64,000 bases of DNA from Methanolobus profundi. Its GTDB lineage: Archaea; Halobacteriota; Methanosarcinia; Methanosarcinales; Methanosarcinaceae. Positions within the stretch are counted from its first letter, which is position 1, and every line of letters begins with the position of its first letter. The notes below the pieces were generated by a model. It saw nothing but the letters and a program-made list of their open reading frames with translations. It ran no database searches and was not told where the DNA came from. The stretch lies in contig NZ_FOUJ01000001.1 in NCBI RefSeq assembly GCF_900114835.1, positions 744,001 through 808,000 of the forward strand, written 5' to 3'. The position numbers were made by a program, and so were the translations under genes. Below are positions 1 through 64,000 of the stretch, piece after piece.

Positions 1-21
1 GGAATTCTACAGAGCCGGAAA

Positions 22-1371
22 TCATTTTTCATTGACCATCCAGCAGTGGCAATTTGGCTGGAAGATATCCCCGTGTGCAAAATTAGCTGCGATACAACTT
101 CCTCTGCAAACAGGAAGCCATTTGCATTCCTGACATGTTCCCTTCATATCCGTTGCTTTCAGGCTCCTGAAATAATTGAGGAAACGGGAATTATCCCAGA
201 TCCATTTGAAATCATGTTCCCTGATATTCTCTGCATCTGCTCCTGAGAAGTAGTTGCATGGAAGTACCTCTCCACTTGAATTCACAGTACAGTAGGATAT
301 GGCTCCATCACATCCTATTCTGGTATCACCATCTATTCCCTGCTCAGGTGGAGGGCTGAAAGTGCATTCGAACTCCATTGGTGCAATGTTGAGACCGTCC
401 TCATCTCTCTTTGAATGCAGGAACTCCGTCAGTTCTTTCATCCTCGCAGGTGAAACTTCCAGTTCATCCGCATACTTCCCACGTCCGAACGGCACGAAAG
501 GGAGGATACGGAATGTCTGTACTCCCATATCCTTTGCCATTTCGTAGATACGGGGAACATTATCAATGTTCATTGTCGTCACGGTCACAGCCAGTGTAAC
601 AGGAACACCTGCTTCTTTCAGGAGTTCTATACCTTTCTTCGTTCTCATCCAGGAACCGGGATGCTGCCTGAACTCATCATGAATGGCAGGCTCTGAAGAA
701 TCAAAACTGACCTGCATGGAAGCACCTATATCCGAAAGTCTCTTCGCAGCATTCTCATCTATCATGGTGCCATTGGTAGCTACCTGTATCAGAAGACCTT
801 TTTGCGCAGCGTATCCGGCAATATCAAAAAAGTCATCCCTGACCATTGGCTCACCGCCACTGAGGATAAGTTGTCTCACTCCGTGATCTGCGAACTGGTC
901 AATAAGCCTGCAACATTCATCAAGGCTTAACTCATTCCTGCCTGCTTCTCCTGCACTTACAACACAATGCTTACATCGAAGGTTGCACCTTGAAGTAAGA
1001 TCCCAGAGAACACCTGCAGGTGCAGGTACTTTCCAGTAGTTCAGTCGTCCTCCGCGCCACCAGAGCACTCCATCCTTTGTAAGGTTCTCGAGCAGAGGTG
1101 CACTCATACCAAGAACATTTTCTCGCTCGGTCTTATATGATCTTGATATCTCCGTGATCACCTCATCCAGTGTCCTGTAGCCGTCACAGAGCTTCAGCAT
1201 CCAGAAGGCTGCCTCGTTCAGTTCACTCTCCTGTCCGTTCAATGGGTTCTTCATCGTCCAGAGCTCATCCTCTTTTTTGATGCGAAAGGGGAAATAAGGG
1301 ACAAGCTCACCGCTATCCGCGATAGAAAAAGCACCGGGAACATGTCCCGGTCTATTTGTCTCTAAACTCAC
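22..1371 (-). CDS. Radical SAM/SPASM enzyme with N-terminal PqqD-like domain
   Basis: 449 residues. Residues about 20-105 look like a PqqD-type winged helix, the domain that binds leader peptides in many peptide-modifying radical SAM systems. The radical SAM core follows, with the cluster motif CNLRCKHC (CxxxCxxC) near residue 130 and a downstream SGGEP motif. The C-terminal 100 residues carry a SPASM-like set of cysteines (CNYF, CQECKWLPVCRGSC, CHCW), suggesting extra Fe-S clusters. This layout is typical of peptide or protein maturases that make thioether or other crosslinks, and also of heme-synthesis enzymes of the AhbC/AhbD type. The start codon overlaps the stop of the upstream metallopeptidase gene by four bases (ATGA), so translation is probably coupled and the peptidase-like protein is the obvious candidate substrate (inference). 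The exact reaction cannot be read from sequence. Confidence 0.85.
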   Translation of the reverse strand: MSLETNRPGHVPGAFSIADSGELVPYFPFRIKKEDELWTMKNPLNGQESELNEAAFWMLKLCDGYRTLDEVITEISRSYKTERENVLGMSAPLLENLTKDGVLWWRGGRLNYWKVPAPAGVLWDLTSRCNLRCKHCVVSAGEAGRNELSLDECCRLIDQFADHGVRQLILSGGEPMVRDDFFDIAGYAAQKGLLIQVATNGTMIDENAAKRLSDIGASMQVSFDSSEPAIHDEFRQHPGSWMRTKKGIELLKEAGVPVTLAVTVTTMNIDNVPRIYEMAKDMGVQTFRILPFVPFGRGKYADELEVSPARMKELTEFLHSKRDEDGLNIAPMEFECTFSPPPEQGIDGDTRIGCDGAISYCTVNSSGEVLPCNYFSGADAENIREHDFKWIWDNSRFLNYFRSLKATDMKGTCQECKWLPVCRGSCIAANFAHGDIFQPNCHCWMVNEK

Positions 1372-3479
1372 TTTACTTCTCCGAGCAGCACCAGTGTCTT
1401 CTTTCTCCAGTCGTTGATCCTTGACTCTGAGAGACCCAGGGTATCCGAGAGTTGACTGATGTTCTTCTGGTTCTCTGTTGCCTTCAGGAAATCGCCCAGG
1501 GTTGAAATGGACCTTGCCTTAAAAAGCGCTGCGATCTCCGGACCAATTCCAACTATCTCTATTATATCTGTCTTCAGTGTGATTATCGGATGTCTCACAC
1601 GGATGTCAGGCGTATATGGCAATGGGTCCGGTCCCGGCAGACAGGAGAGTCCCGGTGATGGCGGACATGCTATATACGGTGAAGGAGGGCAGGATAGCAT
1701 TGGTGATGGCGGACAGATGAAGTCCGGTGCAGGCGGGCAGATGAATGGAGCTGGCGGGCATGCGAAGTGTGGTGATGGCGGACATATCAGATGAGGTGAT
1801 GGTGGACAGATGAAAGGAGCTATCCAGCATGTGATCGGACATGTGACCGCAGTACCAATACCAACAGCAGCAAACGCATTGATGATACTTGCTCTCCAGC
1901 GTGAATAGTGTGGGTTCGCAGCATAGAGATCATCAAGTGAATCAAGAACTGCATCCCGCATATCGCTGAAATCGGAACTTGATACCAGATGTGTTGTAAG
2001 TGCTTGGTAGTACAGTATTCCCAGTACATCGTTTCCAAGCCCCTCGCATATCCTGATGCCACGATGTGTACCACCTGTTGCGATGAGGTAAGCGGCTTTG
2101 TTCATTATTCCGCTGTTGATGTGTACTCCGCCGTAATCCTGTGCTCCGGTGTACTTATCGGTCATATGGTCAGGCTGGTGACCTGCAATGACACTGTCTA
2201 TCGGATCGGTAGGGTCATACAGTCCTCCGTTGGTCGGGTCTTCCAGATTACGGGATCCGGGTGCGGAAGCCAGTAACCATGCGTCCTCTCCGAAGAGCCA
2301 GTTACCTGCAATGAGACAGGCAAATACATCGGACATGGATTCGTTCAGGGCACCTGATTCTCCGCTATAGACAAGGCCAGCGGTGTACTCGGTAACAGCA
2401 TGTGTCCACTCGTGAGCTACTATGTCCAGTGCACACAGTGGGTCGTAGCGTATACCGTCACCGTTACCTATCTTGACGTAACTGCCGTTCCATGAGGCAT
2501 TGTTCCAGTTGGTACCACAGTTCGCATAGATATGCATGTCAGCGCCTGCATCATCATAGCTGTCACGTCCATGTACGGTGAAGAAATAATCAAAGACGAT
2601 CCTTGTGTGGAGATGACAGTCGATATCCGGTCCCTGTGCTGCTGCCGACCAGTTATTGTTGCTGTCTTCCGAGATATCGGCAGGTGGATATCCTCCGTCT
2701 GCATCATGCGTAATGACCCTTGCAGAAGTAGGTACCCCCTGGTCCTCAAGCAGGTAGTTTCCTGATCCGTGGTCATGTACCGTATTGACGGTAACAGCAC
2801 CTGCGTATCTTCCGATACCCGATCCTGTGGTGCTTATGTGGGTCTGTTCATTATTATACTTCCAGACGATCTCACCATTAAGTGCATCCACGAAGTATTC
2901 CCATTTTGCAGGTGTGTCATCTCCTGCCAGTGTCTTATCCATTCCATTAACGGTCACATGCCATACAAGGTGTGGTTTTTCCACGAACTGAGTAAGAACC
3001 ATAAGTATTGGTTCTGCATGTATGTGGCTCTTTGTATTCTCCTTGTTCTCGCCAAGTACCTTCTTCATAGCCTGTTCAGCAGCTATCTTTGGTTTATCTG
3101 GCAGGTCAATGGTTGGTACAAGTTTACCTGTAGTTCCTTTTATTGTACTGTTGGCATCGATGTGGACTATGATCTCACTGCCAAAGACCGGCAGGTCCTT
3201 GTAGACCTGTTGCATCCGTACATGTTTTGCACCGATCCTGTCCGTGTCTATTCTTTTCAGTACTATCTCTTTCTGGACAGAGTCCAATAAAAAAAGACCT
3301 TTATTCGTTTCAAGGAAATCCAGAGCTGCTCTACCTGGATCTTGCTGCCCTATACTGGCAAGTGTTCCTTTCAATCGTTTCGGGCTGCCGGTACTTTCAT
3401 CCCATTTGATATCAAGAGTGGGATCAACCTTTTTAAGTCCATCTAATATCTCTTTTTGTTTCTTGACGGGTTCATACAT
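1368..3479 (-). CDS. Thermolysin-like (M4) metallopeptidase with Cys-Pro-Pro repeat tail and helix-hairpin-helix domain
   Basis: 703 residues. An FTP/PepSY-type propeptide region covers about residues 40-210. The M4 catalytic domain covers about 220-545, with zinc motif HEWTH near residue 354 and the downstream glutamate in GALNESMSD. Residues about 545-616 hold ten cysteines, eight of them in an octad-like array of CPPSP or CPPAP units. The last 65 residues (IVGIGPEIAALF onward) look like a helix-hairpin-helix module. M4 enzymes are normally secreted, yet the N-terminus (MYEPVKKQKEIL) shows no hydrophobic signal segment. A purine-rich ribosome site (GGGGGAG) lies just upstream of the ATG. 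The gene is first in a two-gene unit with the radical SAM gene, whose product may modify the repeat cysteines (inference). Confidence 0.85.
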   Translation of the reverse strand: MYEPVKKQKEILDGLKKVDPTLDIKWDESTGSPKRLKGTLASIGQQDPGRAALDFLETNKGLFLLDSVQKEIVLKRIDTDRIGAKHVRMQQVYKDLPVFGSEIIVHIDANSTIKGTTGKLVPTIDLPDKPKIAAEQAMKKVLGENKENTKSHIHAEPILMVLTQFVEKPHLVWHVTVNGMDKTLAGDDTPAKWEYFVDALNGEIVWKYNNEQTHISTTGSGIGRYAGAVTVNTVHDHGSGNYLLEDQGVPTSARVITHDADGGYPPADISEDSNNNWSAAAQGPDIDCHLHTRIVFDYFFTVHGRDSYDDAGADMHIYANCGTNWNNASWNGSYVKIGNGDGIRYDPLCALDIVAHEWTHAVTEYTAGLVYSGESGALNESMSDVFACLIAGNWLFGEDAWLLASAPGSRNLEDPTNGGLYDPTDPIDSVIAGHQPDHMTDKYTGAQDYGGVHINSGIMNKAAYLIATGGTHRGIRICEGLGNDVLGILYYQALTTHLVSSSDFSDMRDAVLDSLDDLYAANPHYSRWRASIINAFAAVGIGTAVTCPITCWIAPFICPPSPHLICPPSPHFACPPAPFICPPAPDFICPPSPMLSCPPSPYIACPPSPGLSCLPGPDPLPYTPDIRVRHPIITLKTDIIEIVGIGPEIAALFKARSISTLGDFLKATENQKNISQLSDTLGLSESRINDWRKKTLVLLGEVK
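1630..1845 (-). repeat. Cys-Pro-Pro-x-Pro octad array in the M4 protein
   Basis: Coding repeat of about 24 bases, roughly eight tandem units, reading as x-C-P-P-[S/A]-P-x-x. One unit is seven residues long and the last degenerates to CLPGP. An extra CPITC motif precedes the array. In the DNA the plus strand shows repeated GGTGATGGCGGACAT-like blocks. The regular single cysteine per unit, flanked by prolines, suggests an extended rod rather than a folded metal site. Confidence 0.85.
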
Positions 3480-3823
3480 ACCCTATCTCCCCCTATAGTT
3501 TGCACTATTAGTTTGTTCTTCATTCTGATCCGAGAATATGGTTTAAATGATCAGACTTAGAGCACCCCAGCTAAGCTCTGAATTTGAACCTCTCCCATTT
3601 AATAGATCAGGGCTTATAAATTATAAAGTTTACTCTCAAAAACATTTTTATAATTTTATTTATCTACTCAAAAAAATAACTGTAGGCTATGGCTATTGTT
3701 TATGTGCATAGAATGACCTTTGCAAAAAGATACCATACAGATGAATATAGATTCGATCCAAATATGTTGATCTGTGAAATACTTATATAAGTCTCTCTGT
3801 CATTAACTTTAAAGGAGTTATAT
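3480..3823. promoter_or_regulatory. Divergent promoter region between the M4 gene and the symporter
   Basis: No gene is seen in these 344 bases. For the symporter, a TATA box (TTATATAA, 3783-3790) lies about 30 bases before a Shine-Dalgarno sequence (AAAGGAG, 3811-3817), which sits 6 bases before the ATG. For the leftward M4 unit, an AT-rich TATA-like stretch at about 3615-3632 would give a leader of roughly 110 bases. Confidence 0.6.
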
Positions 3824-5224
3824 ATGGGTCTACTTGATGTGATAGGGGATATACTTGATAGTTCTTCTTTGATCACATATCTGACAATGATCGACAGCTT
3901 TGTATGGGGTCCTCCGTTACTGGCTCTGTTGGTAGGTACGGGAGCCTTCTATACATTCAAGCTTGGTTTTCTTCAGGTAAAGCGATTGCCTCTTGCCCTG
4001 AAGTATGTTATCCGCTCAGGGAGGATCGAAGATGGCTCGCAGGGTGACATCTCCAGTTTTGGTGCACTTAGCACTGCACTTGCAGCTACAGTAGGGACCG
4101 GTAACATTGTTGGAGTTGCAACGGCAATAAAGACAGGAGGTCCAGGTGCTCTGTTCTGGATGTGGGTGGCTGCATTCTTTGGGATGGCAACCATGTATGC
4201 AGAGTGTTTACTTTCTGTAAAGTACAGGACATTCGATGAGAACGGACAGGTTTCAGGCGGTCCGATGTACTATATAAAAAATGGTCTTGCAGACAGGTCC
4301 TACAGTGGCATACTGTCAAAGATGTTCGCTATTTTCGGGATCTTTGTAGGGTGTATGGGGATCGGTACTTTTGCCCAGATGAATGCCATAGTCGATTCCG
4401 CGAACATAACATTTGGGATCCCGGTGCTATGGACCGGTGCAGTGGTTACCGTACTGGTCTTCCTTGTGATCATAGGTGGGATCCGAAGTATTGCAAAGGT
4501 AGCACAACTGGTGGTTCCCTTCATGGCTACAGCGTATGTGCTGGGTTCATTACTGATATTGCTCCTTAATATGGACCAGGTACCCTCGGCATTTTCTCTG
4601 GTGCTCAGTTCGGCATTTAGCAGGACTGCGGCTACAGGGGGTTTTCTTGGAGCTTCCATAATGATGGCGATACAGTTCGGTGTGGCTAGAGGTGTCTTTT
4701 CCAACGAGGCCGGACTTGGCAGCACTCCCATAGCTGCTGCAGCTGCCAAAGTAAAAAGTCCGGTAAAACAGGGTCTTATTTCCATGACCGCGACCTTCTT
4801 CGATACCATTATCGTCTGTAGCATGACTGGACTGGTGCTTATCATCAGTGGCTCATGGAAAGGTGAGCTTGCCGGTGCTTACATGACGAACTATGCCTAT
4901 ACATCGGTTCTGGAAAACATGGGTACCTATGTTGTGGGTGTAGGATTGATGTTCTTTGCATTCACAACGATTCTCGGATGGAATTACTATGCAGAACGTT
5001 GTACGGAATTCCTCTTCGGGGTGAAAGCGATACTACCTTTCAAGTTCGTCTATATATCTATGGTAGCACTTGGTGCGTTCCTTACACTTGATGTCATATG
5101 GGTGCTGGCTGACATATTCAATGGTCTGATGGCTATCCCAAACCTGATAGCCCTTATAGCATTGAGAAAGATAGTGATATCTGAAACAAGGGAATATTTT
5201 GAAGAAATAGAGAATGGTTCCTGA
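3824..5224 (+). CDS. Amino acid (alanine/glycine):cation symporter, AGCS family
   Basis: 466 residues with about ten or eleven hydrophobic segments. Family features visible are GTGNIVGVATAI near residue 95, the GGPMYYI block near residue 145, and FSNEAGLGS in the central part, all characteristic of the AGCS sodium- or proton-coupled alanine/glycine symporters. Length matches the family. It would import small neutral amino acids across the cytoplasmic membrane. The start is well supported by a TATA box and Shine-Dalgarno. A hairpin with one bulge (ATGGTTCCTG paired with CAGGACCAT) overlaps the end of the gene and may terminate transcription. Confidence 0.92.
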   Translation: MGLLDVIGDILDSSSLITYLTMIDSFVWGPPLLALLVGTGAFYTFKLGFLQVKRLPLALKYVIRSGRIEDGSQGDISSFGALSTALAATVGTGNIVGVATAIKTGGPGALFWMWVAAFFGMATMYAECLLSVKYRTFDENGQVSGGPMYYIKNGLADRSYSGILSKMFAIFGIFVGCMGIGTFAQMNAIVDSANITFGIPVLWTGAVVTVLVFLVIIGGIRSIAKVAQLVVPFMATAYVLGSLLILLLNMDQVPSAFSLVLSSAFSRTAATGGFLGASIMMAIQFGVARGVFSNEAGLGSTPIAAAAAKVKSPVKQGLISMTATFFDTIIVCSMTGLVLIISGSWKGELAGAYMTNYAYTSVLENMGTYVVGVGLMFFAFTTILGWNYYAERCTEFLFGVKAILPFKFVYISMVALGAFLTLDVIWVLADIFNGLMAIPNLIALIALRKIVISETREYFEEIENGS

Positions 5225-5269
5225 TAGCAGGACCATATTTACAGAGAACAGAATAAAAAAGGAGATATG

Positions 5270-5467
5270 TTATTTCTTATCTTTTTTCTTCTTTTCTTCC
5301 TCGTCCACAGTTGTATTATCACACCATGCATCGACCTCAAGATCTCCTGCACTCTTTGTATCATCATTCTGTTCAGGCACTGTACACCAGGTATCTATCT
5401 GTTCATCCAGACTAGGTATCTCGATATCCTCGATCTTCTTTTCCTTTTTCACATTCTTGTCATCCAT
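5270..5467 (-). CDS. Small acidic/lysine-rich protein with two DxWC motifs
   Basis: 65 residues, not recognised. The start at 5467 is chosen because GGAG precedes it at a good distance; an in-frame upstream ATG at 5506 has no such site. The middle of the protein has two similar blocks, LDEQIDTWC and GDLEVDAWC, each ending in Trp-Cys, set between a lysine-rich N-terminus and a C-terminus of alternating Glu and Lys (EEEKKKKDKK). There is no signal peptide. The two cysteines are the only ones, so metal binding, a disulfide or modification are possible. It lies convergent with the symporter gene and is not part of an obvious operon. Expression is plausible but unproven. Confidence 0.55.
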   Translation of the reverse strand: MDDKNVKKEKKIEDIEIPSLDEQIDTWCTVPEQNDDTKSAGDLEVDAWCDNTTVDEEEKKKKDKK

Positions 5468-5691
5468 GTGATTTCTCCTACATCGATATCTTCCCTGATG
5501 GTTCAAAAAACTTTTTGCTTAAGGTCCCTGTTTACGATCTGTACCCCAAACAATATTAACCATAAAAAGAGAATCTCTTTTCGGGAAAAACGTTTTCATG
5601 CTTCAATGATCCGGTGGCTATCTCTGTCAGATAGAGGTCTGGCTGTCAGGGTCGGAATAGAGTTTGAATATATAATTTTATGGAGATTGGT

Positions 5692-6930
5692 ATGAAACGG
5701 ATAGTTTTAGGGTTCCAGCACGTTCTGGCGATGTTCGGTGCGACCGTAACGGTCCCCCTTGTCGTTGGTTCTGCTATAGGGCTTCCACTTTCGGATATTG
5801 CAGTGATGATACAGGCTGTTCTTCTTGCGATGGGAATTGCAACCCTGTTACAGACATTTATCGGTTCTAAGTTCCCTATCGTTCAGGGTTCAAGCTTTGC
5901 CTTCATCCCCGGTCTTATTTCTATTGGATCTGGAATAGGACTTGCTGCGGTGGAAGGCGCCCTCATAGTTGGTGGCATCATTGAGGGACTTACAGGGGCT
6001 TTAGGACTTATCGGTAAACTCAAAAAGTTATTCTCTCCTCTTGTAACGGGCATAACCATCATGCTTGTGGGCTTCTCGCTTGCCAATGTGGCTGTTCAGT
6101 ATTCCTTCAACTATTTTGCTGATGCTTCAGGCTCTACTATTCTTCCTTCTTCTATCATTGCCCTTGTGACCTTTGTCACAACGATACTTGTTGCATTGAA
6201 AGCTAAAGGCACGTTTCGGACAATGCCTGTTATTGCAGGTGCGTTGGTGGGATACATTCTTAGTATGGCATTCGGATTGGTAGATTTCGGGCTTGTCAGG
6301 AGCCTGCCGTTCTTCAGTCTTCCAAAACTGCTCCCATGGGGTACTCCGGTATTCGATGCAAGTGCGATAATCATCTTACTCTTTGCATTCATGGTAAGTA
6401 TCATTGAAAGTGTGGGTGACTATCATGCCATATCCACTATCTCTGATCTGCCTATAAACAACAAGAAGATCGATCGCGGTATTGCTTCAGAAGGTCTTTC
6501 ATGTTCCATTGCAGGTGTGTTCGGTGCCTGTGGAACCACCAGTTATTCAGAGAACATCGGTCTTGTGGCACTTACAAGGGTTTCCAGTGTGCAGGTCGTG
6601 CAGATCGGTGCAGGTATTCTCATACTGTTCTCGCTGATCCCTAAGTTCTCAGGTCTGCTGGCATCTATTCCTGCACCTGTACTTGGTGGACTTACAACTG
6701 CTCTTTACGGAATGATCGGTGTCACAGGTCTTAAGCTGATCAAGGATAAGGTGGAACTCAACGACAGGAACACTCTCATTCTTGCCAGTTCTCTGGTGCT
6801 CGGTCTTGGTGCTCCTCAGCTCCCAGCAGAGTTCCTTGCTAACTTCCCACAGATAATCGCAAGTATCCTTGAATCCGGAATGGCTGTCGGTGCTATCTCA
6901 GCGATAATAATGGATCAGTTGCTCAAATAG
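5692..6930 (+). CDS. uraA: Uracil/xanthine permease, NCS2 family
   Basis: About 412 residues with many hydrophobic segments. The N-terminus (GFQHVLAMFGATVTVPLVVG) is the standard start of UraA-like nucleobase permeases. The motif VQGSSFAFIPGL and the segment with GTTSYSENIGLVALT are characteristic of NCS2 transporters. Start 5692 is preferred over an ATG 12 bases upstream because GGAG (5682-5685) sits 6 bases before it. The gene is followed after 62 bases by uracil phosphoribosyltransferase, so uracil is the likely substrate: import by this protein, then trapping as UMP. Confidence 0.92.
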   Translation: MKRIVLGFQHVLAMFGATVTVPLVVGSAIGLPLSDIAVMIQAVLLAMGIATLLQTFIGSKFPIVQGSSFAFIPGLISIGSGIGLAAVEGALIVGGIIEGLTGALGLIGKLKKLFSPLVTGITIMLVGFSLANVAVQYSFNYFADASGSTILPSSIIALVTFVTTILVALKAKGTFRTMPVIAGALVGYILSMAFGLVDFGLVRSLPFFSLPKLLPWGTPVFDASAIIILLFAFMVSIIESVGDYHAISTISDLPINNKKIDRGIASEGLSCSIAGVFGACGTTSYSENIGLVALTRVSSVQVVQIGAGILILFSLIPKFSGLLASIPAPVLGGLTTALYGMIGVTGLKLIKDKVELNDRNTLILASSLVLGLGAPQLPAEFLANFPQIIASILESGMAVGAISAIIMDQLLK

Positions 6931-6992
6931 GACAATGGGCTTAAAATTAGGAATATCAATTAAAATAACTCAATTATGATTAAGGTGGAAAT

Positions 6993-7691
6993 ATGATAAC
7001 AGATGATAGATGGGAAGGTGTTTATTCATTCGAGGATTCGCCTTACCTCATGGAGATACTGACCCTGTTGAGGTCAAAAGGAACAGAGAATATCAAGTTC
7101 AGAAAAGGGCTTGTTAAACTTGGAAGGTACATGGGTTATGAGTTCACAAAGACCATGGACTTTAAGAAAGTAAAGATCGAGACACCGCTTGAGAGTACAG
7201 AGGGTATAGCGTCAGGTGACAGGGATCACGTATATATTATAACTGTGCTCAGGGTTGCCATCCCGCTTATGGAAGGGCTGCTAAAGACACTTGAACATTC
7301 AAGGGTAGGTATTGTATCCGCTTCAAGGGGCAAGGCGCCTGATTTTGATATAGAGATGAGTTACATCAAGGTCCCTCACATGAGGGAGGATGATACTGTA
7401 ATTGTCTGTGACCCGATGATCGCTACAGGTTCCACGCTTCTGAAGACGGTGTCAGCGATCAAGGAATGTGGTGATCCTAAAAGAGTTGTTATAATAGGTG
7501 TTCTTGCAGCTCCCGAGGGCATAACTGCGATAAAGAAGGAACTGCCGGACGTTGAGATATATGTGACCAAGATCGACCGTGAGCTCAATGACAAGGGTTA
7601 CATCCTGCCAGGTCTTGGAGATGCCGGTGACAGAGCATTTGGCGAGCCTATCAATATCTCACTATTGCCTTTGATGCACAATCTCGAATAG
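6993..7691 (+). CDS. upp: Uracil phosphoribosyltransferase
   Basis: 232 residues. It converts uracil and PRPP to UMP in pyrimidine salvage. The PRPP-binding loop is visible as [10 protein letters not shown] near residue 140, and the uracil-binding C-terminal motif as [16 protein letters not shown]. The N-terminal 30 residues are slightly longer than the bacterial enzyme, as is usual in archaea. It lies downstream of the uracil permease, probably as a two-gene salvage operon, and ends just before a strong palindrome. Confidence 0.95.
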
Positions 7692-7736
7692 AGATATTCA
7701 ATGAGATAATATCAAAATCAGAAAAGCCGAAAAGGA

Positions 7737-7754
7737 CCTGTTCTTAAGAACAGG
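7737..7754. terminator. Perfect palindrome between convergent genes
   Basis: CCTGTTCTTAAGAACAGG is a perfect 18-base palindrome lying between the end of upp and the end of the leftward lipoprotein gene. It probably works as a bidirectional terminator or transcript-end structure. Confidence 0.55.
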
Positions 7755-7765
7755 CCATCTGTTCT

Positions 7766-8467
7766 TTATTCGTTTATTTCTGTAATACTTCTGAGCTCTA
7801 CTATCTGTCCCCACATGTGGAAACTCATTACATCGTTCCTCGGGTATGCAACGAATTCTACATTCATACCGTCATTCTGGAATTCTTCAGGCAGGTTCAT
7901 AGGGTCATATCTGGAATCATCCTCAGCAATGATGCCATAGAATCCACCTTCGAGTTGCATATAGCTTACTGTACCACTGGCTTCGATAAGTTCATCTTCT
8001 GAAAGGCTCATGATCGTCATGTCAAAGGTATCCTCTTCTCCTGTTACGTTCTCCCATGGACGCATGTAGACTGCAGAGATATTCTGCTTACCTGTGTCTG
8101 TTATCTTGAATGTCCATTTATGGGTCCCGCCTGCACCTGTCATCCCTTCGGTTCCATTTTCCTGTGCATATACATCATCGTTAAGTTCCAGTCCGCTACT
8201 GTATGTCAGGTTCCATGAGTATCCGGTCGTTGGATTCTCATCCAGTTCCACGATGATCACATCGCCTTTTATTCCATAGGCTGTGTTGGGGTAGTTGTCT
8301 TCGGTATAAGTGCTTGTAATGCTCTGGTCGTTTGTTTCTGTTGTCTCTTGTTCAGGTGCTTCTTCCAGGGAAGCTGAATCTTCTTCTTCTGCAACACAAC
8401 CAAGACCTGCGATCACGATAAGGATCATGGACATAATAGCTATAGTTCGCATCGTTCTCTTATTCAC
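7766..8467 (-). CDS. Lipoprotein with chagasin-type (I42) protease inhibitor domain
   Basis: 233 residues. The N-terminus has a hydrophobic signal ending in the lipobox AGLGC, so the mature protein should be a membrane-anchored lipoprotein outside the cell. Residues about 60-155 carry the three loops of inhibitor family I42: NPTTGYSW, GAGGTHKW and RPWE, which in chagasin plug the active site of papain-like cysteine proteases. The remaining 75 residues form a second domain (EGGFYGIIAEDD, MWGQIVEL) that I do not recognise. The gene stands alone, divergent from the SatD-like gene. It could protect surface proteins from foreign or own cysteine proteases (inference). Confidence 0.85.
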   Translation of the reverse strand: MNKRTMRTIAIMSMILIVIAGLGCVAEEEDSASLEEAPEQETTETNDQSITSTYTEDNYPNTAYGIKGDVIIVELDENPTTGYSWNLTYSSGLELNDDVYAQENGTEGMTGAGGTHKWTFKITDTGKQNISAVYMRPWENVTGEEDTFDMTIMSLSEDELIEASGTVSYMQLEGGFYGIIAEDDSRYDPMNLPEEFQNDGMNVEFVAYPRNDVMSFHMWGQIVELRSITEINE

Positions 8468-8685
8468 GAATATGTTCTCCTCTTTTTTATTTCTTAGATT
8501 ATCCCTGTTCAGCTATATACAGCTTTATTTGACTGCAGGTTCGATCGTAGTTATCTTAGAGGGATCTTTTGACCATTTGCTTTGATATAAGTTATAAATA
8601 CGATAAAAGTAAAATATAAGTTAATTAATCTGTATTTAGTATTAATAAGCTATAAAACTAATATTACTGTGGAAGGAACAATAGT

Positions 8686-9378
8686 ATGATCAACGAAGGA
8701 TCTCTCTGTGCTGTTATAACTGGTGATCTTGTTAGTTCATCTGAACTGGGCTACCAAAGAAGGGGGTCTGTTATCTCTTATCTGCACAGTTCATTTGGAT
8801 CGATCGCTGAGCAGTTACAGCTAAATGATGCAGTACTACTGCCATTTGATATATACCGGGGCGACAGTTTTCAGGTTGTACTGACATGTCCTGAACGTGC
8901 ACTGCTTGCTTCTGTACTACTTTCCATTAAGCTTTCTCTTTTCGGTGAGGAAACGAATGATCTTGCAGCAAGGATCTCTATAGGTATCGGGACGATCGGT
9001 CATATTCCTGATTCCGGAAATGTGGGAGAAGCAGATGGTATGGCTTTCCGGCTTTCCGGCAGGTCCCTTGATATGATGAAAGAGAGGGATCAGGGTCTTC
9101 TGGTCACGACACCTGACGCTGTACTGAACCTGATGTTCGAGAGTCAGTGTGCTTTCTTTGACCTGATATCCGGAAGGTGGACGGATATCCAGAAAGAGTT
9201 CATCTTCGAGAAGCTCTCAGGTCTGACACAGGAAGGAATAGCCTTGAAAAAAGGAAGGTCCCAGTCAACGGTCTCCCAGAGCCTGAGCTCCGCAGGATTT
9301 GATACGGTAAAGAAGTTCCTCAGCAACTATGAAGAATTATTTAAACACCCGGGTATATTTGTAGAAGGTGATGAATGA
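8686..9378 (+). CDS. SatD family protein with C-terminal helix-turn-helix
   Basis: 230 residues. The N-terminus (AVITGDLVSSSE) and the RGDSFQV motif near residue 65 match the SatD family, whose biochemical role is not settled. The last 55 residues (LSGLTQEGIALKKGRSQSTVSQSL) look like a sigma-region-4 type helix-turn-helix. SatD genes commonly sit with DUF3307 membrane-protein genes, as here, where the next start overlaps the stop. A GGAAGGA ribosome site precedes the ATG. Confidence 0.75.
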   Translation: MINEGSLCAVITGDLVSSSELGYQRRGSVISYLHSSFGSIAEQLQLNDAVLLPFDIYRGDSFQVVLTCPERALLASVLLSIKLSLFGEETNDLAARISIGIGTIGHIPDSGNVGEADGMAFRLSGRSLDMMKERDQGLLVTTPDAVLNLMFESQCAFFDLISGRWTDIQKEFIFEKLSGLTQEGIALKKGRSQSTVSQSLSSAGFDTVKKFLSNYEELFKHPGIFVEGDE

Positions 9379-10109
9379 TGGACCCTGGATCTTTGAATAT
9401 AGCTCTGCTGGCAAAACTATTTCTCTCTCATCTGCTTGCTGATTTCGTTTTCCAGACAAGGTCAATGGTGGATGACCGCTTCGAGAACAAGTGGAGGTCC
9501 GGCTGGCTTTATATTCATGGCATAATTGCCGGTCTGCTGGCATACATCCTTTCAGGAGAGTTCAGCTATTATCTGCTGTTCATTGCCTATACATTGTCCC
9601 ACATAATGATAGATGGCTTCAAGTCCACACGGAAGGATGATCTAAAATGGTTCATTCTTGACCAGGCAGCCCATATCTTTACCATTCTTGTTGTATGGCT
9701 TATATTGACCGGACCTTTGGTGGTCAGGACCCTCATTCCAGCAATTTCACTTTCCGGTACCTCTGCATGGATACTTCTTGTTGCCTATGTGGTAGTTATC
9801 TGGCCCAGTGGGATAGCTATAGGTAAATTCACAGAACCATGGCATCATGATAAGGATGGGGAAGAAGGTGAAGGATTACTGAACGCAGGTCTCTGGATAG
9901 GCCGTCTGGAACGTTTCCTTCTTTTGACCTTTGTTCTGCTGGAGCAATATCAGGCAATAGGTCTGCTCGTTACTGCCAAGTCCATTTTCAGGTTCACCAC
10001 TGACAGGAAGGTCAGTGAGTATATATTGATAGGTACGTTGCTGAGCTTTACGATAGCTGTCTTTGTAGGTCTTATCGTGAAGTGGTTGCTGGATGTCGCT
10101 TGGTGCTGA
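9375..10109 (+). CDS. DUF3307 membrane protein
   Basis: 244 residues with about six hydrophobic helices. The N-terminal motif LFLSHLLADFVFQT, followed by HGIIAG and SHIMIDGFK, is the signature of DUF3307, an uncharacterised integral membrane family with conserved His and Asp residues in the helices. The start overlaps the stop of the SatD-like gene (ATGA), so the two are translationally coupled and probably act together. Two adjacent ATG codons (9375 and 9378) are possible starts. Confidence 0.8.
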   Translation: MMDPGSLNIALLAKLFLSHLLADFVFQTRSMVDDRFENKWRSGWLYIHGIIAGLLAYILSGEFSYYLLFIAYTLSHIMIDGFKSTRKDDLKWFILDQAAHIFTILVVWLILTGPLVVRTLIPAISLSGTSAWILLVAYVVVIWPSGIAIGKFTEPWHHDKDGEEGEGLLNAGLWIGRLERFLLLTFVLLEQYQAIGLLVTAKSIFRFTTDRKVSEYILIGTLLSFTIAVFVGLIVKWLLDVAWC

Positions 10110-10186
10110 TAGGCAGACCGATCGATCCTTTATATTTTCTGCGACTTCCATATATGTTTCAATTAGGTAATAATGGCTTAGAAATA

Positions 10187-10196
10187 CTTATATATT
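10187..10196 (+). promoter_or_regulatory. TATA box of a small transcription unit
   Basis: CTTATATATT lies about 55 bases before the ATG of the 68-residue gene at 10244, giving a predicted leader of roughly 25-30 bases. Confidence 0.5.
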
Positions 10197-10243
10197 ATAA
10201 AGTCAGATATAGACTGCCGATTAAGGCAACAAAAGGTGAAAAC

Positions 10244-10450
10244 ATGGATATAGCAACAACACTGAGGTATGGGTTGATAAACCTGAACCATTTCAGAAGA
10301 TGTATGATGAGCAGGATGAGCCACCAGATCTTATCATACGGAAAAAAAAGTGCACCTATCCCTGCTTTCAACATGAAGCCGGTAGATGTGTACCCCTTAC
10401 ACAACATCGATTCGATCTTAACAAAAAACGAACTGCCATCTCTCCAATAA
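10244..10450 (+). CDS. Small hypothetical protein, 68 residues
   Basis: Not recognised. The ATG is preceded by AAGGTGAA at correct spacing, by a TATA box at 10187-10196, and the gene is followed by a strong hairpin at 10491-10512, so it has the full equipment of a separate transcription unit. The product (MDIATTLRYGLI start) is basic in its first half, with four methionines and one cysteine, and has no clear membrane segment. The reading frame stays open upstream into the DUF3307 gene, but the ribosome site marks this start. A noncoding RNA role for the transcript cannot be excluded. Confidence 0.5.
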   Translation: MDIATTLRYGLINLNHFRRCMMSRMSHQILSYGKKSAPIPAFNMKPVDVYPLHNIDSILTKNELPSLQ

Positions 10451-10490
10451 GATACCGGCTTCAAAGACCTTAACGGGTTAAGATTTCCAT

Positions 10491-10512
10491 ATGGGTGCCG
10501 CTCAGCACCCAT
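10491..10512 (+). terminator. Hairpin terminator
   Basis: ATGGGTGC and GCACCCAT form a perfect 8-base stem with a 6-base loop, followed after a few bases by a T-rich run (CTTTTTTTCTTTT). It closes the small unit at 10244 and faces the leftward DUF6951-like genes. Confidence 0.65.
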
Positions 10513-10548
10513 CTCCTCCATAAACTTTTTTTCTTTTCAACAGGCTAA

Positions 10549-10872
10549 CTATAGTTCATCGAACTCGATACTAACTCTCTGTGACTTCTTAGCAAGGTTC
10601 TTCGAGAGCATTCCCGTTTCCATCCTGCATACGTGAAGTACTCCTGCTGGTATGAGGCAGATCGGTGTACATTGAACTTCTTTTGCCCTGTCAATTACAA
10701 AGTTATCCTTGATGTCCATGGTCTCCATCATAGGTATCTCCATGTGTGACATCTTTTTGATCTTCTCACATGGTGTATCGATATCTACTATGATATTTTT
10801 GCCATCAAGTTCTCCTGTGACCTTATGGGTGAATCCGCATATGGCCGAATTGACAGTAACTGTTGTTGCCAT
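10549..10872 (-). CDS. DUF6951-like Cys-containing protein, copy 2
   Basis: 107 residues, paralogous to the next gene upstream. Conserved positions shared by the pair include NSAICGF near the N-terminus, a second cysteine near residue 35 (PCEKIKK in this copy), a C-rich segment before PAGVLHVC, and the C-terminal VSIEF. I believe this is the DUF6951 family seen in methanogens and some anaerobic bacteria, of unknown function. The conserved cysteines could bind a metal or cluster. The gene starts 12 bases after the stop of its paralog, so the two are co-transcribed. Confidence 0.7.
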   Translation of the reverse strand: MATTVTVNSAICGFTHKVTGELDGKNIIVDIDTPCEKIKKMSHMEIPMMETMDIKDNFVIDRAKEVQCTPICLIPAGVLHVCRMETGMLSKNLAKKSQRVSIEFDEL

Positions 10873-10884
10873 TTCTTATCCCTA

Positions 10885-11205
10885 TCATTCATCATTGAAT
10901 TCGATGCTCACTCTTTCTGACTGCTTTGCAAGTGTCTTGGAAAGCATACCTAACTCCATCTTGCAGACATGCAGAACACCGGCAGGCACGATGCATGTCA
11001 CACAGCAGGTGTCTTTTGCCTGGTCCATGACATAGTTCTCTTTAATGTTCAGGGTCTGTTTCTTTGGAATCTCCATGTGTGCTATCTTAGCGACCTTACT
11101 GCAATCTGTTTCGATGTCAGTGATCACGGTCTTTCCTTCGAGCTGTCCGGTTATCTTATGGTTGAAACCGCATATGGCTGAGTTGACTTTTACTTCTGAT
11201 GGCAT
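10885..11205 (-). CDS. DUF6951-like Cys-containing protein, copy 1
   Basis: 106 residues, the upstream member of a tandem pair with about half of positions identical to its neighbour. It has an extra cysteine pair (DTCCVTCIVPAG) where the paralog has VQCTPICLIPAG. A GGGAGAT ribosome site is visible before the ATG. Both proteins are small, soluble and cysteine-containing. Function unknown. The AhpD-like gene upstream on the same strand may belong to the same neighbourhood, but a 200-base gap separates them. Confidence 0.7.
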   Translation of the reverse strand: MPSEVKVNSAICGFNHKITGQLEGKTVITDIETDCSKVAKIAHMEIPKKQTLNIKENYVMDQAKDTCCVTCIVPAGVLHVCKMELGMLSKTLAKQSERVSIEFNDE

Positions 11206-11404
11206 GTATTATCTCCCTTTATCGTTCCTTTGGCCTAGGGCCTGTAATATATTCAGTAGGAATCATTGAATGTGAATTGTTTTAAAAGTTTGCGTCAAAG
11301 GTTAAAAACAGTGTGTTTTCAGCAGTTCTATTCGCATGTTGCTGAAAATGAAAAGATGAAAATGGAATGTACCTGTAAAGCACACGCCACTGTTCGTTGT
11401 ATCC

Positions 11405-11737
11405 TTATTCTTCGTCACCGCAGCAACTGCACGAGACATTTCCTTTCAGGATCTCCTGCCATTCTCCTATGACATCATGGGTCCAGCAGTCATCTGCCCC
11501 TGCTGCTTCTCTCATGGTGAGTGCAAGTATGTATGAAAGCTCTTTTACTGTTGCTCCTGCCTCAAGTGCACCTTTGAAATGTTTAAGGACGCATGGTTTT
11601 GATCTTGCCTTGATAGATAGTGCAAAGCACAGGAACTGGTATGTTTTCTCATCTACTGGTCTTTTCTCAGCATACATCTTGTCTATTTCATCAAGTTTTT
11701 CAGTAAATTCGGGGAAGAACTCTTCAAGCATCCTCAT
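11405..11737 (-). CDS. AhpD-like (carboxymuconolactone decarboxylase family) protein with CxCC tail
   Basis: 110 residues. The start at 11737 is chosen because GTGGAG lies just upstream; a longer frame exists but has no ribosome site. The core resembles AhpD/CMD proteins, with the catalytic-type motif CVLKHF (CxxxH) near residue 55, which in AhpD acts in thiol redox chemistry; the first cysteine of the classical CxxC is absent. The protein ends in SCSCCGDEE, an unusual cysteine tail that could bind metal or be a second redox centre. A palindromic operator lies between the gene and its promoter. Confidence 0.75.
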   Translation of the reverse strand: MRMLEEFFPEFTEKLDEIDKMYAEKRPVDEKTYQFLCFALSIKARSKPCVLKHFKGALEAGATVKELSYILALTMREAAGADDCWTHDVIGEWQEILKGNVSCSCCGDEE

Positions 11738-11765
11738 TTTATTTTCTCCACTTATATTATCTATA

Positions 11766-11780
11766 GTTAACACTGTTAAC
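11766..11780. promoter_or_regulatory. Palindromic operator upstream of AhpD-like gene
   Basis: GTTAACACTGTTAAC is a perfect inverted repeat around one central base, and a further half site (GGTAACTGTTAATT) follows. A leftward TATA-like run of A/T lies at about 11830-11845. Closely similar palindromes occur at 36476-36490 and 42900-42914. Confidence 0.55.
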
Positions 11781-11879
11781 CCGGTAACTGTTAATTAGGG
11801 TCAGCACCGGTTACTTCAAAATATGTTGAAATATATATATAAAACTACTTCCTTCTACATTACTTTAAGAACAGAGTTA

Positions 11880-12794
11880 TCATACCTGTATCCTGAAGTA
11901 TTTACCAAATATCTTCGGACTTTTTTCCATAACTGCAATGTATGCTCCAAGAAGGATGAAGATGCACCCTGTTAGTGTATCTGCAAGTAAAGGTGTGTGC
12001 AGTATGGTAACGTCGAAGAAAATGCCGCTGACAGGCTCTATTAAAGCCAGGATACTGCCTTTCTGAGCCTCTATCTGCGATATGCCACTAACGTATAGCA
12101 ATGCTGCCATGGCTGTATTGATAATGCCGAATACTACCAGCAAGGTCATATTATCGCTGAGTACCGGGGCTGCCACCTTTGTGGCGAAGGGTAGGAGCAG
12201 GATAACGCCTATGAGAGTATACCAGAACAACTGGGCAACGCTGGAGTAATCATCTTTTATGTAGCGTATTGTCACGATTTCGCTGCCAAAGGAGAAACCA
12301 GAGAGTATCCCGGCAGTAATTCCAATGATGTATCCGTTGCCGGATGAGAATCCCCCTATCAGATCGCTGATATCGACAATGAACACAAGTCCTATTAATG
12401 ATAGTATGAGCGCAACTATCCCTTTAGCTGTAATCTTCTCTTTCAGTATTAGTGGTGATAGCAGTGTTACATACATGGGTGCTGTGTAGAGCATCAGTAT
12501 GGCAACCGAGAAACTGGTATACTTTATACACATGAAATATGTGAACAGGGTTGTTGTGTTGATAAATCCAAGTAATAATAGATAGCGTTTCTTTTTTCTG
12601 GGTATTATCTGGGACAATTTACCGGTCAGTATCATGAACACAAGTAAAGCGAGCACTCCAAAGAGTTGCTTGTAGAATATCGTTGGCCCTGTAGGTACAT
12701 CTTTCAGCTGATCGATAAAAACACCTAAAAGCCCAAAGAGAATGGATCCGGTTACAAGTTCAATGTAGGGTTTTTTGGATCCCGGGTTCATCAG
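11880..12794 (-). CDS. EamA/DMT family transporter
   Basis: About 304 residues with ten hydrophobic helices arranged as two EamA repeats, typical of the drug/metabolite transporter superfamily, which exports or imports amino acids and other small metabolites. The first helix begins IELVTGSILFGLLGVF. The ATG at 12794 is preferred: a TATA-like TTTATAG lies about 25 bases upstream, consistent with a leaderless message. An in-frame TTG at 12845 could extend it by 17 residues. Substrate unknown. Confidence 0.85.
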   Translation of the reverse strand: MMNPGSKKPYIELVTGSILFGLLGVFIDQLKDVPTGPTIFYKQLFGVLALLVFMILTGKLSQIIPRKKKRYLLLLGFINTTTLFTYFMCIKYTSFSVAILMLYTAPMYVTLLSPLILKEKITAKGIVALILSLIGLVFIVDISDLIGGFSSGNGYIIGITAGILSGFSFGSEIVTIRYIKDDYSSVAQLFWYTLIGVILLLPFATKVAAPVLSDNMTLLVVFGIINTAMAALLYVSGISQIEAQKGSILALIEPVSGIFFDVTILHTPLLADTLTGCIFILLGAYIAVMEKSPKIFGKYFRIQV

Positions 12795-12887
12795 GTGGGA
12801 AATGGCAAAGTAAGCTATAAAGTATTTGGTTTGTTCAAATGCCAAATTATTAATATTTGCCCTGTAGAACTATTATGGGGTTAATAA

Positions 12888-13256
12888 ATGGCGACTTTTA
12901 TACATATGGATGTACCTACCGATAATGTTGAACGTGCAAAGGAATTCTACGCTGGTCTTTTTGGATGGAAGTTCGAAAAGCCGTTCCCTGACATGGACTA
13001 TTATCTCTACGAGACTGAAGGTATTAATGGTGAGGAAGGTGTAAGGGGCGGAATGGGTCTTCGCGGGGATCCCGGTCAAAGGATCACCGGATATATTGGT
13101 GTCCCTTCAGTGGATGAATATATAGATAAGATAAAGGATGCCGGTGGACAGACCATGAACAAGATGGCTGTACCGGGTTGGGGTTATCTTGCTATATGTG
13201 TTGATACGGAAGGAAATGTCTTCGGTATATGGGAAGATAATAAGGATGCAAAATGA
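12888..13256 (+). CDS. VOC (glyoxalase/bleomycin resistance) family protein
   Basis: 122 residues, a single glyoxalase-like unit of two beta-alpha-beta-beta-beta modules. Visible family features are the opening FIHMDVPTDNVERAKEFY, the FGWKFE segment and the closing GYLAICVDTEGNVFGIWE. Members bind a metal and act on small molecules, or serve as binding proteins. The substrate cannot be read from sequence. It is divergent from the transporter gene. Confidence 0.85.
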   Translation: MATFIHMDVPTDNVERAKEFYAGLFGWKFEKPFPDMDYYLYETEGINGEEGVRGGMGLRGDPGQRITGYIGVPSVDEYIDKIKDAGGQTMNKMAVPGWGYLAICVDTEGNVFGIWEDNKDAK

Positions 13257-13485
13257 CCGTGGTGTAATAATGGCATCTAAGGCTTCCTTATGCCATTTTT
13301 CGACATTTCAAAAATATACTTATAATAGGGATGCATTGATGGGTGCTGTTTTTTTGGAATATATAATATTCTGTCTAACTTAGACTATTCTTTTTTTAAA
13401 CGTTACCTTTACATATCAGACTTACTGTTAATACTATCCATTAGTAATTTGTATATACTTCATTTATTCATTATTAAAGACAATT

Positions 13486-13499
13486 GCCTGTATTCAGGC
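13486..13499 (+). promoter_or_regulatory. Small hairpin in the leader of the orphan mtaC
   Basis: GCCTG and CAGGC pair around a 4-base loop, 46 bases before the mtaC-like start. The 13257-13544 gap is AT-rich with TATA-like runs and holds no gene. The ribosome site CGGAGG lies just before the ATG at 13545. Confidence 0.4.
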
Positions 13500-13544
13500 A
13501 TGTACACACTTTATGGAAAAACGAAAATCTAAAACGGAGGCTCA

Positions 13545-14309
13545 ATGCTGGATATAGATCCGACAGGTATCCTTGTCAGATACAATGTCAAACTCGAAGG
13601 AGAATTAACTCCTGACGAGATAGCAAGAGAACTTTTCCCTTCGGACATACTACTGCGAAATATCGTAGAAGCAGTCTTTGAAGGAGATGAGGATGAAGTT
13701 ATCATCGCTCTTAAAGAAGCAGTAAGTGCCGGGAAAGATCCTATAACCCTTATCGATGATGCCCTGATGAAAGGGATGAACATCGTCTCACAACTATATG
13801 ATGATGGTGTATTGTTCCTTCCGGATGTTATCATCGCATCACATGCAATGACCGATGGGATCGAATATTGTAAACAGATATCAGGAAAGACCCATGAATG
13901 TAAGGGAACCGTCGTATCCTATGTTGTGGAAGGTGATATCCATGATATTGGTAAGAAGATATTGACCGTCCTCCTGAAGTCCAATGGTTACGAGGTCATA
14001 GATCTTGGTAGCGATGTGCCTACTGATGAGGTGATCCAGGCAGTGCTCAAGTACAGGCCTATCATGCTGACAGGTACTTCTCTTATGACGACAACTATGT
14101 ATTCCTTTATGGAAGTAAACAACCGTCTCCTTGAGAATGGTATCAGGATCCCGTTCGTATGTGGTGGCGGTGCAGTGACCCAGGATTTCGTTATGAACTA
14201 TGAACTGGGTATATATTGTGAGGACGCTGCAGTAGTTCCAAAGATAGCGGATATGATAGTTCAAAATAGAGGCATTGACGAACTAAGAGAGAAGTTCCAC
14301 GTACATTAA
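13545..14309 (+). CDS. mtaC: Methanol-specific corrinoid protein MtaC paralog without adjacent mtaB
   Basis: 254 residues, collinear with the mtaC at 18372 and of equal length. Residues about 35-115 form the four-helix cap domain and 120-250 the Rossmann-like cobalamin domain. The cobalt-ligand motif is intact (GDIHDIG, His133), followed by VIDLGSDVP and the GTSLMTTTMY segment of methanol corrinoid proteins. It should carry the methyl group from an MtaB to MtaA. No mtaB follows; it may pair with the MtaB encoded 5 kb downstream or elsewhere. Codon use is less biased to C-ending codons than in the mtaCB copy, suggesting lower expression. A leader-like sequence copy lies just downstream. Confidence 0.9.
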   Translation: MLDIDPTGILVRYNVKLEGELTPDEIARELFPSDILLRNIVEAVFEGDEDEVIIALKEAVSAGKDPITLIDDALMKGMNIVSQLYDDGVLFLPDVIIASHAMTDGIEYCKQISGKTHECKGTVVSYVVEGDIHDIGKKILTVLLKSNGYEVIDLGSDVPTDEVIQAVLKYRPIMLTGTSLMTTTMYSFMEVNNRLLENGIRIPFVCGGGAVTQDFVMNYELGIYCEDAAVVPKIADMIVQNRGIDELREKFHVH

Positions 14310-14638
14310 GTTGCTAATAGAAAAGGACAGAAAGGTCAGGTGGCTCACATCCAAACACGGATCCCTCTTTGTGTAGATTGGATTGAAGGAAGTACAATAT
14401 TCAGATGAGAGCCAAATAATTGTTGAACCTTTCATGTATTTAATATCTCCTTTTTTGTCAGATAAAAAAGAATGTAAGAGATTGGTTTTCGACAAGATAA
14501 CTAATAGTTACTAATATTAAACTAATGAATATTGCTAATTTGATATCATCTGTGATGTCGTAAGGGCACATTTACCATAATAAGGGGGTTCATATCATAA
14601 ATTCTGAAGATCAGGTAGAAAAAGGAACCGCATCCTGT
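14310..14638 (+). other. Intergenic region with a copy of the mtaC leader motif
   Basis: No gene. Bases 14368-14386 (TTTGTGTAGATTGGATTGA) are identical to 18301-18319 in the leader of mtaCB. Around 14453-14473 a weak hairpin (CTTTTTT with AAAAAAG) is seen. The GGGGG at 14584-14588 may be a ribosome site for the next gene. Confidence 0.6.
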
Positions 14639-17600
14639 ATGGGGGGCGCAGGATCTTCAGATGAAGTAGCAGAATTCTCTTTCCTCTGGAGGGGTGATGA
14701 CAGGGGATCGGTACTTTCAGTTTCAGATAATATATCACTTTTGGGATACAGCTCTGATGATCTTATCTCAGGAAAAGCTAGTTTTTCAGATATCATACAT
14801 CCGTCAGATGTCAATGAGCTGCAAGGAAAATTCTCAGAGTTCTGCGACCAGGAAGCTGTTACTTTCTTCAAGGCAGAATACAGGATAAGTTCTGTTGATG
14901 GCGGGGTATGTGATGTTATAGAAAGGACATTCAAAGTCCAACAGGATGATGGCACGCTTTTTCATGGGATCCTTTCCATAAAAGGAAGTTTTGATAATGA
15001 TGCAGGCTCAGATGCTGAAAAGATCTATTGCAAGAATATAGTTGACAGCATACAGAACCCTCTTCTTATACTTGACAGCACGTTCCATGTATTTTCTGCG
15101 AACGAATATTTCTATGAGCTCTTCAGGCTGACCCCTGAGAATACGGAAGGAAAGTACTTCTTAAGCTTCAACAAAGATAATAAGGAAGAATTGACCTCAT
15201 TTCTGGAACAGGGACTTGAAGAGGATTATTTCTTCGAGCATCTGGAAGTTAATTGCGATATAGAAGGTCTTGGCGTCAGGACAATGCGTCTTACAGCCAG
15301 GCATCTTGATATCGGGATAGATTCTGAGAAACGTATACTTCTTTTAATTGAGGATATAACATCCGGGAAAAAGGCCGAAGCTGACCTCCGGGCCTCAGAA
15401 GAGAAGTATTCCACCCTTGTGGAGAAAGGAAATGATGGTATACTTATCGTTCAGGATGGGAAACTGAGCTTTACAAACTCGAAATTCTCTCAGATGACAG
15501 GTTTTGGAGTTGGTGATCTTATTGGAACTGAGCTGTTCGCAACTGTTCCTTTTGAGTACTACAGGATGATATCCAAGAGGCTGAAGAAGGTCTTGAAGAA
15601 TAAGCAGGCTATCAAAAGAAATGATGAGGTAGAGTTCCTGAAAGAGGACGGGAGCACATTTTCTGCTGAGATCAGTCTTTCATACCTGCTTTATGAGCAC
15701 CAGCCCTCTGTTATGATGACTGTCAGGGATATATCTGAGAGAAAGAAAGCTGAAGCAGAGCTCAAAGCATCCGAAGAGAAGTATTCTACACTTGTCGAAA
15801 AGGGTAATGATGGTATAATCATATTACAGGATGATGTATTCAAATTCATAAATTCTAAATTCTCCGAGCTGACAGGTTACTCCAGAGAGGAACTCTTTGA
15901 AAAGGAATTCCTCGATCATGTGCCTGTAGACTACCGGCGTATGGTTGGAAAACGCGTAAAGAAGGTTCTCAGGGACGGGCACAGTATCCGCAGGAATGAT
16001 GAGATCGAGTTCCTGAAAAAGGATGGGGAAGTGTTCCCTGCTGAAATGAGTCTTTCTTTCATTCTGCACGAGGAAAAGCCCTCTGTTATGATGGCTGTCA
16101 GGGATATCTCCGAAAGGAAGCAGGCTGAAGCAGAGCTCAAAGCTTCGGAAAAGAAATATTCCACACTTGTTGAAGAAGGCAATGATGGTATAATCGTAGT
16201 GCAGGATGGAATGCTGGTATTTGCCAATATGATGTTCTGCGAGATCACTGGATTTTCAAAGGCAGAGGTAATTCACAGGCCATTCGAGGATTTCCTTCCA
16301 CTTGAGTATAAACGTATGGTATTGACCAAATTCAGGAACAGCCTTGAAAAGAACAGGAAGGCTTCCCTTAAATATGAGATCGAGCTGCTATCTAAAGATG
16401 GACCTAACACTCCTACCGGGATCAACTCATCTATAATCGATCATGAGGGCAGACCTGCAATAATGGCGATCATAAGGGACATCACTGATCAGAAGCAAAA
16501 GGAAAAAGAACTGCTTGAGCTGATCGAAGTACAAAAGGTCCTGGAAACAGTTATCAAGAGCAGTCCTGCGGTCGTCTTCTTCTGGAAACCGGAAGAGGAC
16601 TGGAGGGTGGAGTTCGTTTCTGAGAACATATCTCAGTTCGGTTATGAGGCTGATGCGCTCATGTCCGGTAAGGTCCTTTATGGTGATATCATCCATCCAT
16701 CTGATGTTGAAAGGCTCACTATGGAGTATGATATATTCTCAGGTGAGGATAATCTATCCTTTGAGTATCGTATACTCACAAAGGCAGGTGAGGTCAGGTG
16801 GGTAGACGAGAGGTCTGTCATAAAGCGTGACCCCGAGGGTAATGTGCAATATATCCAGGGTATCATTGTTGATATCACCGAACGTAAGAACGTGAAGAGT
16901 TTCATGCAGATCGGCTCGGATATGGGTATGCTCTTTAGTCCGCTGGGTGATGTTGGCGATATGTTCTCCCAGCTTGTGGAATTCACTACCCAGATGGATG
17001 ATCTTGATTGCGGTGCACTCTATCTTGTAGATGGGGTTAGTGGGGATATGAACATAGTAGCTCATTCCGGGCTTTCCTCTGATTTTATTAAAAGTGCAAG
17101 GTATTATGGTGGCAAGTCCATCAATGCCCGTCTTCTAAAAACAGAATATCCGCTGTACACACGATACTATGAGCTTACTTCCATGGTCCCGGGTGAAAAG
17201 CTAAGTTTTGAAGGTCTTGAAGCTACTGCGCTTATTCCTATTAGATATGGCATGGAACTTGTAGCTATATTGATGTTATCATCCCATAGCGCTTATGCTG
17301 TTCCTTTCGAAGTAAGGGATTCCCTTGAGGCTATAGCTTCCCAGATAGGTCCGGTCATCGGCCGTATGCGTGAACAGGCGGATGTCCAGAAGAATATCAG
17401 GAACCTGCAGGTGATCTTTAGTTCAATGGAAGAGATGGTCTTTATGCTGGACAGCGATGGTTGCATACTTTATGCTAATCCATATTCATGTAGCAGGCTT
17501 GGTTACCTGGAAAATGATCTGATGGGTATGAACCTTATCAATCTATATCCTCAGAAGATGCTCATTGAGGCGGCCGCCGAGATAAAGGAAATACTGGAGG

Positions 17601-17731
17601 GCAGGGCACATGTCTGCACCATACCTTTCGAATCTTCTTCTCATGAGGTGTTACCTGTTGAGATGCGTTGTTCCGCGGGGCAACTGGACGGCGAACCAAT
17701 AACGATATGCGTCAGCAGAGAATTGGTATAA
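14639..17731 (+). CDS. Multi-PAS/GAF sensor protein without kinase domain
   Basis: 1030 residues, soluble. In order: PAS (about 10-105), PAS (125-238), three closely related PAS units (245-620, each preceded by a linker such as KASEEKYSTLVEKGNDGI), PAS (630-755, with the HPSDV motif also present in the first), GAF (about 760-905), and a last PAS (915-1028). No histidine kinase, ATPase, cyclase or DNA-binding domain is present. Related multi-PAS/GAF proteins in Methanosarcina are sensor kinases of methyltransferase genes, and this gene lies between two mtaC genes, so a role in methanol-gene control is reasonable inference. The start is uncertain: no ATG is nearer to the GGGGG ribosome-like site at 14584; an ATA at 14597 would be in frame. 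Confidence 0.85.
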   Translation: MGGAGSSDEVAEFSFLWRGDDRGSVLSVSDNISLLGYSSDDLISGKASFSDIIHPSDVNELQGKFSEFCDQEAVTFFKAEYRISSVDGGVCDVIERTFKVQQDDGTLFHGILSIKGSFDNDAGSDAEKIYCKNIVDSIQNPLLILDSTFHVFSANEYFYELFRLTPENTEGKYFLSFNKDNKEELTSFLEQGLEEDYFFEHLEVNCDIEGLGVRTMRLTARHLDIGIDSEKRILLLIEDITSGKKAEADLRASEEKYSTLVEKGNDGILIVQDGKLSFTNSKFSQMTGFGVGDLIGTELFATVPFEYYRMISKRLKKVLKNKQAIKRNDEVEFLKEDGSTFSAEISLSYLLYEHQPSVMMTVRDISERKKAEAELKASEEKYSTLVEKGNDGIIILQDDVFKFINSKFSELTGYSREELFEKEFLDHVPVDYRRMVGKRVKKVLRDGHSIRRNDEIEFLKKDGEVFPAEMSLSFILHEEKPSVMMAVRDISERKQAEAELKASEKKYSTLVEEGNDGIIVVQDGMLVFANMMFCEITGFSKAEVIHRPFEDFLPLEYKRMVLTKFRNSLEKNRKASLKYEIELLSKDGPNTPTGINSSIIDHEGRPAIMAIIRDITDQKQKEKELLELIEVQKVLETVIKSSPAVVFFWKPEEDWRVEFVSENISQFGYEADALMSGKVLYGDIIHPSDVERLTMEYDIFSGEDNLSFEYRILTKAGEVRWVDERSVIKRDPEGNVQYIQGIIVDITERKNVKSFMQIGSDMGMLFSPLGDVGDMFSQLVEFTTQMDDLDCGALYLVDGVSGDMNIVAHSGLSSDFIKSARYYGGKSINARLLKTEYPLYTRYYELTSMVPGEKLSFEGLEATALIPIRYGMELVAILMLSSHSAYAVPFEVRDSLEAIASQIGPVIGRMREQADVQKNIRNLQVIFSSMEEMVFMLDSDGCILYANPYSCSRLGYLENDLMGMNLINLYPQKMLIEAAAEIKEILEGRAHVCTIPFESSSHEVLPVEMRCSAGQLDGEPITICVSRELV

Positions 17732-18371
17732 TATATCTCTTTTGGTCAGATCATGGCTTTTTTTGAGAATTCTGTTCTTGTGTTTTTGATTTATTTATAA
17801 CTACAATATTATATTTACTTACATTTTCATTTTTATTCATAATACGTACCTATATCATGATTTTAGTTATTACTCTATGAATTTACTAATTGTCAATCCT
17901 AAAATCCGGAATATGGTTATATTTAAAGATTATGGTTATTTTTTCAGTAACTCTTAATCATTAATTTGATTATTATTATTTTCGATATCAATAGGAGTGT
18001 TTTTTATGATATTTTGTATTGTTATTTATAATATCTATTTCTAAGTGTACATCTATTTTTATAGGTGTATTTCTCATATTCTTTTTATTCATTATATAAT
18101 AAGATTTGCCTATATTTTGTAGCTGCTGCATTACACAAATGCACAGTTAATTTAAAAACACTATCTATTAAGCATATAGTTTGTTATTATTATAATGTTT
18201 TAATTAAATCTAAATCGATATCTTTTTATATGTGTATCTTATCAAGATAACATTTATATATCATGAAAAAAGTGGATATTTTGAGGTTCAAAAGAACCTT
18301 TTTGTGTAGATTGGATTGAGCTTGACCCAAGCTCAACTAGCTAACCTATCCAAAATTGAAGGAGGTATAGA
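17732..18371 (+). promoter_or_regulatory. Long AT-rich promoter and structured leader of mtaCB
   Basis: 640 bases without a gene, very AT-rich. A TATA box (TTTATATA) lies at 18253-18260, predicting transcription start near 18285. The leader then holds hairpin AGGTTC/GAACCT (18284-18299), the motif TTTGTGTAGATTGGATTGA (18301-18319) and hairpin GAGCTTG/CAAGCTC (18318-18334), before ribosome site GAAGGAGG (18358-18365). Further TATA-like stretches upstream (for example near 17915) may give a longer leader. Long mta leaders are known in Methanosarcina. Confidence 0.65.
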
Positions 18372-19136
18372 ATGTTAATAGTAGACAAAGAAGGTATCCT
18401 TATCAGATACAACGTTAAGATGGAAAAATCAATGACCCCTGAAGAGGCGGCAGCAGAACTCTATCCAAAAGAGGAGTTATACAAGCCAATCGCAGAAGCG
18501 ATCTTTGAGGGTGAAGAAGATGATGTAATAGAAGGTCTCGAAGCAGCAATCGCAGCAGGCAAGGACCCGATCGCACTCATCGACGATGCACTTATGGTAG
18601 GTATGAAGGTAGTAACCGACCTTTACGACCAGGGTGTAATCTTCCTTCCAAACGTAATGATGTCCGCAGATGCAATGCTCGACGGTATCGAGTTCTGTAA
18701 GAGCCAGTCCACAGAGACCCCAGTCCAGAAGGGCAAGGTCGTCTGTATGGTCGCAGAAGGTGACGTACACGACATCGGTAAGTCAATCGTAGCAGCTCTC
18801 CTCAGGGCAAACGGCTATGAAGTTATCGACCTCGGAAGAGATGTACCATCAGCAGAAGCACTCGCAGCTGTAAAAGAGCACGAGCCACTCATGATGACCG
18901 GAACTGCACTCATGACAACAACCATGTACGCATTCAAGGAAGTCAACGACCTTCTCGTCGAGAGCGGAATCACAATGCCATTCGCATGTGGTGGCGGAGC
19001 AGTAAACCAGGACTTCGTATCAACCTACTCACTCGGTGTATACGGAGAAGAAGCAGCAGACGCACCAAAGATGGCTGACGCTATCCTTGCAGGCGCAGAC
19101 ATTGCAGCACTGAGAGCAAAATTCCACAACCACTAA
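18372..19136 (+). CDS. mtaC: Methanol-specific corrinoid protein
   Basis: 254 residues. It carries the methyl group on a corrinoid cofactor between MtaB and MtaA in methanol-dependent methanogenesis. The cobalamin motif is GDVHDIG with lower-ligand His133, followed by VIDLGRDVPSAE and GTALMTTTMYAFKEV. The cap domain is residues about 35-115. Codon use strongly favours C-ending codons and a narrow codon set, unlike most of the window, as expected for a very highly expressed gene. It is followed after 11 bases by mtaB. Confidence 0.97.
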   Translation: MLIVDKEGILIRYNVKMEKSMTPEEAAAELYPKEELYKPIAEAIFEGEEDDVIEGLEAAIAAGKDPIALIDDALMVGMKVVTDLYDQGVIFLPNVMMSADAMLDGIEFCKSQSTETPVQKGKVVCMVAEGDVHDIGKSIVAALLRANGYEVIDLGRDVPSAEALAAVKEHEPLMMTGTALMTTTMYAFKEVNDLLVESGITMPFACGGGAVNQDFVSTYSLGVYGEEAADAPKMADAILAGADIAALRAKFHNH

Positions 19137-19147
19137 GGTGATCACAA

Positions 19148-20527
19148 ATGGCAATTAAAAGATTTACATCAATGGCATACTCCGAAGCAGATGAGATGGT
19201 CTTCGGTAACGCAAAATTACCTGTGAAAGCAGGTCTTGACCTCGAGATCGGAGCAGGATACACAACTGCAGAAGTAAACTACGCACCAAGGCCAGAAGCT
19301 GGTGAGTCTATGGAGAAGCTCGTAAACGAGTACCAGAGAATCACAAAAGATATCATGGCTAGAATGGTCCAGGTAGGTTTCCCATCCGTAGTACTTGAGA
19401 CAGAACACGTACAGCAGATGACCAACAACCCATCATGGGGAGCAGCTGTAGCACACGCACAGAAGACCATCATGGAAGAGTACCATGAAGAATATGGAAT
19501 CAAATGTGCACTGAGACACACCCCTGGTGACATCAGAGAGCACAAAGAGTTCATGCAGCTCAGAGGCGACAAGATGGCAGTGGTCATGGAGTCCTTCGAA
19601 CAGATCGCAGAAAGCGGCGCAGACCTTCTCTCCATCGAATCAATGGGTGGAAAGGAAATCTTCGACTACGCAGTACTCAGGAACGATGTTCCAGGTATGC
19701 TCTACGCAATCGGCTGTCTTGGTACCATGGACATGGACTACCTCTGGCAGGAGATCTCAAGCGTAGCACAGAAGAAGGGCGTTGTCTCCGCTGGTGACAC
19801 CGACTGTGCACAGGCAAACACCGCAATGTTCATTGCAGGTGGTCTCCTCGACAAGAACCTTGCACACACACTTGCGATCCTCGCAAGAGCAATCTCCGCT
19901 CCAAGATCACTCGCAGCATACGAAGCTGGCGCAGTAGGTCCAGGAAAGGACTGTGGATACGAGAACATCATCGTAAAGGCAATCTCCGGTATGCCAATGT
20001 CCTTTGAAGGTAAGACTTCAACCTGTGCACACTCTGATGTAATGGGTAACCTTATCATGCAGTGCTGTGACCTTTGGTCAAACGAGTCTGTTGAATACCA
20101 CGGTGAATTTGGTGGTACAACAGTACAGTGCTGGTCAGAGTCCCTCAACTACGACTGTGCTCTTATGAACACAGCTCTTAAGTCAGGAAACGAGAAGATC
20201 CTCAGAGACCTCCTCATGGCTTCCGACAGATTCAGAGACCCACAGTCCTATGTACTTGCATACGACAACGCATACGCAGTCGGTGAAGCAATCGTTAAGG
20301 ACGGAGAAGACATCTTCCTCCGTGCAAAGAACGCTGCAATAGCATGCTGTGACACACTCAACAACGCAGACGGTCTTGAGATGACAAAGTTCGAACTCGG
20401 TGCACTCGCAAAGGCAACCGCAGAACTCGACGCAATCACCTCAGAATCCGAAACATTCATGAGCGAATGCATGGAGCGCTTCTCAAAGGAAGTCCCAGTA
20501 TTCAAGCCAGAGAACTACGCTCTCTAA
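19148..20527 (+). CDS. mtaB: Methanol:corrinoid methyltransferase
   Basis: 459 residues. It transfers the methyl group of methanol to the Co(I) corrinoid of MtaC. The zinc ligands established for the Methanosarcina barkeri enzyme (Glu164, Cys220, Cys269) are present at exactly those positions here (LSIE164, GDTDC220, GKDC269). A GGTGAT ribosome site lies in the 11-base gap after mtaC, and codon bias is the same as in mtaC, so the two form a highly expressed operon. A strong terminator follows immediately. Confidence 0.97.
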   Translation: MAIKRFTSMAYSEADEMVFGNAKLPVKAGLDLEIGAGYTTAEVNYAPRPEAGESMEKLVNEYQRITKDIMARMVQVGFPSVVLETEHVQQMTNNPSWGAAVAHAQKTIMEEYHEEYGIKCALRHTPGDIREHKEFMQLRGDKMAVVMESFEQIAESGADLLSIESMGGKEIFDYAVLRNDVPGMLYAIGCLGTMDMDYLWQEISSVAQKKGVVSAGDTDCAQANTAMFIAGGLLDKNLAHTLAILARAISAPRSLAAYEAGAVGPGKDCGYENIIVKAISGMPMSFEGKTSTCAHSDVMGNLIMQCCDLWSNESVEYHGEFGGTTVQCWSESLNYDCALMNTALKSGNEKILRDLLMASDRFRDPQSYVLAYDNAYAVGEAIVKDGEDIFLRAKNAAIACCDTLNNADGLEMTKFELGALAKATAELDAITSESETFMSECMERFSKEVPVFKPENYAL

Positions 20528-20537
20528 ATGTAGTATT

Positions 20538-20564
20538 AAGAAGTTTTCTTTACGAAAACTTCTT
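20538..20564 (+). terminator. Terminator of mtaCB
   Basis: AAGAAGTTTTC and GAAAACTTCTT form a perfect 11-base stem with a 5-base loop, 10 bases after the mtaB stop, followed by a T-rich tail. Confidence 0.8.
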
Positions 20565-20938
20565 TCCTTTATTTATTCACATCACAATTATCAATTCAAA
20601 ATTAACTCCACAATAAAATTCATAGGCTTTACAGAAAAAAACGGGGTCACAACGCCATCAATTCTACCTCCAACTCCACAACCTTCATTTTTATGGCATG
20701 TGCACACACACTTCCCCTGTAAAGCCTTTGAAATCTTCATTCTTCTGCATTTTCTGTTCTTGATTATTATCTGAAAAGATATTTTTTCATCTTTTATGAT
20801 CTTAAATAGTTCACTTACTGGCTTCTATTAGTAAGTTCCATTTTATGTACACATTTCCTGATCTTATGTACATATTCTCCGGTTCCATACTCATTACTAT
20901 GATATGCATATACAAGCATCTTCAGTCATGGTGCCTTT
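20565..20938 (+). other. Intergenic region with a long-range inverted repeat
   Basis: No gene is seen. AGGCTTTACAG at 20624-20634 is perfectly complementary to CTGTAAAGCCT at 20717-20727, enclosing 82 bases. The enclosed part is unusually poor in G on the plus strand and has no repeat seen elsewhere in the window. It could be a structured small RNA or a relic of a small mobile element. Confidence 0.4.
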
Positions 20939-22015
20939 ATGAATATTAAAAAACGATCTAATTTATTCTTCATTTTCACTTTCATAACTTTAATTGCTGT
21001 TCTGGTCTTAGCCGGGAACACAAGTTCGGAACAGCTTGATGTAAGCGAGATAACAGTGGTCCCATCTTCTTACCAGGTAGAGCCCGGAAGCACTTTTACT
21101 GTGGCTGTTGATCTTTATCCTGCAGTTCCTGTCTCAGGTGTACAGTTCGATATGGGATACACTGACCCTGGTATTTCGGTGACCGGTATCTCAGAAGGAG
21201 ATATCTTCTCTATTTATGGTTCATCCACGGTCTTTGAACTAAAAAGTGATACACAGAGCAGTACAAGTACAGGAACCATATATTCTGCTATCCTCGATAA
21301 CAGGTCAGTCTCAGAGTCAGGGAATGTTGCAGTTCTGACCATGATCGCCGGAGATGATATTGGTTATCAGACCTTTGATCTTGATGGTATCATCTTAAGT
21401 GATGCTTCTTCCAATCCGGTAAGTTATACTGCGAAAGATGCCGTGATCCTTATAGATTCAACACCTGTACTGGCTGAAACAGGTATAGTGCAGGCAACCG
21501 AGAACAAGACGCTTGATCTGACATTGCAGGCAAATGATGCTGATGACGATGTACTTTCTTTCTCCGCAACTTCACTTCCAGATGGTGCATCATTTGATAC
21601 TTCAACGGGGACTCTTCTGTGGACTCCCGATACCACTCAGGTGGGACAACACTCTCTGGAGGTCACAGTAACAGATGGATATCTTAACGACACTAAGGTT
21701 CTGACCATCGACGTATTTCCTTCTGACCTTCCACCAGTTGCCTATACCAATGGTCCCTATGTGGTGAGGGCCGGAAAGAAGTTCAAATTCTCAAGCACAG
21801 GTTCCTATGATCCTGATGGAACAATAATGTCATACACCTGGGATCTTGGAGATGGCAGCACTGCTATTGGTCCAGAGCCTTTCCATACATATAGTACAGC
21901 AGGTGTGTACACAGTAACGCTCACTGTAATGGACAATGCTGGCAATATCGGTACTGATGTGACAACTGTGACCGTTGAGAATTTCTTCAAGTTCTATCTT
22001 GATAAGTTCAAGTAA
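20939..22015 (+). CDS. Secreted cohesin-like / Ig-like / PKD-domain surface protein
   Basis: 358 residues. An N-terminal signal peptide (basic MNIKKR, then a hydrophobic stretch to VLAG) targets it to the exterior. Residues about 35-178 resemble a cohesin or cohesin-like sandwich (VEPGSTFTVAVDLYP, VSGVQFDMGY). Residues about 180-270 are a putative Ig/cadherin-like domain (FDTSTGTLLWTPD). Residues about 272-352 are a PKD domain (SYDPDGTIMSYTWDLGDG). There is no C-terminal anchor, so it may be released or held by cohesin-type binding. Such proteins occur in Methanosarcinales surface layers and adhesion systems. It is convergent with the following lipoprotein gene. Confidence 0.8.
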   Translation: MNIKKRSNLFFIFTFITLIAVLVLAGNTSSEQLDVSEITVVPSSYQVEPGSTFTVAVDLYPAVPVSGVQFDMGYTDPGISVTGISEGDIFSIYGSSTVFELKSDTQSSTSTGTIYSAILDNRSVSESGNVAVLTMIAGDDIGYQTFDLDGIILSDASSNPVSYTAKDAVILIDSTPVLAETGIVQATENKTLDLTLQANDADDDVLSFSATSLPDGASFDTSTGTLLWTPDTTQVGQHSLEVTVTDGYLNDTKVLTIDVFPSDLPPVAYTNGPYVVRAGKKFKFSSTGSYDPDGTIMSYTWDLGDGSTAIGPEPFHTYSTAGVYTVTLTVMDNAGNIGTDVTTVTVENFFKFYLDKFK

Positions 22016-22040
22016 AAAAGCAATAAAAAAGGATAAAAAG

Positions 22041-22066
22041 TGGCAGGGATGTCATATCTCCTGCCA
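22041..22066. terminator. Bidirectional hairpin between convergent genes
   Basis: TGGCAGG and CCTGCCA form a 7-base stem with a 12-base loop, overlapping the stop end of the leftward lipoprotein gene and 26 bases after the rightward gene. Confidence 0.5.
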
Positions 22067-23089
22067 TCCCATTTCTTCCAGCATCCCTGAATCACGCTGT
22101 TCTATTTTCAGGGTATACTGGCATTTCCCATCTTCCAGTTCTACAGAACTGAATTCAGTTATCTCTATTTCATATACTGTACTGAAGTATGTGGTCACCA
22201 ACTCTTCTTCTGTAGGTTCTTTAAGGAATCTTACATCTCCTTCTGCATACCAGTAATGCCAGGGTGTACTATCACAATCCATTTCCCATGACTGCATCTC
22301 GATTATCTCGTCCAGCATTCTCTGGGTCATTTCATCCCACTCTTCATCTATTATTGCTGAAAGGACCTCACCTTTGTACAGATCGATCACTATAATATGG
22401 TCTGTAAGGACTTCGGTTACCATCTGGTCAGACCTGTTACCAAAACCGCCATGTGTGCTGATGAACGAATATGTCAGTGTTTGTTCATTGGGGTTATCTT
22501 CATTGAACTGGTATTCCTGTAATTCTATGTCAGAACCATCGAAACTGTATGTTGGTGAATTACTGATCCATTCCTCAGCTATCTCTTTAGCTTTATCCTC
22601 AGGGATCGTCATGGCATAGGTGCGTAGTTCCAGCAATGCTTCATCTATCTCTGCAAGTTCATCAGGCATGTAGAACTGTGCATACGGATCTACCTTTACG
22701 GTCTTTGTTGTTCCATCGCGGGTAATGGCTATCTCAACTATCCCTGTGTCAGCGACCATTGGTTGCCCATCTTCGGGTTCATAGAGCTCGTCCATTTCCA
22801 TAAAGGCATTTTCTTCAAAGAGTGCAATAAGTTCGTTCCTTGCTGTCTCATCGATAGGTCTTGTGTATCTTGCTGTCAGGTTCCCTGCATAGTTATAGTA
22901 ACTGAGGTTCACTGATGTGGAATTAACAACCAATTCACTTACTGCCATTTCAGGTAATGTGAACGCACCGTATCTGAGGTGAGTGATCACCACATCATCA
23001 GGAATATCTGTATTAGTGTTTTGTTCTTCTGTGCATCCTGCACTGAGGATAGTAAGTATCAGAAGAGTTATCATTATCGTTCTTTTCAT
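22052..23089 (-). CDS. Lipoprotein of unknown function
   Basis: 345 residues from the ATG at 23089, which is chosen because it opens a signal peptide directly (MKRTIMITLLILTILSAGC) with lipobox LSAGC and has GGTGG upstream; an upstream ATG at 23140 would bury the signal. The mature protein is acidic and predicted to sit outside the cell on a lipid anchor. Segments such as MVADTGIVEIAITRDGTTK and the repeated acidic stretches are not assigned to a family I know. It stands alone and is convergent with the cohesin/PKD gene. Confidence 0.75.
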   Translation of the reverse strand: MKRTIMITLLILTILSAGCTEEQNTNTDIPDDVVITHLRYGAFTLPEMAVSELVVNSTSVNLSYYNYAGNLTARYTRPIDETARNELIALFEENAFMEMDELYEPEDGQPMVADTGIVEIAITRDGTTKTVKVDPYAQFYMPDELAEIDEALLELRTYAMTIPEDKAKEIAEEWISNSPTYSFDGSDIELQEYQFNEDNPNEQTLTYSFISTHGGFGNRSDQMVTEVLTDHIIVIDLYKGEVLSAIIDEEWDEMTQRMLDEIIEMQSWEMDCDSTPWHYWYAEGDVRFLKEPTEEELVTTYFSTVYEIEITEFSSVELEDGKCQYTLKIEQRDSGMLEEMGWQEI

Positions 23090-23300
23090 AAAGGACCACC
23101 CAACAATTAATTCGTTCCAGGTCATTTGTATCTTTGCCATCTTTCTGGTAGCTATCTCATACCAATATCAGTTAACTTATTAAGGAATTTCTTAAGCTTC
23201 AGATCGATCCGTAGTTATTATCGGGAGCTATGTAGCTATTAGTTGTAATTTATTTTTGATTGCTCGAAAGTGTTTTATTCTTGTCTGGAATGGCTTGTTT

Positions 23301-24056
23301 ATGGAAGGTTCAGCGATATTTGAGATATTTGAAGGTTTACCAAGGCAGGGGCCAGGTAGCAATGAAAGTACGGAAAGAGCTTTCAGGCTGATACCTTCTG
23401 TTCCTCCGGGTGCCAGGATACTGGATATCGGCTGTGGTGTGGGGATGCAGACAATTCACCTTGCAGAACTATGCAGGACATGCAATATCATTGCTGTTGA
23501 TATCTATCAGCCATATCTTGATGTTCTTATGGAAAATGCAACTAAGAAAGGCGTTGCAGATAGGATCACTACGGTCTGTACATCCATGGATGATCTGCAT
23601 TTTGACCAGGAAGAATTTGATATTATCTGGGCAGAGGGGTCCATTTTTGTCATTGGGTTCGAAAAGGGACTTGAATACTGGAAGCAGTTCCTTAAGAATG
23701 ATGGTTATATGGCACTGACCGAGGCTGCATGGTTTACCGATTCCCCCTCGGATGAAGTAGTGCATTTCTGGGATCTCTGTTATCCTGATATAAAGAGCAT
23801 CCCTGATACTGAAAAGGTCATAAGGGCAGCAGGGTATAATGTTATTGACAGGTTCAGGCTACATGCTTCTGAATGGGAAAATGATTTTTATCTTCCTTTG
23901 GAGAAAAGGCTTGATTCAATAGGGAGGAATCTCAAAGGCAACAGTGAAGGTGAGTCTATTATTGAGTTCACAAGAAAGGAAATAGCAATATTCAGGAAGC
24001 ATCCTGATGAGTATGGTTATGTGTTCTTCGTAATGCAGAAGAACACAGATAAATGA
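23301..24056 (+). CDS. Class I SAM-dependent methyltransferase
   Basis: About 251 residues from the ATG at 23301; an in-frame upstream start at 23256 is less like the family. The SAM-binding motif I is ILDIGCGVGMQT, with the acidic end of strand 2 in IIAVDIYQPYLD and the motif IV region in FDIIWAEG. The opening AIFEIFEGLPRQGPGS is typical of a small-molecule methyltransferase group common in methanogens and clostridia. The substrate is not known. It has no obvious operon partner. Confidence 0.85.
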   Translation: MEGSAIFEIFEGLPRQGPGSNESTERAFRLIPSVPPGARILDIGCGVGMQTIHLAELCRTCNIIAVDIYQPYLDVLMENATKKGVADRITTVCTSMDDLHFDQEEFDIIWAEGSIFVIGFEKGLEYWKQFLKNDGYMALTEAAWFTDSPSDEVVHFWDLCYPDIKSIPDTEKVIRAAGYNVIDRFRLHASEWENDFYLPLEKRLDSIGRNLKGNSEGESIIEFTRKEIAIFRKHPDEYGYVFFVMQKNTDK

Positions 24057-24072
24057 ACCATATGTTCGTTGT

Positions 24073-24561
24073 CTAGAACCTGGCGCTGATATCGGCTATC
24101 ATCTGCTGGCTGTTGACATCGAGGATATTGATGTCCAGTGTTTCACCACTCTGTGCGATATCAATGTGGTCCGCATCTGGAAGAGTATTGTTACCGATGC
24201 ATACTTTGCCACCTGCCATATACAGGTAGAGTGAATCTCCTGTGACAAATTTCCTGTCAGCTTCAGTGGCCAGTTTTGAAAAGGATACAACACCATCGAT
24301 GCTTGAATTTCCGGAAACAAGTATCTTTGTTCTTGCTTCGGTGAGTGCTAGCTCCTCACCTCCTTGATGTATGAGTTCGATGACGGTATCTGAGCCTATA
24401 TTATCAGTAACTGCTCTGATGTCCGCCTGCGGAGCACTTCTTAATGGGTCTGGTCCGATAGCTGAAATTATAACTGCTGCAAAGATAACAGCTACGGCTA
24501 CCATCATGATAGTTCCTATAACAGGAGATAATGCTTTTGAATTTTTAAAATATCCAACCAA
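24073..24561 (-). CDS. Archaeal type IV pilin-like protein
   Basis: 162 residues. The N-terminus has a short basic leader and then ALSPVIGTIMMVAVAVIFAAVI, the class III signal and hydrophobic helix of archaeal pilins that are cut by a prepilin peptidase and assembled into surface filaments. The rest (about 120 residues) is a small beta-rich domain with one cysteine. The gene is isolated; no assembly ATPase or membrane platform is seen in the window. Confidence 0.85.
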   Translation of the reverse strand: MVGYFKNSKALSPVIGTIMMVAVAVIFAAVIISAIGPDPLRSAPQADIRAVTDNIGSDTVIELIHQGGEELALTEARTKILVSGNSSIDGVVSFSKLATEADRKFVTGDSLYLYMAGGKVCIGNNTLPDADHIDIAQSGETLDINILDVNSQQMIADISARF

Positions 24562-24748
24562 TTGTCCACCTCTAAGTCTTATAGGTATGCAAAGCAGTAG
24601 CTGCTTAGTGCATCTATAGAGTATAAATGTCTTTAAGCAGTGCTAATATAAAAATATGGTTATATTTATGTGTGATATTGCATAGCTATAACTATTCTCA
24701 TAAAAAAATGAGGCTACAAAGGTGCAATTGACCTATGATCTTAGGCTC

Positions 24749-25072
24749 TCATACAAGTATCTCGATGTTTCCACCTTCGACCCTTGTCTCGAAGGTGTCT
24801 ACCTTTGGGTCATCTATGTCTATGTATTCACCGGTATCTACATTCTCTCCGGTTCGAATGTCAAATCCCCAGTTATGGCATGCACATTTGAGTGTATACT
24901 CTTCAAGTGTCCCGTTCTTTAGAGGACATCCCTCATGAGGACATTCGTTCAGAAGTGCAAAGATCTCATTAGCTTTTTTGATAATAGCTATCTGTTTGTT
25001 CTCTGCTTTAATGACCTTGATCTTTTCTTCCTTCAAGTCCTCTTCTTTCATTGCAACTACCCACTCTGACAT
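24749..25072 (-). CDS. Rieske-type [2Fe-2S] protein
   Basis: 107 residues, the size of soluble Rieske ferredoxins and of the small subunit of nitrite reductases. The cluster ligands are visible as C44-P-H46 and C63-x-x-H66 (ECPHEG, CACHNWGFD), with two further cysteines (C49, C65). There is no signal peptide, so it acts in the cytoplasm as an electron carrier. No partner oxygenase or reductase is adjacent. The gene lies divergent from the helicase leader. Confidence 0.9.
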   Translation of the reverse strand: MSEWVVAMKEEDLKEEKIKVIKAENKQIAIIKKANEIFALLNECPHEGCPLKNGTLEEYTLKCACHNWGFDIRTGENVDTGEYIDIDDPKVDTFETRVEGGNIEILV

Positions 25073-25176
25073 AATATTGTTCTCCCATGTTGTTTGATAA
25101 TTATACAGCTTGAGGGGTTCATATCTGTACTATAAATTGAATTACACTATATTCCCCATTGATCCACTGTTCTACT

Positions 25177-25617
25177 TTTATATATAAATTAGCATTTGAT
25201 CGACCAGTGCATTCCCGAGTCATGGGTCATTTCGGGATAATGCAGATATTTGATACCTGCATTGGGATCAGCAAAGAAAGATAACTGTTATTTGATCAAT
25301 GTTTTACACATTTGATCCGCTGGAGGTCTTAAAGGTTTCTATACAGTTCGTTGATATTATTGAATATTAGTGCTTGTGCAGAAAGATAGTGAAGATATCG
25401 GGTTCAATTGCTCGGAAATGATGTTTGGTTCAAGTTATCACCGACAGGCTTAACTTCATTGTTGTCATTACTATAGCACTGCTCTTTTTTGTTTTGTTTT
25501 ACCAAAACAATTTGGAACATTTATCCTTAAACAGGGCCAAATTGGAAACAGATATTGATGATGTTATTTCATCCTATGTTTTAAATTCAGGGCCACATAA
25601 TCACAGGAACTATTAAT
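25177..25617 (+). promoter_or_regulatory. Promoter and about 400-base leader of the DEAD-box helicase gene
   Basis: A TATA box (TTTATATATAAAT, 25177-25189) predicts transcription start near 25213, leaving a leader of about 400 bases. It holds a hairpin (TGCATTCCCGA with TCGGGATAATGCA, 25208-25244) and four copies of ATTTGAT within about 120 bases (near 25194, 25248, 25290 and 25310). A 63-codon frame (25425-25616) with a TTG start exists, but nothing supports its translation. Confidence 0.55.
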
Positions 25618-26910
25618 ATGGAATCATCAACTTTCGAAGACCTTCAATTATCAAGTAATATAGAAAAAGCAATAGTGGATCTTGGTTTTGAGGAACCTAC
25701 CCCTATTCAGTCCAAGGCCATCCCTTTTATTCTTGAAGGCAGGGATGTTATCGGACAGGCCCAAACGGGTACAGGCAAAACTGCAGCATTTGGTATACCA
25801 GCTCTTGAAATGATCAATGCAAGGAGCAAGAAGACCCAGGTGCTTGTGCTTTGTCCTACAAGAGAACTTGCTAACCAGGTTGCAGATGAGATGGGCAAAC
25901 TTGGTAAGTACACAGGAGCTAATATTCTGCCTGTCTATGGCGGTCAGAGTATTGAAAGGCAGATAAAGGCTCTCAGAAGGGGTGTTCAGATAGTTATTGG
26001 AACTCCTGGAAGAGTGCTCGATCACATTGAACGTAAAACACTGAAACTGGACAGTCTCGAAATGGTCGTTCTCGATGAGGCTGATGAGATGCTGGATATG
26101 GGATTCAGAGAGGATATCGAAAGTATCCTTAGCAGTGTCCCGGAACAAAGGCAGACCATTCTCTTCTCTGCTACAATGCCAAAGCCAATAATGAAGCTTA
26201 CAAAGAGGTATCAGCAAAATCCGGAACTTGTTAAGACCATTCATAAGGTAGTCACAGTTCCAAATATGGAACAGGCTTATTTCGAGGTCAAATTCCATAT
26301 GAAGCCTGATGTTCTTTGCAGGATGATCGATATCCATGATGTGAAGTCATCCCTTGTATTCTGTAATACAAAGAAGATGGTGGATGAGCTTGTTGCTACC
26401 CTTAAGACAAGGGGTTACCTTGCAGATGGTCTTCATGGCGACATGAAACAGAACCAGAGAGAGAAGGTAATGGCAAGTTTCAGGAAAGGAGAGATCGAGA
26501 CACTTGTAGCTACTGATGTAGCAGCTCGTGGTATCGATGTGGAGAACATTGAAGTTGTATTCAATTTCGATATGCCACAGGATGAGGAATCATACGTTCA
26601 CAGGATCGGAAGGACCGGACGTGCAGGAAGGCAGGGAATAGCATTTACCTTTGTTACTCCAAAAGAGATCTACAAGATCAAGAGCATCCAGAAGTACACC
26701 AAGACAAAGATCACATGTCGTAAGATACCAACCAGAAGTGATGCTGAGGACTTCAAGGCTAATATGCTTTCCAAGAAGGTAAAGGAAACCATCGATGATG
26801 GACACCTTGGAAAGTACATCCACTGGGTTGAGAAGATGCTTGATGAGGATTGCACATCAATGGATGTTGCTGCAGGTCTTGTCAAGATAATGCTCTCTGA
26901 TAACAAGTAA
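25618..26910 (+). CDS. deaD: DEAD-box RNA helicase
   Basis: 430 residues. ATP-dependent RNA unwinding is indicated by the full motif set: Q motif (FEEPTPIQ), I (AQTGTGKT), Ia (PTRELA), II (DEAD), III (SAT), and VI (HRIGRTGRAGR). The C-terminal 60 residues are a short family-specific tail without an RNA-binding RGG domain. In the cold-adapted methanogen Methanococcoides burtonii a deaD gene with a long leader is cold-induced; the long leader here fits the same type of control (inference). A composite hairpin terminator follows. Confidence 0.93.
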   Translation: MESSTFEDLQLSSNIEKAIVDLGFEEPTPIQSKAIPFILEGRDVIGQAQTGTGKTAAFGIPALEMINARSKKTQVLVLCPTRELANQVADEMGKLGKYTGANILPVYGGQSIERQIKALRRGVQIVIGTPGRVLDHIERKTLKLDSLEMVVLDEADEMLDMGFREDIESILSSVPEQRQTILFSATMPKPIMKLTKRYQQNPELVKTIHKVVTVPNMEQAYFEVKFHMKPDVLCRMIDIHDVKSSLVFCNTKKMVDELVATLKTRGYLADGLHGDMKQNQREKVMASFRKGEIETLVATDVAARGIDVENIEVVFNFDMPQDEESYVHRIGRTGRAGRQGIAFTFVTPKEIYKIKSIQKYTKTKITCRKIPTRSDAEDFKANMLSKKVKETIDDGHLGKYIHWVEKMLDEDCTSMDVAAGLVKIMLSDNK

Positions 26911-26928
26911 TGATACTATTTTGAGTAA

Positions 26929-26970
26929 TTTTCGGGAAATATGTCGGATCTATCCGCTATTTCCCGAAAA
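26929..26970 (+). terminator. Two-tier hairpin terminator after deaD
   Basis: TTTTCGGGAAATA pairs perfectly with TATTTCCCGAAAA over 13 bases, and the loop holds a second stem CGGAT/ATCCG. It begins 19 bases after the helicase stop. Confidence 0.75.
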
Positions 26971-27193
26971 CATACGATACATATTATATACTTTGAGCCT
27001 ATCATATAGATTAGGATCAATGCCCATGCAGATGCTGTAAAACTTGATTTTTCAGTAATTTAACATGGTATGATCTTGTTTTATCTGAATAGGATGTTCT
27101 AGTGTTGTGATGACCGATCAGCAACAGCACCTATTAATGTCCTTTTTCTTGAATAAAGCAGGAATAAAAACTTTACAACGCTGAGGTATTAAT

Positions 27194-27529
27194 CTGGCTA
27201 ATTATAGAAGTAAGAAACGAAAGAGTAATGCAAGTGGTGGAAGCCCTGATGGCGAGGTCGTCAGAGTAAGGACACCCAGAAAAGAAAATGGTGAAGTTCT
27301 GGCAACAGTTTCCAGCTTGCTTGGAGCTAACAGGGTAAGATTACAGTGCATGGACGGTGTAGTCCGCATGGGTCGTATCCCAGGTTCCAAGAAGAAGAGA
27401 ATGTGGGTACGTGAAGGTGACATTGTTATTGCTACTCCCTGGGAGATCCAGGATGAAAAGGCCGATGTTATATGGAAGTACACCCGTCCACAGGTCAACT
27501 GGCTGGAAAGAAAGGGCTTCCTTAAGTAA
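27194..27529 (+). CDS. eif1a: Translation initiation factor aIF1A with apparent CTG start
   Basis: 111 residues if initiated at the CTG at 27194. The product then starts (M)[11 protein letters not shown], the usual basic N-terminal tail, followed by the S1-like OB fold ([33 protein letters not shown]) and the C-terminal helical part. The factor binds the A site of the small subunit and promotes start-codon scanning and selection. No ATG, GTG or TTG exists in frame upstream of residue 42, inside the OB fold. GAGGT at 27183-27187 lies 6 bases before the CTG, which is ideal spacing, and a stop codon at 27182 closes the frame upstream. A single ATG-to-CTG change, real or a sequencing error, explains this. 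Confidence 0.85.
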
Positions 27530-27534
27530 GATGA

Positions 27535-27551
27535 GATGAATTCTATTCATC
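27535..27551 (+). terminator. Terminator of aIF1A gene
   Basis: GATGAAT and ATTCATC form a 7-base stem with a 3-base loop, followed by TTTTC. The rest of the gap to 27782 holds no gene. Confidence 0.6.
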
Positions 27552-27781
27552 TTTTCTAAAATTACTATTCTGTTGTCATTAATAATTTTATTTAGAATTT
27601 CCTAATTGGGCTTATCTTATTCAGGCTCTGTTCTCCAGTTGTCATCATCCCTGACCGAAGGTCATAGATACAGATATTGAAAAGATATATCGATAAAGAA
27701 TAGTTGTTAGTAGAATGAAAATTTTAGAATGAAAAAAGGTTGAAGTATCTGTTGGATACTTCTGTTGAAAGAGTGAAGTAA

Positions 27782-27988
27782 TTATTCTGCAACTTCGCCA
27801 AATGCGAACTTTCTCAGAACTTTTGTTACCTTGATGGTTACTTCGTCGCCTACGGATGTTCCTGGGACAAAGATCACGAAACCGCTTACTCTTGCAATTC
27901 CGTCGCCTTCTCTTGCGATATCTTCAATTGTTACTTCGTATGTCTCGCCGGCATCTACTGGCGCTGTTGATTCTTCTCTGTTGAACAT
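27782..27988 (-). CDS. TRAM-domain RNA-binding protein
   Basis: 68 residues, essentially one TRAM domain (VTIEDIAREGDGIARV, VFVPGTSVGDEVTIKV). Stand-alone TRAM proteins are abundant RNA chaperones in methanogens and several are cold-induced; they take the place of bacterial CspA-type proteins. An AGGAC ribosome site precedes the ATG. Its nearness to the DEAD-box helicase and aIF1A suggests a small cluster for RNA and translation at low temperature (inference). Confidence 0.92.
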   Translation of the reverse strand: MFNREESTAPVDAGETYEVTIEDIAREGDGIARVSGFVIFVPGTSVGDEVTIKVTKVLRKFAFGEVAE

Positions 27989-28222
27989 ATAGATTCACGT
28001 CCTTTTTTAAATATAGCCTAAAATATCCGAGTAAGCTGAAAACATAATGCAAAATAGTAATCTACAATTTAAGTAAATGCCATTTAATGCCATACGTTTA
28101 GCAAAACAATCCTATTTTAAAGCAAACCCTAATATGGATTATTTGTATAAAAGCATTGTGCATGATGCTGGTTCCATTGCTCACGAATCTGTTCTGATAT
28201 TCCCGGTTGCTTTATATACTCT

Positions 28223-28516
28223 TTAGCAACAGCCATCATCACCACAGCAGCATGCATCACTGTCCATATCTTTGCCCTTGAGTGCTGCATTTATCATTGC
28301 CCAGGCACAGCCAACACCACTCTGTACCTCGATGGCCTCTACAGGACAATTTCCGGCACAAGCTCCGCATTCCATACACTTTTCAGGACTTGTGAGCTCT
28401 ACATGACCTTTTCCTTCAGTGAAGACTCCATGTGGGCATACCTGAGTACATATAAGGCAGTTGATGCATTTTTCAGGATGGAATTGAAGGGTATTCTCAT
28501 TGTATGAATTGAACAT
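28223..28516 (-). CDS. hgcB: Mercury methylation ferredoxin HgcB
   Basis: 97 residues from the ATG at 28516, which overlaps the hgcA stop (TGATG). It has two [4Fe-4S] binding sets, C17-x2-C20-x2-C23-x3-C27 and C47-x2-C50-x2-C53-x3-C57 (CMECGAC is typical of HgcB), the conserved lone Cys70 in GVGCAWAMI, and a C-terminal cysteine tail (CCC and final CC). HgcB is known to reduce the HgcA corrinoid and to bind Hg(II) through these cysteines. A longer frame upstream is an artefact of reading into hgcA. Confidence 0.95.
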   Translation of the reverse strand: MFNSYNENTLQFHPEKCINCLICTQVCPHGVFTEGKGHVELTSPEKCMECGACAGNCPVEAIEVQSGVGCAWAMINAALKGKDMDSDACCCGDDGCC

Positions 28517-29592
28517 CAGATAATCTCCATTAAACGGCTTGCTCCAAGGACAATAAGGCAGATTATTCCGGTACCTGCTTTTAGTGCTATGTACGGTACA
28601 TATTTGAATATCTCTTTCTTGACCCCGGTCCTGGATGTATAGGTAGTACAACCTGTGAAGTTCAGTGCAAGGAATCCTGTCACTGCAGGAATTAGAAGGA
28701 ACATTGCCATCAATGTAAGTATCTTCTCCCAGAGTACTATGGAGGGGTCAGCTGCAAGTACAATTCCGAAAGGTATCGTTACCAGCCAGCCAAGGATGAT
28801 CCCTTTGATACTGAGATCATGGGCAGGCAGGAAAGGAAGCAGGACCGGGAAAAGTACCGTTCCTGCAACTGCGGCGATGACTGCGATGAGCGCTGCAAGA
28901 GGACCTGATAACATGTAGAGCAAGATCGCAGCGATGATCGTTGGTTTAACCACGTGGACAAATTCTATTGGTGTCAGTACCAGCCTGTCCTTGAATGTGA
29001 ACTTCACCTTTCTCATTTCAGGTGTGGCAGTATGGGTTTTGAGATACTCAGGAAGGTCACTGGCACGTACAGGTCCGTATTCGACTTTAAATCCTGACCT
29101 TTTACTGATCTCATGTGCAGATACTCCCGGTGCACCGAGCTGTGGCAGAATGAGTTTACGATGGTTCACGATCTTAGAAAGTCCTGACCATTTGATACGA
29201 TATACTATCTCATCAGTTCCAAATGTCCCTTTTCCGGCAGCACACCAGACGTTTATACCTTTTGTATCTATAACAAGGATGTAACAGTCGATACCTGCAA
29301 GTGAACTGCGAAGTGCATCAAAACTGAGGGTGTAATTAGCTGATACAAAGACAGGAGAATCTGCATCAGGCGTTCCTAATTTATAGATGCCAGGTTGGAC
29401 TATGTGTTCTGAACGTCTAAATCCCCATCGTGCAAGGAAATGGTCGAACCTGTCATTGAAGGTGAGATCACTTGTTGTTTCCTGAATTTCCGGTGCAGGG
29501 CTGTTTTTATCCAGTCCTATCATCTGGATGAACTGACCTGTGTTCACTTCAGTGTCAGATGAACAGCATCCTCCGTTGTTGTTAGTATCCAT
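28516..29592 (-). CDS. hgcA: Mercury methyltransferase corrinoid protein HgcA
   Basis: 358 residues. The cap-helix motif NVWCAAGK lies at residues 114-121, with Cys117 the expected unusual lower cobalt ligand. The corrinoid domain covers about 45-200, and four or five transmembrane helices fill about 205-355. HgcA transfers a methyl group to Hg(II), making neurotoxic methylmercury, at the cytoplasmic membrane. The N-terminus has an extra Cys-Cys (GGCCSS, residues 7-12). AAAGGA precedes the start. hgcB follows in a one-base overlap. Methanolobus and Methanomethylovorans are among the methanogens known to have this pair. Confidence 0.97.
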   Translation of the reverse strand: MDTNNNGGCCSSDTEVNTGQFIQMIGLDKNSPAPEIQETTSDLTFNDRFDHFLARWGFRRSEHIVQPGIYKLGTPDADSPVFVSANYTLSFDALRSSLAGIDCYILVIDTKGINVWCAAGKGTFGTDEIVYRIKWSGLSKIVNHRKLILPQLGAPGVSAHEISKRSGFKVEYGPVRASDLPEYLKTHTATPEMRKVKFTFKDRLVLTPIEFVHVVKPTIIAAILLYMLSGPLAALIAVIAAVAGTVLFPVLLPFLPAHDLSIKGIILGWLVTIPFGIVLAADPSIVLWEKILTLMAMFLLIPAVTGFLALNFTGCTTYTSRTGVKKEIFKYVPYIALKAGTGIICLIVLGASRLMEII

Positions 29593-29741
29593 GTTCCATT
29601 TCCTTTTTTAGTGAAAGCATTTCAAATAGATCTGAACAAATATAGTATGAAAAGAAGTTGCACATATATCTATCTGATAGATGAGAGCAATAGTATTTTT
29701 CTATATAGTTTCGAGAAGGAGTTTGTTTTTACCACGTGCCA

Positions 29742-29756
29742 GTTTTCCCGGAAAAC
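29742..29756. promoter_or_regulatory. Palindrome upstream of hgcA
   Basis: GTTTTCCCGGAAAAC is a perfect inverted repeat around one central base, flanked by TTACCA (near 29729) and TGGTAA (near 29774) as an outer inverted repeat. It lies about 150 bases from the hgcA start, beyond a leftward TATA-like CTATATAG near 29700. It could be an operator for hgcAB or for the rightward gene at 29890. Confidence 0.4.
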
Positions 29757-29889
29757 CTCTTAAAGTTCATATCTGGTAACATTTTAAAGCTAGTGAAATA
29801 TAAACTATTTATTTTTTTTCAAACATAATATTTATCAAGTGGCATGTCTTACATCTGTAAGTATTTAATATTGATGCGAGCTTATCACC

Positions 29890-31074
29890 ATGCCAGAAAA
29901 GAAAAAGCCCCTTACAATAGCTCTTTCGTTGTTACTCTTAATGTCCATAGTTCCAGGAGTAATGACAGACGTCTGGGATGTCATCTCTCCTGCAAAATCA
30001 CTTGACGAGTTTGAACCTTTTAAGACATCACTCGTAACTGGAAGTGGTGTGGAAAATGTAGATATTTCGCCTGATGGCAAATTTGTTGTAAGCAGCACAC
30101 TTGGAATGGTTAACTTATGGGATGCAGCGGATCTCGACTTACTCTATGGTTATCATGTTATGAATGATGAAAGCGGTGCTACTGTGAAACAACGTGAGCC
30201 ATATTACAACCTTGTAGATATTGAATTTTCTAAACCTGGAAACTATTATTTAGTAGGCTCCAATAGTGATCATCCACATTATGGAGGAATGGAAGCATCA
30301 CATCTGACACTCTACAACATGACACATAGCATAGGTGTTGCCAGCAGAACTTTCAGAACCCACCAGATAAACGATACTCTCATAGAGGACACTGCCATTT
30401 CCCCGGACGAAACTACCTATGCAGCCTGCACGGAAATGACAACAAACCCTGAGAGTTGCACAATTACATTATGGGATATTGAAACTGGCGAAGTTGCGAA
30501 TTCAATTACAAGTGACAATTACAAAGCAACCTCGATCACATTCACACCTGATGGAAAATATCTGGTTGCAAGTTTTGACAACAACATTAATCCTGACAGA
30601 ATAGTTGTTTTTGCTCTGGAAAATGGAGATGTTGTCAGGACGATGGAAGAAAGAGCGGTTACTGACCTCCATTTCTCTGATGATGGAAATATCCTTGCAG
30701 CAGGCAGCATCTATCGTAGTGAGGTAATAGTCTGGGATGGGAATTCTTACGAGGAAATGTATCGTTTGAGAGGATTGGAACTTTCGCCTGACAGCACTGC
30801 ACTTTCGAGAGATGGAAAGTATATCATGGCTATGGACTATTCCAGACTGATCGTATGGGATACCGAATCGAAAAGAAAGATCGTGAGTAGCAGACATCGA
30901 AATATTGATTTTGTTGACTCATTCTCATCAGGCACGTTCTCAGATGATGGAAAATATCTTGTAATGGCATTGGTAGTAAAAAGGGGTTCAGAGTATACTA
31001 GACAGCCTGATTATAACTCAGGAATGGTCTTTGTTTATGATTTTGAAGAAATACTGGAATCCTATTATGAGTGA
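29890..31074 (+). CDS. Secreted WD40-like beta-propeller protein, copy 1
   Basis: 394 residues. A signal peptide (MPEKKKPLTIALSLLLLM) is followed by about seven propeller blades, seen from repeated units such as ISPDGKFVVSS, ITLWDIETGE, FTPDGKYLVASF and FSDDGNILAAGS. Such extracytoplasmic propellers usually act as binding scaffolds. No membrane anchor is seen at the C-terminus. No ribosome site is present before the ATG, so the message may be leaderless. It is followed at once by a near-copy. Confidence 0.8.
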   Translation: MPEKKKPLTIALSLLLLMSIVPGVMTDVWDVISPAKSLDEFEPFKTSLVTGSGVENVDISPDGKFVVSSTLGMVNLWDAADLDLLYGYHVMNDESGATVKQREPYYNLVDIEFSKPGNYYLVGSNSDHPHYGGMEASHLTLYNMTHSIGVASRTFRTHQINDTLIEDTAISPDETTYAACTEMTTNPESCTITLWDIETGEVANSITSDNYKATSITFTPDGKYLVASFDNNINPDRIVVFALENGDVVRTMEERAVTDLHFSDDGNILAAGSIYRSEVIVWDGNSYEEMYRLRGLELSPDSTALSRDGKYIMAMDYSRLIVWDTESKRKIVSSRHRNIDFVDSFSSGTFSDDGKYLVMALVVKRGSEYTRQPDYNSGMVFVYDFEEILESYYE

Positions 31075-31082
31075 GTTTTAAC

Positions 31083-32267
31083 ATGCCAGAAAAGAAAAAG
31101 CCCCTTACAATAGCTCTTTCGTTGTTACTCTTAATGTCAATAGTTCCAGGAGTAATGACAGATGTCTGGGATCTTGTCTCCCCAGCAAAGTCACTTGACG
31201 AGTTTGAGCCCTATAAAACATCCTATGTGGAAGGAAGTGACGTGGAAAATATAGATATCTCCCCAGATGGGAAATTTGTTGTAAGCAGCACACTGGGCAC
31301 AGTCAACTTCTGGAATATAGTGAGACGCGATGAACGATTTGGATACCATAAACAGAATGATGGGACCAGCGCTACGGTAGAAGATCATGAACCATATTAC
31401 AACCTTGTAGACATTGAGTTTTCTACACCAGGAAACTATTATTTGGTAGGTTCCAACAGTGATTATCCGTATTATAAAGGAAGAACATCATCACATTTGA
31501 CACTCTACTATATGACTCACAGCAAAGGTGTAGCCAGTGATTATTTAAGAGGACATGAGATAAACGATACTCTCATAGAGGATACTGCCATTTCCCCGGA
31601 CGAAACTACCTATGCTGCCTGTACGGAAATGACAGCAAACCCCGAGAGTTGCACAATTACATTATGGGATATTGAAACTGGCAAAGTCGTGAATTCAATT
31701 ACAAGTGACAATTACAAAGCAACCTCGATCACATTCACACCTGATGGAAAATATCTGGTTGCAAGCTTTGATAACAGTATCAATCCTGACAGAATACTTG
31801 TCTTTGATCTAAAAAATGGAGATATTGTCAGGACGATAAAGGAAAGGGCGGTTGCTGACCTCCAGTTCTCAGATGATGGGGAGATTCTTGCAGCAGGTAG
31901 TCTTTATCGTAGTGAAGTAATTGTCTGGGATGGGAATTCTTACGAGGAATTGTATCGCTTGAAGGGATTGGAGCTTTCACCTGATAGTACTGCACTTTCA
32001 CGGGATGGAAAGTATATTATGGCTATGGACTATTCCAGACTGATCGTATGGGATATCGGGTCAAAAAGAAAAATCGTGAGTAGCAGGCATCTAAATATTG
32101 ATTTTGTTGACTCATTCTCATCATGTACGTTCTCCGATGATGGAAAATATCTTGTAATAGCATTGGTAGTAAAGAGAGGTTCTGAGTATACCGTACAACC
32201 TGATTATAACTCTGGAATGGTCTTTGTTTATGATTTTGAGGAGATATTGGAATCCTATTATGAGTGA
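31083..32267 (+). CDS. Secreted WD40-like beta-propeller protein, copy 2
   Basis: 394 residues from the ATG at 31083, which matches the start of copy 1; a GTG at 31071 is also in frame. The first 90 bases differ from copy 1 at only about two positions, and long later stretches are also near-identical, while the part coding for residues about 70-170 is more diverged. This points to a tandem duplication with partial gene conversion. The copy starts 9 bases after the first copy ends, so they are co-transcribed. Function as for copy 1. Confidence 0.8.
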   Translation: MPEKKKPLTIALSLLLLMSIVPGVMTDVWDLVSPAKSLDEFEPYKTSYVEGSDVENIDISPDGKFVVSSTLGTVNFWNIVRRDERFGYHKQNDGTSATVEDHEPYYNLVDIEFSTPGNYYLVGSNSDYPYYKGRTSSHLTLYYMTHSKGVASDYLRGHEINDTLIEDTAISPDETTYAACTEMTANPESCTITLWDIETGKVVNSITSDNYKATSITFTPDGKYLVASFDNSINPDRILVFDLKNGDIVRTIKERAVADLQFSDDGEILAAGSLYRSEVIVWDGNSYEELYRLKGLELSPDSTALSRDGKYIMAMDYSRLIVWDIGSKRKIVSSRHLNIDFVDSFSSCTFSDDGKYLVIALVVKRGSEYTVQPDYNSGMVFVYDFEEILESYYE

Positions 32268-32552
32268 TCTGGAATTAAAGTAAGTGATGTTTTGAAGAAT
32301 ACTATGAACATTCTGGTTTTATCTCTTCATGGAAGTATCCATAAGGAGAAAATATCGGATGCTGGTATTTAAGGAGAAATTCAGATCAGATGGCTATTCT
32401 TCTCTAGCTTTTCGTATTGTGCCGGCTTCGCCGGGTACTTAGGTCTGTTAAAGTTGTTCGTAGTCTTCAATAACTCTGTATTAATGGAAGCTATCTTGAT
32501 TATGGAATATGAGATAAGCTGTTTCAATATCCTTCATATGCACAATTTTCGA

Positions 32553-32834
32553 TCATTTCTTCTCTGTAGATCTTATGGAAACACGGAAGTCCCAGTTCAA
32601 TTTGTTCTTATTTACGGGTGAAAATCCACATCTTAGCATTGCTTCTTTGAACTGTGGATTTGTGATGAAGAAACCATCTGGTGATTCCTCGAAAAGAAGT
32701 TTAAGCGCATAACTGGCATAAGTTTTCTCTTGTGTCCTTTGTGGGAGGATATTTGCCCTGATCCAATCATCAATGGCTTTTTTTTGATCTTCGGGTAATT
32801 CGAATTCGTCTGTTTCTTTCTTCTTTTTTGCCAT
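32553..32834 (-). CDS. Conserved-looking small soluble protein
   Basis: 93 residues, not assigned to a named family. A lysine-rich start is followed by a helical region (PEDQKKAIDDWIRAN) and a compact segment (TYASYALKLLFEES, GFFITNPQFKEAMLRCGF, LNWDFRVS) that resembles small proteins carried by phages and bacteria as single units. The gap 32268-32552 upstream of its end has a small GC-rich hairpin (CCGGCTTCGCCGG at about 32421) that may terminate the propeller operon. Confidence 0.5.
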   Translation of the reverse strand: MAKKKKETDEFELPEDQKKAIDDWIRANILPQRTQEKTYASYALKLLFEESPDGFFITNPQFKEAMLRCGFSPVNKNKLNWDFRVSIRSTEKK

Positions 32835-32892
32835 GTTGACCCTGAATGATCTGGAGCTATTTAATTTACTTCATTGTCTGGACAATATCGAT

Positions 32893-33906
32893 CTACGCCA
32901 ACAGATCGCTCATATCGATCTCCTTCCCAGTTCTCAACTGATCTCTGAGCTGTGTGATCTTCCTGTCTATCTTCTCAAGGCTTTCCAGATGCTTTTTCTC
33001 GTCATCTGTGGTCTTCATGAGCTTTGAGATACCACCGTTCTTTATGACGATCCGCTGGTCTGCTGAGAGAGCGAGTAGGGGGTCGTGGGTGCTGATAAGG
33101 ACTATCTTGTTATTACTTACCAGAAGTTCCAGTGATCTTACCTTGTCAACTCCGGCATTCTCTATCTCATCTATCAGGACCACTGATGCAGGGCTTAGGA
33201 GTGCTGTGTCAGCGATCATCAGGGCTCTTGACTGTCCTCCGGAAAGTTGTGTGACAGGGGTTTCCCTGCTGAAAGACTCACCTGCAAGGACGTTCGCTGT
33301 ATCGTATATCTTCTGGACGATATGGGATATCTCATCAACCATACGGCTCTCTGCATGAAGTGTGAGGAAATCCTCTACACTAAGGTCCATGACAAAGTTC
33401 ATGTTCTGGGAGAGTTGAGCTATAAAACGGCCTTCGGTAGAGAAACGTTCCTCATCGTCCGGAGCACGACCATTGATCAATATTCTGCGCTTGGTTGGTG
33501 TGTCCTCCTGGGCCAGAGATTCAATATCGGCCAGAAGGCGTGATTTTCCTGAACCGGTGGGACCAACGATCGCTGTCACTTCACCTTTCTTCAGTTCAAC
33601 TGAAAACTCTTCTTTCTCACCATTCTTATTGTGTCCTGGGAGCACGGTCAGAGATCCAACTGTGAGAACATTACCCTCCTGAAGAACTTTTACCTGCTCA
33701 ATGAACAAAAAAAATCCGTCAATAAAGGTCTGATAGTCACTTCCTCTTTCTTCAAAATACTCTTCAGTAAGTATTGAACCCAGATTTTCCAGTTTTGTCC
33801 TCCCGAACTGCGAAGGGTCGATCGCAAATGAAGATAAATAATCCTCTATCCACGGCATCATCTCCATGAGCTCATCTATAGTTCTATGAAGCATATCTGT
33901 CCGCAT
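32893..33906 (-). CDS. Lone ABC-type ATPase of a three-gene cytosolic unit
   Basis: 337 residues. The nucleotide-binding domain has Walker A (GPTGSGKS, residues 115-122), a Q-loop glutamine (QLSQNMNF), the signature LSGGQ, Walker B (VVLIDEIEN) and the switch histidine (STHD). Ahead of it lie about 100 residues, the first 60 helical (TIDELMEMMPWIEDYL), similar in character to DUF1858. No membrane protein is encoded nearby, so a normal ABC transporter is unlikely. It follows the GTPase gene with no gap and ends with a charged coiled tail (ESLEKIDRKITQLRDQL). It may power a maturation or metal-handling step (inference). Confidence 0.8.
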   Translation of the reverse strand: MRTDMLHRTIDELMEMMPWIEDYLSSFAIDPSQFGRTKLENLGSILTEEYFEERGSDYQTFIDGFFLFIEQVKVLQEGNVLTVGSLTVLPGHNKNGEKEEFSVELKKGEVTAIVGPTGSGKSRLLADIESLAQEDTPTKRRILINGRAPDDEERFSTEGRFIAQLSQNMNFVMDLSVEDFLTLHAESRMVDEISHIVQKIYDTANVLAGESFSRETPVTQLSGGQSRALMIADTALLSPASVVLIDEIENAGVDKVRSLELLVSNNKIVLISTHDPLLALSADQRIVIKNGGISKLMKTTDDEKKHLESLEKIDRKITQLRDQLRTGKEIDMSDLLA

Positions 33907-34602
33907 TCACTCATCTCCTCTGAAATTCACCAGTTTTGAAACGCCGATCTGCCTGTCATCTCCGATCATCCTTTCCCCAAGACAATATGAACACAGGGCT
34001 CCGGGCATGGTAAACCTGAGTACGGCTCCCTGGAGTGTCTCAACTGAAGTTGTCTTTTCCACCAGCTTTGCAAGGTAGAATGCTCCCTGTCCGGTAACCC
34101 CATTGAGCTGGACTATCGTCCCGCCGGGGTTGACCTGTCTGACCCTGTATGCAAATACCTCACGCTCTGCCTGGGACACGATATCTCCCTTGGTGATAAC
34201 AACGATATCCGCAAGTTTCAGCATAGGTCCGATCTTCTTTGGTGTATTGACACCACTCAGGTTATCAATGACACAGATCGCAAGGACATCCTTGATGTGT
34301 GGGGAGCAACGATTGCAGAGCCCGGCACTTTCAGTTATCAGGAAATCGAACTTCCGCTCTTCCGCCCATCTGAGGGCTTCTTCTATATTGCTTACAAAGA
34401 AATGGTCAGGACAGAGACCTCCGGATAGGCCGGTCCTGACCGGTATGTTATGAGCTGCATAGAGTTCCTCATCCTGGGCTGAGAGGCAGTCGAACTTTAC
34501 CACACCTATCGCAAAGCCCTTTTGTCTGAGCTCTTCGATGGTTTTGATAATAATACTGGTTTTTCCTGATGACGGAGGACCTGCTACCGTAACAAGTCTC
34601 AA
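33907..34602 (-). CDS. HypB/UreG-like P-loop GTPase with CxxC motifs
   Basis: 231 residues. Walker A is GPPSSGKT (residues 8-15), the switch II region is LITESAGLC, and a G4-like motif is TKGD (137-140). This is the SIMIBI class architecture of metal-insertion GTPases such as HypB and UreG. Cysteines lie in C64PDH, C96NRC99 and C204SYC207, giving likely metal or Fe-S sites that ordinary HypB lacks at these places. The start overlaps the stop of the binding-protein gene (ATGA) and its stop abuts the ABC ATPase start. It may load or couple metal transfer with GTP hydrolysis (inference). Confidence 0.8.
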   Translation of the reverse strand: MRLVTVAGPPSSGKTSIIIKTIEELRQKGFAIGVVKFDCLSAQDEELYAAHNIPVRTGLSGGLCPDHFFVSNIEEALRWAEERKFDFLITESAGLCNRCSPHIKDVLAICVIDNLSGVNTPKKIGPMLKLADIVVITKGDIVSQAEREVFAYRVRQVNPGGTIVQLNGVTGQGAFYLAKLVEKTTSVETLQGAVLRFTMPGALCSYCLGERMIGDDRQIGVSKLVNFRGDE

Positions 34603-35834
34603 ACGACACCACCGGTTATCATGAACTGCTTATTGAACACCTCTGCGATCTCTTTTTTGAGCGCTCCTATATCAGTGTTCAGCAGGAAATCCCAGCCAAG
34701 CCAGTAGAGTGAGTCCACATCTTCAAGCTTGTTCTTGACCTCGGGGTGTGTTGTCGGGAAGAATGCCTTAGCTGATATCTCACCGAACTTCTTTCCGCAG
34801 AGGAAATCAGTTATTTCCTTCACTCTCTCGGTTGCTTCCTTTTTCACCAGCATTTGGACAGGGCTTACAATTGCACCTTCTGTGGGTACAGTGATAGTTA
34901 CCCTTGACCTATCCTTGATCTTCATGGCAAAGAAATGAGGCATGATATACATTGGAGGGACATCGTCCTTCTTGCTGTCGATCATTTTTACCATCTCGGA
35001 GGGATGTGATCCGGCATATATGGATGAAGCAAGTTTCTTCATTCCTTCCATACCATACATCTGGTAGAATGGAAGCAGTACGCCATTACAGAAGAAACCG
35101 TTCTGTCCTCTCATTACTACCTTGTTCCTGAATTCCTCTTCTAATATAGCTCCCCAGGAAGTCGGTGTGGCTTTACCTTCCATTAGCTCATCTATTGTGA
35201 CAAGGACGAGAAGATTTCCGGAGAGCATAGTGAACTGTCCACGTGGGTCGGCGAAATCTATGGCTTCAAAATCAGAATTCATAGGTGATGCACCAATGTC
35301 TGTGAAATATTCATGACTGAGGAAGTTCTCTTGGAATGGTTTGTGGTAGAAACTGTTTATGTCAGAACTGATGATTATGTCCGGCAGTTCTTCTTCTGAT
35401 GTGACCGAATCCATGTAGGCATAGTAGGATATCTCGTGGTTGACGTTACCTTCTACGAGTGAATGAAGCACATTACCTGTACGCTCTGTGTATTCGCTTG
35501 AGAATTCATTCAGTGCGCGGTTAAAGGGCATTTTCATACCACAGGGTAAGAGTGCCAGAAGTGTCAGCTCTTTTTGTCTTTCCGGTGATCCTGCAAGGGT
35601 GAATTCTCCTTTTGCTTCATTGTCCAGAATAGCCTGATCCAAAAGCTCAATAAAAGATCCCTTATTGACCGATACCATTGATAGAGCAGTTTTTAACTTT
35701 AGCAAAGGGCCAAGTTGTTCAAGAACATCCTTTCTCTCAAACTTTTCCAGTCCATGCTGCTTGAATATCTTGATCAAATAGGGATGTTCGCTTAAGATCT
35801 GGTATATGCTCATTGTCTCTTCTATTTTTTTCAT
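34599..35834 (-). CDS. Cytosolic substrate-binding-protein-like protein with N-terminal DUF1858-like domain
   Basis: 411 residues. The first 75 residues (MSIYQILSEHPYLIKIFKQHG) resemble the DUF1858/ScdA-N helical domain. The remainder resembles type 2 periplasmic binding proteins of ABC importers for iron and similar ligands (LPDIIISSDINSFYH, FADPRGQFTMLSGNLL, TVPTEGAIVSPVQMLV). There is no signal peptide or lipobox, so it should be cytosolic, unlike real ABC binding proteins. A GAGGGA ribosome site precedes the ATG. It is first in the three-gene unit, translationally coupled to the GTPase. Confidence 0.75.
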   Translation of the reverse strand: MKKIEETMSIYQILSEHPYLIKIFKQHGLEKFERKDVLEQLGPLLKLKTALSMVSVNKGSFIELLDQAILDNEAKGEFTLAGSPERQKELTLLALLPCGMKMPFNRALNEFSSEYTERTGNVLHSLVEGNVNHEISYYAYMDSVTSEEELPDIIISSDINSFYHKPFQENFLSHEYFTDIGASPMNSDFEAIDFADPRGQFTMLSGNLLVLVTIDELMEGKATPTSWGAILEEEFRNKVVMRGQNGFFCNGVLLPFYQMYGMEGMKKLASSIYAGSHPSEMVKMIDSKKDDVPPMYIMPHFFAMKIKDRSRVTITVPTEGAIVSPVQMLVKKEATERVKEITDFLCGKKFGEISAKAFFPTTHPEVKNKLEDVDSLYWLGWDFLLNTDIGALKKEIAEVFNKQFMITGGVV

Positions 35835-36235
35835 GTTGTTCCCTCTGATATACCTTTGAGCAGTATCTTATTTTCCTGCATGGCATTAATGTTAATATTC
35901 TTCTAACAGTAGCATTGTAAAATAAAACTTAGATCCTTGTCTCAGGTCGGTCTCAAATTAACACCAACTTTGTTTTTGTTTCTATTATTGTGGTGTCAGT
36001 TATCTCAATAGTCATACAAACATATAAGTATTGTTATCTAAGAAGCAGATTTCCGACTACGTTGTTGAATCAAAACAGAAAAAAGTAAATTCAATATATT
36101 TTCTTTATCCTGTTACTGATTATATGTCGCTTGATATTGTTCATCATCATAATGATATATTAGTTCATAGATATATTTAAATAGTATTCTAAATTACTAG
36201 TCTTTACTCAACAAACATGCTAAAAACAGAAAAAC
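35835..36235. other. AT-rich intergenic region
   Basis: No gene is seen. It holds the upstream region of the three-gene unit and, near 36000, an imperfect inverted repeat (ACACCA and TGGTGT). A TATA-like stretch (GATATATTTAAAT, about 36170-36183) precedes the structured segment starting near 36210. Confidence 0.4.
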
Positions 36236-36335
36236 GCAAGGGTGCGAAGTGTGGATATTCCATTTTCATCCATCATCCCCTCAGACATTGTCTTTAACGC
36301 AATGCATATCTATGTCTGCATTTCACCCTTGAGTA
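36210..36335 (+). ncRNA. Possible structured noncoding RNA
   Basis: CAAGGGTG (36237-36244) is complementary to CACCCTTG (36324-36331), closing an 80-base interior that itself contains a second stem AATGCA/TGCATT. A TATA-like box lies about 30-40 bases before 36210. The segment is richer in GC than its flanks. A 26-codon frame starts at 36217 but has no ribosome site. Expression is not demonstrated. Confidence 0.3.
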
Positions 36336-36475
36336 TTGAAGTGGAGTATGAGCTTTGGGATCGGGGTCATGTTTGTTGAGGGTTATTGTCTTTTAAGTAT
36401 ATACCGATAAGTTGTTATCATTTCGAATATATGTATTATTTATCTACAACCTAGCTATGCGACCTGATTTTTAAT

Positions 36476-36490
36476 GTTAACACTATTAAT
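36476..36490. promoter_or_regulatory. Operator-like palindrome upstream of the microprotein
   Basis: GTTAACACTATTAAT differs at two positions from the perfect palindrome at 11766. A GGTAACATTAATT half site follows at about 36523, as in the AhpD-like promoter. Confidence 0.4.
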
Positions 36491-36542
36491 AATAAATCTC
36501 ATTTTAAAAAGATCAAATAATATGGTAACATTAATTCAGAAA

Positions 36543-36576
36543 GTTTATATAATCCCAATTCCAATATAGAATTGGG
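36543..36576 (+). promoter_or_regulatory. TATA box and overlapping inverted repeat
   Basis: The TATA box (TTTATATAA) is followed directly by CCCAATTC, a 7-base spacer and GAATTGGG (36554-36576), an 8-base inverted repeat placed where a repressor would block transcription start. The microprotein ATG follows 7 bases later. Confidence 0.5.
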
Positions 36577-36583
36577 GAATTTC

Positions 36584-36694
36584 ATGAAGAACAGCACTTA
36601 TGTTGAAATAAAAAAAGGATTTGTAATTTTTCTGTTGTACTTGTTTTTGATGATATCTCTTGGGCTGATGTCAAGAGTGACACATTTCATCTAA
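36584..36694 (+). CDS. 36-residue single-span membrane microprotein
   Basis: Too short for normal gene calling. The product MKNSTYVEIKKG is followed by a hydrophobic helix (FVIFLLYLFLMISLGLM) and a short basic tail (SRVTHFI). GGGGAA precedes the ATG, and a TATA box plus inverted repeat give it its own promoter. It ends 7 bases before the end of the convergent nicotinate phosphoribosyltransferase gene. Small single-span proteins often regulate membrane complexes; its partner is unknown. Confidence 0.5.
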   Translation: MKNSTYVEIKKGFVIFLLYLFLMISLGLMSRVTHFI

Positions 36695-36701
36695 ATGGTG
36701 T

Positions 36702-37910
36702 CTACTCATCAAGTCCTTTTCTTCCAAATATATAATTAGCTACTCTTATAGCATCCGGGTCACCGTTCTCTTTTCCTTCGTCATCGCTCAGTTTTACAAC
36801 AGGTATGTCGTTTACACTGTGCAATTTGATGACCATGTTCAGAGGCGGACTGGATCTGAAGAACTCATGGTTGTTCGTCAGGCTCGTACCTATTCCGAAT
36901 ATGCATTTGATACGACCTTCACATCCTTTCTTGATCTCGATTGCATCAGCAGCGGAAAGTGAATCACTGAAGATTATGACCTTCGTCAAAGGGTCGATGC
37001 CCATATCCTCATAATGTCTTATTACCCTGTCAGCGAACTTCATGGGGTCACCACTGTCATGTCTGACACCGTCATAAAGTTTGGAGAGCTTCAGGTCGAA
37101 GTTCCTGAAAAAAGGTTCTGATCCAAAGGTATCTGATAAGGCTATTCCAAGATCTCCCTTGTAAACGCTTGCCCAACTCTCAAGGGCAAATAGATTGGCA
37201 TTTCGCAGCCCCATAAGTGCGGAATTGCCCATTATCCACTCATGACCGATGGTTCCGGTAGGTCTGACGCCATATTTTTTGGCAAGGTATATATTGCTTG
37301 TTCCGGAGAATGTTTTACACTTATGCAGTTTTCCGACCGTGATATCCTGGATCTCAAAGCTTCTTCTTCTTCTTGTCCCGAACTCTGAAAAACCACAGTT
37401 GTTATGTTCCAGTTCCCTTGCAATACTGACCATGAGCTTTTCATATTCCTTCAGGAGATTTTCGTATCCCGGAGAATCACCATGAGTTTCATCTTTCCAG
37501 TCTGTCTCTATCATATCGAAGTAAAGCTCTGAGATAGTGGCCATTAGAACTATCTCCCAGAGAATACTGCTGTGCCATGGTCCTTTTATGATAAGTTCAA
37601 GATCTGAATCATCATTAAGCTCGATAGTTACTTCAGAAGGGTTGAAACGGTAGTTCCTTAGATATTCCACATAACTTGGTTTAAAAAAAGGACATTCAGC
37701 TCTGAGCCATGTATACTCATCCTCGCTAAGGCTGAGTTCAGGTATATCCTCATCAATGATCCTTCTGAGCTCATCAACGAATTCCTGTGTGAAACGCTGC
37801 TTTCCTCTGTTAGTGAACCTGTATTCTGCAGAAGCCTGTGGGAATAGTTCAAGGACTGCCATCTGCATTGTCAGCTTATAAAGATCATTATCCAGTATCG
37901 AGCAGATCAA
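36702..37910 (-). CDS. pncB: Nicotinate phosphoribosyltransferase
   Basis: 402 residues. It makes nicotinate mononucleotide from nicotinate and PRPP in NAD salvage. Family features include the opening [11 protein letters not shown], the FTNRGKQRF block, the [13 protein letters not shown] segment (residue about 155) and the phosphate-binding VRHDSGDP region. The start is a TTG at 37910 with AAGGA upstream; an ATG just before it is out of frame. Alone in its unit. Confidence 0.93.
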
Positions 37911-38130
37911 TTTGTTTCTTCCTTTTTCATTTGTTAAAAGTAATTGCTGTATGGCCTTCTTACATCGTATAACTTTTTTCTATATATCATGTTTGCTTGT
38001 GTTCTGACGGGGGAAATATGAATTTATGTCCTCATGTAGTATAGATTAATATAGTTTTATGTTATAATTCTGTATCAAAAAAGAAGGATGGATCGATCTG
38101 AGTAGTGAGATAACAGATAATGATGGGAAT

Positions 38131-38907
38131 ATGGTCAATGGTGTATATCTGGAGGAGTTCAGGAACCTCAGGTCAGAGATCATATCTTTGAAAAAGGATG
38201 TGAACAGGGTTCTTGAACGTTCCAGTCATCAGCAAATGGATGCTGTGTTCATGGAGATGAAGGGTGATATTTCCCGACCGTTCCTGAATTACATGTTAGA
38301 GGATACAAAAGAGACCATCAATGAGAGATTCTGTACAGAATGTGATAAGAAGGACCCTTGTAAGTCTGCCTTCTCCGACCTTCTTCATGAGATGGCGTTA
38401 TTGCTTCTCGAGGACCAGGTCACTGAGGATGCAATGGACCATTTCAGAGAAAGGTTCGATGAGCTCAAAGGTTTTGCTGTTACAGATAATTGTGATGGAT
38501 GTGTGGCTTCAGCTTCACGGATATTCCATAAGCAAATGGATCTGATACGCTCTTTCAGTATGTCGAAGGAAGACCTCCGTACTGGAAATGACCTTAATAT
38601 CGCTGATATATCGGATGGTGTTGTCACAGATGTATGTGAACCACTTGCAAATAAACAGCGTCTTGCTATTATGAGGTCTCTACATTCCGATACTCGTAGC
38701 TTTTCTGAACTATCAAAGATAACAGGTCTGCGTGGTGGGAACCTGCTCTTCCATATTCAGAAATTACTTGACACGGGAATGATCCTTCAGAGAACAGAAC
38801 GCGGGGATTATATGATCACAAAAAAAGGACATCTAACATTGAAAGGGATGGCTGAGCTCTATGCCAAGCTCAACGACCCGCATTCATCAGATGTATTACG
38901 TTCCTGA
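38131..38907 (+). CDS. Winged-helix (ArsR-like) regulator with cysteine clusters
   Basis: 258 residues from the ATG at 38131. The N-terminal part has a coiled stretch (EEFRNLRSEIISLKKDVN) and cysteine motifs CTECDKKDPC (near residue 70) and CDGC (near 120), which may bind metal or a cluster. The C-terminal 90 residues form an ArsR-like winged helix (LANKQRLAIMRSLHSD, LRGGNLLFHIQKLLDTGMI). It is probably a DNA-binding redox or metal-responsive regulator (inference). A better ribosome site (GAAGGA, 38083-38088) precedes an in-frame CTG at 38098, which would add 11 residues. It lies tail to tail with the poly-HAMP receptor gene. Confidence 0.8.
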   Translation: MVNGVYLEEFRNLRSEIISLKKDVNRVLERSSHQQMDAVFMEMKGDISRPFLNYMLEDTKETINERFCTECDKKDPCKSAFSDLLHEMALLLLEDQVTEDAMDHFRERFDELKGFAVTDNCDGCVASASRIFHKQMDLIRSFSMSKEDLRTGNDLNIADISDGVVTDVCEPLANKQRLAIMRSLHSDTRSFSELSKITGLRGGNLLFHIQKLLDTGMILQRTERGDYMITKKGHLTLKGMAELYAKLNDPHSSDVLRS

Positions 38908-38917
38908 TATCCTTAGT

Positions 38918-41900
38918 TCAGACATACAGGCTCTGGGATCTCATCTCCTGTTCAAGGTCCCCATCGCCTTCTCTGTCAGGGGCATTTGATGATAATGATC
39001 TTTCACTGCTCTTATCGACCTTGAACTTGGATACGATGTATTGCATCTCTGATGCAACATTCGCAAGCTGGTGTGCTGACGCGGTCAGTTCCTGCATGGC
39101 CGCTGTCTGCTGTTCTACTGCAGCAGAAGCTTCCTGTGTTCCTGCAGCGGATTCCTCTGAGATCGATGATACCTCTTCGATAGAGGATGTGACCTCTTCT
39201 ATGGATGCTGATTGTTCTTCGGCTGCAGCAGCGATCTCCTGCACCATTTTCACAACTTCGTTACCTGATTCTACTACCTGATCAATGGAACTAACAGCTT
39301 GCTGAAGTGATTCTGCACCGTCTGCTACCTCGGAATTAGCCTGGTCCATAGAATTGACCGCATTGGTCGTTCCTTCCTGCATTGCATGGATGAGAACTGC
39401 TATCTGTTTGGCCGCATTGCCTGAATCCTCTGCCAGCTTTCTTACCTCATCAGCAACAACAGCGAATCCCCGGCCATGTTCTCCTGCCCTTGCAGCCTCG
39501 ATAGCTGCGTTCAGTGCAAGCAGGTTGGTCTGATCGGCAATATTAGTTATCAGGTTCACGATCTCCCCGATCTTGTTCGACTTCTCCGCCAGATCATTTA
39601 TGTGCTGTGATGATTCGTCAGAAGCAGTTTGTATCCCTGACATCTTTTGCATCAGGTTCTGTGCAACGATACCAAGATTCTGTATAAGCTCATTGGAGGC
39701 TTCCGAGTTCTCAGCTGTCTTCTGTGAATTATTTGCTACTTCCAGGACCGTACGGGTCATATCTGACATTGCCCTTGCAACTTCCTCGGTCTTGGATGAT
39801 TGTACCTGTGCTCCTCTTGCTATCTCTTCTACAGTTGAGGATACCTGACTTGCAGATGATGCAAGTTCTGTGGATGAGCCTGACATCTCTTCTGCAGTAG
39901 AAGCTAACACAAAGGCATCTTTGAGTACCGCTGATACTATCTCATTAAGTGAAAGGCGACAATTCTCTATTCCGTCGGTAAGTTCTTTGAATTCTCCGAC
40001 ACCCTGGACCTCTGATCTGCGTGTAAGGTCATTATTGCTTATCGCACCAAGGACAGCATTTGAATCCTCGATGATCGCTTCCAGCTCCTGTCCCAGTTCA
40101 TTGAGCGTGTCTGCAAGCCTCATAAAGTCTCCCTTTGTCTCGATACCAAACCTTGTGTTGAGCTTACCTGCAGCAAATCCATTGATGACCCTGGATGCTT
40201 CTTCTACAGGTGTTACTATTGCGTCCAGACAATTGTTAACTCCATCAACTATCTTCCTGAAGTCCCCTCCATGCTTTTCTGCATCAGCACGTGTTGCAAG
40301 TTTACCTTCTACACCTGCATCCGCAAGCATTACTGCATCACCAACAAGCATGTTCACCGCATCGATACACTGATTGATGTTGTTCTTTATCTCATTGAAA
40401 TCTCCCTGATATTCATCATCTATCTTCTCAGGGATATCTCCTTTAGCGATACGATCAATGTATTCTGCTGCTACGTTCAATGGTCCTATGACCGCATCCA
40501 GAGTAGCATTGACACCTTCGATTATCTGTCTGTAATTACCATCGAACCTGCTCGCATCGGCACGTTCATCCAGTCTTCCGGCGATCGCTGCTTCCACAAG
40601 CTCCTGAACTCCTTTTGTGATCTCCATTTCCTTGCTTATGTCCAGCACGTATTCCAGTCCACCGATTATCTCTCCCTTTTCGTTCTTCAGGGGTGTACCT
40701 GAATATCTGATCGGTGTCTCTCCTGAAGGCAGATCCGCGATCGTGTCACTGGTACAGACCGAATCGGTCCTCATGGCCTTTCCTAACTGGCAGTTATCTG
40801 TATTACAGTGTTCTGTATTGAAAAGGTCGAAACATTTCTTTCCAACACAGTTCTCTGGGGTGCTTCCAACTGCTGATGCTCCCAGTTTGTTCATGAACTG
40901 GATATTGAAATCCTTGTCCACGACCATTACAGGTGTTGGGACCTTCTCCAGATAGTCAGCCCTGATCCCTGATTCTTCTAAAGCTGATTTTTCTGCTGTC
41001 TTGTCCATCACTATCTCAAGAGCACCTATGATCTCACCACTTCTGTTGCGGATCGGAACTCCATTATAGTCGATGAAGAGGTTCTTGTCCCCTGGATGGG
41101 CATCGGTTTCATTGGATTGGCTCTTTCCGGTGCTCATGGCCTTTGCACAGGCACATTTATCAGTGTTACAATCCGATGTCCTGAAATTATCATAGCATTT
41201 CTGACCGATCAGTGAAGACTGCTCTTTTTCAATAACTGCTGCACCTGCTTTGTTCATATAATTGATATTGAAGTCATTGTCTATTATCATGAAAGGTGCC
41301 GGAATACTATCTATGTGGCCTACAAGGGTGTCGATCACAAAATTGATATTGCCCACAAGGTCAGCGAATTTCCCGGTGAACATATCGGCATTTCCTCGGG
41401 TGCTCAACTTGCCTTCAACTGCAGCTTCGATAAGATCGTCCGTTTCATCAAGAAGCGAATTAAGGGTATCTATACACTGGTTGAGATTGTTCTTTATCTC
41501 GTTGAAATCCCCATTGTAGTCATCTGTTATCTTCTCAGGGATATCACCTTTTGATATGCGGTCCACATACTCTGCTGTTACATTTAGTGGTCCTATTACC
41601 GCATCGAGACATCCGTTGACCCCTTCTACGACCCTTCTGAAGTCCCCTGTGTGCCTTGAAGCATCTGCTCTTGTATCCAGTTGTCCTGCTACCCCTGCAT
41701 CAGATAATGTCAGTGCATCCTCTACCAGCAGGTTCACTGCATCTATACACTGGTTGAGGTTGTTCTTTATCTCGTTGAAATCCCCACTGTAATCATCTGT
41801 TATCTTCTCTGGTATGTCACCTTTTGATATACGGTCCACATACTCTGCTGTTACGTTGAGTGGTCCGATAACAGCATCAAGACATCCGTTCACTCCCTCT

Positions 41901-42814
41901 ACGACCCTTCTGAAATCTCCTGTGTGTCTTGAAGCATCTGCTCTTGTATCCAGTTGTCCTGCTACTCCTGCATCAGATAATGTCAGTGCATCTTCTACCA
42001 GCAGGTTCACTGCATCTATGCACTGGTTGAGGTTGTTCTTGATCTCATTGAAATCCCCATTGTAATCATCTGTTATCTTCCCGGGGATGTCACCTTTTGA
42101 TATGCGGTCCACATATTCCGCTGTTACATTGAGTGGTCCGATAACAGCATCGAGACATCCGTTCACTCCTTCCACAACTCTTCTGAAGTCCCCTGTGTGT
42201 CTTGAAGCATCTGCTCTTGCATCCAGTTGTCCTGCTATCCCTGCATTCGATAATATCAGGGAATCTTCAACAAGCAGGTTTATCGCATCTATACACTGGT
42301 TGAGATTGTTCTTTATCTCGTTAAAATCGCCCTTATATTCGTCCGTTATCTTCTCGGGGATGTCGCCTTTTGATATACGGTCGATATATTCTGCTGATAC
42401 ATTGAGTGGTCCGATCACTGCATCAAGGAGATCATTGATCCTTTCCAGTATCTCCTTTGAAGCACCGGAGAAGCTGTTGGAGTCTGCTCTTGTGTCCAGC
42501 TCTCCCTTGATCGCTGAATTTACCAGACCGGATACCTCGTTCAGTAGTGATGTATTGTCAATTTCCTTTTCATCCATTTCTGTAGAGGCCATTTCTTTTT
42601 TGAGAGCTGATAATTCATCTAATAAAAGATTGATATTGTCTGCTGTACTCTGTTTCTCTGGTTTTGACTGAGGGCCGACCCTGGCATCGAGGTTCCCCAC
42701 CATGAAACTATTTATGACATCTGTCATTTCTGACTGGAATTTATCGCTAGTGCTAAACATTTCTATCCCAAACCCGTCAACTGTTGAACTGTTGCTATAA
42801 TATTGATAAGACAT
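38918..42814 (-). CDS. Soluble poly-HAMP chemoreceptor with two cysteine-rich PAS domains
   Basis: About 1298 residues from the ATG at 42814; an in-frame TTG at 42832 and an ATG at 42760 with GGGAT upstream are alternatives. There is no membrane segment. In order: tandem HAMP-type units of about 91 residues (to about residue 505), with at least three nearly identical; two PAS-like domains, each with a cysteine cluster ([17 protein letters not shown] and [17 protein letters not shown]); two or three further HAMP units; and a methyl-accepting signalling domain with the conserved hairpin tip ([20 protein letters not shown]). It should signal to CheA/CheW from the cytoplasm. The cysteine clusters may bind metal, heme or Fe-S. 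Confidence 0.9.
41500..42430 (-). repeat. Tandem 273-base coding repeats (HAMP units)
   Basis: The block beginning TCTGTTATCTTCTC on the plus strand recurs near 41523, 41796, 42069 and (as TCCGTTATCTTCTC) 42342, a period of 273 bases (91 codons). Units coding for the same segments are nearly identical at the DNA level, a sign of recent expansion or gene conversion. A more diverged unit occurs near 40400-40570. Confidence 0.85.
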
Positions 42815-42874
42815 ACACAAATTGTTTTTCAAAACTACAAAATGTATTTAATGTGTCTTAATTTTAATAAATTT

Positions 42875-42946
42875 AAATATATATTATATATACTTGTTTG
42901 TTAACAGCGTTAACCATCGTTTTTTTTTGAGATTCACACTGTTAAT
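42875..42946 (-). promoter_or_regulatory. Promoter with GTTAAC palindrome upstream of the poly-HAMP gene
   Basis: GTTAACAGCGTTAAC (42900-42914) lies immediately upstream of a leftward TATA-like run (42875-42892), and a further CACTGTTAAT half site is at 42937-42946. The palindrome matches the one at 11766-11780 at 13 of 15 positions. Confidence 0.5.
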
Positions 42947-43046
42947 TTCTAAATAAATTAAGTATGAAAAATAAAATAAAAAATGGTAAAAATAGTATAT
43001 TTTAAGTCCTGTTTCGAGGACTTGCCTAATAAAAAAAGAAAGATAT

Positions 43047-43415
43047 CTAGAAGAATTTAGTCACTGTTGCTGTTTCACACTCTTTAAGTTTCATATAAAT
43101 GTCCATAATCTCTTCAGCACTCTCTTTTCCAACTTTTTCATTGATATATTCAAGGAAGATCGTCATGTAATGTGGCGGCACACATCCCAGACTTTCCTCT
43201 CCGGTCTTTATGAGGGATAACAGGTAATCAAGATCCTCTTCATCAAGTGCAGATATCCGTTCCCTGAAATCCTCCTCGCTCTTGGCATAGTGGTTGGAAA
43301 GTGGTGGAAGTATGGATCTGTAAGGTGCTTTTGATCCTGCACATTCAAGTCCTGCACATTCCGGAGCTACCTTTTTCAATACTGCTATATCTCTGGGGGA
43401 AAGTTCTCTTGCCAT
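43047..43415 (-). CDS. Small hypothetical protein of methanogens
   Basis: 122 residues from the ATG at 43415, which has AAGGTGAG upstream; the longer frame to 43514 overlaps the U32 gene end and is unlikely. The sequence begins MARELSPRDIAVLKKVAPEC and has the conserved-looking CAGLECAGSKAPYRSILPP near residue 20, then a helical C-terminal half (EYINEKVGKESAEEIMDIYM). Not recognised as a named family. Two close cysteines (ECAGLEC) may bind something. It lies just downstream of the U32 gene on the same strand, probably in one transcript. Confidence 0.65.
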   Translation of the reverse strand: MARELSPRDIAVLKKVAPECAGLECAGSKAPYRSILPPLSNHYAKSEEDFRERISALDEEDLDYLLSLIKTGEESLGCVPPHYMTIFLEYINEKVGKESAEEIMDIYMKLKECETATVTKFF

Positions 43416-43470
43416 ATTCTCACCTTTCGTTTTTAGATCATAATGTTTTGGTCGTTCAGTATTATATGAA

Positions 43471-45942
43471 TTAGAGCACACCTTTGAAATAATGTCCCTG
43501 GTCGTATTCTTCATCCATTGAGGACTTAAGTTTTATCTGTTTTCCATCAAGTGCTTTTCTGAAATTACGTGTTATATCCTTTACGTCATCTCTGCCATAA
43601 AGGGACAGGTCAAGTCTCAGGACATCAGCACCCGAGTCACATAGCTTCTCGATATCATCCAGCATATTGAGCACGGTGGAATTATAGATAAGGGTACGTT
43701 CATTCTCTCTTCTTACAGGGAAAGAGCCTTTGGTACTGTCAATTAAGAGTACTTCACTATCCTCTTTTACAGTGCCGTCATCAACAAGTGGCTTTAACAG
43801 GTCGTTCTTTGTCACAAGCAAAAGTTCACGTCCGAAAGCCATGATCTCGGTCTGCACCTTAGGATCGCTTGCCATACATACATCCCCTGTCTCTTCAAGG
43901 TTCAATTCACTGGAGAGTGTCACACGGTGAGCACCGGATGTACCGAATGCATTTACTGTATACGCATTGAAAGGATTGAACTCTTTCTGGGCAACAAATG
44001 ATGCACCCAGTTCATTTGCAAGTCTTACTGTTCCATAATTGGAACAGGAAAGATGGAAACCTGCATCTATTACTTTCTGCATCTGCTCTTTTAGTTCAGG
44101 CATATCCTCTTCGAAACTGATCGCTGGTGTGATAAGGACCAGTTCGATATCCTTCTCTTTCAGGCCACTGGTCCTGAGGATGTTCTCCTCGTTCATCATC
44201 TCACTGAAAAGACCGATAGGTGCATAGATGATGTCTGCACCTGATTTGGACGCAGTGATCATGGAGTCTATATCAGAGACCTCTACACTTAACAGAACTT
44301 CTCCGGTTCCTGATGCTTCATGAGCTTTCTTTCTATTGTAACCTGTAGAGATGTTCGGGCAGGGACGGTTCCTGGCGATAATCGGGAACCTTGAATTGTA
44401 AAGTTCATCAACTGCTTCCCTTCTGGTTCCTGAGAGTGCACCCAGAGGAATGAATATATTGTCATCGATATCCAGAACGATCTCATCTGCACTGAATGTT
44501 GTATCCCCAAGTTTTCCAAGGGTAGTTATTATCTGTTCCCTGTCAGTAGGTGCCTTTTTAGCTTCCTGTACAACGTAGTCGCTCACCGACTCTGTTTCCA
44601 GGTTCCTGCTCTTGACATTGATACGGAGCTTCTCGCCTATCCTTGCGTGTATGGTTATCTTCAGGGGAGTGCTATAGAGTTCGGTATCCTGTAATCTTTG
44701 CAACAACTGTGGATCAGTTGATACGTAGACCTCATCATTCTTTCTTATGGACTTACTGGTCTTTGGGCTGATAAGGAGGGTAGCTTCTTCTCCTTTCTTT
44801 GCTACGTCAACTGGCTTCCCATCTACCAATACCCCATCGATACGACATCCGATTATTCGTATGCGTGTGTTTATGCTGATCCCGTCATTGGGCTTTATAT
44901 CCTGAAGTGGTGTGATGGTCAGTCTTCCTTCATCCTGGGACTTTGTTATATTAGATACAGTTCCAAGGTAGGCTCCATAGTTTGCACTGTATTTGCGCTG
45001 AGTGACATCCTCTTCATCAAGTACAAAACCCCGTGTAAATCCTCTGTAGAAGAGCTTGGCCAGTTCAGTTTCCATCTCCTCCAGTTCTTCGGTACTGAAG
45101 TTCTCCCCGGTATCACATACCCTTTCAGCCACGGTCCTGTAGGTTCTGGCACTGGCAGTAACATACTCCGGTTTCTTCATCCTGCCTTCGATCTTCAGAC
45201 TTTTGACACCGGTCCTTATGATCTCATCGAGCCCGGGGAATGTACATAGCTCTGCACAACTGATCGGGTAATCGCCCACCAGTTTGCTGTCTATGATCTG
45301 TCCGTCAACGGACATCTTAAATGGTCTTCTGCACGGCTGGAAACAGGCACCTCTGTTCGCACTCCTGTCAGTTATGGCTGAACTGAAAAGACACCTGCCA
45401 GAGAATGAATAACAAAGAGCACCATGCACGAAGATCTCTATCTCTGCAGAAGCCTGATCTATTATGCTCTTTACCTGTTCTGTTGTCAGTTCTCTTGAAA
45501 CAATGACCCTTGAGGCACCCGCATCACTTATGAATGCGACTCCATGTGGATCATGTATGGTCATCTGGGTGCTGGCATGAAGTGGAAGGTCTGGAAAGTT
45601 CTCTTTTAATAAGAAGAACAGACCAAGGTCTTCCAGTATGATCGCATCTATGTGGTATGCATAGGCCTTGTGCACGATGTCAATGGCGTCCTGTACCTCA
45701 TTCTGTTTGAGCGGTATGTTCAGTGCAAGGAAGACCTTGACACCATAGGAATGTGCGAACTCTATGTTCTCTCTTAGTTCACTTATCGAGAAGTTCTTTG
45801 CACCCTGTCTGGCATTGAACTCGCCGATCCCAAGATATACTGCATCTGCACCTCCTTTGATGGCTGCTCTAAGGGCTTCCGGGTCTCCGGCAGGTGCCAG
45901 TATCTCAGGAGGGGTACATTTTGAAGGTATGTTGCTCTGCAT
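43471..45942 (-). CDS. Peptidase U32 family protein (RlhA/TrhP-type), long archaeal form
   Basis: 823 residues from the ATG at 45942. A TATA-like TTATAT about 25 bases upstream suggests a leaderless message; a TTG at 45984 would add 14 residues. The opening EILAPAGDPEALRAAIKGGADAVYLG and the cysteine-bearing segment CYSFSGRCLFSS and ACFQPCRRP define the U32 family; in bacteria related proteins (RlhA, TrhP, UbiU/V) are Fe-S-dependent hydroxylases of RNA or quinones rather than proteases. The C-terminal half (after about residue 400) holds the DUF3656-like region and a second TIM-like part. It probably hydroxylates tRNA or rRNA (inference). Confidence 0.85.
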   Translation of the reverse strand: MQSNIPSKCTPPEILAPAGDPEALRAAIKGGADAVYLGIGEFNARQGAKNFSISELRENIEFAHSYGVKVFLALNIPLKQNEVQDAIDIVHKAYAYHIDAIILEDLGLFFLLKENFPDLPLHASTQMTIHDPHGVAFISDAGASRVIVSRELTTEQVKSIIDQASAEIEIFVHGALCYSFSGRCLFSSAITDRSANRGACFQPCRRPFKMSVDGQIIDSKLVGDYPISCAELCTFPGLDEIIRTGVKSLKIEGRMKKPEYVTASARTYRTVAERVCDTGENFSTEELEEMETELAKLFYRGFTRGFVLDEEDVTQRKYSANYGAYLGTVSNITKSQDEGRLTITPLQDIKPNDGISINTRIRIIGCRIDGVLVDGKPVDVAKKGEEATLLISPKTSKSIRKNDEVYVSTDPQLLQRLQDTELYSTPLKITIHARIGEKLRINVKSRNLETESVSDYVVQEAKKAPTDREQIITTLGKLGDTTFSADEIVLDIDDNIFIPLGALSGTRREAVDELYNSRFPIIARNRPCPNISTGYNRKKAHEASGTGEVLLSVEVSDIDSMITASKSGADIIYAPIGLFSEMMNEENILRTSGLKEKDIELVLITPAISFEEDMPELKEQMQKVIDAGFHLSCSNYGTVRLANELGASFVAQKEFNPFNAYTVNAFGTSGAHRVTLSSELNLEETGDVCMASDPKVQTEIMAFGRELLLVTKNDLLKPLVDDGTVKEDSEVLLIDSTKGSFPVRRENERTLIYNSTVLNMLDDIEKLCDSGADVLRLDLSLYGRDDVKDITRNFRKALDGKQIKLKSSMDEEYDQGHYFKGVL

Positions 45943-46066
45943 ATGGATCAGGTTCTTGTTAATTGATATAAGTTGAATATTCAAGTGGGATCATTTCCAG
46001 CTCATATAGCGGCGTTTATCCACGTCCGCTTATCCGGTATGGAATGATCTTCACTATAAGATGATT

Positions 46067-47578
46067 TTACTCTTCTTCATTTTCAGATGGAGCATCTGAC
46101 TCTATTATAGTACCTTTTCCTATGAGCAGATTATAAGAGTCGTTAGCTTCATTGTATTTGACGAGAACATTGGATATTCTCAGTATACTGCCATACTTAG
46201 CTTTAGTGATGATCTCATTATCCTCTGTGAAATTGTGGGATGGGAGCACTGCGTATACTGCTTTCTTTGAAGTACCATCGCATATCCTGTATAGGTGGTA
46301 TTTCTCATCTCCAAGGTCCCCTGACATTAGCGAGCACATCACATTAATGCGCTTTTTGCTATGCGTATCCATCTTTGACATACGTGCGAACTTTGAATTT
46401 GAAGGAGTGATGAAACTCTGTTTTGCAAGTTTATCTTTCCTGAGTATCGCATATGAGTATTTGATGTCAACATTGATGTAGCGGTATGGTTCGTCACACT
46501 CTGCCATTTTGACCATGAGCCTTGTAGCCGTAATGTCCTGTTTCTCCTCAAAGCTCCAGCATGTCTCAAGGGTACATTCACCGGACCAGATGAAGGTACA
46601 GGGACTGTAGATCTTGATACCAAGCCTCTTTAACATTATAGTGAGCCTTCTCATCTCAGTGGAGTTGTTCTTGTCAGCAGGTTCTATTATTATGATACTT
46701 CCATCAGGTGAAAGTTTGTCTGACATCCTCTTCACAAGCTCAGCTTTCTGTTCCAGGCTCAGTTCCCTTATCTCGTTGAGAACATTGGAAAATACCATAA
46801 GGTCGATATTATCTGGCAGGCTTTCAACATCGATCTTGCTCAGATCCGCTCTTATGGGCTCCTCTATGGTGACATTGGACTGGATGGCTGCATATTGCTG
46901 TGCCAGGAAATTGTAGGCTTCTACGTTCTCCTCGAAAAGCTCGATGGAGTGTATCTCTGCTTTACGGTCATCAAGACGATTGTACATGTCTATGATCGCA
47001 AGTGGTATGGTGCCCGGCCCGGAACCTATGTCCAGTATCTTCATGCGCTCTTTGAGCAGTCCTTCCTTTGCCATATCATATAGCAGGTACTGGAACTGTA
47101 CGAAATATACAGGGAATTGGTATGCGAGGTATCCAAGTACATCGTATCCCTTCTCGTAACTTATGTTCCTGGCACTGCCTTCTTTCCAGTAACTTTTTTT
47201 CTGATGGCGTACGGATTTTCTCATCTTCTCCAGAACAATGGGGTCATCCCAGTTCTTACTGGTCTTCTTCTCTATGTATTTCTCGATGAGGCGCTCCATT
47301 TTCCTGGAAACACCTGGTGAATTGAAAAAGAACTCGTTCTTCTTGATCTCATCCTTTGACAGTTCCATCTGTTTCCTTGAAGCTGCCCTGACGATCTTGA
47401 AATCCTTACCTTCTGCAACAGCATCGACCCCAAGGTCAAAGAACAGTGGTTTGAGTGTCTGGTATGCCTGATCGACGGTTGCTTCTTCTTTAAGGTAATC
47501 CGTAAGCTCCGATAACATGAATTCAGGTCTCATTCGTGAGACGTATTTGAAAGTGGATATGATCTCCCTATCTGACAT
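46067..47578 (-). CDS. Rsm22-like ribosomal small subunit methyltransferase
   Basis: 503 residues. The N-terminal 130 residues are helical. The central domain has a SAM-binding motif (ILDIGSGPGTIPLA, near residue 185) and a catalytic-region segment (DLMVFSNVLNEI). The C-terminal part has scattered cysteines (CTFIWSGECTLETCWSF) and a probable beta-barrel end. This pattern fits the Rsm22 family, known from mitochondria and archaea as a ribosomal small-subunit rRNA methyltransferase-like protein, often with an Fe-S or zinc site. It is separated by about 120 bases from the U32 gene on the same strand. Confidence 0.75.
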   Translation of the reverse strand: MSDREIISTFKYVSRMRPEFMLSELTDYLKEEATVDQAYQTLKPLFFDLGVDAVAEGKDFKIVRAASRKQMELSKDEIKKNEFFFNSPGVSRKMERLIEKYIEKKTSKNWDDPIVLEKMRKSVRHQKKSYWKEGSARNISYEKGYDVLGYLAYQFPVYFVQFQYLLYDMAKEGLLKERMKILDIGSGPGTIPLAIIDMYNRLDDRKAEIHSIELFEENVEAYNFLAQQYAAIQSNVTIEEPIRADLSKIDVESLPDNIDLMVFSNVLNEIRELSLEQKAELVKRMSDKLSPDGSIIIIEPADKNNSTEMRRLTIMLKRLGIKIYSPCTFIWSGECTLETCWSFEEKQDITATRLMVKMAECDEPYRYINVDIKYSYAILRKDKLAKQSFITPSNSKFARMSKMDTHSKKRINVMCSLMSGDLGDEKYHLYRICDGTSKKAVYAVLPSHNFTEDNEIITKAKYGSILRISNVLVKYNEANDSYNLLIGKGTIIESDAPSENEEE

Positions 47579-47827
47579 TATGGATTCATAGCCTTTCCCT
47601 TATAATAAATATGGTGATTAAATGGGACTTTATGGGTATCTGGGATCTTCATGGTAGGTTTACTTTCAAATAAAGTGGAAAGCGTGCAATTTATATATCA
47701 TCAAAGCTTAGACAATCTAGCTTGTTTTAAGACAAGTAAATTGGACTACCTCCAAAGATACAGTCGATACAAATGGGATGTTACAATGGACGAGGTACAT
47801 CTCTTACAGATATAAAGGATCGGTAAT

Positions 47828-48145
47828 ATGGAAACTGAAAAACCATTATTCCAGAAAATAATAGAAAAAGCACGGGGATCAATTCTTAACTTTGACAGTG
47901 GGGAAGCCGAGTCTGCCGTCAGGGAAGCGGTGGACGCAGGCATGGACCCGGTGGACCTGATAGAGAATGGATTCATTGAGGGAATGAAGGAAATGGGAGA
48001 TCTTTATGAGAAGGGTGATATCCAGCTCCTGCAGATCATGGCAGCATCGAGGATAATGGAAAAAGGGCTTTCGCTGTTGAGACTTTGTGCAAAGGAAAAA
48101 CATATGGACCTCAGGATGTTCGGCAACATTGCTGTGAACATATGA
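47828..48145 (+). CDS. Stand-alone corrinoid-protein cap domain
   Basis: 105 residues matching only the N-terminal four-helix (B12-binding-2) domain of methyltransferase corrinoid proteins: AVDAGMDPVDLIENGFIEGMKEMGDLYEKGDIQ aligns in pattern with MtaC residues about 60-90, but the cobalamin-binding DxHxxG domain is absent. No frame downstream continues it. AAGGAT precedes the ATG, and a terminator follows at once, so it looks like an intact small gene rather than a fresh truncation. It could bind or regulate corrinoid proteins, or be a relic. Confidence 0.7.
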   Translation: METEKPLFQKIIEKARGSILNFDSGEAESAVREAVDAGMDPVDLIENGFIEGMKEMGDLYEKGDIQLLQIMAASRIMEKGLSLLRLCAKEKHMDLRMFGNIAVNI

Positions 48146-48150
48146 TCCTA

Positions 48151-48177
48151 TGAGCAGGTCTTTAAGTGATCTGCTCA
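48151..48177 (+). terminator. Terminator after the cap-domain gene
   Basis: TGAGCAG and CTGCTCA form a 7-base stem with a 13-base loop, 5 bases after the stop codon. Confidence 0.6.
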
Positions 48178-48287
48178 CTACCTCCTTCCTTTAAGGACCA
48201 GTTGTCTATATACGTGTTCATATCTACTTTTTATTAAAATATTTATTATTGCTCTATTACTTTATCAGGTAGCTGCTACAGACTATA

Positions 48288-48722
48288 ATGTTTATTAATG
48301 ATGAACATTCATCTTTTATTATGGATAGTTCTGCCACAGATGAAGAACTCCTCATCAGGCGATCTGATATATTGATCGCTGACGGGGAATATGAAAAAGC
48401 GATATCCTGTCTGGATGAGGTTCTCTCCCATGATCCGGAGGATGAGCAGGCGATGTCACTCAAAGGTCTTGCATATTGTCTTATGGGTGAGCACGAGAAA
48501 GGTCTTGCTATCTTTGAGGAAGCCCTTGAGATCGATCCGTTCTCCAAGACCGTGCTGATAACATTTGCAGATGCCTGTCTTCATTCATCTATGCCTGAAA
48601 AGTCACTGGAGATCCTTGAAAGGGCGATAAGCTACTATCCTCAGGACGATGGTCTTGTCATGCTGAAAAAAGTGATACTCGGAGCAAGGAATCGCAGTAG
48701 TTCCAGGTCATACTTCAACTGA
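48288..48722 (+). CDS. TPR-repeat protein
   Basis: 144 residues with three tetratricopeptide repeats: units around DGEYEKAISCLDEVLSHDP, GEHEKGLAIFEEALEIDP and PEKSLEILERAISYYP. It is a soluble protein-binding scaffold. An internal ATG at 48321 (MDSSATDEELL) is an equally likely start, because neither has a clear ribosome site. It precedes a membrane-protein gene by 45 bases on the same strand. Confidence 0.8.
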   Translation: MFINDEHSSFIMDSSATDEELLIRRSDILIADGEYEKAISCLDEVLSHDPEDEQAMSLKGLAYCLMGEHEKGLAIFEEALEIDPFSKTVLITFADACLHSSMPEKSLEILERAISYYPQDDGLVMLKKVILGARNRSSSRSYFN

Positions 48723-48767
48723 GAACAAACCAGCAATTATTTATCTGCACACTTTCTATTTATTTAT

Positions 48768-49856
48768 ATGAGCTGGTATGTAATTGATGCTGTGGACCGT
48801 GCTGTAGAACGGACACGTAAATGTCTTATTGAGCCCTTCGACCTCTGGAAATGGATAAAACTATCTATCATAGCCCTTTTTCTTGGAGGCGGGGGTGGTG
48901 GTAATTTCAATGGCGGTGGTAATTCCTATGGAGGTTCTGACCCTGACCTCTCACAGATCCCGGCAGGTCTTACTGAGTTAATGGATAGCATACATAACTT
49001 TATTTCATCCTATTCATTGATGTCGATCATTATTGGAGTGATCCTAGCATTGGTCCTTTTTGCTCTTGTAATGCGTATAGTGGGCAGTATAATGGAATTC
49101 GTCTTTGTTGGATCGCTTGTATCCAATGATGTGCAGATACGTAAATATTTCAAAATGTATTTTGGCAAGGGTATCTCCCTTTTTGTTCTGCGCTTCCTGT
49201 TAGGTCTGGTTGTACTGTTGGTCTTTATCCTTCTAGGACTGGCCAGTCTTTCCATGGCAGGCATTTCTATTTCAGACCTGTCCGATCCGTCTTCAATTGA
49301 TGAAGGCAAATTGTTAATGCTCTTTGCTTCCGCTATGATATTTGGTATTTTCATCCTTCTGGTCGTATCGGTCATCATGGGGATCATCGAGTCATTTATC
49401 AACCTTGCAATCCCGGTATCCATGTATTCAGAATGTAGTATATTCTCAGGTCTTTCCAGGGTGCTGGCCCAGTTCAGGAATGAGTGGAAGCAGGTTGTTA
49501 TATATTGGTTAGGACGTGCGGTCCTTATCATTGCTGTGGGCATAGCTGTTGCCATATTGGGACTGATCATCGGTGTTATAATATTGATATTAATGGGTCT
49601 TGCTGATCTGGCGCTCTATTATATTCTCTCATCACTGGTAGCCGACACAACAGTATGGATGGTACTGATACCTGTGATCGTTATCGAGTTCTTCCTGTTG
49701 ATATTTGCCATGGTATTTGTTGGAATGCCTGCAAAGGTCTTTATGAAATATCATATGCTGACCTTCCTGCAGATGTGGTATCCAATTGAGCTGCCTGTAT
49801 TCGATAAGCCATCTGGCATGTATGGAATGGTAAGTGAAAGTACGGAGGACTGGTAG
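48768..49856 (+). CDS. Multi-pass membrane protein of unknown function
   Basis: 362 residues. A short cytoplasmic N-terminus (VIDAVDRAVERTRKCL) and a first helix are followed by a glycine-rich loop (GGGGGGNFNGGG) and at least five further hydrophobic segments. It resembles DUF4013/DUF7544-like membrane proteins common in haloarchaea and methanogens, without known function. The gene lies just after the TPR gene and may share its transcript. Confidence 0.7.
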   Translation: MSWYVIDAVDRAVERTRKCLIEPFDLWKWIKLSIIALFLGGGGGGNFNGGGNSYGGSDPDLSQIPAGLTELMDSIHNFISSYSLMSIIIGVILALVLFALVMRIVGSIMEFVFVGSLVSNDVQIRKYFKMYFGKGISLFVLRFLLGLVVLLVFILLGLASLSMAGISISDLSDPSSIDEGKLLMLFASAMIFGIFILLVVSVIMGIIESFINLAIPVSMYSECSIFSGLSRVLAQFRNEWKQVVIYWLGRAVLIIAVGIAVAILGLIIGVIILILMGLADLALYYILSSLVADTTVWMVLIPVIVIEFFLLIFAMVFVGMPAKVFMKYHMLTFLQMWYPIELPVFDKPSGMYGMVSESTEDW

Positions 49857-49974
49857 TCCTTCATTCATAATGATGGCAAGCGAACGTTTGCCTCATTTTC
49901 TTATCTTATAATAAATAATTTCCTCATTTTTTCTTTACATAAAGTAAATATCATTCCCTGTCCTTTTTAGTAAC

Positions 49975-50559
49975 ATGAGACCGATCATCCTCGCTTCAGC
50001 ATCAGAAAGGAGAAAAGAGCTTCTGGCACAATTGATCGGCAAGAAGTTCGAGGTACGCATAAGTTCCTATGATGAAGATGTGGTTGATGGTCTGGGTCCC
50101 GTGGAACTTGTGATGTATCATTCCCGTGAAAAGGCATTGGATATCACCAATGATCTTACTGAGGGTATCATAATATCTGCTGATACTGTTGTGGTATGTG
50201 ATGGTGAAGTACTTGGAAAACCGGAGAATGAGGAACATGCAAAGAGTATGTTGTCTCAGATAAATGGAAGAGCGATCAGTGCCGTGACCGGATTAACAGT
50301 GATGGATGCTGCCAGCAAAAAAGTGATAACAGAGCATGAGATGACTAGCATCTGGATGAGGATGATGTCTGAGGAACTGATCAATGACTATATCAACACA
50401 GGTGAGCCATTCGGAAAGGCTGGTTCTTTTGCCATTCAGGGAAAGGGGGCCATACTTGTTGAGAGAATAGATGGTGACTTTTTTAATGTGGTGGGTCTTC
50501 CACTTTTCAGATTATCAAAGATGCTGGAAAAGTTCAATATCAATGTTCTTGGGCATTGA
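49975..50559 (+). CDS. Maf-family nucleoside triphosphate pyrophosphatase
   Basis: 194 residues. It hydrolyses non-canonical or canonical NTPs to monophosphates as housecleaning. The signature opening is ILASASERRKELL; the IISADTVVVCDG and GEPFGKAGSFAIQGKG motifs complete the active site of the Maf family. The start is at the first ATG, with no Shine-Dalgarno, consistent with a leaderless message. Confidence 0.93.
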   Translation: MRPIILASASERRKELLAQLIGKKFEVRISSYDEDVVDGLGPVELVMYHSREKALDITNDLTEGIIISADTVVVCDGEVLGKPENEEHAKSMLSQINGRAISAVTGLTVMDAASKKVITEHEMTSIWMRMMSEELINDYINTGEPFGKAGSFAIQGKGAILVERIDGDFFNVVGLPLFRLSKMLEKFNINVLGH

Positions 50560-50602
50560 TCCTTATTTTAAAAAAGAAAAAGTAAAGAAAGAAAAAAGAA
50601 CG

Positions 50603-51535
50603 TTATTGCTCTCTGTTCTTCCTTCTTATAGCTCCGGCAGCGAATAACATCGAGATCACAAGGACAGGTATTTCGAAGCCAGGAGATTCTTCCTCTGCAG
50701 TCTCTTCTGCTGGCATATCTTCTGCCACAGGTGTCTCTGTTCCCAGAAGCTCGTAGGTCGTTGGAGTATCAAGTTTGAGGTCATGGACCTTTATTGATGT
50801 ACTTGTAGCACCACTGGAGGTAACTTCTCCATCCACGATCACCTTAACATCGAAGCTGTATGATCCGTCTGCAGGTACTGTCATTCTGACAGTGCCTCTT
50901 TTTCTCTGGTTAGCTTCCAGATTTGAGACAATAGTACTGCCAATGTATTCGGTATAGTCGTCAACTACGGCTGTAACGACCACAGTTACCTTATTGACCT
51001 CATCACCCTGATTGTAGAGTCCTGGAGATGCCTCGAAGATGATATCTTCCCCGTAATTGGTCGCCTGTATCGTCTCTATCATAAGGTCGGTGAGGATCAC
51101 ATTGGAGACCGTTCCATCGGCTTTCTGGATAAGTTCTACCTGTGTAGTATAGTCATCTACAAGGTTACTGTCCTCGAACAGTTCAACCTGTACAAGTTGG
51201 TCACCACTATTTGGTACATTGAACGAGAATGCCTTATAGGTCTGTGAATTTGCCTTCAGGTATCCTATATTCTCTGAATATTCTGCGGTTATCAGGTTCG
51301 TATAAGGATCTTTTGTCTTCACCTTCACAGAAAGCGTACCAGTGTCACTGTCCGTGGGATTCATGATATAGGCAGTAACCTTGAGCTGGAACTCTTCATC
51401 TGTTGATGTAGACATCACATCCACGTTAGTTATGACGGGATGCTGTTCCTCTGTTCTCAGGTTCTCGTTCAGGCATCCACTGACAATACAAAAAAAGAGA
51501 ACGGAGAGAATGATCAGGAAATTCCTAACTTTCAT
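50603..51535 (-). CDS. Surface lipoprotein with PGF-CTERM-like anchor
   Basis: 310 residues. The N-terminus has a signal peptide with lipobox VSGC. The mature part is a series of beta-sandwich (CARDB-like) domains (VTAYIMNPTDSDTG, LYNQGDEVNKVTV). The C-terminus has an acidic linker and SPGFEIPVLVISMLFAAG followed by RRKNREQ, which is a PGF-CTERM sorting signal processed by archaeosortase A. Having both a lipobox and PGF-CTERM is unusual. It follows the next lipoprotein gene by 8 bases. Confidence 0.75.
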   Translation of the reverse strand: MKVRNFLIILSVLFFCIVSGCLNENLRTEEQHPVITNVDVMSTSTDEEFQLKVTAYIMNPTDSDTGTLSVKVKTKDPYTNLITAEYSENIGYLKANSQTYKAFSFNVPNSGDQLVQVELFEDSNLVDDYTTQVELIQKADGTVSNVILTDLMIETIQATNYGEDIIFEASPGLYNQGDEVNKVTVVVTAVVDDYTEYIGSTIVSNLEANQRKRGTVRMTVPADGSYSFDVKVIVDGEVTSSGATSTSIKVHDLKLDTPTTYELLGTETPVAEDMPAEETAEEESPGFEIPVLVISMLFAAGAIRRKNREQ

Positions 51536-51543
51536 GCTACCGC

Positions 51544-52347
51544 CTACAGTTTGACTGTTAGTGTGAGTGTCTGCTCATCTACTGTGTAGTCTCCATACAT
51601 CAACCTGACATACACATCGGTCTCGCCGTTAGGTGCATCATCATTGACAGGTATCTGCAATCCCTTGGTGTAGGATGTTCCGCTCTTTGCCATTGCCTGT
51701 GTGATGTTCAGGGAAGCCTGGTCTGCCATGAGCTTGTTGTCAACGTCAACTACAACGGTGAGAAGACCTGCAGGTATTGTGCTCTGTCCGTGGTTCTTTA
51801 CGGAGAACGTGATGGTCGCATTGTCACCTGCTTCAAGTTCCCATGACTCGGCTGCTGTTGTACGAAGTGAATCCATATCCTTGACAAAACCAAGGAACTG
51901 AAGCTGTACATCAGGAAGTATTGTAACGTCAATAGGTGTGGATGCTGTCTTTGTTATCTGAGCTCCATCCTCATCCATGCCTGAAAGATAACTGATGGTC
52001 AATGCAGAGTCATTGACATCTGCATCATATGCAGGTGCTGTGACCTGGGCAGACAGGACCGATGATCCGGCAGTTCCTTCTTTTCCAGGTATATTGATAG
52101 AATTTGTTCCTGTGACCGTAAGTGGTAAAGACCCTGTCAGCTGGACAGAATCAATTGCCTGTGTGTCATTGTTAGTAACTGTCAGGGCAATATCCTGTGA
52201 ATTGAATTCCTTTATAACAACAGAAGGTGCTGAAAGGAAGACATTTTCCGGGCTTACAGGGTCGGCTGTTTGTTCCGCACACCCCGACATCAATACAAGA
52301 ACCAATAGTGATCCTATCACTATCATCTTTTGAAACATTTTAGCCAT
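51544..52347 (-). CDS. Surface lipoprotein, CARDB-like
   Basis: 267 residues. The signal peptide ends in lipobox MSGC. The rest is beta-rich, with repeated phrases such as DIALTVTNNDTQAIDS and ATITFSVKNHGQSTIP, the style of CARDB/NPCBM-like surface domains of archaea. It is the first gene of a two-gene unit with the PGF-CTERM-like lipoprotein. Function unknown; probably cell-envelope structure or binding. Confidence 0.7.
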   Translation of the reverse strand: MAKMFQKMIVIGSLLVLVLMSGCAEQTADPVSPENVFLSAPSVVIKEFNSQDIALTVTNNDTQAIDSVQLTGSLPLTVTGTNSINIPGKEGTAGSSVLSAQVTAPAYDADVNDSALTISYLSGMDEDGAQITKTASTPIDVTILPDVQLQFLGFVKDMDSLRTTAAESWELEAGDNATITFSVKNHGQSTIPAGLLTVVVDVDNKLMADQASLNITQAMAKSGTSYTKGLQIPVNDDAPNGETDVYVRLMYGDYTVDEQTLTLTVKL

Positions 52348-52615
52348 AATTGGTACCTCACTTCCAGAAGTTACTTGCGTACATATAAAACCTTTGATAA
52401 ATTTTGATTTTAATTGTTATATTTTATATTATTCTACAAAGGAATAATATGTTGACATATAATTAACAGTGACAACAAAAAAAGAATACTTTTAAGATCA
52501 TGATAATATCCTGGGTGTTTCTCACCAGAAAGAAACCTTATTATTAGTGTAACATGCATAGTTCTGTGGTCACATTCCTTTAGTGACCTTTTCTATGCTT
52601 CAGGAGGATACTACC

Positions 52616-53638
52616 TTGGCTGCCATGACATTGAAAGAGCGTTTTATCTATTCACTTGAAAAGAAAGAGGTTGACAGGGTTCCTGTATGCTCGGTGACCC
52701 AGACAGGTATTGTAGAACTCATGGAACTTACGGGTGCTAAATGGCCTGATGCACATTATGATCCAGAGAAAATGGCTACACTGGCGATCGCAGGACATGA
52801 GGTCTTGGGACTTGAAGCTGTAAGGTATCCTTTTTGTACAACAGTTATAGCTGAGACCCTTGGTTGTAGTTTTGATAAGGGTTCTATTGACACACAACCC
52901 TATCAGCTCGATCATCCATGTAAGAACAAGGATGATGTTGCAGGTATCTCAGTTCCGGGTGATCTTCTTGGGTCAAGAAGGATCAGTGCGATGCTTGAAG
53001 CCACTGATATTATAAAGAGCAGGGTATCGGATGATGTTCCTGTGATAGCAGGGATGATCGGACCTGCTGCTATTGCGTTCTATTTGTGTGGTGCCAGGAA
53101 TTATCTTAAATGGTGTATAACTGATCCGGATATCCTTGAAGAACTTATAGTTCTTGGAACCAGGGTCTGTGTGGAATATGCCAATGCCCTTTTTGAAAGA
53201 GGTGTGGATGCTGTTGTAATTATAGATTCAGAGGCAGGTCCTGACCTTTTACCACCACCACTTTTCGGATCCCTTGTTCTTCCTCACTATAAAGAGCTCA
53301 CCAGAGAAATGAAAGGTCACAGTATCATCCACATATGCGGAGATGCAACCGATATCCTTGAAATGGTCGCTGTATCTGGATTTGACGGTCTGAGTGTTGA
53401 GGAGAAGGTGGATATTGCCTATGCAAGTCAGGTTGTTGGGGACAGGCTTTGCCTGATCGGAAATGTCTCGCCTGCGGCAACATTGCTTGGGAAAAGTCCG
53501 GACCAGATAAAGAAAGAGGCAAAACAATGTATTGAGGACGGTGTTGGTATACTGGCACCAGGGTGTGGAATAGCACCTCATACTCCGGTGGAGAATATTA
53601 GAGCTCTTGTGGCCGCAAGGGATGAGTTCTATGAATAA
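52616..53638 (+). CDS. mtaA: Methylcobamide:CoM methyltransferase MtaA
   Basis: 340 residues from a TTG at 52616. AGGAGG (52602-52607) lies 8 bases before this TTG but 17 before the ATG at 52625 that opens MTLKERFIYSLEK, so the TTG is preferred. It transfers the methyl group from methyl-MtaC to coenzyme M in methanol methanogenesis. It is a uroporphyrinogen-decarboxylase-like TIM barrel; zinc ligands are seen in HICGD and in the final GCGIAP. It lies 32 kb from mtaCB and just before the chemoreceptor genes. No terminator is obvious after it. Confidence 0.93.
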   Translation: MAAMTLKERFIYSLEKKEVDRVPVCSVTQTGIVELMELTGAKWPDAHYDPEKMATLAIAGHEVLGLEAVRYPFCTTVIAETLGCSFDKGSIDTQPYQLDHPCKNKDDVAGISVPGDLLGSRRISAMLEATDIIKSRVSDDVPVIAGMIGPAAIAFYLCGARNYLKWCITDPDILEELIVLGTRVCVEYANALFERGVDAVVIIDSEAGPDLLPPPLFGSLVLPHYKELTREMKGHSIIHICGDATDILEMVAVSGFDGLSVEEKVDIAYASQVVGDRLCLIGNVSPAATLLGKSPDQIKKEAKQCIEDGVGILAPGCGIAPHTPVENIRALVAARDEFYE

Positions 53639-53976
53639 GATGAATGATTTGCTTATTGTACAGCCGATCATATCTATAATTTAGTGATAATAAGTTTGGA
53701 TATTATGTTTGGTCTAATATAATGTGTTTATACAATATGCACAAGACATTCAAAAAATAATGGCTGTATGTGTAAATACAAATATTTGGATCAAACTGGA
53801 TATTTCTCAATTGCATTAACGTATCTCTTTTTTGAACATTCTAACATTGTAGATCTTCACATAAATTTATTGAGTATAAAAAAAGGTATTGTTGCGGAGC
53901 CTTTCTTTTTTTTGTTCGGGTATTTGCAAACTAAACAACACATTTATATATTTTCAGATTATATAGAATGCTGGCT

Positions 53977-54071
53977 CAAATGTGTAACTATTACACATAT
54001 GTACGCGAATATCTATTCACAATTGTTAATTCACTCGAAATTACGTATATACTACAAGAGGATGTGGACAC
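53977..54071 (+). promoter_or_regulatory. Leader element of chemoreceptor 1
   Basis: A TATA-like box (TTTATATA, 53943-53950) is followed by CAAATGTGTAACT (53977-53989), part of a 17-base palindrome TGTGTAACTATTACACA (53981-53997). The start TTG lies exactly 95 bases after the motif begins. The upstream gap 53639-53976 holds no supportable gene. Confidence 0.55.
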
Positions 54072-56126
54072 TTGAAACTGAATTTAAAAAACATAACAAT
54101 AAGTCGTAAGATCATTGTCTTCGCATTGATCCTTACAATTTTGCCAGTAACAGCCGTTGGTCTGTTTGCCTATGAGCAAACTTCTACTGCTATAAGGGAA
54201 CAACTCCATGAAAGGCTTGATGAACAGGTCTCTATGGAAGAGCAATACGTTGCAGCTGTATTCTCGGTAGCAAAGGAAACACTTCAAGCTAGTATTGGTG
54301 TTGCCAGTCTTCAACTGAATGAATATGGAGAAGCTTCAATATCAGATGGGGATCTGGTATTTGGTGATACGGTCATTAATAATAACTATGGTCTTGTTGA
54401 CACCATTAAGGAAGAGACCGGGTCAGATGTCACTGTATTCCAGGTATCCGGTAGTTCAGCAATTCGTGTTGCTACTACTTTGGTTGATGACAATGGAAAT
54501 CGTATTGTAGGCACAGCAGTCTCTCAGGAAGTTTACCAGACTGTCGTACAGAGAGGACAGAACCATGAAGGTCAAGCAGATGTGTTTGGTGAAACCTACA
54601 TAGGTACCTATAAACCTATCAGGGATGCAACAGGAAAGACCATAGGTATTCTTTTTGCTGGTCTTCCAGAAGAACACTATCGTCAGATAATCAAGGAACA
54701 GATGTCAACTATTGTCGTTGGTGAAACCGGTTACATGTATGTGATGGACACCAGTGGTGATGTCATTATCCATCCTACTGTTGAAGGAGACAACCTTCTG
54801 GAAAATGATTTTGCAAAGACAATGGTAGCAGAAAAGGAAGGAAGACTCGTTTACGACTGGCAGGGTCGTGAAAAGGCTATCAGTTATGCATACTATCCGG
54901 ATAACGAATGGATCATTGCATCAGGTACATACATCGATGAGTTCGAGGCTCCTGTAAGGGCTATCAGGAACGGTCTTGTAATTGCAGTACTTATATTCGT
55001 GATACTTGGTTCAGGTGCAGCATATCTTATCAGCAGATCGATATCCAAGGGTGTAGAGAACATTGTTTCAGACTTCAAGAAGATCTCAACCGATGCAATG
55101 GAAGGTAAGATCAATTCAAGAGCTGAAACTGATGTAGATATCGACTTTACAGATATTCCACTAGGTCTTAATGAGATCCTGGAAACTCTTACAAGCGTTA
55201 TCAATGTAGTAACTAAGAGCTCTAATGGTGTCGCTTCAACTGCAGAACAGATGTCTGCATCCATTGAGCAGATGACCGCAGCTTCCACACAGGTCTCAAC
55301 AACCGTGAACGAGATCGCAAGAGGTTCACAGGAACAATCTTCAAGGGCAGAGGATGTAGCAAGGACCATGAATGATATGACCATCGGTGTGCAGGATATT
55401 GCAACCAATGCTCAGCAGGCAGCAGAAGCAGCTAACTCTTCAAGGGACTTCATTACAGATGTCGGCAACCAGTCCAGAGATATGCTTGTTCAGATGGACG
55501 CTATCCAGGCTGCTACCAATGGCTCTGCAAATGTTATCAAGGAACTTGAAGGTAAGTCTAACCAGATCGGTGAGATCGTACAGCTTATCACCAACATTGC
55601 TGACCAGACCAACCTGCTTGCACTGAACGCTGCGATCGAGGCAGCAAGGGCAGGAGAACACGGTCGTGGTTTCGCTGTTGTAGCTGATGAAGTAAGGAAG
55701 CTTGCTGAGAACTCAGGAACTGCAGCATCCCAGATATCAGAACTGATCGCAGAGATCCAGGAAGGTACCCATGCAGCAGTAACTTCAATGGAATCCGGTA
55801 CAAAGACAGTTACAGAAGGTGTAGATGCACTTACTCATACTGTTGAAGCTGTGCAAAGGATCGTTGAAGAGAGTAACAAGGTTGCTCTTATGGCTGAGAA
55901 TATTGCAGCAGCAGCTGAGGAACAGTCCGCTTCGATCGAAGAGGTCACTGCAACGGTCGATGAGGTCGCTTCTATATCAGAAGAGGCAGCAGCCGGTACA
56001 CAGGAAACCTCTGCAGCTGTAGAGCAGCAGAGTGCATCCATGCAAGAGCTTGCAAAGAGTTCACAGGAACTTGCTCAGATGGCTTCTGAGATGCAGGAAT
56101 TCGTTGCAAAGTACCAGACAGAATAA
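54072..56126 (+). CDS. Membrane chemoreceptor, Cache-HAMP-MCP, copy 1
   Basis: 684 residues, start codon TTG. One membrane helix follows the cytoplasmic N-terminus ([21 protein letters not shown]), then an extracellular Cache_3-Cache_2-type sensor (about 40-290), a second membrane helix, a HAMP domain, and a methyl-accepting domain with the conserved tip [20 protein letters not shown]. It senses a small ligand outside and controls CheA and the archaellum. It is the first of three tandem paralogs, next to mtaA, so a methylated substrate is a possible ligand (inference). Confidence 0.93.
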
Positions 56127-56132
56127 GTATGA

Positions 56133-56152
56133 AGAAGGGAAGTGTCCCTTCT
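56133..56152 (+). terminator. Terminator of chemoreceptor 1
   Basis: AGAAGGGA and TCCCTTCT form an 8-base stem with a 4-base loop, followed by a T-rich tail. Confidence 0.75.
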
Positions 56153-56327
56153 CTTTTCTTTTTTTAAGTTATTATCTTCTTTTTATCATCTTTGTCTATT
56201 ATTTAATCTATTTTTTTACTAAAAAGATATTTGTATATTTCTAAATTTTAATATTCAGTGCGTCTACGCATGTTGAAAAATTGCAGAGTGTTATCACTAC
56301 ATTTTTATATTTGAATTGTTGTATATA

Positions 56328-56417
56328 CAATTGTTCAACTAATACTCAAAATTGAACCATAATCTAAGATGGATCATATCTCAATTATTATTTACATTTT
56401 TTAGATGGGTGATACAC
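56328..56417 (+). promoter_or_regulatory. Leader element of chemoreceptor 2
   Basis: CAATTGTTCAACT (56328-56340) matches the motif of copies 1 and 3 at 10 of 13 positions, 90 bases before the TTG. A TATA-like TTTTTATATTTG lies about 25 bases upstream. Confidence 0.4.
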
Positions 56418-58484
56418 TTGAAAATAACTACATTAGATCTTAAGAATATAACTATTAATAAAAAGATCATTGCTCTTGCTTTGATACTTAGTATTTTACC
56501 TGTAAGTGCTGTGGGACTGTTCGCTTATGAACAGACCTCTTCTGCTATAGAAGAACAGGTATACGAAAAACTTGATGAGCAGGTATGGATGGAAGAACAG
56601 TACATTGATGCTGTCTTTTCAGTAGGTCAGGAAAGTCTGAAAGCCAATCTAGGTGTGGCCCATAATAGTTTCTATTCATTGGGAACTCCAATGATATCCA
56701 ATGGTAACCTGTTATTTGGTGACGACCATGTTGTCAATGGTAATTATGACCTTGTTGATGAACTTAAAGCAGAGACCGGTGGGGATCTCACTATATTCCA
56801 GGTAAAGGATGGTTCTGCAGTACGTGTTTCAACTACTATCAAGAACAGTGCCGGAAGCCGTTTAGTAGGTACAAGTCTTACTGATGCTGTTTATCAGAGC
56901 GTTGTCCGGGAAGGTCAGACATATACCGGAAGATCTGATGTTCTTGGTGAATGGTACATAGGTATCTATGAACCTATAAAGGATACATCAGGAAAGATAA
57001 TTGGTATTCTTTTTGTCGGTCTGCCTGAAGCACACTACACTCAGACGATCAGAGAACAGATATTGGACATAACCGTTGGTGAGACTGGTTATATGTATGT
57101 GATGGACACCAGTGGTAATCTCATAATCCACCCGACCAGTGAAGGCGACAATGTCTATCAAAATGATTTTGTAAAAGAAATGGTCGCAAATAAGGAAGGA
57201 AGGATCGATTATGTCTGGGAAGGCCGGGAAAAGGTAATGAGCTATACTTATTATCCTGATAAGGACTGGATCGTCGCTACAGGAACTTATTTCGATGAGT
57301 TCGAGGCTCCTGTAAGAGCTATCAGGAATGGAATTATAGCTGCTGTGATCATATGTGTTCTCCTGGGTTCCGGAGCTGGTCTTTTCATAAGCCGTTCCAT
57401 CTCCAAAGGTGTGGAAGGGATCGTTTCTGATTTCAAGAAGATATCAGATGATGCGATCGATGGTAAGGTAAATTCCAGAGCTGAAACAGATGTGGATATT
57501 GATTTTGTTGATATTCCAAAAGGTCTTAATGATATTCTGGAAACTCTTACAGGTGTCATAAATGTAGTAACAAAGAGCGCTAACAGTGTTGCTTCAACTG
57601 CAGAAGAGATGTCTGCATCCGTTGAGCAGATGACTGCGGCTTCCACACAGGTCTCAACAACTGTGAATGAGATCGCACAGGGATCCCAGGCTCAGTCCTC
57701 AAGGGCAGAGGATGTAGCAAGAACCATGAACGATATGACCATTGGTGTGCAGGATATTGCAAGCAATGCTCAGCAGGCAGCAGAAGCAGCAAATGCAGCA
57801 AAAGAGTTCATCTCAGATGTTGGTGATCAGTCCAGGGACATGCTTGTTCAGATGGATGCTATCCAGGCTGCTACCAATGGTTCTGCAAATGTTATCAAGG
57901 AACTTGAAGGTAAGTCTAACCAGATCGGTGAGATCGTACAGCTCATAACCAACATTGCTGACCAGACAAACCTGCTTGCTCTGAACGCTGCGATCGAGGC
58001 AGCAAGGGCAGGAGAACACGGTCGTGGTTTCGCGGTTGTAGCTGATGAGGTAAGAAAGCTTGCTGAAGACTCAGGAACTGCAGCTTCCCAGATATCAGGA
58101 CTTATCGGTGAGATACAGGATGGTACCCATGCAGCTGTGACCTCTATGGAATCCGGAACTAAGACCGTGTCTGAAGGTGTAGATGCACTTACTCACACTG
58201 TTGAAGCTGTCCAGAGGATCGTTGAGGAGAGTAACAGGGTTGCTCTTATGGCAGAGAATATTGCAGCAGCAGCTGAGGAACAGTCCGCTTCAATAGAAGA
58301 GGTCACTGCGACTGTTGATGAGGTCGCTTCTATCTCACAGGAAGCAGCAGCTGGTACACAGGAGACCTCTGCAGCAGTGGAACAGCAGAACGCATCTATG
58401 CACGAACTTGCAACGAGTTCACAGGAACTTGCTCAGATGGCTTCTGAAATGCAGGAATTTGTTGCAAAATACGTAACAGAATAA
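56418..58484 (+). CDS. Membrane chemoreceptor, Cache-HAMP-MCP, copy 2
   Basis: 688 residues from the TTG at 56418, which aligns with the starts of copies 1 and 3 and has GGTGAT just upstream; an ATG at 56352 would add 22 atypical residues. Architecture is as in copy 1. The sensor domain is the most diverged part, while the signalling domain is nearly identical to copy 1 at DNA level over several hundred bases, suggesting gene conversion and different ligands with one signalling output. Confidence 0.92.
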
Positions 58485-58490
58485 GACCGG

Positions 58491-58509
58491 AGAAGGGATC
58501 ATCCCTTCT
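58491..58509 (+). terminator. Terminator of chemoreceptor 2
   Basis: AGAAGGGA and TCCCTTCT with a 3-base loop, the same stem as after copy 1, followed by TTTC. Confidence 0.75.
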
Positions 58510-58712
58510 TTTCATTCTTATTCTTGCTCTTTTTTTATCATTGCTGTTTTTCGTTATTTTCATACTCCCAATTTTATTTGGAGAATGTCTATTATCTTAT
58601 TTTTATTCCATAATGTTTCTAATGGTGTCGTCTATTCTTCCAATATCTGACTTCCTAATTATATTGATTCTCTTTATATTTTTATACTTTGTAACCCTAT
58701 GAAAATATAATG

Positions 58713-58807
58713 CAAATGTGTAACTTATACAAAATGTGGTCATTCTGAATTCAGGACATTGATCATTGTGTTATTATTTGTATATGATCATTGGATGTGG
58801 TGGATTG
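58713..58807 (+). promoter_or_regulatory. Leader element of chemoreceptor 3
   Basis: CAAATGTGTAACT (58713-58725) is identical to the motif of copy 1, and the TTG start again lies exactly 95 bases after the motif begins. A TATA-like TTTTTATACTTT lies about 30 bases before it. Confidence 0.55.
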
Positions 58808-60877
58808 AAATGGAAGGGCACTACTTTTAACTGGAAAAAAATAACAATTAGTCGGAAGATCATTGTATTTGCTTTGATACTAACAATTTTACCTATGGCA
58901 TCTGTGGGTCTTTTTGCCTACGAGCAAACCTCTACTGCCATCAGGGAACAGTTACATGAGAGACTTGATGAACAGGTCTACATGGAAGAGCAGTATGTTG
59001 GAGCAATATTCACGATCGCTGAGGATAACCTTGCATCAAGTATGGGTGTGGCATCGATCGAAATGCTCAGTCATGGTTCTCCATCGATATTGAACGGGGA
59101 GCTTACTTATGGCGATGACTATACGATAAATAATAATTTTGCGCTTGTTGACAGAGTAAAAGAAGAGACCGGTACAGATGTCACGATCTTCCAGGTCATG
59201 GACGATTCAGCAGTCCGTATATCTACAACGATAGTAGGAAACACAGGTAGTCGTGTTGTGGGAACGGCTGTTTCTGAAGATATCTATCAGAAAGTGGTCC
59301 GTGGAGGACAGACCTTTATTGGTGAGGCAAATGTACTCGGAGAGGAATACCTGAGCATCTATGAGCCTATTAAGGCCAATACAGGGGAAACTATCGGTAT
59401 ACTGTTCGTGGGTATGCCCGTGGAACATTACCGTCTGATCATCAAAGAGCAGATGTCACAGATAGTGTTCGGTGAGACCGGTTACATGTATGTGATGGAT
59501 TCTAATGGTGACGTTATCATTCATCCTACTGTTGAGGGAGATAACCTTCTTTCAAATGATTTTGCAAAGACCATGGTCGCAGAAAAGGAAGGAAGACTTG
59601 TCTATGAATGGCAGGGACGTGATAAGGCTATCAGTTATGCCTATTATGAAGAAATGGACTGGATCATTGCATCCGGTACATATATCGAAGAGTTCGAAGC
59701 TCCTGTAAAAGCTATCAGGAACGGACTTATAGCAGCAGTATTAGTATTTCTGGTACTTGGATCTGCAGCAGCACTCCTTATAAGCAGATCAATTTCCGGT
59801 GATGTGAACAGTATCGTTGCAGATTTCAAGAAGATATCGGACGATGCTCTGGAAGGAAGGATAAATACAAGGGCTGAGACGGACGTAGCAGTTGATTTCC
59901 TGGACATACCACGTGGTCTGAACAGCATTTTAGATACTCTTACCAATGTGATAAATGTGGTGAGCAGAAGTGCCAATAATGTAGCTTCGACCGCAGAAGA
60001 GATGTCTGCTTCTATTGAGGAAATAACTGCAGCATCTTCACAGGTTGCAACCACTGTGGGTGATATTGCTAAAGGTTCTATGGACCAGTCCACAAGGACC
60101 GATGATATTGCCAGGACGATGAACGATATGACCATTGGTGTACAGGATATTGCCAGCAATGCCCAGGAGGCTTCTGAGGCTGCTAATGCTGCAAAGGAAT
60201 TCATTGCAAGTGTTGGTGACCAATCCAGTGATCTTCTTTTGCAGATGGATGCCATACAGAGAGCTACGGATAGTTCAGCTACGGCCATCAAGGAGCTTGA
60301 GGAGAAATCCAACAGGATCGGTGAGATGGTGCAGCTTATCACCAATATCGCAGACCAGACGAACCTTCTTGCACTAAATGCAGCCATTGAAGCTGCACGT
60401 GCTGGTGAACACGGACGTGGTTTTGCAGTTGTTGCTGATGAGGTGAGGAAACTGGCAGAGAACTCAGGAACTGCAGCTTCCCAGATATCAGAGCTGCTGA
60501 CGCTGATAATGGAAGAGACACATGGCGCGGTAAGTTCCATGGATGAAGGTACCAGGACCGTAACTTCAGGTGTCACTGCCCTTACAAGCACTGTTGAGGC
60601 TGTTAAAAAGATAGTCGAGGAGAGTAACAAGGTCGCTATAATGGCAGGAAATATCGCAGCAGCAGCCGAGGAACAATCTGCTTCCATTGAAGAGGTGACG
60701 GCAACCATAGATGAGGTGGCCTCGATATCACAGGAGGCAGCAGCCGGTACACAGGAAACATCGGCAGCCATAGAGGAGCAGAGTGCATCCATGCAGGATA
60801 TTGCCAAGAGCTCTGAGGAACTGGCACAGATGGCCTCTGAGATGCAGGAGATCGTTTCAAAGTATATTACAGATTGA
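58808..60877 (+). CDS. Membrane chemoreceptor, Cache-HAMP-MCP, copy 3
   Basis: 689 residues from the TTG at 58808, by homology with copies 1 and 2. An upstream in-frame start at 58766 is not supported. The architecture is as in the other copies, with membrane helix, Cache sensor, second helix, HAMP and signalling domain. It is more diverged from copies 1 and 2 in the signalling domain ([17 protein letters not shown]) than they are from each other. Ligand unknown. Confidence 0.92.
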
Positions 60878-60878
60878 T

Positions 60879-60902
60879 CAGGGAAGAAGATATCTTTTCC
60901 TG
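60879..60902 (+). terminator. Terminator of chemoreceptor 3
   Basis: CAGGGAAG and TTTTCCTG pair over 8 positions including two G-T pairs, with an 8-base loop, followed by TTCTTTTTTG. Confidence 0.55.
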
Positions 60903-61089
60903 TTCTTTTTTGTTTTTCTTAATCTGTATGGTCTAAGGCTCTCTATTCTTTTCTTTTAGTTCGTCAGATATAAGTAGCTGGAATGAAAGAATCAGTATTG
61001 AGAATATTTTAGATAATTAGCATTATGATCGTTCCGCCTGGCGGAAATGTAAAAAATGATATTGGTAAGGTTGATACAAAAGTGATATT

Positions 61090-61632
61090 ATGTCAGGATC
61101 TGATCTAAGTAGCAAAAAAATTCTAATGGTTATCGCACAGGAAGGGTTCAGGGATGAGGAGTTCTTTGAACCAAGGGATGTGTTCGAAGATGCAGGGATC
61201 TCTATCACTATTGCAAGTAATACTATGAAGGAAGCGACAGGAGTACTTGGGGGAACTGCTAAGCCTGATGTTACGATAGGTAATGTCAATATAACAGAGT
61301 ATGATGCTATTGTGATAGCCGGAGGACCTGGTTCAAGAAAACTGCTGTGGCCTGATAAAAAGCTCCAGAAGCTGGTGGCCGAGGCATTCGATCTGGCAAA
61401 GGTGGTGGCTGCGATCTGTGTGTCACCTGTGATCCTTGCAAGGGCAGGTGTCCTTGAGGGTAAGAAGGCAACGGTGTTCAAAGATCCTGCATCTATCAAG
61501 GAGCTTCTTGATGGTGGTGCTGATTATGAGAATGAGGATGTGATCATCGTTGAGAATGTTGTTACAGCACGTGACCCAACTGCTGCGGAGCAGTTCGGTG
61601 AGGCGGTCCTTGAGGCTCTGGAGGAGATGTGA
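61090..61632 (+). CDS. DJ-1/PfpI family protein
   Basis: 180 residues. The nucleophile elbow AAICVSP has Cys110, with the partner Glu in RDEEFF (residues 23-24) typical of the DJ-1/PfpI superfamily, whose members include deglycases, chaperones and small proteases. It is the only gene in its unit. The exact activity cannot be read; stress protection is the usual role. Confidence 0.9.
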   Translation: MSGSDLSSKKILMVIAQEGFRDEEFFEPRDVFEDAGISITIASNTMKEATGVLGGTAKPDVTIGNVNITEYDAIVIAGGPGSRKLLWPDKKLQKLVAEAFDLAKVVAAICVSPVILARAGVLEGKKATVFKDPASIKELLDGGADYENEDVIIVENVVTARDPTAAEQFGEAVLEALEEM

Positions 61633-61633
61633 A

Positions 61634-61706
61634 GCCGGTGGGACCGGCCTTATATTTTTCCTTTGTTCTTTCTTTTCTTTTTCTATATTGACCGGACATC
61701 CGGTCA
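61634..61706. terminator. Two hairpins between convergent genes
   Basis: GCCGGT/ACCGGC (61634-61648, 3-base loop) follows the rightward DJ-1 gene. TGACCGGA/TCCGGTCA (61689-61706, 2-base centre) overlaps the end of the leftward MBL gene. Confidence 0.6.
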
Positions 61707-62459
61707 GATCTCAATCTCCATGAGGTCTTTTGCTATTGTGACGTTGCCTTTGAAGTATTTCCTGAGGTGGTCCACTGCTTCTCTGTAGCGTCCCTGCATG
61801 TGAGGGTAGAGATGCGTGAGATAGATATCTTTTACGTCGAGAGGTTCCTCTTCAAGCATGAGGGAGAGCATGTCAGGTGTGGTGTGGTTGGTCATGGGGA
61901 AACCCAGCGGGAAGGAGCATTCGTGTATTAGCACTTCCACACCCTCTGCCAGTTCCATTACTTCGTAGCATGGCTCTGTGTCACCTGTGTAGACCACGCT
62001 CTTGCCTTCTTTTTCGAGACGATAGGCCAGTGAGTTGTCTGTGTGTACGGTCTTTGCACAGCTTATTACGCAATCGGAGCCTTCGGGCGTGAACTCATCC
62101 CCGGGCGAGAGCTCAGTGATATCCACGGTGAACCTGTCCCTGAGATAGTCGTAAACGTCCAGTGTCTTCTCAAACCATTCCCGCGTGCCCTGCGGCCCGT
62201 ACAGTTTCATGTCGGTCCTGCCAATTAGCCAGTTTGCCTTGATGAGTGCCAGTACATCCCCTACGTGGTCGAGATGCAGGTGGGTAAGCACTATACCTGT
62301 GATATCCTTATGCTGGTACCCGCTCTCGAATATTCGTCCAAGGACCCCGCATCCACAGTCGAAGAGCAGAAGGGAATCCCCTGTATCCATGAGCACACCG
62401 GACTGTACTCTGTCAGCCTGAGGTATGCCAGTTCCTGTGCCAAGAAACGTGATTTTCAT
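61704..62459 (-). CDS. MBL-fold metallo-hydrolase, RNase Z-like
   Basis: 251 residues. The metal motif HLHLDHVG, then VHTD, the TGDTEP aspartate and a final His (LTHLYPH) form the dinuclear zinc site of the ElaC/RNase Z-like group of the MBL fold. The opening FLGTGTGIPQADR is also typical. It lacks the clear exosite arm of tRNase Z, so the substrate may be another phosphodiester or a small molecule. It is transcribed toward the DJ-1 gene. Confidence 0.88.
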   Translation of the reverse strand: MKITFLGTGTGIPQADRVQSGVLMDTGDSLLLFDCGCGVLGRIFESGYQHKDITGIVLTHLHLDHVGDVLALIKANWLIGRTDMKLYGPQGTREWFEKTLDVYDYLRDRFTVDITELSPGDEFTPEGSDCVISCAKTVHTDNSLAYRLEKEGKSVVYTGDTEPCYEVMELAEGVEVLIHECSFPLGFPMTNHTTPDMLSLMLEEEPLDVKDIYLTHLYPHMQGRYREAVDHLRKYFKGNVTIAKDLMEIEI

Positions 62460-62546
62460 ATCCGCTATAATAAGACTTAAGTAACTTAATTGTTATTATC
62501 TCGTGTTTAAGACCGCAAGACCGGCACACAACTCTTTATTCTTACT

Positions 62547-62631
62547 GCGGGGGTTGCCCAGCTAGGTCAAAGGCGCCGGACTTAAGATCCGGTATCGAAG
62601 GATTTCGAGGGTTCGAATCCCTCCCCCCGCA
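62547..62631 (+). tRNA. tRNA-Leu (UAA)
   Basis: 85 bases fold as a class II tRNA. The acceptor stem is GCGGGGG/CCCCCGC with discriminator A. The anticodon stem CCGGA/TCCGG carries loop CTTAAGA, so the anticodon is TAA. A long variable arm and the T arm GAGGG-TTCGAAT-CCCTC follow. CCA is not encoded. No intron. Confidence 0.97.
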
Positions 62632-62867
62632 CTTTGTTTTTGGGTAATAGGTATCTTAGAAAATAGATACTCAGAATTTTGGGAAGTTGTATGTTAAAAG
62701 TTTACAATGATTTTTCTCCAAAAAACTATAACTCTAGCTATAAATTAACTTCATCAAATAGAAGTATTACCTAAAAATAACAGATAATCAAATATGGATA
62801 ATTCTATCAAAAAATCATATTCATTTACCTATTTTTGGGTTACTTTAGAAATCAACCATGCAAATTA
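62632..62867. other. AT-rich region after the tRNA
   Basis: No gene is seen. Base composition becomes visibly more AT-rich directly after the tRNA 3' end and stays so to the end of the window, as at the edge of an integrated element. Confidence 0.45.
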
Positions 62868-64000
62868 TTAATCCGCGTAAGACCTGCTTAGGTTAAATTT
62901 TTTAAAATTATCATTTCCAAGAAAATCAAATTTTCGTTCAAACAATGTGGCTATTTTCTCATTTGATGTTGCAAAAAATACCTGTTTATCACTACTCAAT
63001 ACAAGTTCACGTATATAGTCAAGGAACGACAGTGCATTTAGATCATCTATATGAGCAATAGGGTCATCAATCAGAACGACAGGAGGCCCTCTTTTTAGTT
63101 GAGCATTTTGTGAAAGGAAAATTGACAGAGCGAGCGCTGCTCTTTGACCAGTGCTAATTTGATTCAGGTGGGCCACATCCCCATTCTTTCGAATAAGGGA
63201 TTGCCAATCTGAACTGAATTTTTCAAATTCTGCTGGTGAATGAATACAAGAAAAAATATGCTCAATGCTAGCACGGTTCTTTTGAAGTTCAGAGCCCATA
63301 GCTTCTATCAAGGAATGTTCCTCTATCAACTTTTGAAGAACGAAATCTGCATTAACCAGATTATCTATTTCCTTACGCAAATTAGAGCACTTTGGTTCAA
63401 GAACATCTAACCGTTTCGTAGAATTTAAAAAATTAATACTTGATTTTTTTTCTTTACTAAGAGCCGTTTGTAAATCCACTGCAAGTTGATAAATTAATTT
63501 AGATTCATCCAATAACTCTGTTAGTGGCATTTCACTCGAAAATGGGAATGATGAGAGAAAAGTTCTCAGCTTTTTCTGAATTCTCTCTGTTTTATTAAGT
63601 TTTTCTTTCAATTTAACTAGTGCATCAATCGAATCCTGCGTCTCTAGTACTTCTTCCTCCAGATTCATAACAATCTTTTGTTTTAATGCACGTATATTTT
63701 CTCCATTAAACTCAGACTTACTTGAAAGAGAGGCCATATCTTGTTCAATTCGATTATGCAGTTGTTCGACGTACTCTTCCTTGAAATCTGCAAACGTATA
63801 TCCAGACTCATTCAAACTAACTACAATATTCTCCATCTTCGCTTTAGCCAATCCGTTTGGGTCAAATAAAAGTAATTTATCATTAATTTCGACTAGATGA
63901 GCTTTAGCTGTTTCAAACCTTTCTTCAACTTCTTTTACTTCTGAAAGTACCTGCTGCAACGTGGAATTTGTAGATAAATTATTCTCATTACAATAACGCA
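62868..64000 (-). CDS. SMC/Rad50-like ATPase, C-terminal part (partial)
   Basis: The frame is open to the window edge, so the start lies outside; the first in-frame start-type codon (TTG at 63959) is probably an internal leucine. The visible 375 residues are a long coiled-coil region followed by the C-terminal half of an ABC-type ATPase: signature LNQISTGQRAALAL and Walker B VVLIDDPIAHIDDLNALSFL, then a D-loop and FFATSNEKIA. Such proteins serve in DNA repair or in anti-phage defence. Its codon use is more AT-rich than the neighbours upstream of the tRNA, suggesting transfer. Confidence 0.8.
   Translation of the reverse strand, partial: RYCNENNLSTNSTLQQVLSEVKEVEERFETAKAHLVEINDKLLLFDPNGLAKAKMENIVVSLNESGYTFADFKEEYVEQLHNRIEQDMASLSSKSEFNGENIRALKQKIVMNLEEEVLETQDSIDALVKLKEKLNKTERIQKKLRTFLSSFPFSSEMPLTELLDESKLIYQLAVDLQTALSKEKKSSINFLNSTKRLDVLEPKCSNLRKEIDNLVNADFVLQKLIEEHSLIEAMGSELQKNRASIEHIFSCIHSPAEFEKFSSDWQSLIRKNGDVAHLNQISTGQRAALALSIFLSQNAQLKRGPPVVLIDDPIAHIDDLNALSFLDYIRELVLSSDKQVFFATSNEKIATLFERKFDFLGNDNFKKFNLSRSYAD

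Follow-up and report, generated by a model that had tools for sequence, protein, structure and literature searches.

An intact hgcAB operon of Methanolobus profundi predicted to encode a mercury-methylating complex

The hgcAB gene pair and its products

The window is a stretch of 64,000 nucleotides (G000:C7:744001-808000) from the genome of Methanolobus profundi, which measures 3.1 Mb and is 99.96% complete. On its minus strand lies the gene pair hgcAB. The gene hgcA (28516..29592) starts with ATG and encodes 358 amino acids with a corrinoid-binding domain and a five-helix membrane domain. The gene hgcB (28223..28516), also starting with ATG, encodes a two-cluster ferredoxin of 97 amino acids. 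The two genes are adjacent, co-directional, and unfused, which is the layout of the hgcAB system, and they occupy two separate frames. Their junction reads TGATG, and therefore the hgcA stop codon and the hgcB start codon share base 28516. The start of hgcA was placed at the first ATG in agreement with the starts of its relatives; an internal ATG picked by ribosome-site score was dropped because the relatives' starts match the first one. The ATG frame of hgcB sits within a longer TTG frame beginning at 28651.

HgcA matches the NCBIfam model HgcA_corrinoid (NF040863) with 451.8 bits (cut-off 275, E-value 1.2e-135), and HgcB matches HgcB_ferredoxin (NF040864) with 115.8 bits (cut-off 99, E-value 6e-34). 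Judged by these scores, both equivalog matches are far beyond chance. The initial annotation had described, without naming the strand, a complete pair overlapping by one base, which the junction and the two scores bear out. PF03599 also matches HgcA (52.6 bits). The cap-helix motif NVWCAAGK defines the HgcA family and was found at residues 114-121 (29230..29253, minus strand), where Cys117, the cobalt-ligand candidate by the role described for this cysteine (PMC7305189; PMC11588087), is invariant across 44 aligned HgcA rows. In the translation of HgcB, the cluster motifs read C17xxC20xxC23xxxC27P and C47xxC50xxC53xxxC57P, with further cysteines at Cys70, 89-91 (CCC), and 96-97 (CC). HgcB has the two CxxCxxCxxxC motifs, the downstream lone cysteine, and at least one C-terminal cysteine of its family. 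Among 92 HgcBs readable beside 106 different HgcAs and picked for at least one motif, 91 have both motifs, all 92 have the lone cysteine, and 84 have CC in the tail. The statements that the initial annotation made from the sequence, namely NVWCAAGK with Cys117 in HgcA and two CxxCxxCxxxC sets, the lone Cys70, and a Cys-Cys end in HgcB, all hold.

The AlphaFold2 model of HgcA, built with 44 rows, has a mean pLDDT of 83 and a pTM of 0.73, with residues 1-17 below a pLDDT of 50. It contains a mixed alpha/beta domain followed by the helices 200-229, 231-254, 260-280, 287-310, and 321-357. The membrane helices annotated earlier correspond to these five long helices, the first of which begins at residue 200, and the predicted order of a corrinoid-binding fold and five membrane helices is that of HgcA. 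In a Foldseek search of the PDB library, the best match was 9a0b_A, the HgcA of a published integrative HgcAB model (E-value 7e-20, 39% identity); the whole-length match is moderate, with a TM-score of 0.50-0.53 and an rmsd of 7.5 over 330 columns. The next matches were corrinoid iron-sulfur proteins, and a PDB search by sequence alone matched HgcA to the large subunits of such proteins.

The pair resembles HgcAB of Pseudodesulfovibrio mercurii ND132 as described in passages of two publications, HgcA by its corrinoid domain with a conserved cysteine and five membrane helices, and HgcB by its two-cluster ferredoxin with a lone cysteine and a terminal CC (PMC7305189; PMC11588087). In ND132, Cys93 of HgcA and Cys73, Cys94, and Cys95 of HgcB are reported to matter, and the catalytic residues named in these sources have counterparts in HgcA and HgcB here (PMC7305189; PMC11588087). 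Cys117 would correspond to Cys93 of ND132; the comparison covered the deposited model 9a0b_A, matched at 39% identity. The archaeal HgcA differs in having an N-terminal tail with Cys9-Cys10.

Upstream region and neighbouring genes

A TATA-like block, GATAGATATATGTGCAACTTC, lies upstream of hgcA (29654..29674, minus strand). Its alignment spans 12 genomes, of which 11 belong to the genus, with that of the window among them, and one (G021) to the family, and it occurs in the host genome as a single copy at up to three mismatches. Between the block and the hgcA start codon, about 25-45 bases before the latter, there is a dyad of the form TTCAAAT-N2-ATTTGAA. The dyad of the window, TTCAGATCTATTTGAA (29621..29636, minus strand), has one mismatch. 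A perfect 6-bp dyad is found in 10 of the 12 aligned sequences; L133 is without the left arm, and L143 has a variant dyad displaced by one base. Due to this mismatch, the missing arm, and the shift, we make no claim of covariation. Position and conservation suggest that the block is a putative promoter and the dyad a putative operator.

An AbrB/PrlF-like regulator before hgcA has been proposed in archaea (PMC10349881, in part). At least 24 of 92 loci have such a gene directly before hgcA, a lower bound as some loci end early and 13 more show a frame seemingly antisense to the gene. The G043 locus is among these 13, yet a genome search finds the AbrB-like gene in G043. Within the genus the gene is present in 3 of 27 genomes (G040, G043, and G044); at an E-value of 1e-8 it was not detected in the genome of the window or in 23 of the 26 other genus genomes. 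We rejected regulation by an AbrB-like gene in the host, since the gene was not detected in its genome at this threshold. The clade of the window differs from the arrangement described for archaea (passages of PMC10349881) in carrying the conserved block and dyad upstream instead.

Methanolobus bombayensis DSM 7082 (L003) and M. vulcani PL 12/M (L004) have HgcAs of 78% and 77% identity and HgcBs of 88% and 87% identity to those of the window. Both share the one-base overlap of hgcA and hgcB, and both have the same neighbours, with genes for a TRAM protein, eIF1A, and a DEAD-box helicase on one side and an ABC-GTPase-solute-binding module on the other. The window differs in that hgcA adjoins a tandem of two WD40-repeat genes (29890-31074 and 31071-32267, plus strand), which have no match in L003 or L004 at 1e-8. 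These genes overlap by four bases and look very similar by eye; the WD40 scan refers to the first. The module (32893-35834, minus strand) is a single run of genes for an ABC ATPase, a HypB/CobW-like GTPase, and a solute-binding protein with an N-terminal DUF1858. Searches for the solute-binding protein alone were used to judge its link with hgcAB. Twelve genus genomes have this protein, 11 of them together with hgcA. The protein also occurs in eight genomes of a second genus in this family, g13, which includes records titled Methanosarcina; of these eight, only G075 has an HgcA above the cut-off. A specific link of the module to hgcAB was rejected, as seven of these eight genomes have the protein and no HgcA above the cut-off.

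Among the genes at 13545-14309, 18372-19136, 19148-20527, and 52583-53638 are the methanol-pathway genes mtaC, mtaB, and mtaA, with scores above the NCBIfam cut-offs; the gene at 18372 is similar to the mtaC one. MtaC, MtaB, and MtaA in the window fit a methylotroph. Three similar long tandem frames at 54072-60877 (plus strand) look by eye like methyl-accepting chemotaxis receptors.

Phylogeny, selection, and distribution

Placement among methanogen HgcAs, which the initial annotation had named as a check, groups HgcA with its own genus, M. bombayensis, and M. vulcani, in an 8-row clade with a support of 100 and a 12-row clade with a support of 99, in a quick tree of 105 rows whose support is by SH-aLRT only. 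In comparisons with five relatives, hgcA has a dN/dS of 0.10-0.14 and hgcB one of 0.04-0.09; dS is 0.87-1.37, near saturation, and therefore the ratios are rough, though clearly under one. These values indicate that hgcA and hgcB are both under purifying selection.

An HgcA match was found in 51 of 392 genomes of an even phylum sample at an E-value of 1e-60, and 25 of 111 genomes of the family match above the HgcA cut-off, including G050 with its broken gene. In the genus, HgcA is above its cut-off in 16 of 27 genomes and hgcB in 15, G050 falling below. Both genes are intact in 15 of the 27, both are broken in G050, and neither is found in 11, one of which (G047) is only 70% complete. Counted in this way, the pair is patchy in the genus. 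It is also dispensable there, being broken in G050 and missing in G059.

In nine genus genomes including that of the window, hgcAB adjoins the TRAM gene, followed by the genes for eIF1A and the DEAD-box helicase. In six others (G040, G042, G043, G044, G052, and G064) it lies at other places. In G050, frame-broken hgcA and hgcB (L150:3561-4940, G050:C47) lie between a nicotinate phosphoribosyltransferase gene and the TRAM gene; hgcA can be traced only by passing through three frames, and hgcB needs at least two. Sequencing error may be the source of this break. G059 (L182, G059:C1:58000-73000) is without hgcA and has no hgcAB beside its TRAM gene. A tree of the helicase, which covers 24 genomes of the genus and leaves out G046, G047, and G052, places G059 as sister to five genomes that carry hgcAB at the TRAM gene (6-row clade, SH-aLRT 100). 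These six belong to a 10-row clade (92) in which every genome except G059 has hgcAB at that place. G059 has probably lost the pair, loss being the simpler reading of this one gene tree. In nine TRAM-adjoining stretches of genomes without the pair at that place, no remnants of hgcA or hgcB were found at an E-value of 1.

The HgcA of G042 groups with M. psychrotolerans and Methanosarcina (support 93) and not with the clade of the window, and the helicase tree places G042 with G050 and G058. Given these two placements, relocation or replacement of the pair is possible as well. The broken pair of G050 and the missing pair of G059, both near intact relatives, offer natural comparisons for questions about the purpose of hgcAB.

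Predicted function

The pair hgcAB is known to be required for mercury methylation. Of nine methanogens assayed, eight methylate mercury, M. tindarius and seven other carriers of hgcAB, and Methanococcoides methylutens, which carries a fused pair, made no methylmercury above controls (PMC5893877, in part). By this example, the presence of hgcAB is not always sufficient for methylation.

We consider it very probable that the window carries an intact, vertically inherited hgcAB operon encoding a mercury-methylating complex. Its identity, its architecture (partly by the predicted model), the selection on it, and its phylogenetic place are results of the comparisons above, and the chemistry of the complex would follow the published ND132 work by analogy. 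The cytoplasmic domain of HgcA would hold the corrinoid with Cys117 as the cobalt ligand, anchored by five membrane helices. Electrons from HgcB would pass through its two [4Fe-4S] clusters and reset the cobalt. Cys70 and the terminal cysteines of HgcB may hand in Hg(II) and take CH3Hg+ out. In ND132, S-adenosylmethionine has been shown to be the methyl donor (PMC11588087, in part). Within its clade, the Methanolobus operon was most likely inherited vertically.

The initial annotation had predicted that the organism can methylate mercury. As a prediction this is supported, since the identity of the genes, their completeness, the selection on them, and their phylogenetic place are all consistent with a working hgcAB. 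The pair has been described in Methanolobus, and cultured M. tindarius methylates mercury (PMC5893877, in part); therefore the reading of the host as a probable methylmercury producer stands. As hgcAB marks organisms capable of making methylmercury, an intact copy under selection makes this methylotrophic methanogen a probable source of it. A search with MerB gave no match in the host genome, and the control query was equally without a match anywhere.

The selected role of the pair could be another corrinoid methyl transfer, with mercury methylation as a side reaction; this is compatible with the operon encoding a mercury-methylating complex. Such a role would suit the patchiness of hgcAB, which is broken or missing in some lineages among its bearers, and the general view that hgcAB is not a detoxification mechanism (PMC7305189, in part). 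The cysteine-rich tails on HgcA and HgcB, however, fit a soft-metal substrate. No other substrate of HgcAB is known to us, which also counts against this role. We regard it as possible, though unlikely.

A silent or decaying locus, with genes intact but no longer expressed or working, is very improbable. The broken pair of G050 beside the same TRAM gene and the absence of the pair from G059 are in its favour, but the low dN/dS over a long divergence, the lack of stops in the five compared relatives, and the conservation of the upstream block in the clade speak against it. A non-methylating paralogue, either the corrinoid subunit of CO dehydrogenase/acetyl-CoA synthase or a member of the HgcAB-like fusion family, is refuted as far as sequence can do so and has a negligible chance of being correct: PF03599 is common to HgcA and CdhD and the HgcAB_like model also matches HgcA, but the latter match (218.3 bits) is below its cut-off of 285, the acetyl-CoA subunit model gives only 87.8 bits against a cut-off of 306, a separate weaker match in the same genome (C7:440432, 34% identity) is far below the HgcA cut-off, and hgcA and hgcB are two separate frames and not a fusion.

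The hgcAB operon is thus a known system in a genus known to carry it, correctly identified and with good support, and its proteins are ordinary family members. It bears out a trait already established for the genus and adds no new type of system.

Cysteine-rich N-terminal tail of HgcA

HgcA of the window starts with MDTNNNGGCCSS, and its N-terminal tail, taken as residues 1-49, contains the vicinal cysteines Cys9-Cys10 (29563..29568, minus strand). We defined the tail as the residues before the DHFLAR motif in 106 different HgcA rows, of which L066 was unscorable at a contig end, and assigned groups by record title or else by the phylum of the window. Rows with at least two tail cysteines number 72 of 77 for methanogens, 4 of 8 for ANME/Methanoperedens, 0 of 5 for Methanomassiliicoccales, and 4 of 15 for records with bacterial titles. 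In the 77 methanogen rows, the cysteine content is 7.8% in the tails and 0.8% in the rest of the same proteins. CC or CxC occurs in 71 of the 77 methanogen tails. Among 325 further long frames from these loci, 16 have CC or CxC and 57 have at least two cysteines within their first 45 residues; this background is rough, as the start codon is not certain in every row and background frames begin at the first possible codon.

The cysteine-rich N-terminus of most methanogen HgcAs may be a flexible arm that, in addition to the HgcB tail, would capture mercury and hand Hg(II) to the corrinoid, an idea that is speculative and on balance improbable. If it were true, the archaeal complex would handle mercury with two thiol arms and many bacterial ones with one. 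Within the genus, the tail has no cysteine in L087 (G061) and one each in L097 (G057), L007, and the broken L107; the HgcBs of L087, L097, and L007 retain their motifs, which counts against a need for the tail cysteines. The HgcA N-tail and the HgcB C-tail correlate with a Spearman coefficient of 0.65 over 91 pairs and 0.43 within 64 methanogen rows. With relatedness considered, this does not establish co-evolution of the two tails, since the independent changes on the tree are too few and no sign test among those listed reached 0.05. No description of the HgcA tail was found in searches of the open-access literature, including passages of PMC7305189 and PMC11588087; as this covers open-access texts and passages, it does not prove the tail to be unreported. 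As a lead, the cysteine-rich tail of HgcA is minor but testable. Several cysteines are also present in the N-terminus of the AbrB-like regulator (24 loci, for example L007:5691-5981).

Follow-up and report, generated by a model that had tools for sequence, protein, structure and literature searches.

The window, by which we mean the whole 64,000-nucleotide stretch analysed here, carries three adjacent genes on its reverse strand, which we refer to as the triad. The first (35834-34599) encodes a binding-protein-like protein of 411 amino acids, in which a helical DUF1858 domain (residues 4-57) precedes an SBP_bac_6 domain; the second (34602-33907), which starts with TTG, encodes a 231-residue SIMIBI GTPase that is related to HypB and UreG and belongs to the Pfam cobW family; and the third (33906-32893) encodes an ABC ATPase of 337 residues with a helical domain at its N terminus (approximately residues 1-80). 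The binding-protein and GTPase genes overlap by 4 bases and the GTPase and ABC ATPase genes are separated by 0 bases, as the first-pass annotation of this DNA had described in every detail. No permease was found among the translated genes flanking the triad (28-43 kb of the window). Directly 3' of the triad, on the same strand, a gene at 32553-32834 encodes a 93-amino-acid protein of unknown family with homologues in two of the other loci compared (L032 and L034); it is at most a candidate member of the triad module. The nearest named relatives of the host genome are Methanolobus and Methanosarcina.

Further along the reverse strand lie hgcA (28516-29592), which matches CdhD and has an NVWCAAGK motif, and hgcB (28223-28651, the real start probably being internal), which encodes a 2x[4Fe-4S] ferredoxin with C-terminal cysteine pairs. 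These are the genes of corrinoid-dependent mercury methylation. Two tandem and very similar beta-propeller-like repeat genes (29890-31074 and 31071-32267, forward strand) lie between hgcAB and the triad; no relative examined was seen to have them at this position. Elsewhere in the window, we note a 1304-residue methyl-accepting chemotaxis-like protein (38918-42832, reverse strand) with several near-identical HAMP-like repeat modules and PAS-like domains, and mtaC/mtaB-type methanol:corrinoid methyltransferase genes (18372-20527, forward strand) recognized by their B12-binding and MtaB Pfam matches.

A conserved promoter element private to the window's clade, GGAAN6TTCYTANAN4AATA, precedes the triad at 36029-36054 on the reverse strand. 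Except in genome G007, the loci of this clade have a single, perfectly matching copy of it upstream of their triads. Directly 3' of it is the TATA-box-like sequence CTTATATG (36021-36028, reverse strand), which is probably the archaeal core promoter. The genome of the window contains only this one perfect match, and the only match with two mismatches falls inside the open reading frame of a MATE-type transporter, so we rejected the idea that other genes are under the same element.

The conservation of the triad was assessed with a scan of a genome collection, which yielded 482 encoded relatives of the GTPase (the best 80 were kept), with Deferribacterota, Desulfuromonadales, Geobacter, Clostridia, Halanaerobium, Fusobacteria, spirochaetes, and Bacteroidota among the groups represented. 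Together with loci from related archaea and a sample of Clostridia, this gave a set of 128 loci, in which near relatives of the Methanolobus type are over-represented and a few loci are present twice via different collections, and in which the ABC ATPase gene adjoins the GTPase gene in 121 and the binding-protein gene in 90. Because the three genes stand side by side in some 90 loci spread over many phyla, their adjacency goes beyond chance, and we conclude that the triad is a conserved unit across anaerobic phyla.

The binding protein scored 37.2 bits against DUF1858 (cut-off, 32.2) and 219 bits against SBP_bac_6, and its AlphaFold model (pLDDT 88.9) has the type II periplasmic-binding fold, with FutA, FbpA, and STM0429 among the best PDB matches (E approximately 1e-13 for FutA and FbpA). 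Although it shares this fold with FbpA and FutA, the triad protein differs from them in being cytosolic, in its N-terminal DUF1858 domain, and in the replacement of the tandem tyrosine iron ligands: the two tyrosines of FbpA (1y4t) align with P-H/Y-F-F. Because these tyrosines are not kept, the cargo may not be Fe(III). Conserved candidates for the cleft are Leu-96, Pro-97, Cys-98, Trp-227, His-277, Met-281, Trp-378, Gly-380, and Trp-381; all of these but Trp-227 are candidates to stand in for the tyrosines, and Cys-98, which follows the first strand, may by this position correspond to the first FbpA metal ligand. The protein did not reach the cut-off of TIGR03980, the HCP-associated redox disulfide domain (14 versus 44.95 bits), and its residues 1-60 lack cysteine, so there is no CxxC redox pair.

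The GTPase shares with HypB and UreG the Pfam cobW domain, the P-loop, and the region of the Cys-Pro metal motif, and UreG (4hi0 and 5xkt) and HypB (2hf8) are its nearest solved structures. It nevertheless fell short of the NCBIfam models for HypB (TIGR00073; 53.0 bits, cut-off 121.2) and UreG (TIGR00101; 36.6 bits, cut-off 204.2), and its Pfam hits did not include a CooC-type (MinD/CbiA-type) match. In an alignment of 18 diverse relatives, which takes in paralogues from coenzyme M loci, the cysteines and histidine of C64-P-D-H67, C96xxC99, and C204xxC207 are invariant. C64-P aligns with the Cys-Pro-His motif of UreG and falls in the Cys-His segment of HypB, the histidine being displaced by one residue; C96xxC99 sits just after the ESAG motif. 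Both CxxC pairs are extra relative to HypB and UreG, and the G4 motif reads TKGD in place of NKxD. A further difference is that the triad GTPase is partnered by an ABC ATPase and not by HypA or UreE/F/H; the window's genome has a separate HypA and a HypB-like gene approximately 128 kb away. By analogy with UreG and HypB, the invariant cysteines may bind metal.

The ABC ATPase (Pfam ABC_tran, 64.8 bits) is very strongly conserved, with Walker A, the LSGGQ signature, Walker B (LIDEIENAG), and the H-loop intact and invariant. Its ATPase domain gave only generic fold matches (LptB, CbiO, MacB, and SmsC2). It resembles SUF-type SufC/SmsC2 and other stand-alone ABC ATPases in having no permease of its own, SmsC2 being among the top folds, and differs from SufC/SmsC2 in that the triad has no SufB/D-type scaffold and in the presence of the N-terminal domain. 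This domain, modelled as seven helices (pLDDT 89), aligned with the DUF1858 domain of the binding protein (hhalign 96.8%, E 2.6e-10). To our knowledge, this homology has not been reported before. The first-pass annotation had correctly recognized the intact ABC motifs, the helical extension, and the missing permease neighbour, as well as the DUF1858 domain and the lack of a signal peptide (there is no hydrophobic N terminus) in the binding protein and the two extra CxxC motifs of the GTPase; it overlooked that the extension is, by profile comparison, a second DUF1858-type domain.

The GTPase relatives group by partner in a phylogenetic tree, with 25 label changes across all labels versus 69.7 when shuffled, in what is a quick tree with long branches and unsure deep joins. 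A large bacterial clade is accompanied by hybrid cluster protein (HCP), a CRP/HcpR-type regulator, an 80-residue zinc-ribbon protein, and YgbA_NO; one clade has DUF364 ("putative heavy-metal chelation") neighbours; and some clades have FecCD importers and a cytosolic binding protein free of DUF1858. The clade of the window (14 rows, 100% SH-aLRT) lies outside the bacterial HCP clade. In two relatives, the triad is surrounded by genes that, from a reading of their sequences, are NifX-like, Mrp/MinD-type, and DUF1847/DUF134-like. Further, the GTPase and ABC ATPase have paralogues of approximately 48% identity in coenzyme M loci, in which an ATPase, a "Ni2+ binding GTPase," and COG2000 genes have been described beside coenzyme M genes with their role stated as unknown (Chadwick et al. 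2025, PMC12068725). This pair adjoins COG1900 (MMP16/ComF), cysteate synthase, and comDE. Unlike the triad, it falls in different GTPase clades, its ABC ATPase (approximately 254 residues) misses much of the N-terminal extension, and a COG2000 Fe-S protein stands in place of the binding protein. We note that the window's genome lacks this coenzyme M-linked pair, which most congeners carry. Overall, the partners of the GTPase subfamilies, namely HCP, the COG1900/COG2000 coenzyme M genes, DUF364, and FecCD/ModABC, are related to metals or metalloclusters.

Because of the invariant metal-type residues and these partner genes, the most likely reading is that the triad works in the cytosol as a nucleotide-driven machine, delivering a metal ion, a metal complex, or a metallocluster to a client enzyme, a view we hold with confidence just short of even. 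The metal cargo, the client, and the following order of steps are what we infer. First, the binding-protein fold would hold the cargo inside the cell. Second, the UreG/HypB-type GTPase would bind the metal via its invariant cysteines, with the GTP/GDP cycle gating release. Third, the ABC ATPase, probably as a dimer, would provide an ATP-driven conformational step and would dock to the binding protein, or to a common partner, via the related DUF1858-type domains. The idea of a metal maturation machine had already been put forward in the first-pass annotation, and the UreG/HypB-like cysteines and the neighbouring HCP, coenzyme M cluster, DUF364, and Mo/Fe-type transporter genes lend it indirect support. 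Literature on DUF1858 with a GTPase, HCP maturation, DUF364 with CobW, and hgcAB neighbourhoods yielded no description of the triad. It is possible, and we suggest this only tentatively, that a previously undescribed two-motor maturation class is at hand, in which a HypB/UreG-type GTPase and a permease-less ABC ATPase work with an intracellular binding fold, use paired DUF1858-type docking domains, and have been adapted clade by clade to HCP, a coenzyme M synthase, metal importers, or a Methanolobus enzyme.

In bacteria, a link to the nitrosative-stress regulon, which the first-pass annotation overlooked, became apparent from the upstream regions. The consensus sites of HcpR, a nitric-oxide-response regulator, are TTGACN4GTCAA and GTAACN4GTTAC (PMC1274295). 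With at most one mismatch, they occurred in the upstream region of 28 of the 77 bacterial triads versus 17 of 1240 for other genes; a control with reversed motifs gave 1/77 and 27/1240. Once triads with HCP or CRP as the upstream neighbour were excluded, the count was 20/60. By these operator matches, many bacterial triads appear to be under HcpR control. HCP-family proteins were encoded by all 14 GTPase-bearing Clostridia versus 102 of 231 others (p 2e-5, a value that ignores shared descent), and the setting of the bacterial versions is likely to be HCP and nitrosative stress. Because HCP is far commoner than the triad (102 of the 116 HCP-bearing genomes in the Clostridia sample were without the module), making HCP does not in general depend on the triad. 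The YgbA_NO family protein, a further link to the nitric oxide response, adjoins the triad in seven loci (e.g. L067:11678-11980). The 80-residue protein lies just 3' of the ABC ATPase gene in HCP-type loci (L104:7096-7338 and 30 other bacterial loci) and combines an invariant N-terminal M1-H2 with a zinc ribbon and a PCH motif, for which no dedicated protein family was found. Its similarity to HypA (E 7e-5 for the ribbon, below the cut-off; hhalign 52%, ribbon only) does not extend beyond the ribbon, and generic zinc ribbons score alike against the HypA model, so identity with HypA was rejected.

These observations bear on a different role, in which the binding protein and the ATPases would capture iron or iron-nitrosyl freed by nitric oxide and restore Fe-S or other centres that had been damaged, in contrast to maturing a single dedicated client. 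The HcpR-type operators, the neighbouring HCP, YgbA_NO, and HcpR-type CRP regulator genes, and the ScdA/YtfE-type and DUF438 di-iron hemerythrin proteins next to the triad of L101 are consistent with such repair, but paralogues are found in loci for coenzyme M synthesis and for transporters, and upstream of the triads of the window's clade no HcpR site was found, with GGAAN6TTCYTA and TATA there instead; we consider repair rather unlikely. We did not accept HCP as the client of the window's triad: the window's genome has several HCP genes, none near the triad, an HCP gene adjoins the triad in only one genome of the genus (G004), and HCP occurs both with and without the triad.

Less probable still is a signalling or sensory module, in which the cytosolic binding fold would sense a ligand and the two NTPases would relay its state to a partner. 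The conserved cleft candidates of the binding fold and the lack of a catalytic partner in the operon would fit, but the unit has no DNA-binding, kinase, or cyclic-nucleotide domain, and the invariant CxxC pairs and UreG-like motif point to metal.

An orphan ABC importer that borrows a permease encoded elsewhere is very improbable, even though the binding protein and ATPase are importer-like and FecCD or ModB permeases stand beside some paralogous pairs. By N-terminal hydropathy, a signal peptide or lipobox was found in none of 76 binding-protein homologues: their highest 11-residue value was 1.85, whereas exported BtuF/ModA controls encoded in the same loci reached 2.4 or more. A FecCD or ModB permease lay within 5 genes of only 3 of the 90 triads with a binding protein; the FecCD or ModABC importers adjoining some paralogous GTPase/ABC pairs come with a separate ATPase and an exported binding protein; and importers do not feature an ABC subunit with a DUF1858-type domain. 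The first-pass annotation had held the triad to be cytosolic and not a transporter and had proposed such a neighbourhood survey, naming regular permease neighbours and signal peptides as the pattern that would contradict it. Because signal peptides occur in 0/76 proteins and a permease near only 3/90 triads, that pattern is absent, and the cytosolic reading is well supported.

Equally doubtful is that, in Methanolobus-type methanogens, the triad helps HgcAB to handle corrinoid or mercury. In its favour, nine loci, all of the Methanolobus type, have hgcA immediately downstream of the triad, and within the genus hgcA occurs in 10 of the 11 genomes with the triad versus 4 of 14 without (p 0.004). 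Against it, G007 (L214) has the triad without hgcA, G018, G009, and G006 have hgcA without the triad, some genomes have both far apart (approximately 21 kb in G004), no bacterial triad examined adjoins hgcA, and the linkage may be inherited synteny. With the linkage limited to a single genus and failing in either direction, hgcAB was rejected as a general client; of the corrinoid loading suggested earlier, the adjacency to hgcAB stands for this genus only, and triad and hgcA each occur alone.

If metal or metallocluster delivery is the right reading, a gene set automatically annotated as "ABC transporter" in many anaerobes would be an intracellular cofactor-loading system. The triad would then be a testable candidate for the building or repair of HCP or other metalloenzymes of the nitric oxide response, and it would also give a hint of what the ATPase and GTPase genes beside those of coenzyme M synthesis do (PMC12068725).
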